Source: a virus
IMG/VR virus record: IMGVR_UViG_3300044491_002339
Location: 1-23,351 of that record
Reading direction: 5' to 3' (one strand)
Length of the DNA stretch: 23,351 nt
Shown: positions 1 to 23,351 of the stretch, in pieces
Layout: each line of letters starts with the position of its first letter
How positions within the stretch are numbered: position 1 is the first letter of the stretch
Program-made: the position numbers and the translations under genes
Notes under the pieces: generated by a model
Database searches by the model: none
What the model saw: the letters and a program-made list of their open reading frames with translations, nothing else
What the model was told of the DNA's origin: nothing

Positions 1-1
1 A

Positions 2-1192
2 ATGAAACCCTTCCAGGTGATTTATAACGTGTGTATGAACCAGTTATACAAGCTTCTGGAGAAAGAGGTTGGTAAGGTGCAATTAATGTCCTTACGACAT
101 ATTCCTATTCCTAAAGATGGTGATGCACAAGATGCATTAGATGTTTGGGAAATGGAAGCTCGTGAACGTGGTGTTGTGTTTGTTGATGATAGTCCAGAGA
201 ACCTGAAGAGTCCAAGCTCATTTAACCAGTTTACATCTCTAGATCTTACAAGAACACAAGAAATACAAGCTCGTTATACACTAGCACAGCAAATGAAGGT
301 AGAGTGTTGGGAACTCATTGGTATGTCTAAACAGCGTATGGGCTCTATAGCTGCATCAGAAACAGCAACAGCTACAAACACAGCAATGCAACAGAGTTAC
401 TCCCAGACAGAGCCTCTATTCATCGCTCACGAGTATGTAATGGGTCAATTATACCAAGCAATCATAGATGCTGCTCAGTATATCGAAAGCTCTAAACCAG
501 AATCTACCCTGTCATATATAACAAACGAAGGTGAGTCTGCATTTGTTCAAGTGAACGGATCAGACTTAAAACTTCGTGATTTAAAAGTGTTCCTAACTAA
601 CAGACCTGAAGACACTCAGATGTTTAATGAACTTAGACAACTTTCTCAGGCTATTATTCAAAACGGTGGCACACTTTATGATGTAATTGAGCTCTACAGC
701 ACTAAGTCTATGAGAGAAATGAAGAAGACCTTCAAAGATCTTAGAGATAGACAAGTGGAGCAGCAACAACAACAAATGCAATTGCAACAACAACAGCAAG
801 AGCAACAAGGTCAGATTGCACAAGCTCAAATACAAGAAGCTGCTAGAATGGCTCAAGAGAAGGTGGCTAATGATAACTATCAAAACGAACTAGATCGTAT
901 CAACAAGAAAGAGATTGCAATGATAAATGCAATGTCTAAAGAAGGTGGAGCAACTGCTGACCTTGATATGTCAGGTACACCAGATGCGTTAGAGATAGAG
1001 AAGTTAGCATCTCAGCAAACTAAAGCTCAAAAGGATTATGACAGCAAGATGGCTGATATTAATTCTAAAAACAGTATAGCTCAACAAAAACTACAGATTG
1101 AAAGAGAGAAGATTAAATTAGCTCGTGACAATCAAGCAAATGATCTTGCTGTTGCTAAAGAGAATGCAAAAGGAAGAAATAAGAAAAACTAA
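2..1192 (+). CDS. Portal protein, C-terminal part (5' end outside window)
   Basis: The portal is the dodecameric ring at one capsid vertex through which DNA enters and leaves, and the base for the tail. I call this from its resemblance to the C-terminal half of crAss-like portals, as I remember them, and from its place just before a scaffold-like protein and the major capsid protein. The reading frame is open to the left edge, and the ATG at base 2 is probably an internal Met, because such portals are usually about twice the 396 residues seen here. Residues about 80-250 are mostly helical and mixed. From about 250 there is a glutamine-rich tract (roughly 250-272), followed by long charged helices rich in Lys, Glu and Gln that are likely coiled coil. 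The C-terminus is basic (GRNKKN). It stops with TAA. Family assignment is fairly sure; the true start cannot be seen. Confidence 0.8.
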   Translation: MKPFQVIYNVCMNQLYKLLEKEVGKVQLMSLRHIPIPKDGDAQDALDVWEMEARERGVVFVDDSPENLKSPSSFNQFTSLDLTRTQEIQARYTLAQQMKVECWELIGMSKQRMGSIAASETATATNTAMQQSYSQTEPLFIAHEYVMGQLYQAIIDAAQYIESSKPESTLSYITNEGESAFVQVNGSDLKLRDLKVFLTNRPEDTQMFNELRQLSQAIIQNGGTLYDVIELYSTKSMREMKKTFKDLRDRQVEQQQQQMQLQQQQQEQQGQIAQAQIQEAARMAQEKVANDNYQNELDRINKKEIAMINAMSKEGGATADLDMSGTPDALEIEKLASQQTKAQKDYDSKMADINSKNSIAQQKLQIEREKIKLARDNQANDLAVAKENAKGRNKKN

Positions 1193-1266
1193 TTAATTAC
1201 ATTAGGAGGAAAGAATATATTAATGCTATATTATCCAGAAAAGTTGTACTAAACGTGGAAATAAGC

Positions 1267-1297
1267 TTTGATATCTCGTAGTGTTGACATAGTTTTA
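1267..1297 (+). promoter_or_regulatory. Bacteroidota-type promoter before the scaffold/capsid genes
   Basis: TTTG at 1267-1270 is followed by exactly 19 bases and then TAGTTTTA at 1290-1297. The known Bacteroidota housekeeping promoter is TTTG, 19-21 bases, TAnnTTTG, so this matches except for the last base. It lies in the 144-base gap after the portal gene, about 40 bases before the next start, and would give a separate transcript for scaffold and capsid protein. It is a motif match only. Confidence 0.45.
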
Positions 1298-1336
1298 CAT
1301 AAGTAAACCAAATACGTAACAAAAATACAACTACAT

Positions 1337-2620
1337 ATGTCTGATAATTTAGATAAACTCGGTAATTTTGGTATTCAAGATACCATGGAGGCTGGTGTAG
1401 GAGACACTCAATTATTGAATGATCTACTATCTCCAGAAACTGCTTCAGGTAGTCCTGATGATGTAGAACCCATAGTGAATGAGGTTGATGCTCCAAAACA
1501 GGAGGTTAACAATGATCCACCAAAAGGTAAAGACATCACACCACCAAGTAGCCCAGATGGGAAAACAGAAGAAGATAAGAGATCAGGAGAATCCATGATA
1601 GCTGACTTCTTAAGTGATGTGGAAGAAGAAGAGCCTGAAGAAGAAGCAACTGTCGCAAAAAATGCACCAGTTGAAAAAGAAGAAACAACTGATGAGGATG
1701 ACTCAGAAGTTGAAGAAACTGAAGAAGTTGAAGGTACACAATTTTCAGCCTTAGCAAATGACCTATTTAACTTAGGTGTATTTAGTAAAGAAGAAGATGA
1801 AGAAGTTTCGATTAATACTCCAGAAGAATTCTTAGAAAGATTTACTGCTGAGAAGAAAAAAGGAGCATCTGAAATAGTTCAAAACTTCATTGGCCAGTTT
1901 GGAGAAGATTATCAACAAGCTTTCGAATCCATCTTTGTAAAAGGTGTAGACCCTAAAGAGTATTTCAATACATACAACCAGATTGTAAGTTTCTCTGAAA
2001 TGGATCTATCTCAAGAGAAGAATCAAATTGCAGTGATGAAACAAGCACTTGCTGACCAAGGATTTGAACCAGAAGACATAAGTACAGAAATTGAAAGACT
2101 ACAAAATTATGGTGATTTAGATAGCGTAGCTACAAGACATCATAAAGTGTTAGTAAAGAAAGAAGCTAAAAAGCTTCAACAACTAGATCAAGAAGCTGAA
2201 CAAGTTCAACAACAAAAAGCTGCTATTAAAAATCAGTATATTAACAATGTTCAGACTATATTGACAGATAAGCTAAAAGAAAAAGAGTTTGATGGTATTC
2301 CAATCAATCCTAACTTAGCAAACGAACTACAAGACTTCCTATTAGTAGACAAGTGGAAAACTCCTGCTGGAGAAAATCTCACTGACTTCGATCGTGCTAT
2401 CTTAGATTTGAAAAGACCTGAGAACCATGAAATGAAAGTAAAGGTGGGGCTTTTGATGAAGATATTAGAAAAAGATCCTACTCTATCTACTATACAAAGA
2501 ACAGGTGTGACTAAAAAGTCTAACCAACTATTTGGGGAAGTAGCTAGACAAGTGACTAGAAGTAAGACAGCTTCAAGTTCTTCAAGTAAAAAGACCAAAC
2601 CTAATTCATGGTTTTTATAA
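1337..2620 (+). CDS. Putative capsid scaffolding/assembly protein
   Basis: Probably the internal scaffold that guides capsid assembly and is then lost. The call rests on position between portal and major capsid protein and on composition, not on a recognised domain. The first ~135 residues are disordered-looking and very acidic, with Glu/Asp clusters around residues 90-130. Residues ~140-240 look globular. Residues ~250-300 are rich in Gln, Lys and Glu and probably form a coiled coil. The C-terminus is a basic Ser/Lys tail (around TRSKTASSSSSKKTK). Acidic N-terminus, central coiled coil and basic coat-binding tail are known features of phage scaffolds such as that of P22. No protease motif is visible, so it is not obviously a scaffold-protease fusion. 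It has its own promoter-like site upstream and sits 26 bases before the capsid gene, so the two are probably co-transcribed. It could instead be an internal virion protein. Confidence 0.55.
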   Translation: MSDNLDKLGNFGIQDTMEAGVGDTQLLNDLLSPETASGSPDDVEPIVNEVDAPKQEVNNDPPKGKDITPPSSPDGKTEEDKRSGESMIADFLSDVEEEEPEEEATVAKNAPVEKEETTDEDDSEVEETEEVEGTQFSALANDLFNLGVFSKEEDEEVSINTPEEFLERFTAEKKKGASEIVQNFIGQFGEDYQQAFESIFVKGVDPKEYFNTYNQIVSFSEMDLSQEKNQIAVMKQALADQGFEPEDISTEIERLQNYGDLDSVATRHHKVLVKKEAKKLQQLDQEAEQVQQQKAAIKNQYINNVQTILTDKLKEKEFDGIPINPNLANELQDFLLVDKWKTPAGENLTDFDRAILDLKRPENHEMKVKVGLLMKILEKDPTLSTIQRTGVTKKSNQLFGEVARQVTRSKTASSSSSKKTKPNSWFL

Positions 2621-2646
2621 TAATTTAATAATTTAAAACGAATAAA

Positions 2647-4200
2647 ATGGCAATTCAAACTATCCCAGGTCTAACTGGTTTTACCTATGCTCGTGTTGCA
2701 TCGATGGACAAGCGTGCTGTAGGAAAGCTAACAGACGCAAATCACTTAGAGTCTTTCCACTCTACTGAGCCTGCGGACTATGATAAAAAGATTATCAGTC
2801 TGTATACTCAATCTTCATTGTATAGCAATGATTTTCTAGACATGATTAACAAGAGCACTCCTTATTACATTGATAATAACAGTGACGCTTGGAAATGGAA
2901 AATCGCTGTACCTTACAAATTCCCAAAAATCATTGACATTCCTGATTCAACAGCTGCTATGGCTAAACCAGGTATTGATGGACAAGAGTTTACATTAGTA
3001 ATTGACACTAACGAATTCTCTAAAAATGCTATCGTATCTGTAGGAACTCGTCAGTATGGACCACGTTTCTACGTGATCAAAGATCCACAACCTTGGAATG
3101 CTGGATTCTTGTACACTTTCACATTAGTAAGTGACAATCCAACTGTAGACTTTGTAAGCTCTACTTTCTTAGCTAACGGTGTTGAACTAGAACTAGTTGA
3201 TGCTGCAATTGGAGAGTTTGATCAAGACTTATTAGGTCTTCCACGATTGGGTGAAGAAATCACTATGTTTGAATCTTTAGGTTCTGCATATGGATATGAG
3301 CACAAAATCACTGAGTGGGCTGATGACAAAATGTTACGTGATTCTTCTGGAAAAGCATTAGACATTTTAGTATATGCTCCTCAAAGACGCAACCAACTTC
3401 CTTTAACTCGTAACGATGTTAAGTGGGAGCCTTTTGTTGAGTTCTGGATGCGTAAGTCTATGTTAGAATTAAAAGTTAAGCGTATGATCTGGGCTAAGCC
3501 TGGAACAGTGAAAACTAATGGTTCTAGACAAGAAGTAAAAAGAACTTCTGCTGGTGTATACCACAGAATGCGAAATAACGGAAACTTAGTACAATATAAC
3601 CGTGGAGAATTCTCTGCTAACTTGATTCGTTCAGTATTTGGAGATTTATTCTACAGACGAGTGGACGTTAAAGATAGACGAGTTAAAATGTATACTAATG
3701 AGGCTGGATTCGATGTATTCCAACAAGCTCTTAAAGATGATGCATTAAACTCTGGATTAACTTTCATGGCTGATTCTGGAAATCGATACATGCAAGGAGA
3801 AGGACAGTCTATCACTTATAACTTTGCTTTCGATGCAATGGTTACTCGTGAGACTGGACGTGTAGAACTTGTTCACTTAAAAGAGTTAGATTTACCACAA
3901 ACTAACTTAGAATTTGGACAAAACAAGAAGTCTACTCCTGTATTCATGGTATTTGATGTTTCTCCTCAGTCTGATGGATCAATGGTTAACAACATCCGTG
4001 AAGTACGTATGAAGGGTGCACCTTCTATGACTTGGGGTTATATTGATGGAACTCGTCACCACTTAGGTTTTGCTAAGTCTCAAGGTATGAGCTCTGCTAA
4101 CAAATTCCCAGGATACGAAATCTGGATGAAAGATCGTTGTGATGTATTCATCGAGGATTTATCTAGAACTGTGTTGATTGAAGAAATCCCACAATTCTAA
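2647..4200 (+). CDS. Major capsid protein (crAss-like, HK97-type fold expected)
   Basis: The shell-forming protein of the head. At 517 residues it has the usual length for crAss-like capsid proteins, and stretches such as the N-terminal TIPGLTGFTYARV, the W-K-W motif near residues 77-79, and the SKNAIVSVGTRQYGPRFYV region fit that family as I know it. An HK97-type fold is expected from the family and was not tested. The start is the first ATG after the scaffold gene, in an A-rich context (aataaaATG) with no Shine-Dalgarno sequence, as is common in Bacteroidota. Arginine is often encoded by CGT here, while many neighbours use AGA almost only; this fits codon selection in a very highly expressed gene. 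It stops with TAATAA and is followed by a spacer with several hairpins. No N-terminal cleavage site is evident. Confidence 0.88.
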   Translation: MAIQTIPGLTGFTYARVASMDKRAVGKLTDANHLESFHSTEPADYDKKIISLYTQSSLYSNDFLDMINKSTPYYIDNNSDAWKWKIAVPYKFPKIIDIPDSTAAMAKPGIDGQEFTLVIDTNEFSKNAIVSVGTRQYGPRFYVIKDPQPWNAGFLYTFTLVSDNPTVDFVSSTFLANGVELELVDAAIGEFDQDLLGLPRLGEEITMFESLGSAYGYEHKITEWADDKMLRDSSGKALDILVYAPQRRNQLPLTRNDVKWEPFVEFWMRKSMLELKVKRMIWAKPGTVKTNGSRQEVKRTSAGVYHRMRNNGNLVQYNRGEFSANLIRSVFGDLFYRRVDVKDRRVKMYTNEAGFDVFQQALKDDALNSGLTFMADSGNRYMQGEGQSITYNFAFDAMVTRETGRVELVHLKELDLPQTNLEFGQNKKSTPVFMVFDVSPQSDGSMVNNIREVRMKGAPSMTWGYIDGTRHHLGFAKSQGMSSANKFPGYEIWMKDRCDVFIEDLSRTVLIEEIPQF

Positions 4201-4214
4201 TAACGAGATCTTCG

Positions 4215-4348
4215 GTTGACTGTCCCTAGTCAACTCTTTCTCAGAGAAGAGTCCCCTCATCCCACACTGTCCCTCCTCACGAGGGGACTACCTTCTCGAA
4301 AACTAGAATGCTGAATTAAGTTTCTACCTGTTCAATCAGAGCATTCTA
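4215..4348 (+). ncRNA. Structured spacer with three hairpins after the capsid gene
   Basis: The 186-base gap between the capsid gene and the next gene holds three strong inverted repeats. (1) GTTGACT 4215-4221 pairs with AGTCAAC 4228-4234 over a 6-base loop. (2) GAGAAG 4244-4249 pairs with CTTCTC 4292-4297, enclosing GTCCCCTC 4251-4258 with GAGGGGAC 4281-4288; A4250-T4289 can also pair, leaving a small bulge. (3) TAGAATGCT 4304-4312 pairs with AGCATTCTA 4340-4348. The middle part is much richer in G+C than its surroundings. No hairpin is followed by a clear T-run, so simple intrinsic termination is not shown. It may stabilise or process the capsid mRNA, or be a small RNA. The structures are seen; the role is unknown. 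Confidence 0.5.
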
Positions 4349-4386
4349 CAAATTGAAACCAAAAATTATTTTAATTAAACTACATT

Positions 4387-5355
4387 ATGGGTAAATTAGG
4401 AAAAGTTTCTACTATTAAGAAACAATACAATAGTTCTCAGTTGCAAACTATGGACAGCAACCTTGCTAATATGGGTATGACAAGAATTCCTGGTACAGGA
4501 GTTTTTAAATATCCTTATAAGGAATTAGATGGTAAATACAGAACAGGATTAGATCCTGATGCTGGTTACATCAAACGTATAGCAGATCCAACAGAAAGAG
4601 AGTTGGAAATTGAACGTGTAACAGAACTTAGAGATAGATTACAAGCATCTTTAGGAGATATTGACTTAGGACCACGAGCAAAGTTCTGGAACTATGGATT
4701 ATCTACAGGAACAAATGATTCACTTCATGTACAGCCTGTAAAACTATTAGATGGTGATAACTATTTTGATTTAACTCAACCACTACAAGAGATTGCATTT
4801 GCATGGTTAAGGGTTCATCCAACCGTTGCATCTTCATATCAAGCTTGGGAAAGAGGTGAGTTTCCAGCAGATACACAGTTCTACATTGTTAACGATGATA
4901 TTGAGAATGCTATTGTTTACAAGAAGAAACAGCTTATCAACAAAGCTATTATTAAATTTGATAGCATGTCTCCTGAGAAGAAGAAGAAAGTTGCAAGACT
5001 ACTTGGTCTTCCTGTTACAGATGAGACAAAAGAAGAAGTTGTATACAACCAAGTTGATAGTATGTTGAAACAATCTGAGGTTAAATCTGGTAGCTTTAAA
5101 GGACTAAATCCTGTAGAAGTGTTCAACAGATTTGCTGATATGAAAGAGAATTTACTCCATATTAAAGATTTAATTAAACAAGCTATACAGCATTCAATCT
5201 ACAGAGTTAAGCCAAGTGGTAAGATCTATGAAGGTGAATATGAAGTAGCAATGGATGAAGAAGAACTATTAAAGTATTTGGTAGATGAAGATCACCAAGA
5301 AGACTTACTAGTTCTAGAAAAAAAGTTGAAAACTAAAAAACTAGCTTCTGTATAA
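4387..5355 (+). CDS. Conserved crAss-like structural-block protein, function unknown
   Basis: A soluble 322-residue protein with no signal peptide or membrane segment. I do not recognise a domain, but its place directly after the major capsid protein is shared with crAss-like genomes as I recall them, so a role in the virion or in head assembly is likely. The N-terminal ~60 residues are basic with a Gly/Pro segment (RIPGTGVFKYPYKEL). Residues ~70-95 are a charged helix. The centre (~100-180) is mixed and aromatic, including the YQAWERGEFPADTQFYIV stretch. The last third is helical and highly charged, with KKKKK near residue 200 and an acidic then Lys-rich end. The start is the ATG in an AT-rich context just after the structured spacer. 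The stop codon lies within the loop of a 10-bp hairpin at 5337-5367. Confidence 0.7.
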   Translation: MGKLGKVSTIKKQYNSSQLQTMDSNLANMGMTRIPGTGVFKYPYKELDGKYRTGLDPDAGYIKRIADPTERELEIERVTELRDRLQASLGDIDLGPRAKFWNYGLSTGTNDSLHVQPVKLLDGDNYFDLTQPLQEIAFAWLRVHPTVASSYQAWERGEFPADTQFYIVNDDIENAIVYKKKQLINKAIIKFDSMSPEKKKKVARLLGLPVTDETKEEVVYNQVDSMLKQSEVKSGSFKGLNPVEVFNRFADMKENLLHIKDLIKQAIQHSIYRVKPSGKIYEGEYEVAMDEEELLKYLVDEDHQEDLLVLEKKLKTKKLASV

Positions 5356-5367
5356 GGAGCTAGTTTT
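5337..5367 (+). terminator. Hairpin at gene end, possible weak terminator
   Basis: AAAACTAGCT (5337-5346) and AGCTAGTTTT (5358-5367) form a perfect 10-bp stem with an 11-base loop that contains the TAA stop of the preceding gene. The four Ts that would form the tract are part of the stem, so it resembles a weak, symmetric terminator rather than a strong one. The next gene starts only 16 bases later, so some readthrough must occur unless there is an unseen promoter. Confidence 0.4.
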
Positions 5368-5382
5368 AAAAACTCTTTATAA

Positions 5383-6114
5383 ATGATACCAGTAGATAGT
5401 TTATTATACAAAATAGATCAAAAACTAAATAAACTATCAACTAATGAGCATCAACAAATTCAACTTGAAGATAAAATCTTAGCTTTGAATGAGGCTCAGA
5501 TTAAGTTGATAAAACAAAAAGTTGATGGTTTCAGTGTAGTGAATAGACTGGGGATGGATGCCTTTAAAAAAAGGTATGAAGATTTACAAAGCTTAGTTAT
5601 AAGTTATACAAATCAACCCCTACCACTAACACTCTCTAATGCAGAACTAAATCAATGGGATGCTGACATAACACAACTGTCACCAAAATACATGTTTTAT
5701 GTAGATAGTTATGTTTTGGCAGATAAAGGTAAATGCAAAGATCGAAAGATCTGGATCAATAAAGACCTTGCAAAACACGGAGACTTGGCCTTATTGCTTA
5801 ATAATGAGCACTATAAGCCAAGCTTTGAGTATCAAGAAACTATTAATTCACTCAGTTCAAATACAATAAGTATTTACACTGATGGTACATTTACTCCCAA
5901 AACCCTAAATGTAATGTACATGAGATACCCTGTATATATTAACAAAGCAGGTTATGTTATGTTGGATGGATCACCATCCACTAATCAAGATTGTGAGCTT
6001 GAAGAATACTTAGAAGATGAACTTCTAGATTTAACAGTACAGAATCTTGCAATGTATACTGAAAACGCTAGTGCGGTGCAAAGTGCACAATTCAGAATAC
6101 AAACTAATGAATAA
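5383..6114 (+). CDS. Conserved structural-block protein, possible connector/ring-type
   Basis: A 243-residue protein of unknown function in the capsid block. Residues 1-50 form a charged, probably coiled-coil helix (Gln, Lys, Asp/Glu rich). Residues ~75-200 look like a beta-rich domain ending in a segment with MYMRYPVYINKAG. The C-terminus (~205-243) has CELEEYLEDELLDLTVQNLA followed by a polar helix. That last part resembles the end of the connector candidate at 21148-21873 (PGYLEQQVLAMTSQKLL), suggesting two related virion proteins, although the match is short. The start ATG follows the hairpin at 5337-5367. A head-tail connector or head-completion role is an inference from this similarity and from location. 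Confidence 0.6.
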   Translation: MIPVDSLLYKIDQKLNKLSTNEHQQIQLEDKILALNEAQIKLIKQKVDGFSVVNRLGMDAFKKRYEDLQSLVISYTNQPLPLTLSNAELNQWDADITQLSPKYMFYVDSYVLADKGKCKDRKIWINKDLAKHGDLALLLNNEHYKPSFEYQETINSLSSNTISIYTDGTFTPKTLNVMYMRYPVYINKAGYVMLDGSPSTNQDCELEEYLEDELLDLTVQNLAMYTENASAVQSAQFRIQTNE

Positions 6115-6143
6115 AATTATTTTTAACCTTTAAATTATAAAAA

Positions 6144-7289
6144 ATGGCTGATTTTTCATTAACCACGTTATTCGTGGTGCCAGTGGGGCAGACTGCTCTC
6201 CCTAGCTCTGGTTCGACACAAGATCTTACTGCAGGTCAAGTAGGTATCTTTAAACCTGATTACACCGTAGCAACAGCTACTAACATCGAAGATGCTGGTG
6301 TTAATTATTTTTATGTAGCCCAAGGGCGTACAAACACTTACTTGCAAGGATCAAAGAGATCTGATAAAATTGCTGGTGCTCTTCAAAATGGCGGTACTAA
6401 CTTAAAAGCAAACGTTACTGAATGGTACAAAGTTTCAGGTTGTTCTACAGCTGCAAACCAAATTACTGATGTAACAAATTTTTCTGTAGGATGTGGTGAA
6501 GTTGTAACTTTAACATTACGTGCTCACTCTTCTTACATTGATACATTATACTTCAATGGATTTACACGTTCTGTAACTGTAAATGCTCCATGTTGTGACT
6601 GTGGTGCTGATGTATGTACTGATGTTGATACTAATGCATTAATTAACTCTATTATTGCTAAGTTGGAGCAAGCTGCTCCTGGTGATAACCCAGACAACAT
6701 TTCTTTCAACAGCTTCTTTACTTTTGAAAATGTTGGTGGAACTATCTTACGTATCCACGGTAAGCCATTAACTAAATATGGTCAACCATGTGATATCGCA
6801 GCTTTCCCATTCGAATATGACAGAATGTATTTCAATACATTTGTATACGAAGGACCTGCTACAACTGCTGACTTCATCGTTTCTGATGCTTGTAACATTG
6901 TTGCTACATCATCTGTAATCCAAAAAGCATCTTATGCTTCTGGAGGATCTGAAGAATTCAAGCAATTAGAGAAGAACTTCTACAGCTACCAAGCTGGATA
7001 CCTAAAGTCTCTATACCGTATGAACGGATACAATGAGAACTTTGAATCTTATGTTTCTGATGGTGTTACTTATGATAGCTACTACATCAAATTCAATGAA
7101 TATGACAAGTCTGCTTACCAGTGGGGTGATTATATTCATCAAGATTCTACAGTGATCATTGCTGCTCCAAATGCTGATACAAGTGGTATCGCTGCTGCTA
7201 TAGAAGCTGTATTAGAAGCTGCTTTAGGTACTGTTGTTGATGACAACACTTGTATCACTACAACCACTACTACAACTGCTGCACCTTAA
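6144..7289 (+). CDS. Auxiliary capsid-like virion protein with Thr-rich tail
   Basis: A 381-residue, beta-rich-looking protein directly before the terminator that closes the capsid block. Its place two genes after the capsid protein and its capsid-like codon choices suggest an abundant virion protein, perhaps an auxiliary (decoration) capsid protein; I cannot prove which. It has a Cys cluster at about residues 150-158 (CCDCGADVC), which may bind metal or form disulphides, then a short helix and a second domain with many Tyr and Phe (~185-360). The end is seven consecutive Thr then AAP (codons 7257-7286), the same low-complexity sequence used as linkers in the adhesins downstream, but here with nothing after it. 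The start is ATG in an A-run (aaaaaaATG) without a Shine-Dalgarno sequence. Confidence 0.65.
   Translation: MADFSLTTLFVVPVGQTALPSSGSTQDLTAGQVGIFKPDYTVATATNIEDAGVNYFYVAQGRTNTYLQGSKRSDKIAGALQNGGTNLKANVTEWYKVSGCSTAANQITDVTNFSVGCGEVVTLTLRAHSSYIDTLYFNGFTRSVTVNAPCCDCGADVCTDVDTNALINSIIAKLEQAAPGDNPDNISFNSFFTFENVGGTILRIHGKPLTKYGQPCDIAAFPFEYDRMYFNTFVYEGPATTADFIVSDACNIVATSSVIQKASYASGGSEEFKQLEKNFYSYQAGYLKSLYRMNGYNENFESYVSDGVTYDSYYIKFNEYDKSAYQWGDYIHQDSTVIIAAPNADTSGIAAAIEAVLEAALGTVVDDNTCITTTTTTTAAP
7257..7286 (+). repeat. Thr stub at end of auxiliary-capsid-like protein
   Basis: Seven consecutive ACN codons followed by Ala-Ala-Pro and the stop. It is the first occurrence of the linker sequence and is not followed by a domain. 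Confidence 0.75.
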
Positions 7290-7329
7290 TCAGTAGAGTA
7301 GTAGGGATAGACTAATAAATAATAAACCT

Positions 7330-7376
7330 ATGCCAGAGGTGAGAGGATTAATCTCAGATCCTCTGGCATTTTTTTT
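7330..7376 (+). terminator. Strong intrinsic terminator closing the capsid block
   Basis: ATGCCAGAGG (7330-7339) pairs with CCTCTGGCAT (7360-7369), and inside it TGAGA (7340-7344) can pair with TCTCA (7352-7356). Eight Ts run from 7369 to 7376. This is the clearest terminator in the window. The next gene starts just 11 bases later, leaving no room for a promoter between them, so downstream genes need readthrough or a promoter inside the preceding gene. Confidence 0.85.
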
Positions 7377-7387
7377 AAAACAAAAGT

Positions 7388-7960
7388 ATGGCAGCCAATT
7401 TACAGTTAGATATTATAGTGACTCCTAGCTATAGTACTCTGTTGCTTGCTGTTACAGATGCGTCTATTTATCCAGATAGTCCTCCAGTTGTATCAGCTCC
7501 AACAATTGAAATAGAAGTACCAAATTTTGGTAAAAAGATATTACCCTTCCTACCGTTAGAGACTAACATCTTTGCGTCAGACACTTTAGGAATCACTGAA
7601 GATGGTTGCAAACAAGCTCTACCTGACGGTATATATAAGTTAAAATATTCTATAGCTCCAGCATATCTAAACTATGTTGAGAAGACTATTATGCGTGTTG
7701 ACAAACTACAGGAGAAGTTTGACAATGCGTTTTTAAAGCTTGATATGATGGAGTGCGATAGTGCTCTTAGAACTCAAGCTAGTGTGAATTTAAACACAAT
7801 CAACTTTTTTATTCAAGGAGCAATTGCTGCAGCAAATAATTGTGCTGAGCAAGAAGCTCTTAAGTTATATACAAAAGCAAGCACTATGCTTGATCAATTT
7901 TTGAAAACCAATTGTGGTTGTTCTGGTAACGGTAACAACTACATTATAAACTTTAGATAA
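7388..7960 (+). CDS. Structural protein of unknown function
   Basis: A 190-residue protein opening the adhesin block. Residues ~1-95 look beta-rich (hydrophobic alternating segments, Pro-rich around 30-37). Residues ~97-175 look all-helical, with a Cys pair pattern and the segment NFFIQGAIAAANNCAEQEALKLY, then a C-terminal Cys-Gly-Cys (NCGCSGNG) and a short beta-like end. I do not recognise a named family; the beta-then-helical design with terminal cysteines fits a small fibre base or adaptor. Its stop is separated by one base from the start of the Cys miniprotein, so the two are probably translationally coupled. It lies right after a strong terminator and must rely on readthrough. Confidence 0.6.
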   Translation: MAANLQLDIIVTPSYSTLLLAVTDASIYPDSPPVVSAPTIEIEVPNFGKKILPFLPLETNIFASDTLGITEDGCKQALPDGIYKLKYSIAPAYLNYVEKTIMRVDKLQEKFDNAFLKLDMMECDSALRTQASVNLNTINFFIQGAIAAANNCAEQEALKLYTKASTMLDQFLKTNCGCSGNGNNYIINFR

Positions 7961-7961
7961 A

Positions 7962-8060
7962 ATGGCTCAGTGTGCAAATTGTGGTGCAAAGGTGGGATGT
8001 GGATGTCAGTTAACAAACGGTCTATGTGCTCATTGCAACAGTAATAATAAAGGAGTATAA
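7962..8060 (+). CDS. 32-residue cysteine miniprotein (zinc-ribbon-like)
   Basis: ATG at 7962 starts a 32-codon frame ending in TAA at 8060, one base after the previous stop and 15 bases before the next gene. The product starts MAQCANCGAKVGCGCQLTNG and continues with LCAHC. Cysteines are at 4, 7, 13, 15, 22 and 25, giving CxxC, CxC and CxxC, a spacing typical of small zinc-binding knuckles. Six Cys in 32 residues, in-phase spacing with both neighbours and a clean start and stop make chance unlikely. Zinc binding is inferred. It may be a small virion protein or a folding or assembly factor for the Cys-rich fibres around it. No RNA- or DNA-binding motif is evident. Confidence 0.65.
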   Translation: MAQCANCGAKVGCGCQLTNGLCAHCNSNNKGV

Positions 8061-8075
8061 ACATCACATTTAATT

Positions 8076-10766
8076 ATGTTAACACCCAGATTAACAAATT
8101 GTCAGGACTGTCACAAGATTCCTGACCTACTTAAACAGATTGATTGTAAGCTGGCAGAGCTTGCTAACGATGCATACAATGATGTTGTATTCATGTTAGG
8201 TAACTGTATCCCTGCTTATGAGATCAATCAGTTGTTAGCGTATAAACGTATACTAACGTTTAAGTATTGTAACCCTCATTATGCAGGGTCTGTTTCTGTT
8301 AACGATATTGCTGGTAAAGTAATTCGTTTAACAGCTGGATGTGTTAGCAGATGTAATGAACCAACTGTATGTGAAATCACTACATGTTGTGTTGATGTTG
8401 TACCAAACCCAACTACAACAACTACAAGTACTTCTAGTACAAGTACAACTACTACAAGTACATCATCAACAACTACAAGTACTACTACCATCTACCCAGA
8501 TTGTAGAGTGGAAGGATGTTTTGAAGAATTAACTACAACAACTACTACCACTAGTCCACCAACCACAACAACAACTACTACTGCTGCTGCGGTTACTGGA
8601 TGTAGTCAACCTTTTAATTTCAATGCTCCAGAAGGATTCCCAGGAGTTAATACTGGAAATGGAATTAAGACATTAAGTAATGGGACTATCTTAACTATGA
8701 CATCATCACCTAGTGGTTGTAACACTGTATATATTCCAGGTTCTTCTCCACAACTTGATCCTAATAATTGGGGTGATGAAACTTGTAGCTTACCTGGTGT
8801 TCACAACAATCAATTTAACAATGAAGGCTGGTATTTATTAGGTAGTGGTAGTTGTGCTCAAACTACACTACAGTTTAGTGAATCAGTAGGAGCATTAGCG
8901 TTTTATCAATCTGGGATAGGTTATTACCCTAACCCAGGAGAATTTGAAACAATAAATGTAACAGGTGATGTAGACCTTAGTATATCAACAATAGGAGTGT
9001 GTGAGGCAAATCCTGGTGATTGGCAAATTATTAATGAAACAGACGGTAGTGTAACATTCAAAGGAAGATTGTTTCAAGGAGAACGTGGACTAGTATCTTT
9101 ATTTGCCATCTATCCTAGAAATCCTGGTGATCGAATTGGTGAGTTAACATTCGAACACGTAGGAAGTAAGTTAGGAGGTGTTGGTTTAGATTTCTATCTA
9201 TGTCCAGATGATCAAACCACCACTACAACTACAACAACTGTAGCACCAACTACAACTACAACAACTACCACTGAGGTTCCAAATGTTAAATTAAATTGGG
9301 ACTTGTCAAACGGTGGAGAACCTATTAATGTTACAGCAATAATATCTAGAAACGGTATTAATACCATATATTCAAATGCAAATGACAATGGTTTAGTTCT
9401 CTGTAATGCTGGAGATGATATAGAAATTACTATTCAAACTGCGAAAACAGGAATATATGCATTTACAAATAGAGCTACCCTTGACGGAACTATTATATTA
9501 AATGATACATCAATAGAAACTGATAGTAAGTTATCTACAGTAAGTTTTGTAAAATCTGCTGCTACTGAAGAGCTGGACATGATAGGTCTTGTACAAAATA
9601 CAGAAACTACAACAACAACTACTAGTCATACCACTCAAATACCAGTCACAGGAAACTCATACTTTACTTTCTGGAGTGATGTTTCAGGTTCTATGAATTC
9701 CACAATTGCAGTGACAGCAAAAATAGCTAGTGTTACAGGTGTAAAAGTTCTAGTTTCTCCAACTGCACTAGCAGGATCAACAGAAATCCAACTGACACAG
9801 GGTAATCAGAATAATAAAGTTACCGTGCAAGATTCTAGTGGAAACACTACAGGTGGGGCGTATTTATGTGTGGTACCTGGCATGGAAGTTATACATCCTT
9901 CAATACCTGCAGGAACTTTTGTTGCTGCAGGATCAGATGTTCTAACATTTAATCTTGTAGACATTAATGGAAACCCTGTTGCATTAACAGCAGATATTAC
10001 CCAGGGACCCAATGGTGTTGTTACGTTTAATCTAACAGATGCTCAGAAAACTGCTGATTACCAAAACACATCTAATTTAAGAAACTTGCTTCAAGATTTC
10101 TATGCAACAGGATTAACTGAAGCAGAGGGTAATACAGACAGAGCTACCAATGGTAGTGATGAGTTTGAAGCTCGTGTATACTGGTGTCATAGTGGTCAAG
10201 AGAGACAAATTCAAATGCTCTCAAACAAAGGTCTTGGGGACACTATAGGCTCAACAGGATATTTCCCTGATGCAGACAGTTTAGTAATTATGGCCTTTGG
10301 TGATGAATCAGGAGTAGGATATAATATGGATGGTGAGTTTCCTACTTCAGGACCTAGGTGGGCAAATAGAGCAAGTCAAACAAATTCAAGAATAGTAGAT
10401 GATATATCAAGTGTAAGAACCTTTGTTACGAATCTAGAAAGTGCAGCAGGAAACACTAATATATATAGAGCTAAGTTTTTCCATCCTGAAGCTACCTCTC
10501 AATATGCATTATCAACAATAAAACCTCTAGTTTCACCTGAAGGACTTCTTAATGCAGGAAATGATGGTGCAGCTGTAGTTTCAAGTATTGGTAATGTTCC
10601 TGCTAGTGCTTACAACAGTCTTACAGATAATCTGATAAACTATCCAAGTGCAAGTCCTGCAAGATTTGCATGGTCAGCGGATCTAGATAATAATCCTGCT
10701 AACCCACAGCAGTACTGGTATGATCAAATAAGAGATGCATTAATAGCCTTTGGATATGGAGTTTAG
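8076..10766 (+). CDS. Multidomain virion adhesin with C-terminal vWA (MIDAS) domain
   Basis: An 896-residue protein with no signal peptide or membrane segment, probably mounted on the virion. Order: a Cys-rich helical anchor (1-110, starting MLTPRLTNCQDC, with a pattern I associate with Bacteroidota phages); Thr/Ser linkers (113-138, 153-169); a beta domain with several Cys (~173-378); linker (381-399); a beta domain with a KTG motif (~404-510); linker (511-517); then a vWA-like domain to the end. The MIDAS metal site is visible as DVSGS (D535, S537, S539). A ~115-residue beta-rich insertion with an IPAGT motif follows, then the helical part and a strand with MAFGDESG. vWA domains usually bind protein or glycan ligands through a divalent metal, so host attachment is likely but inferred. 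It ends in TAG followed at once by TAA. Confidence 0.8.
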   Translation: MLTPRLTNCQDCHKIPDLLKQIDCKLAELANDAYNDVVFMLGNCIPAYEINQLLAYKRILTFKYCNPHYAGSVSVNDIAGKVIRLTAGCVSRCNEPTVCEITTCCVDVVPNPTTTTTSTSSTSTTTTSTSSTTTSTTTIYPDCRVEGCFEELTTTTTTTSPPTTTTTTTAAAVTGCSQPFNFNAPEGFPGVNTGNGIKTLSNGTILTMTSSPSGCNTVYIPGSSPQLDPNNWGDETCSLPGVHNNQFNNEGWYLLGSGSCAQTTLQFSESVGALAFYQSGIGYYPNPGEFETINVTGDVDLSISTIGVCEANPGDWQIINETDGSVTFKGRLFQGERGLVSLFAIYPRNPGDRIGELTFEHVGSKLGGVGLDFYLCPDDQTTTTTTTTVAPTTTTTTTTEVPNVKLNWDLSNGGEPINVTAIISRNGINTIYSNANDNGLVLCNAGDDIEITIQTAKTGIYAFTNRATLDGTIILNDTSIETDSKLSTVSFVKSAATEELDMIGLVQNTETTTTTTSHTTQIPVTGNSYFTFWSDVSGSMNSTIAVTAKIASVTGVKVLVSPTALAGSTEIQLTQGNQNNKVTVQDSSGNTTGGAYLCVVPGMEVIHPSIPAGTFVAAGSDVLTFNLVDINGNPVALTADITQGPNGVVTFNLTDAQKTADYQNTSNLRNLLQDFYATGLTEAEGNTDRATNGSDEFEARVYWCHSGQERQIQMLSNKGLGDTIGSTGYFPDADSLVIMAFGDESGVGYNMDGEFPTSGPRWANRASQTNSRIVDDISSVRTFVTNLESAAGNTNIYRAKFFHPEATSQYALSTIKPLVSPEGLLNAGNDGAAVVSSIGNVPASAYNSLTDNLINYPSASPARFAWSADLDNNPANPQQYWYDQIRDALIAFGYGV
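8412..8582 (+). repeat. Thr/Ser linkers 1 and 2 of the 896-residue adhesin
   Basis: ACA/ACT/ACC codons with AGT, TCT and TCA Ser codons at 8412-8489 and 8532-8582, separated by a short Cys-containing peptide. The plus strand has almost no G here. Confidence 0.8.
9216..9272 (+). repeat. Thr linker 3 of the 896-residue adhesin
   Basis: Eight Thr, Val-Ala-Pro, eight Thr. The VAP break recurs in the giant adhesin at 13692-13808. Confidence 0.8.
9606..9626 (+). repeat. Thr linker 4, just before the vWA domain
   Basis: Six ACN codons and AGT separate the KTG-type beta domain from the vWA domain. Confidence 0.75.
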
Positions 10767-10790
10767 TAAAATCAAAAATTATAGATAGAG

Positions 10791-13700
10791 ATGACAATAA
10801 TAATAACATTAAGTTTTGCAGGCAATGAGACAGGTCCTTTTGACCTGTATTCAGACGCAACTGGTTTTGCTACACCGTTTGCTCAAAACGTTTCTAAAGC
10901 AGCGTTATTGGCTGGTTATCAAGTAGAGGCTCCTGATGGAACTACTGTTGTTAGATTGTACAGTTTCCAATTCTTATGTGCAGGAGAATATGTAGATATT
11001 TATTCTTGTGCTACACCAAACTGTGACTTTGCTGGAACTATTATTTGTCCTGTTACAACAACTACAACAACTTCATCATCATCTACCACTACAACAAGTA
11101 CTACATATTTTCCAAACCCATTCGATATACCATGTCTATGGTCTACTAATGGTGGTAATTCTGGATTAGTTGCTGTATACGATTTTGACACAAACACATC
11201 AACAGATGTATTAGTACCTAATGACTTTACAACCACTATAGGCATTAACAGACCTATATGTGCTACAGAAGATAAATTGTGGTTATCAGATGGTTTAAAT
11301 TATAATGATGCTCCAAGTGGAGACAATAATCCACTTTTTGATTATAGTTTAATTAGAGAGTATGACATTTCAACTACTTCAGGTGTAACATTAACTTATG
11401 TAAGAGAAATTAGAGTTGATGTAGGACGTGCATTTGGAAATTCTGAAGGTGCAATAAAAACAATAAGTGTAGTTGTAACACCTCCTGTTATAATTCCTAT
11501 AGATCCTAGTTATCCTCCAATTCCAGAATATTGGCCCACTTCAGATTTCCCTTACCTATTAGTAGGGGCACAGAGCCCAACAAAGGCTGAAGTTGCTGGT
11601 TGGGACATATCTACCACTGGCGATATTAGATTAGGTAAACAAGACATACTTGACTGGATTCCTCTTCTTTCTTTAAATCAAATACAGACAACAACTGGTA
11701 TTAGTGCTACTTCATTAGATCTTACAGGGACGTTTATTACTACAGATAACAATGTATTTATTGCATCTAGATTTAATGAACCAGTATCTCAAGGATATAA
11801 CCAACTTCAAGAGTTGAAGGGATTACCTCCATTCAATAGAGACACAACTGCAGGATGGCCTTTTGGAGGAGGTGCTAGTTGGATCACGGTTAATCAGGAA
11901 ATTGGTTTATTACCAATAATTAACCTTCAAGACCAAGGTGTTCCTGAATTTACTACATCTTGGAATGATATTAAAGCCATGCCTTCTTGGGGTGTAGATG
12001 GACTATTACAAGTATTGCAACCAGAAACAAATGAGGTATACACCATATCTCAGACACCAGATTATGAAGCTACATTAACAACCACTATACCTAATGATAA
12101 AGTTTGGTTAAGTTCTGCAACAGGTTGTGCTAATGTAGGACTTTTGAATCCTGATGATATAACTGGTTGTACACCAACTGCACTACCGATATTAGTAGAA
12201 TCTAACGGTGCTAACTATATAGGACCTATTACATTTACATATTTTGGAATGAGTGTTATAGCTTCTAGTGATGTCATAGGAGGTTTTCTAGCAGATGGAC
12301 CTCCATATCCTTTCACCACTGAGTGTGGAATTGGAATATCAGCATACACTCAAGTGATGAACGGAAACACAGGTGGTGCATCATTGGAAAATCCAGCATT
12401 TAGCTATACACTAGAGTTTCCTGTTCCAGTTAACAACATTCCATTAAGAACAGCTACTCTTGACGTAGGTGATAATTTTAGATTTACTACAAATGCAGCA
12501 TCAACTACATTATCAATAACTTCAGGATGTGAAGCAACTGTTCAGAACGGTAATGATCTCATTACAGATACAAGTGCTGGTGGGGGATCAGGAAGTGTAG
12601 AGGTTTTAGTAACAGGTTCTGAAGACTTTACAACACTAACATTTGTAGGAACAAATCAAGGGTTTGGTGGCCCTTGGAGTTTAGGATGTACTGTACCACC
12701 TCTAAATTGTAGATTAGTTTACTCTTCAAATTATGGTACTAGTTGTAATTCTGCAAGTAATGCAGGAAGATGTTTACCTGGACAAACAGCATTCAAAAAA
12801 TACTTTGCTTGGGATGTAAACACAAACACTCAACAAGAAATATTGTTACCACCAAGTACAGCAACAGGATCACCTAACTTTGCATTAAGTGAAAACTACA
12901 TTATTGTAGATGTTACATCACTTGTTACAGGTGTTAAAAGTTTAGCAAGATATGGATATACAGATGTAAATGGAATTCCTTCAGACACTACATTCGATGG
13001 ACAATTTATTGATTATCCAGTAGGTGATGTAAGAAATTCTGGTAGCATCATGGAAGCGGTGACTGACACTAAATTTTTAGGAACTTGGCAAAAAAGTGCT
13101 AATCAACCTTTTCCAACTGCTGTAAGTCAAATATTAGAGTGGGAGCTTTCAGGGGCAGAATTGTCTTACAGTGTTAAAATAGATGTAGGAGTAGATCACG
13201 GATATTTTGTTGATGGAGATTTATTATTGACATTTAAAACAGATGGCACTCCAAATAAGATAATAGGTGTAGGTTTTGTTCCACCATTACAGCCAGATTA
13301 TAGTAATCAAGAATTCTTATTACAATTTGATTATACAACAAATGCACTAGATGGAGTTGTGAACTTACCAGCAGGTAGTTCAGGAGGTGCAGCATTAGGT
13401 ATATATGATGGAGGTATTTACATAGCTCCTGCTTCTTGGAATACAGTTGCGCCAGAGTTTGCAGGAGTTTGGAGATTTGATTTAGAAACTTTACAGTGGA
13501 CACAACTAGATCCAGCAGATGTACCTGTAGAAATGTATCTACCAAATGTTGGACCTGGTGACTTTGCTTCCACTCCTCAATGTAGAGTTAGTGATGGTAT
13601 TACATCATTTGATCCACCACCAACTACAACAACAACAACCACTACAATATTTGAAGGTGTAAATACAATATGGACGTGGTTTGAAGCAGTAACACCTACT

Positions 13701-15098
13701 ACAACCACAACAACTGTTGCACCAACTACAACTACTACTAGTACATCTAGTACATCAACCACAACTACTAGTACAACTGTTGCACCAACTACCACTACAA
13801 CCACAACTCTTCCACCATTAGTTGGATGTCTAGAGTTTGACTATTTAACTCTTGTAACTGCTAGCAATTGGTATACAAATCCACCTCAACCTATAGATGT
13901 GAATTATCCATCTCTACTTACTCAAGTAGCTTTTAATACAGGACCAACTACAAACACAACAAGTTATACCGACTGGTCTCAAGTTCCAAATACCAACTAT
14001 GATGTAGTATTTAATATAGGAGGAGTAGACTATACAGCAGAGTATCAAGTTCTTAATATTGGAATTGGAGCAGTTAATGTTCCTTATGGTAAATTTAGCA
14101 CTAGCGGTGGTAACTTATCATCTATGTATGCATTCCAATTTTCAAAGATAGATGCAAATGGTAATGACTTATCATCAATACTTTCTACCTTTGATCATAC
14201 AACTGGAGATGGTATTAAAGTTACTGCATATGGAGATTGTACAACACCAACTACTACAACCACTACAACTGCTACTCCAGAAGACATTCCATGTACAGAT
14301 GGGTTGGATGTAGCATTTATAGTTGATTATACTCAATCAATGGGTAGCATAGTTGAAAATGTAAAAGCAGGAATAGCAGATATTGTAAATGCTATTTCTA
14401 CTGAGTCAGGTGCTGGTGGATATAGATTATCTTTAATCACTGCTGACGAAAACTCAAATGCCTTTCCTAATTATTTAAATTGTTCAGACTACATAAATTT
14501 ACCTAATGTACAAAAAATTATAAATGGTCCTAATCCAAGTATGGACCCAGCTAATACTGGAGATTTAGATGTCTATCAATTTATTACTACTTGGGAATTA
14601 TTCGGTGACAATAATGAAGCAACATTTAATCAACAACTTCAAAAATTAAATGGTGGTGTAGATGGTACATGTATTCAATTGGGTGCAGGTCTGTATGCTT
14701 CTGAACCTACTGACTATGCAGCTAAATTAGTTACAGAATCAAATTTTGCAGGAGCATTTAGAGCAAATGTTGCAAAACATATTGTTATATTAACTGACCA
14801 ATTTCCAGGAAGCACTAGAGATTATTTTGACGAAGTTACTTGGCAAGGTATACAAGATATGATTACCTATGCTAATGCAAATGGAATTAAATATTTTGTT
14901 TTAGGTGAAGGTGTAGATAAAGTAGGAGGAGATCAAGGTTCTTCACCTGCTGTAGATGGTATATATCCATGGAGAGAATTAGCAGAACAAACTGGTGGAA
15001 GTTGGAGCAATGATGCAAGTTCACAAGAAATACAACAGAAAATAATAACTGGATGTAATCCAACCACAACCACAACCACAACGGTAACACCAGTATAA
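10791..15098 (+). CDS. Giant modular adhesin: DLYSD module, tandem beta domains, vWA domain
   Basis: The largest gene here (1435 residues). Order: N-terminal DLYSD module (1-86), shared with four proteins downstream; Thr/Ser linker (89-105); a beta-rich, propeller-like region (~110-450) with repeated YDFDTNT / WDIS-type strands; a beta-sandwich-like region (~465-635) resembling in style the Cys-containing domain of the preceding adhesin; a second propeller-like region (~640-940) similar to the first; linkers (945-952, 968-1006); another beta domain (~1010-1150); linker; and a vWA domain (~1165-1425). Its MIDAS motif is DYTQS (D1179, T1181, S1183), with a later strand HIVILTDQF typical of vWA folds. 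The protein ends in a Thr stub. Binding of a host surface ligand is the likely role. The propeller call is by strand pattern only. The gene follows the first vWA gene by 24 bases. Confidence 0.78.
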   Translation: MTIIITLSFAGNETGPFDLYSDATGFATPFAQNVSKAALLAGYQVEAPDGTTVVRLYSFQFLCAGEYVDIYSCATPNCDFAGTIICPVTTTTTTSSSSTTTTSTTYFPNPFDIPCLWSTNGGNSGLVAVYDFDTNTSTDVLVPNDFTTTIGINRPICATEDKLWLSDGLNYNDAPSGDNNPLFDYSLIREYDISTTSGVTLTYVREIRVDVGRAFGNSEGAIKTISVVVTPPVIIPIDPSYPPIPEYWPTSDFPYLLVGAQSPTKAEVAGWDISTTGDIRLGKQDILDWIPLLSLNQIQTTTGISATSLDLTGTFITTDNNVFIASRFNEPVSQGYNQLQELKGLPPFNRDTTAGWPFGGGASWITVNQEIGLLPIINLQDQGVPEFTTSWNDIKAMPSWGVDGLLQVLQPETNEVYTISQTPDYEATLTTTIPNDKVWLSSATGCANVGLLNPDDITGCTPTALPILVESNGANYIGPITFTYFGMSVIASSDVIGGFLADGPPYPFTTECGIGISAYTQVMNGNTGGASLENPAFSYTLEFPVPVNNIPLRTATLDVGDNFRFTTNAASTTLSITSGCEATVQNGNDLITDTSAGGGSGSVEVLVTGSEDFTTLTFVGTNQGFGGPWSLGCTVPPLNCRLVYSSNYGTSCNSASNAGRCLPGQTAFKKYFAWDVNTNTQQEILLPPSTATGSPNFALSENYIIVDVTSLVTGVKSLARYGYTDVNGIPSDTTFDGQFIDYPVGDVRNSGSIMEAVTDTKFLGTWQKSANQPFPTAVSQILEWELSGAELSYSVKIDVGVDHGYFVDGDLLLTFKTDGTPNKIIGVGFVPPLQPDYSNQEFLLQFDYTTNALDGVVNLPAGSSGGAALGIYDGGIYIAPASWNTVAPEFAGVWRFDLETLQWTQLDPADVPVEMYLPNVGPGDFASTPQCRVSDGITSFDPPPTTTTTTTTIFEGVNTIWTWFEAVTPTTTTTTVAPTTTTTSTSSTSTTTTSTTVAPTTTTTTTLPPLVGCLEFDYLTLVTASNWYTNPPQPIDVNYPSLLTQVAFNTGPTTNTTSYTDWSQVPNTNYDVVFNIGGVDYTAEYQVLNIGIGAVNVPYGKFSTSGGNLSSMYAFQFSKIDANGNDLSSILSTFDHTTGDGIKVTAYGDCTTPTTTTTTTATPEDIPCTDGLDVAFIVDYTQSMGSIVENVKAGIADIVNAISTESGAGGYRLSLITADENSNAFPNYLNCSDYINLPNVQKIINGPNPSMDPANTGDLDVYQFITTWELFGDNNEATFNQQLQKLNGGVDGTCIQLGAGLYASEPTDYAAKLVTESNFAGAFRANVAKHIVILTDQFPGSTRDYFDEVTWQGIQDMITYANANGIKYFVLGEGVDKVGGDQGSSPAVDGIYPWRELAEQTGGSWSNDASSQEIQQKIITGCNPTTTTTTTVTPV
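11055..11105 (+). repeat. Thr/Ser linker 1 of the giant adhesin
   Basis: Seventeen codons of Thr and Ser right after the DLYSD module. Confidence 0.8.
13623..13808 (+). repeat. Thr/Ser linkers 2 and 3 of the giant adhesin
   Basis: Runs at 13623-13646 and 13692-13808. The second contains two copies of a TTVAPTTTT unit flanking Ser-rich parts, a direct repeat at DNA level. Confidence 0.8.
14241..14276 (+). repeat. Thr linker 4 of the giant adhesin, before its vWA domain
   Basis: Mostly ACN codons with one Pro and one Ala codon, placed just before the vWA domain as in the first adhesin. Confidence 0.75.
15063..15083 (+). repeat. Terminal Thr stub of the giant adhesin
   Basis: ACCACA three times then ACG, followed by five more codons and the stop. 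A perfect 6-base repeat with no domain after it. Confidence 0.75.
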
Positions 15099-15110
15099 AA
15101 CTAATAGAAT

Positions 15111-16421
15111 ATGTCACTAGAATTAACACAAGAAATAAAAGATAAGATAAAGGAGATTGTTAGAACAACTTCTAATATCACCTCTGTTGGTTATGGATAT
15201 AAAGTATCTAATGGTGTAAACACAGGAGAACCTTCTATTGTTTATGGTGTCGAAGTTAAAAAACCATTAGCAGAATTATCTTCTGAAGAATTACTTCCAT
15301 CTGAGGTGAGTATAGCAAATCAACCTATTAAGACAGATGTTGTCCAGATGGGAAAGATAGAGCCATTGAATTGTAATGGTGATTGTGGACAAAATGCTGG
15401 TGCAGCATCAATACCTAACAGATCATATACAAGACCTGTTAAAGGTGGATTGTCTATGACTAGTTTAAATAATAATAACACTGTAGGTACATTTGGACTT
15501 GTTGTAAAAGATGTTGCAACAGGATGTGTATTAGGACTTACAAACAATCACGTATCTATTGCAGATGCTTTTTATACAAATGCAAGAGATTTAAATGGAC
15601 AGATACAGAATGATTATGATCCAGTAGATAGTATATATCAAGGAACTGAAGGTGCAGGATATTTTGATCCAGCAAATATAATTGGAAGAGGTGTTAGATA
15701 TGTACCCTTACATCCACAAAGTTCAGGATTAACAAATAACGTAGATGCTGCATTATTTGCATTAAACTCAAGTGTATTATCTACTACTGAAAGTTGGAAA
15801 CAAGTCGGATTAGATGCTATTGTTACAGATTATTTACCTTTTGCTACCACTTTAGAAATAGATAACTTACTTGCAAGTAATGCACAATTATATAGTTCAG
15901 GAAGAACAACAGGACCTAAAGGTGGAGCTACATGTCCATTGAAAGCATTTCAATTAGGAGTTACTTTTCCAATAAGTTATAAAATGCAAGGAACTAGTAC
16001 AACAGTTATAATGACTGATGCTATAGTATACTTCAAACCTCCTGTAGATCATCCTGAATCACAAAATCCTGCAGAATATGGAGCATGTTGTAATCCAGTG
16101 AGAGGTGGAGACTCAGGTTCTGCATTAATTGCAGACATAGGAGGAACTATAAAAGTGATTGGATTAGTATTTGCAGGTAGTACTCCAAATTGTGATGGTG
16201 GACCTAACTCATATACATATGGAATTGCTTGTAGAATAGATGAAGTTGCTAGTCAGCTAGGTATTACTAGTTGGAATAGAGGAGATCAATTAAAAGTAGT
16301 GAATACTAGTACAATAGAATATAGAACAGAACCTGGAGGAAGTGATCAAAAAACTAAATCCTGTGATGGAAAAACTTTCTGGCAGGTTGGATTAACCGAT
16401 ACATTAGATAACCCTTGTTAA
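15111..16421 (+). CDS. Chymotrypsin-fold serine protease (PA clan)
   Basis: A 436-residue serine endopeptidase with a full catalytic triad in the right order: His147 in LTNNHV, Asp212 in NNVDAAL, Ser335 in RGGDSGSAL. The first ~90 residues (VGYGYKVSNG, later TDVVQMGKIEPL) look like the N-terminal domain often seen before bacterial trypsin-like domains and could be a propeptide. By ungapped alignment the residue six before Ser335 is Pro329, not the Asp that gives trypsin its Lys/Arg preference, so specificity is unknown. No signal peptide is seen, so delivery is via the virion or it acts in the cell. It stands 12 bases after the giant adhesin and 13 before the fibre gene. Possible roles are maturation of neighbouring adhesins or attack on host surface proteins. 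Class is sure; substrate is not. Confidence 0.88.
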   Translation: MSLELTQEIKDKIKEIVRTTSNITSVGYGYKVSNGVNTGEPSIVYGVEVKKPLAELSSEELLPSEVSIANQPIKTDVVQMGKIEPLNCNGDCGQNAGAASIPNRSYTRPVKGGLSMTSLNNNNTVGTFGLVVKDVATGCVLGLTNNHVSIADAFYTNARDLNGQIQNDYDPVDSIYQGTEGAGYFDPANIIGRGVRYVPLHPQSSGLTNNVDAALFALNSSVLSTTESWKQVGLDAIVTDYLPFATTLEIDNLLASNAQLYSSGRTTGPKGGATCPLKAFQLGVTFPISYKMQGTSTTVIMTDAIVYFKPPVDHPESQNPAEYGACCNPVRGGDSGSALIADIGGTIKVIGLVFAGSTPNCDGGPNSYTYGIACRIDEVASQLGITSWNRGDQLKVVNTSTIEYRTEPGGSDQKTKSCDGKTFWQVGLTDTLDNPC

Positions 16422-16434
16422 AATATAAAATACC

Positions 16435-17520
16435 ATGTCAAATAATTGCTCAAATTGCTACAACGGATGTACTGAGATTACCTCAGACAAATGCGTTAAA
16501 TATACAGGGGTAGATGTCCCTGTCTTAGGAATAAAGAATGGAGATTCACTCTCGTATGTAGAACAGTCTATTATAGGCTTCTTAAGTTCTACACTAGATG
16601 GTACAGGTATACTTCCTGTAATTAAGCCATCTGATGTATGTCCTACAGTGAATAAACATTTACCAGACTGTGACCCTATATCATTAAATAACTGGCTTAC
16701 AGCGCTTCTAAAAGCGTTATGTGCTTTAGAGAGTACAGTGGCTGAAATACCTTCTGCTAACCCTGCTACAGCTTATGATGTAGATTGTCTTACAGTGACT
16801 GATAATACAAATACAATAGATGTATTACAATCTGTAATATACAAAGTGTGTGATGTAGCTGAGCAATTAAATAACTTCATAACATATGTAGATGCTACGT
16901 ACGTAAAGATTTCAGATATTAATACGTACATTGAAAACTATATAAATGGTAATCCTACTCAACAGCTCATTAATCAAAGGATGGTTCCTTATTCTATTGT
17001 TGCTGCTACAGGTGGTTCTGCATTTTTAGATAATTTTAGTGCTTCTGGTGCTGGTATAGGTGAGTGGGATAGAATCTTCTTATGTAATGGTGAGAATGGA
17101 ACTCCTGATTTAAGAGGTAGAGTGATAGTTGGAACTAACGATGGAAGTATGGGTGGTGGAGCAATGGATGCAGCTGTTAACCCATCTTCAACAAACCCAA
17201 CTTATACAATAGGAGGTACACATGGTAATAACAGTGTTGTATTACAAACACCACAAATTCCTGCACACTCACACTCTACTACTGTTGGACCATCAACACC
17301 TACAATAACTCCTACAGGAACGGCAGCAGGACCTTACATTGGTAGTAATATTGGTGGAGGATTTAAAGGTGGGGATAATGACTTTAAACTGAGACCGTTT
17401 GTAGCAGATCCTCTTCCTTCACATACACATACTGTTACTGTTAATCCTACAGGTGGAGGACAAGGACACCAAAACTATCAACCTGGACGTGGAGTATATT
17501 ATATAATTTACATACCTTAA
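16435..17520 (+). CDS. Tail-collar-type fibre protein
   Basis: A 361-residue fibre with a Cys-rich N-terminus (CSNCYNGC) followed by the segment VKYTGVDVPVLGIKNGDSLS, which is similar to residues ~46-75 of the next protein and is probably a shared attachment module. Residues ~70-170 are helical and may trimerise. From ~185 there is a phage tail-collar domain: W-D-R-I-F-L-C-N-G, then GTPDLRGR at 222-229 and a Gly-rich loop, as in T4 short-fibre-like proteins. HSH at 278-280 and HTH at 330-332 are the His-x-His pairs that bind metal along the axis of such trimers. It ends in GVYYIIYIP, typical for collar domains. The role is receptor binding or fibre tip. The domain is well supported; where it sits on the virion is not known. 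Confidence 0.85.
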   Translation: MSNNCSNCYNGCTEITSDKCVKYTGVDVPVLGIKNGDSLSYVEQSIIGFLSSTLDGTGILPVIKPSDVCPTVNKHLPDCDPISLNNWLTALLKALCALESTVAEIPSANPATAYDVDCLTVTDNTNTIDVLQSVIYKVCDVAEQLNNFITYVDATYVKISDINTYIENYINGNPTQQLINQRMVPYSIVAATGGSAFLDNFSASGAGIGEWDRIFLCNGENGTPDLRGRVIVGTNDGSMGGGAMDAAVNPSSTNPTYTIGGTHGNNSVVLQTPQIPAHSHSTTVGPSTPTITPTGTAAGPYIGSNIGGGFKGGDNDFKLRPFVADPLPSHTHTVTVNPTGGGQGHQNYQPGRGVYYIIYIP

Positions 17521-17531
17521 AACAAAATAAA

Positions 17532-17870
17532 ATGGCATACCTACCTGTAAACCCTTGTTGCAATAATGTAGTTGTAAATAGCCCTTGTGGATGTAGTAGT
17601 ACATGCACTTGTGGTAGCTGCTCTACCAATTCTTGTGGAACTAATGGACCCCTATCAAGCACAGTTGTGTACGATGGTCCCACACTTCCAGGATCTGGTG
17701 TAGAAGCTTGCGACACAATTAATGTAGCATTATCAAAAATAGATGCTGTTCTTGTTGAATTAAAGAATCAAGTTGCAACTAACACATTTGCAATTTCTGC
17801 AATAACAGAACAGATAAATAACATAAATTCACAAATAACAACTATTAACAATAATTGTTGCCCAGAATAA
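17532..17870 (+). CDS. Small Cys-rich coiled-coil virion protein
   Basis: A 112-residue protein. Residues 9-35 hold eight Cys (9, 10, 19, 21, 25, 27, 30, 35) among Ser, Thr and Gly, likely a metal-bound or disulphide knot. Residues ~46-75 (VVYDGPTLPGSGVEACDTI) match the attachment-like module of the preceding fibre. The rest (~70-107) is a polar coiled coil rich in Asn, Ile and Gln, ending in NNCCPE. It looks like a fibre that kept the anchor and stalk but has no head domain. The TAA stop overlaps the next start by one base (TAATG), so the two are translationally coupled. Confidence 0.7.
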   Translation: MAYLPVNPCCNNVVVNSPCGCSSTCTCGSCSTNSCGTNGPLSSTVVYDGPTLPGSGVEACDTINVALSKIDAVLVELKNQVATNTFAISAITEQINNINSQITTINNNCCPE

Positions 17871-18124
17871 TGACAGTACTACTAACATTAACTACTGCAG
17901 GAACTGATACCACGGTGTTTGATTTATATTCAGACATCGATGGTTTCACCACTGCATTTGAAACAGATGTACCTGTAGCTTCTCTAACAGCTGGATATAG
18001 CTCTGCATTAGTGCCAGACTATACCAACACTGTAAGAGTTCAAGCTAAAATAAGATGTGTTAATTATGTAGATATAGTGTTAGAAAATACAACAATCACT
18101 ACCACAACAATACCAACACCATAA
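17870..18124 (+). CDS. DLYSD-module protein with Thr-rich stub
   Basis: 84 residues starting MTVLLTLTTAG. I place the start at 17870, because the ATG overlaps the previous stop and the protein then aligns with its relatives; an in-frame ATG at 17855 would add five residues and overlap the previous gene more. It contains FDLYSDIDGFTTAFE, then a Leu/Gly segment, TVRVQ and CVNYVDI, the signature of the family of five in this window. It ends with a stub of Thr (TITTTTIPTP) and no cargo domain. Function is unknown; a virion-attachment module is inferred from the larger relatives, in which it precedes linkers and adhesin domains. Confidence 0.7.
   Translation: MTVLLTLTTAGTDTTVFDLYSDIDGFTTAFETDVPVASLTAGYSSALVPDYTNTVRVQAKIRCVNYVDIVLENTTITTTTIPTP
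18089..18121 (+). repeat. Terminal Thr-rich stub of a DLYSD protein
   Basis: Eleven codons, seven of them Thr, end the 84-residue protein. Confidence 0.65.
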
Positions 18125-18127
18125 GAT

Positions 18128-19225
18128 ATGTTGATACAAATAAACATAACAATACCACCTGAAGGTTCCGCTGGACCTTTTGACTTATATTCAGATGCAG
18201 ATGGATATGCTGTTCCATTTGAAACACAAGTGCCTGCTGCAAGTTTAGTAGCTGGGTATATTGTAGAACTTCCTATGGGAGCAACTATCATAAGAGTGTG
18301 TTCTGTTGGTACATGTGAAAATTGTATTGACATACCAACTAATTGTCCAACCACTACAACAACGTCTACTAGTTCAACAACTACAACAACTAGTACTAGT
18401 AGTACAACCACCACAACTACCACTGCAGCCCCACCTTATAGGCTTAATTATGAACTTATTACAAATACTCCTTCAGATATAGGAACTGTTAATCTTATAA
18501 TAGAGGTTGATTCTGTTCAGGTGGTAAATCAAACAATAAGTGTTGGTAATACATATCAAGCAGGAACATTAAACCTCACTGCTGGTCAAGTTGTAATAGC
18601 AACAATGACTAGCACTAAAACAGGTACATTTAACTTTGGTAATAAAATAGTACAAGATGGATTTTTATATCAACCACAAGACAATTGTTCACCTTGTGTA
18701 GATCAATTAGTAACACCATTCTTCTCTCCATATACAATGGGAAGTGCTAACACTACATTTGTATTCCAAGGTGATGTTAGGCCTCCTACAACAACTACTA
18801 CTAGTACAAGTAGCACAACTACTACCACTAGTAGTACTACCACTACAACCACTACAGCAACACCACTTGATTGTGCGTTGAATGGTGGAACTGCAGTATT
18901 TAATCCACCAGTTACAACTACAACCACCACAACCTCTTTACTTGCTAGAGGAATTATTACTAGCTTATCAAATCCTATGGATGGTTGTAATTTAGGCACA
19001 CCAGATCAAGTAGTGTGGTTCTCTAACACAACTGGAAGTTTTGGTAGTGAAGTTCCAACTACAGGAGGTAGTGTAGTGTATACAAATCCTACTGGAGCAA
19101 CTAGATTTAATGGAGATGGTAATAATTACAAAATGAGAGTAGAGCAAGGACCTTTTGTAGGTGCAGAAGTATCTATAAATGGATTAGTAGAAAGTCCAAT
19201 AAGTTTCTGTTCACCACCACCTTAA
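18128..19225 (+). CDS. DLYSD-module adhesin with Thr/Ser linkers and cargo domains
   Basis: 365 residues. Order: DLYSD module (1-73, FDLYSDADGYAVPFE ... CIDI); Thr/Ser linker (75-99); a beta domain (~103-218) with a KTGTFNFGN segment similar to residues ~404-510 of the 896-residue adhesin; linker (221-245); a short Cys segment (DCALNGGTAVFNP); a linker of seven Thr (263-269); and a C-terminal beta domain with two Cys ending CSPPP. No catalytic motif or membrane segment is seen. It begins three bases after the previous stop. It is likely a virion-displayed binding protein built from the same parts as its neighbours. Its domain sharing with another protein is the best local sign of domain exchange. 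Confidence 0.72.
   Translation: MLIQINITIPPEGSAGPFDLYSDADGYAVPFETQVPAASLVAGYIVELPMGATIIRVCSVGTCENCIDIPTNCPTTTTTSTSSTTTTTSTSSTTTTTTTAAPPYRLNYELITNTPSDIGTVNLIIEVDSVQVVNQTISVGNTYQAGTLNLTAGQVVIATMTSTKTGTFNFGNKIVQDGFLYQPQDNCSPCVDQLVTPFFSPYTMGSANTTFVFQGDVRPPTTTTTSTSSTTTTTSSTTTTTTTATPLDCALNGGTAVFNPPVTTTTTTTSLLARGIITSLSNPMDGCNLGTPDQVVWFSNTTGSFGSEVPTTGGSVVYTNPTGATRFNGDGNNYKMRVEQGPFVGAEVSINGLVESPISFCSPPP
18350..18424 (+). repeat. Thr/Ser linker 1 of the 365-residue adhesin
   Basis: Twenty-five Thr and Ser codons directly after the DLYSD module. Confidence 0.8.
18788..18934 (+). repeat. Thr/Ser linkers 2 and 3 of the 365-residue adhesin
   Basis: Runs at 18788-18862 and 18914-18934 flank a short Cys segment, much like the paired linkers at 8412-8582. 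Confidence 0.8.
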
Positions 19226-19261
19226 TTCACCGTAAATACTAAATCTTTAAAATAGGAAAAT

Positions 19262-19489
19262 ATGGCAGCAACAATGACAATAAGACTAACCTCAGCAGGT
19301 GTTGATACAAGCACTGTTGACATATATACAGATTCAGATGGTTATACTACACGAATAGGATTTACAACAACAGAAGTGCTCACTGGTCCATTTGGGTTTA
19401 CAGTAGGTAGACCTTCTTTTTCAACTACTGTAAGAATACAAAATACAGGCGTGTGTACTAATTACGTAGATATACCAATAACAGAATAA
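19262..19489 (+). CDS. Stand-alone DLYSD-module protein
   Basis: 75 residues made only of the module: VDIYTDSDGYTTRIGF, a Gly/Pro middle, TTVRIQNTGVCTNYVDI. It has no linker or cargo. It diverges most in the middle, with FGFTVGRP where others have a GY segment. The ATG follows an AT-rich 36-base gap. Its TAA overlaps the next ATG by one base (TAATG), so the two modules are coupled. Function is unknown; the size suits a small repeated virion subunit. Confidence 0.65.
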   Translation: MAATMTIRLTSAGVDTSTVDIYTDSDGYTTRIGFTTTEVLTGPFGFTVGRPSFSTTVRIQNTGVCTNYVDIPITE

Positions 19490-19716
19490 TGACAGGAGCA
19501 ATACAAATATCCAACATAGGCACAGCCCTTCAAACATTCTATCTGTATTCAGATGTGAATGGATTTACAGCACCTTTTGAATCAGGTGTAACAAGAAATA
19601 GTTTACTTAGGGGACACCCTACAGATCAAATACCAAACTCAACAGCAGTTATTAGAGTGATGTCAGTTGATGTTCCTGGTAAATATTTAGATATTAGCAC
19701 ATCACCTGTAGTGTAA
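19489..19716 (+). CDS. Stand-alone DLYSD-module protein
   Basis: 75 residues: FYLYSDVNGFTAPFESGV, LLRGHPTDQIP, then STAVIRVMS and KYLDIS. It lacks the Cys that precedes YVDI in the other copies. It starts within the stop of the previous gene, has no linker or cargo, and is the last gene before the terminator at 19755-19788. With the previous gene it forms a tandem pair of bare modules, probably from duplication. Function unknown. Confidence 0.65.
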   Translation: MTGAIQISNIGTALQTFYLYSDVNGFTAPFESGVTRNSLLRGHPTDQIPNSTAVIRVMSVDVPGKYLDISTSPVV

Positions 19717-19754
19717 TGTATAAAAAGTCTTGTTTTGTTGGTTTTGCAAGGCTT

Positions 19755-19788
19755 CTCCTAGGGTTACTATTAGCCCTAGGAGTTTTTT
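19755..19788 (+). terminator. Intrinsic terminator closing the adhesin block
   Basis: CTCCTAGGG (19755-19763) pairs with CCCTAGGAG (19774-19782), followed by six Ts at 19783-19788. It lies 38 bases after the last DLYSD gene and before a new promoter-like site. Confidence 0.85.
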
Positions 19789-19838
19789 ATTTATAACTAA
19801 ATTGATTATAAATAATAACCTTGTTTAGTAAATTTATT

Positions 19839-19869
19839 TTTTATATCCAAAATAAATTTTATATCTTTA
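19839..19869 (+). promoter_or_regulatory. Bacteroidota-type promoter before the phosphoesterase gene
   Basis: TTTT (19839-19842), 19 bases, TATCTTTA (19862-19869), 28 bases before the ATG. It shares the TAnnTTTAC form and the same spacing with the site at 1267-1297. Its place right after a terminator supports a new transcript. The surroundings are so AT-rich that a chance match is possible. Confidence 0.45.
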
Positions 19870-19897
19870 CAATATTTTTTAACTAAAGCATAATTAA

Positions 19898-21145
19898 ATG
19901 TCGTACAATGAGAAACTACTCAGACAGCTAGAGGGACTACTAGGCTGGAAAAAGAGTAAAAAGTTTTACGCTGAAAAGCTGAACATAACAGAAGATGAAG
20001 TAGATGAACTAATTAAAGAAATAAGAAGTAGGGACAAAGATGAAGGAGAACAATTCTTAAAAACATCAGACTTATCAGGGACAGACACCTTTGAATTTTT
20101 AAAGAAGGTGAACAATGAAAAGGGAACTATAGAGAGTACAATTACTCTTGACTACGAACCTAAAGATCACTTGGAGCTAGCAAAGCTTCATAAAATAGAC
20201 TTAGACAAATACATAATTACAAATTACTGGTCTAAGGTACTTCCAAGCGGAAAGTTTACTTCCTCTGTATTTTCAAAGAGGAAAACACCAAAAGATTACA
20301 CAGCTGAAGACTTCAGCAAGTTCTTAGAGAACTATAAATCAAATTACATTCCAATCCCCTCACCAGAAAGAAATGACAATAGAAGCATTACAGATGTTGA
20401 GTTATCTCTTTCTGATTATCATTTAGCAAAACGCTATGTTGATGGTGACAATAATCCTGTAGTGAGAGTTAAGAGATTCTTTGAAGTGGCTCAGAATTTG
20501 ATGGATAAGGTGAGATCTGTTTATGATGTAAACAAAGTGATATTTCCAATATCAAATGATTTCTTTCATACAGACAACTACCATAACTCAACAACAAACG
20601 GTACACCACAAGACACTATACTAGATTATGCTTCTGAGTATGAACTAGGGTTTGCAGTGCTTGTAGACACTATCAAAATGTTGAAAGCAAATTCTAATCA
20701 TGTAGAAGTGATATTAGTGCAAGGTAATCATGATAGAACAAAGTCTTTCTATCTAGCACACGCACTAGATATCTACTTTGCAAATGAAGATGATATAAGC
20801 TTTATAAGAGAAGAAGGTTTAGTGAAAGGAACAGTGGTTGGTGAAACATTTATTGGTTACCATCATGGAAACTGTAAGATAGATCAACTACCACTTTTAT
20901 TTGCTACACATCCAAAGTATTCACAGATGTTTGGTAATGCTAAATATAGAGAAGTGCATACAGGTGATAAACATCACTATATGGCTAAAGAGATAAAAGG
21001 GGTTAGAATACAACAAATGCCTAGCTTATCTGGTACAGATAGGTGGCATAAAGATAACAACTTTGTACATAGTGTACGAGCTGCTCTTGCCTTAGTATAT
21101 GATGCTAAGCTTGGTAAAGTGGCTGAATTTGAAGAAAGAATATAA
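19898..21145 (+). CDS. Calcineurin-like metallophosphoesterase with N-terminal HTH-like segment
   Basis: A 415-residue enzyme of the calcineurin-like phosphoesterase family, which hydrolyses phosphomono- or diesters with two metal ions. Motifs in order: DYH (D173, H175), ND (220-221, followed by FFHTDN), GNHD (276-279), YHHG (321-324) and GDKHH (356-360), the usual metal ligands. Residues ~8-43 (WKKSKKFYAEKLNITEDEV and the helix after it) look like a helix-turn-helix, suggesting DNA binding; residues ~44-165 are an unassigned linker region. Family members include nucleases of the SbcD/Mre11 type and smaller phosphatases; the HTH would fit a nuclease, but substrate is unknown. It opens the connector block behind its own promoter-like site and is followed two bases later by a structural gene, so it is probably made late. 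Confidence 0.83.
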   Translation: MSYNEKLLRQLEGLLGWKKSKKFYAEKLNITEDEVDELIKEIRSRDKDEGEQFLKTSDLSGTDTFEFLKKVNNEKGTIESTITLDYEPKDHLELAKLHKIDLDKYIITNYWSKVLPSGKFTSSVFSKRKTPKDYTAEDFSKFLENYKSNYIPIPSPERNDNRSITDVELSLSDYHLAKRYVDGDNNPVVRVKRFFEVAQNLMDKVRSVYDVNKVIFPISNDFFHTDNYHNSTTNGTPQDTILDYASEYELGFAVLVDTIKMLKANSNHVEVILVQGNHDRTKSFYLAHALDIYFANEDDISFIREEGLVKGTVVGETFIGYHHGNCKIDQLPLLFATHPKYSQMFGNAKYREVHTGDKHHYMAKEIKGVRIQQMPSLSGTDRWHKDNNFVHSVRAALALVYDAKLGKVAEFEERI

Positions 21146-21147
21146 TT

Positions 21148-21873
21148 ATGGCAACATTAAGAAAATTGGTTTCAGATGTGCGATCTACGCACAAGATCTT
21201 ATCCACTGATGCGCTTATCACAGACAGAGCTATTGCTTCTGAAGTGAGAAACAATGCCTTGATGCTAATTAAGAGAGAAACCAATTTAAGGAAGCTTTGG
21301 GCTAGCGATACCCTATTCACCACCATTCCTTGTTTAGAGATGGTGGAGGTTCCTATTTCAGAATGCTGTGAATATGCTGATACTCACACGGTAGCAAGAT
21401 CAAAATACAAACTCCCAAGGATATCTGAGGGTAATTACCAATACGTAATCCAGGGTGTGTATTCTATAAATGCTATGGGTGGTAAGGGTAAGAAGTTAAA
21501 AGAAATAACAGTAAATAGATATTTAAACATACTAAAGCTTCGTATAATTAAAAAAGAAAGCTATTTTTGGATATCTAATGGTTACTTATACGTAAGTAAT
21601 CCCCTACTAAAATCAATAAGGTTAGCTGCACTGTTTGAAGAAGATATACCTAATGAGATAATGTATCCAGATTGTGACTGTGGTACAAACTACTCTACAG
21701 ATGATTTATGCAAGAACCCACTAGACAAAGAGTATTCACTACCTGGATATCTAGAACAACAAGTTCTTGCAATGACATCACAAAAACTCTTGTCTACATA
21801 TTTCCAAATTAAGACAGACATGAGTAATGAAGGTATAGATGGTCAAGCACCAAATGCTCAACCTACAAACTAA
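21148..21873 (+). CDS. Head-tail connector candidate (ring-type structural protein)
   Basis: A 241-residue protein starting two bases after the phosphoesterase stop. The N-terminal ~60 residues are helical (VSDVRSTHKILSTDALITDR ...). Residues ~60-170 are beta-rich with a Lys-rich stretch. A Cys cluster (YPDCDCGTN, later DLCKNP) follows around 172-190, and the end has PGYLEQQVLAMTSQKLLSTY and a polar tail. In crAss-like phages proteins of this look lie next to the adaptor-type gene and belong to the stack of tail rings; I recall this but cannot name the exact homologue. The end resembles the protein at 5383-6114. The stop TAA is followed by TAG and TAA in the same frame. Confidence 0.62.
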   Translation: MATLRKLVSDVRSTHKILSTDALITDRAIASEVRNNALMLIKRETNLRKLWASDTLFTTIPCLEMVEVPISECCEYADTHTVARSKYKLPRISEGNYQYVIQGVYSINAMGGKGKKLKEITVNRYLNILKLRIIKKESYFWISNGYLYVSNPLLKSIRLAALFEEDIPNEIMYPDCDCGTNYSTDDLCKNPLDKEYSLPGYLEQQVLAMTSQKLLSTYFQIKTDMSNEGIDGQAPNAQPTN

Positions 21874-21879
21874 TAGTAA

Positions 21880-22359
21880 ATGGCTAGAGTCTCTGTTGAT
21901 TGGAGAAGTGCAAGTAAAGATAACTACAATGATTTCTGCAAGAAATACCCATTGGTAAATCTGTCTTTTGACGAGTGGAGAAATATATTGTACAATTATA
22001 ATGATGCATTTAAACACTACATACTAGAGACAGGTGAAAAAGAAAAACTTGTTGGAAGTATTGGAGAATTCTCTATAAACAAAAAGAAGAGAAGAAGAAT
22101 AAAAGGTGTAGATGGTAAGGAGTTTGTAAACTTACCTATTGACTGGCAGAAAACTAAAGAAAAAGGAAAGGTGATCTACAACTTCAACTATCACACAGAA
22201 GGTTACTTCTTTGGATGGATGTGGTTTAAAGACAGTGCTAGATTCAGAAATTCTGATTTATGGTACTTCAAGCCATCTAGACTCACCTCAAGATTACTAT
22301 CACACTATATCAAAACCGATAACAAATACCAACACATGTATCATGAATGGAAAAAATAA
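21880..22359 (+). CDS. Conserved small basic protein of the connector block
   Basis: 159 residues, basic and aromatic. The first ~55 residues are helical (WRSASKDNYNDFCKKY, FDEWRNILYNYNDAF); the middle has KKKRRRIKG; the last third is rich in Trp, Tyr and Phe (YFFGWMWFKD, DLWYFKPSRLTSRLL). I do not recognise a family. Lodged between two connector candidates with gaps of six and three bases, it may be a small tail or assembly protein; a nucleic-acid-binding role is also possible given the charge. Confidence 0.62.
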   Translation: MARVSVDWRSASKDNYNDFCKKYPLVNLSFDEWRNILYNYNDAFKHYILETGEKEKLVGSIGEFSINKKKRRRIKGVDGKEFVNLPIDWQKTKEKGKVIYNFNYHTEGYFFGWMWFKDSARFRNSDLWYFKPSRLTSRLLSHYIKTDNKYQHMYHEWKK

Positions 22360-22362
22360 GTT

Positions 22363-23331
22363 ATGTCATACTACTATAAATACAATTTTATTTCCCCAGA
22401 GCCCATCTATGCCACTGTAAAAGAAGAACTTAAAAGTTACTTTGATACAGGTGCTGTAGATGATTTGCTCTTTCCCACTTATCTAGACAAGTGTCTTAGA
22501 AAGTTGGGTAGAACTACTTATGTTATTAGTGAGCAAGTATTGTTTATTGAGGATTTTGAAGCAAGACTTCCAGATAACTTTCATGCTGTGAGAGAAGCTT
22601 GGATGTGTGCTGAATTACCAGGTAACCCATACCCATCTGCTACATCATTTTATTCACAAGCAGCTAATGCAACAACTATTCAAATCAGTCCTCTTACAAT
22701 AGGTGGTACACCTTGTAATAATACTGGTTGTCAAGATCCAAATTGTGAGGGTACATGTATGCCTGAGTTAGTTCAAGCTGTATACAAAACAAACAACGAG
22801 ATAGCTAGATCATATAGATATGAATACCTACTTAAGCCAGGAAACATATCTGCAAGAAAAAACTGTGATGTTTCTTATAGAAACGATTGGAATAATTATG
22901 CTCCTCCTGTACGTGAGTTTACACCAGGTTCAGCATCTTACGATTCTTTTGATATTAGAGACAATAAGTTTGTAACTAATTTTAGAAGTGGTGTCGTACA
23001 TTTGTTATTCTATGCTACAGAATATGATGATGTAGGAAACCAATTAGTTCCTGACAACTATCGTATATCTGAATATGTAGAAGCATTTCTTAAATTTAAG
23101 GTGTTTGAAACATTAACTAATCAAACAAATGATGAAACTTTTAATCAGCTTCAACAGAAGTTAGCATACTACAAGCAGGAATATAATGAAAAATATATAG
23201 AGGCAGAGATTGAGGTTAAAAAACAAACACCTTGGGAGAAACAACGTAGAATAAAGAAAGACCTCAATAGATTTAATATGTATGAGCTTCCTAATCGTAC
23301 AAATAGATACGGTAGAAGACGTAACAATTAA
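22363..23331 (+). CDS. Head-tail adaptor / tail-tube-type protein candidate
   Basis: 322 residues. The N-terminus (helices with YATVKEELKSYFDTG ... YLDKCLRKLG) followed by EARLPDNFHAVREAWMC is the kind of pattern seen in podovirus adaptor proteins of the T7 gp11 type (helices, then a Leu-Pro-x-x-F/L motif leading into a beta part). An insertion with four Cys (C-N-N-T-G-C-Q-D-P-N-C-E-G-T-C, ~118-132) probably binds metal or is disulphide-linked. Residues ~140-235 are beta-rich, and the end is helical and basic (EKQRRIKKD ... RTNRYGRRRNN). The C-terminal helices and basic tail fit contact with the portal or DNA. In crAss-like phages this is a ring-forming tail protein; assignment to one ring is not possible here. 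Confidence 0.62.
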   Translation: MSYYYKYNFISPEPIYATVKEELKSYFDTGAVDDLLFPTYLDKCLRKLGRTTYVISEQVLFIEDFEARLPDNFHAVREAWMCAELPGNPYPSATSFYSQAANATTIQISPLTIGGTPCNNTGCQDPNCEGTCMPELVQAVYKTNNEIARSYRYEYLLKPGNISARKNCDVSYRNDWNNYAPPVREFTPGSASYDSFDIRDNKFVTNFRSGVVHLLFYATEYDDVGNQLVPDNYRISEYVEAFLKFKVFETLTNQTNDETFNQLQQKLAYYKQEYNEKYIEAEIEVKKQTPWEKQRRIKKDLNRFNMYELPNRTNRYGRRRNN

Positions 23332-23336
23332 TACAC

Positions 23337-23351
23337 ATGGCTAAACAGGAA
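23337..23351 (+). CDS. Start of a further gene (cut by window end)
   Basis: ATG at 23337, five bases after the previous stop, begins MAKQE and runs off the window. The spacing fits the dense gene packing here, but nothing can be said of the product. Confidence 0.4.

Follow-up and report, generated by a model that had tools for sequence, protein, structure and literature searches.

The shuffling of adhesin domains is already known in phages. In T-even phages, according to the passage of PMC12529663 that cites Tetart 1998, recombination between conserved glycine-rich motifs of gp38 swaps adhesin specificity. Smug 2023 (PMC10684548) reported fragments common to otherwise non-homologous phage structural proteins, the hot spots including tail proteins, and the passages cited from PMC13370021 and PMC6949934 describe modular Ig-like/BACON adhesins with different domain combinations in gut crAss-like phages. 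The locus described here likely encodes a set of proteins in which a fixed N-terminal anchor is followed by a Thr/Ser linker and exchangeable cargo, with swaps occurring at the linkers and the proteins probably being virion-associated. As in systems of the T-even gp38 kind, variable modules alternate with recurring low-complexity motifs, and the breaks fall at these motifs.

The window, meaning the whole stretch of DNA analyzed, is a 23,351-base IMG/VR virus fragment (IMGVR_UViG_3300044491_002339) with its main genes on the + strand. The gene order is portal C-terminus, major head protein, head proteins and tract genes, followed by an exonuclease and further head proteins from 19,898; a protease-like and a collar-like gene, the latter (16435-17520) with Gp10_C similarity, sit among the tract genes. 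The lineage is here termed crAss-like in the wide sense, and the phage is an uncultivated one. The full-length portal of a relative (L144) shares approximately 24-28% identity with many crAss-like records (e.g. cr50_1, E 3e-51), and the major head protein matched only Fipvunavirus phages and Leptolyngbya phage Lbo-JY46 at E <= 1e-5. A candidate tract in the region of the Leptolyngbya phage was rejected as probably due to chance, being a single run that nearby stops interrupt. Comparison with 50,697 phage records yielded no close relative, the F1 anchor and the protein of ORF 10791 had no match in the same records, and no isolate of the clade turned up.

Approximately 14 Thr/Ser tracts are encoded in the window, distributed over five genes on the same strand (ORFs 6144-7289, 8076-10766, 10791-15098, 17855-18124 and 18128-19225), of which 13 are recovered by a fixed rule (a 9-aa window containing 7 or more T/S, of which 4 or more are T) and one is a short extra. 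This agrees with the original observation of ACN-coded Thr/Ser tracts at a dozen or more places in five proteins. In 200 trials, residue shuffles within the same proteins gave 1.2 tracts on average and never more than 6, compared to the 13 real ones. Threonine in the tracts is encoded by ACA (74), ACT (71), ACC (28) and ACG (2), and serine often by AGT. The tracts had also been described as near-identical DNA, and this part did not hold: the longest exact match between any two window tracts is 18 bp, and strings common to tracts have a mean length of 11.3, versus 11.5 +/- 0.4 in synonymous-codon shuffles. Thus, the tracts are low-complexity junctions and not one conserved DNA repeat. Each of eight relatives of 98-114 kb contains 8-23 seven-Thr patterns, all on the same strand of that genome, compared to 0-4 for a reversed control pattern. 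Most tracts are flanked by domains on both sides, as had been proposed for nearly all of them, but three (7248-7277, 15063-15089 and approximately 18095-18121) are C-terminal tails with no cargo behind them.

The individual features, all on the + strand, begin with the F3 protein (6144-7289), whose tail is CITTTTTTTAAP and which ends in the cargo-free tract at 7248-7277. ORF 8076-10766 opens with anchor F2 (8076-8411), a family with 22 different right neighbours, followed by a region (8412-8582) of two linker tracts, 8412-8489 and 8532-8582, with a 14-residue insert, where homology between window and relatives stops at 8425-8555. Cargo F9 (8583-9215), predicted to be all-beta (model pLDDT 76), lies behind F2 or F18 anchors in relatives, and the linker tract that follows it (9216-9272) has a block edge at 9216 in L006, L038 and L139. 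Next are cargo F6 (9273-9599), with 54 members found behind F1, F2 and F18 anchors, a linker tract (9600-9635) with a block edge at 9629-9639 in L126, L133-L138 and L151, and cargo F15 (9636-10766), which starts with a DVSGS motif that may correspond to a vWA metal site, although F15 has no Pfam match.

In ORF 10791-15098, an F1 anchor (10791-11054), a paralogous copy of which is predicted to form a small beta-rich fold, is joined by a linker tract (11055-11105) to cargo F7 (11106-13622), a module of approximately 800-840 residues found behind F1 or F2 anchors and bearing a weak Kelch similarity below the cut-off. Two linker tracts, 13623-13646 and 13692-13808, the second with VAPTTTTT units, occupy 13623-13808 with a 15-residue insert and lead to cargo F13 (13809-14240), which occurs behind F1, F2 and F18 anchors. 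A further linker tract (14241-14276), with a block edge at 14237-14247 in nine loci, precedes cargo F21 (14277-15062), a vWA domain (PF00092, E 9.7e-7, 29.6 bits versus a curated cut-off of 23.8), and the C-terminal tract at 15063-15089, identified by the fixed rule and translation, closes the protein.

Downstream, the protease-like protein (15111-16421; phrog_20754), a relative of the likewise protease-like F18, and a short protein (17532-17870) that resembles anchor F5 when compared by eye are both free of tracts in the window; F18 and F5 themselves carry cargo elsewhere, in the former case behind a tract, and N-terminal proteins can therefore stand alone. An F1 anchor paralogue (17867-18124, in ORF 17855-18124) has the short cargo-free end tract TTITTTTIPTP. 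ORF 18128-19225 contains an F1 anchor (18128-18349, by alignment and fold prediction), a linker tract (18350-18424) with a block edge at 18390-18424, cargo F6 (18437-18787, by alignment), a region (18788-18937) of two linker tracts found by the fixed rule, 18788-18862 and 18914-18937, with a short insert, and a C-terminal cargo (18938-19222) that is F4-type by position, given the F1-F6-F4 order of 37 complete relatives. An F1-like anchor paralogue without a tract (19262-19489) is recognized by alignment and reading frame.

Besides F21, the F14 module of relatives is identified as FISUMP / Fib_succ_major (PF09603, 154.5 bits versus a 33.9 cut-off; TIGR02145, 95.6 bits versus 41.65). The F1 anchor is modelled as a small beta-rich fold (pLDDT 86.5) whose significant fold matches were only in Virus NIOZ-UU157. 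Against PDB, Foldseek gave no match at E <= 0.001 for the F1 and F9 models, the Ig-like PDB matches of F1 being non-significant, and searches of PDB sequences with the major head protein, vWA cargo, protease-like, collar-like and F24 proteins and the F1 profile returned nothing useful. Pfam and PHROGs gave no gp38 match for the tract proteins. Scans with the F21 and F13 cargo matched only contigs of the same clade.

Five scans provided a comparative set of 154 loci on 124 related IMG/VR contigs, in which 336 distinct tract proteins, from mechanically called reading frames, were cut at their tracts into 834 modules of at least 30 residues belonging to 90 families. Six of these families are anchors, lying N-terminally in 318 of 322 members (F1 113/113, F2 70/70, F3 63/64, F5 53/56, F18 11/11 and F24 8/8), while the 24 other families with at least five members are N-terminal only once in total (1 of 26 F9 modules). 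Behind a given anchor the architecture varies widely: complete proteins show 37 architectures in 70 for F2, 39 in 46 for F5, 24 in 105 for F1 and 8 in 11 for F18, the last being followed by F9, F11, F13 or F43. Conversely, 23 of 77 cargo families occur behind at least two different anchors, and blastn with the window gives blocks that stop at tracts and finds its cargo in other genes. Different domains behind the same anchor were thus found as predicted, together with the same cargo behind different anchors, and the pattern that had been named as refuting the idea, an unchanged order with no breakpoints at the tracts, was not seen among the relatives.

The position of the joins was addressed with a test of module neighbours and with unmasked DNA ends. 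These replaced a masked-protein boundary test, in which 92% of boundaries fell near tracts at 85% identity or more, and which was not retained as the main evidence, a random-mask control having revealed that masking alone creates boundaries. For modules sharing 85% identity or more, the module beyond the tract is non-homologous in 388 of 1786 comparisons, a count of non-independent pairs in which some changed neighbours may be remote relatives, the families being formed by single linkage. Breaks inside modules number only 8 pairs, all in F7 near residue 495, so that the predicted breakpoints at ACN tracts are borne out. At the DNA level, 48 of 86 unmasked ends at 85% identity or more lie within 30 bp of a tract, versus 11.9% expected. 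The other ends are found chiefly in three places: the collar-like gene, the ends of genes and the vicinity of the protease-like gene's 3' end; the tracts are therefore not the sole exchange sites. The overall prediction of anchor-linker-cargo exchange is partly supported: the architecture and the linker joins stand, but exchange also proceeds where no tract is present, the collar-like gene being itself a tract-free mosaic.

Recent swaps can be followed in near-identical contigs. Four of these (L075, L080, L102 and L105) share 97-99% nucleotide identity over approximately 1.1 kb comprising the upstream gene and the F2 anchor, and three (L075, L102 and L105) are also 97-98% identical along 0.8-1.1 kb of the collar-like gene downstream. 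The cargo of the four nevertheless differs, being F4 in L075, F57 with F7 in L080, F50 in L102 and F7 in L105. Identity in this set ends in the tract; the first cargo stretch is common to L080 and L102 (98%), and only L080 and L105 carry the protease-like gene. L034 and the window agree at 96% in both the anchor and the protease-like gene, but the 2.5-kb F7 module is absent from L034, where tract 11055 is joined to tract 13623 so that the sequence continues at window position 13613; L034 also has more VAPTTTTT units and a C-terminal domain other than vWA. L038 is 93-94% identical on both sides, differs at 8668-9216 and is without F15.

Cargo has also moved between lineages. F21 is 95.1% identical in nucleotides in the L131 contig, where it lies behind F2-F9 instead of behind F1-F7-F13 as in the window, versus 85.3% for the backbone. 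Likewise, F13 is 90.9% identical in contigs with a 77.5% backbone, and F15 is 91.9% identical in the L151 contig versus an 80.1% backbone. Identity of 91-95% in such cargo, versus 77-85% in the backbone, indicates horizontal exchange. Tract length changes as well, as had been anticipated, differing in 29 of 96 pairs, which are not independent events, with both flanks at least 90% identical; in one example tracts of 84 and 73 residues lie between 100% identical flanks. The near-identical contig L001 (99.94% over 6.3 kb) aligned through three tracts unbroken.

These observations are best accommodated by cargo modules being gained, lost and swapped among anchors and phage lineages; in such a mechanism the N-terminal domains would fix the proteins to the virion, displayed cargo would bind surfaces and exchange would shift host use. 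A linker would accept joining almost anywhere in frame, since every ACN/AGT stretch still encodes a flexible Thr/Ser spacer; short ACN similarity of approximately 10-20 bp may assist the alignment of the ends, and unequal pairing within a tract would alter its length. Since vWA, FISUMP and beta-rich modules are kinds found in surface proteins, the most likely use of the cargo is varied attachment to host surfaces or surroundings. Counted against this explanation are the shuffle-level similarity of the tract DNA, the breaks at tract edges, the tract-free collar mosaic and the cargo-free tract of F3.

Whether tract DNA contributes to the joining is evenly balanced. It may be that joins arise anywhere and selection keeps those between domains, tract DNA having no role, with the same architecture and exchange as outcome. 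Tract DNA that does not differ from synonymous shuffles, with no exact match above 18 bp, agrees with such passive linkers, as does the exchange in the collar-like gene. Where cargo differs, the median reach of identity into the tract is 10 nt at the 5' side (n=67) and 22.5 nt at the 3' side (n=22), compared to medians of 90-100% of the tract where the cargo is the same, and in several pairs, some of them recent, identity stops 0-2 nt into the tract. However, the joining of two tracts in L034 and the frequent length change would also fit pairing between tracts, and are not decisive.

A stronger proposal is that the ACN tracts form a shared exchange code for a clade-wide cargo pool, many anchors accepting many cargo modules because their junctions share interchangeable low-complexity coding sequence, with the tract DNA itself raising the rate of joining. 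Tract-to-tract joins and length change fit promotion of this kind, whereas the lack of excess DNA similarity and the breaks at tract edges fit mere tolerance, and the proposal is at present a tentative one. Somewhat more doubtful is the suggestion that the tracts themselves serve a function, for instance as O-modified or extended display stalks, and that joining at them is a by-product. All 63 complete N-terminal relatives of F3 retain the cargo-free C-terminal tract, and tracts reach 84 residues in the comparative set, both of which favor such a function; most tracts are nevertheless flanked by domains on both sides, and a stalk would be compatible with anchor-linker-cargo exchange.

Artefactual joining of assemblies at repetitive tracts deserves mention, as every contig comes from a metagenome assembly and the tracts are of low complexity. 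It is nonetheless highly improbable, given the short exact matches among window tracts, the recurrence of junctions (65 of 171 in at least two samples, 43 in at least three), the reading frames that stay open across joins and the same F2-F9-F21 order in seven complete proteins of diverged genomes. Equally remote is a dedicated switching system, such as the diversity-generating retroelements, invertases and integrases that are known to vary phage adhesins, since the 612 tract ORF records all share one strand and eight relatives of 98-114 kb, whose records may be incomplete, gave no reverse transcriptase (RVT_1; 0 of 8), phage integrase, resolvase, RecT or ERF match.

The exchange of cargo at linkers finds its nearest parallels in the systems introduced above. 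The closest F1-type anchors are in predicted proteins of Virus NIOZ-UU157, an unclassified virus, with 81% identity over 74 residues and a fold E of 4e-11, alongside four further F1-type matches. Gut crAss-like phages likewise have modular and probably surface-binding proteins, but their adhesins consist of other domains in another environment, and the passages cited make no mention of Thr-linker exchange. The text of PMC10684548 uses neither the word linker nor threonine, and nothing relevant on threonine-rich phage linkers was found in the literature searched; here one linker type marks most joins in several anchor genes. The likeness to T-even gp38, as far as the cited passage describes it, is the alternation of conserved low-complexity motifs with variable segments. 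There, variable loops of one small adhesin are exchanged and specificity is altered; here, in a system known from sequence alone, whole domains are exchanged in several genes, at Thr/Ser linkers and in an unrelated lineage. What sets the present case apart is that most joins, across at least six anchor genes of a widespread environmental phage clade, carry one recognizable linker, which makes anchors, linkers and cargo readable from the sequence and provides a route to new candidate surface-binding domains, in a cargo pool that may be large, and to the pace of exchange in metagenomes. These phages appear to rebuild their probably host-touching parts by mixing interchangeable modules.

The anchor-tract-cargo scheme is not confined to the window, since the F24 protein (about 1,500 residues, with its own N-terminal module family), encoded downstream of the window region at three loci from relatives (L004:13440-19595, L125:21034-26079 and L126:12467-17425), has a C-terminal part made up of modules of families F25, F20 and F12 joined by Thr/Ser-rich tracts. 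The F3 protein ends in such a tract without cargo in all 63 complete copies compared (7248-7289 in the window), and these terminal tracts are of two types, CITTTTTTTAAP or CITTTTTTSSAPASTTTTTSTNIP. The retention of a tract with nothing after it is not accounted for by a function as a linker only. The third F1-like anchor paralogue (19262-19489) carries neither tract nor cargo; no long ORF lies 3' of it until 19897.

Two of the tract genes, ORF 8076 (8076-10766) and ORF 10791 (10791-15098), look optional in the clade, because L155, a contig from the same phage clade, has a single small F1 gene and lacks counterparts of both. This contig was found inside a Tissierellales metagenome bin, most likely through misbinning.

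Among relatives, the collar-like gene (16435-17520) is a mosaic of blocks with edges near 16617 and 17284-17452, and it contains no tract. This gene, which shows Gp10_C similarity, is a second site of exchange, of a kind other than the tract joins.
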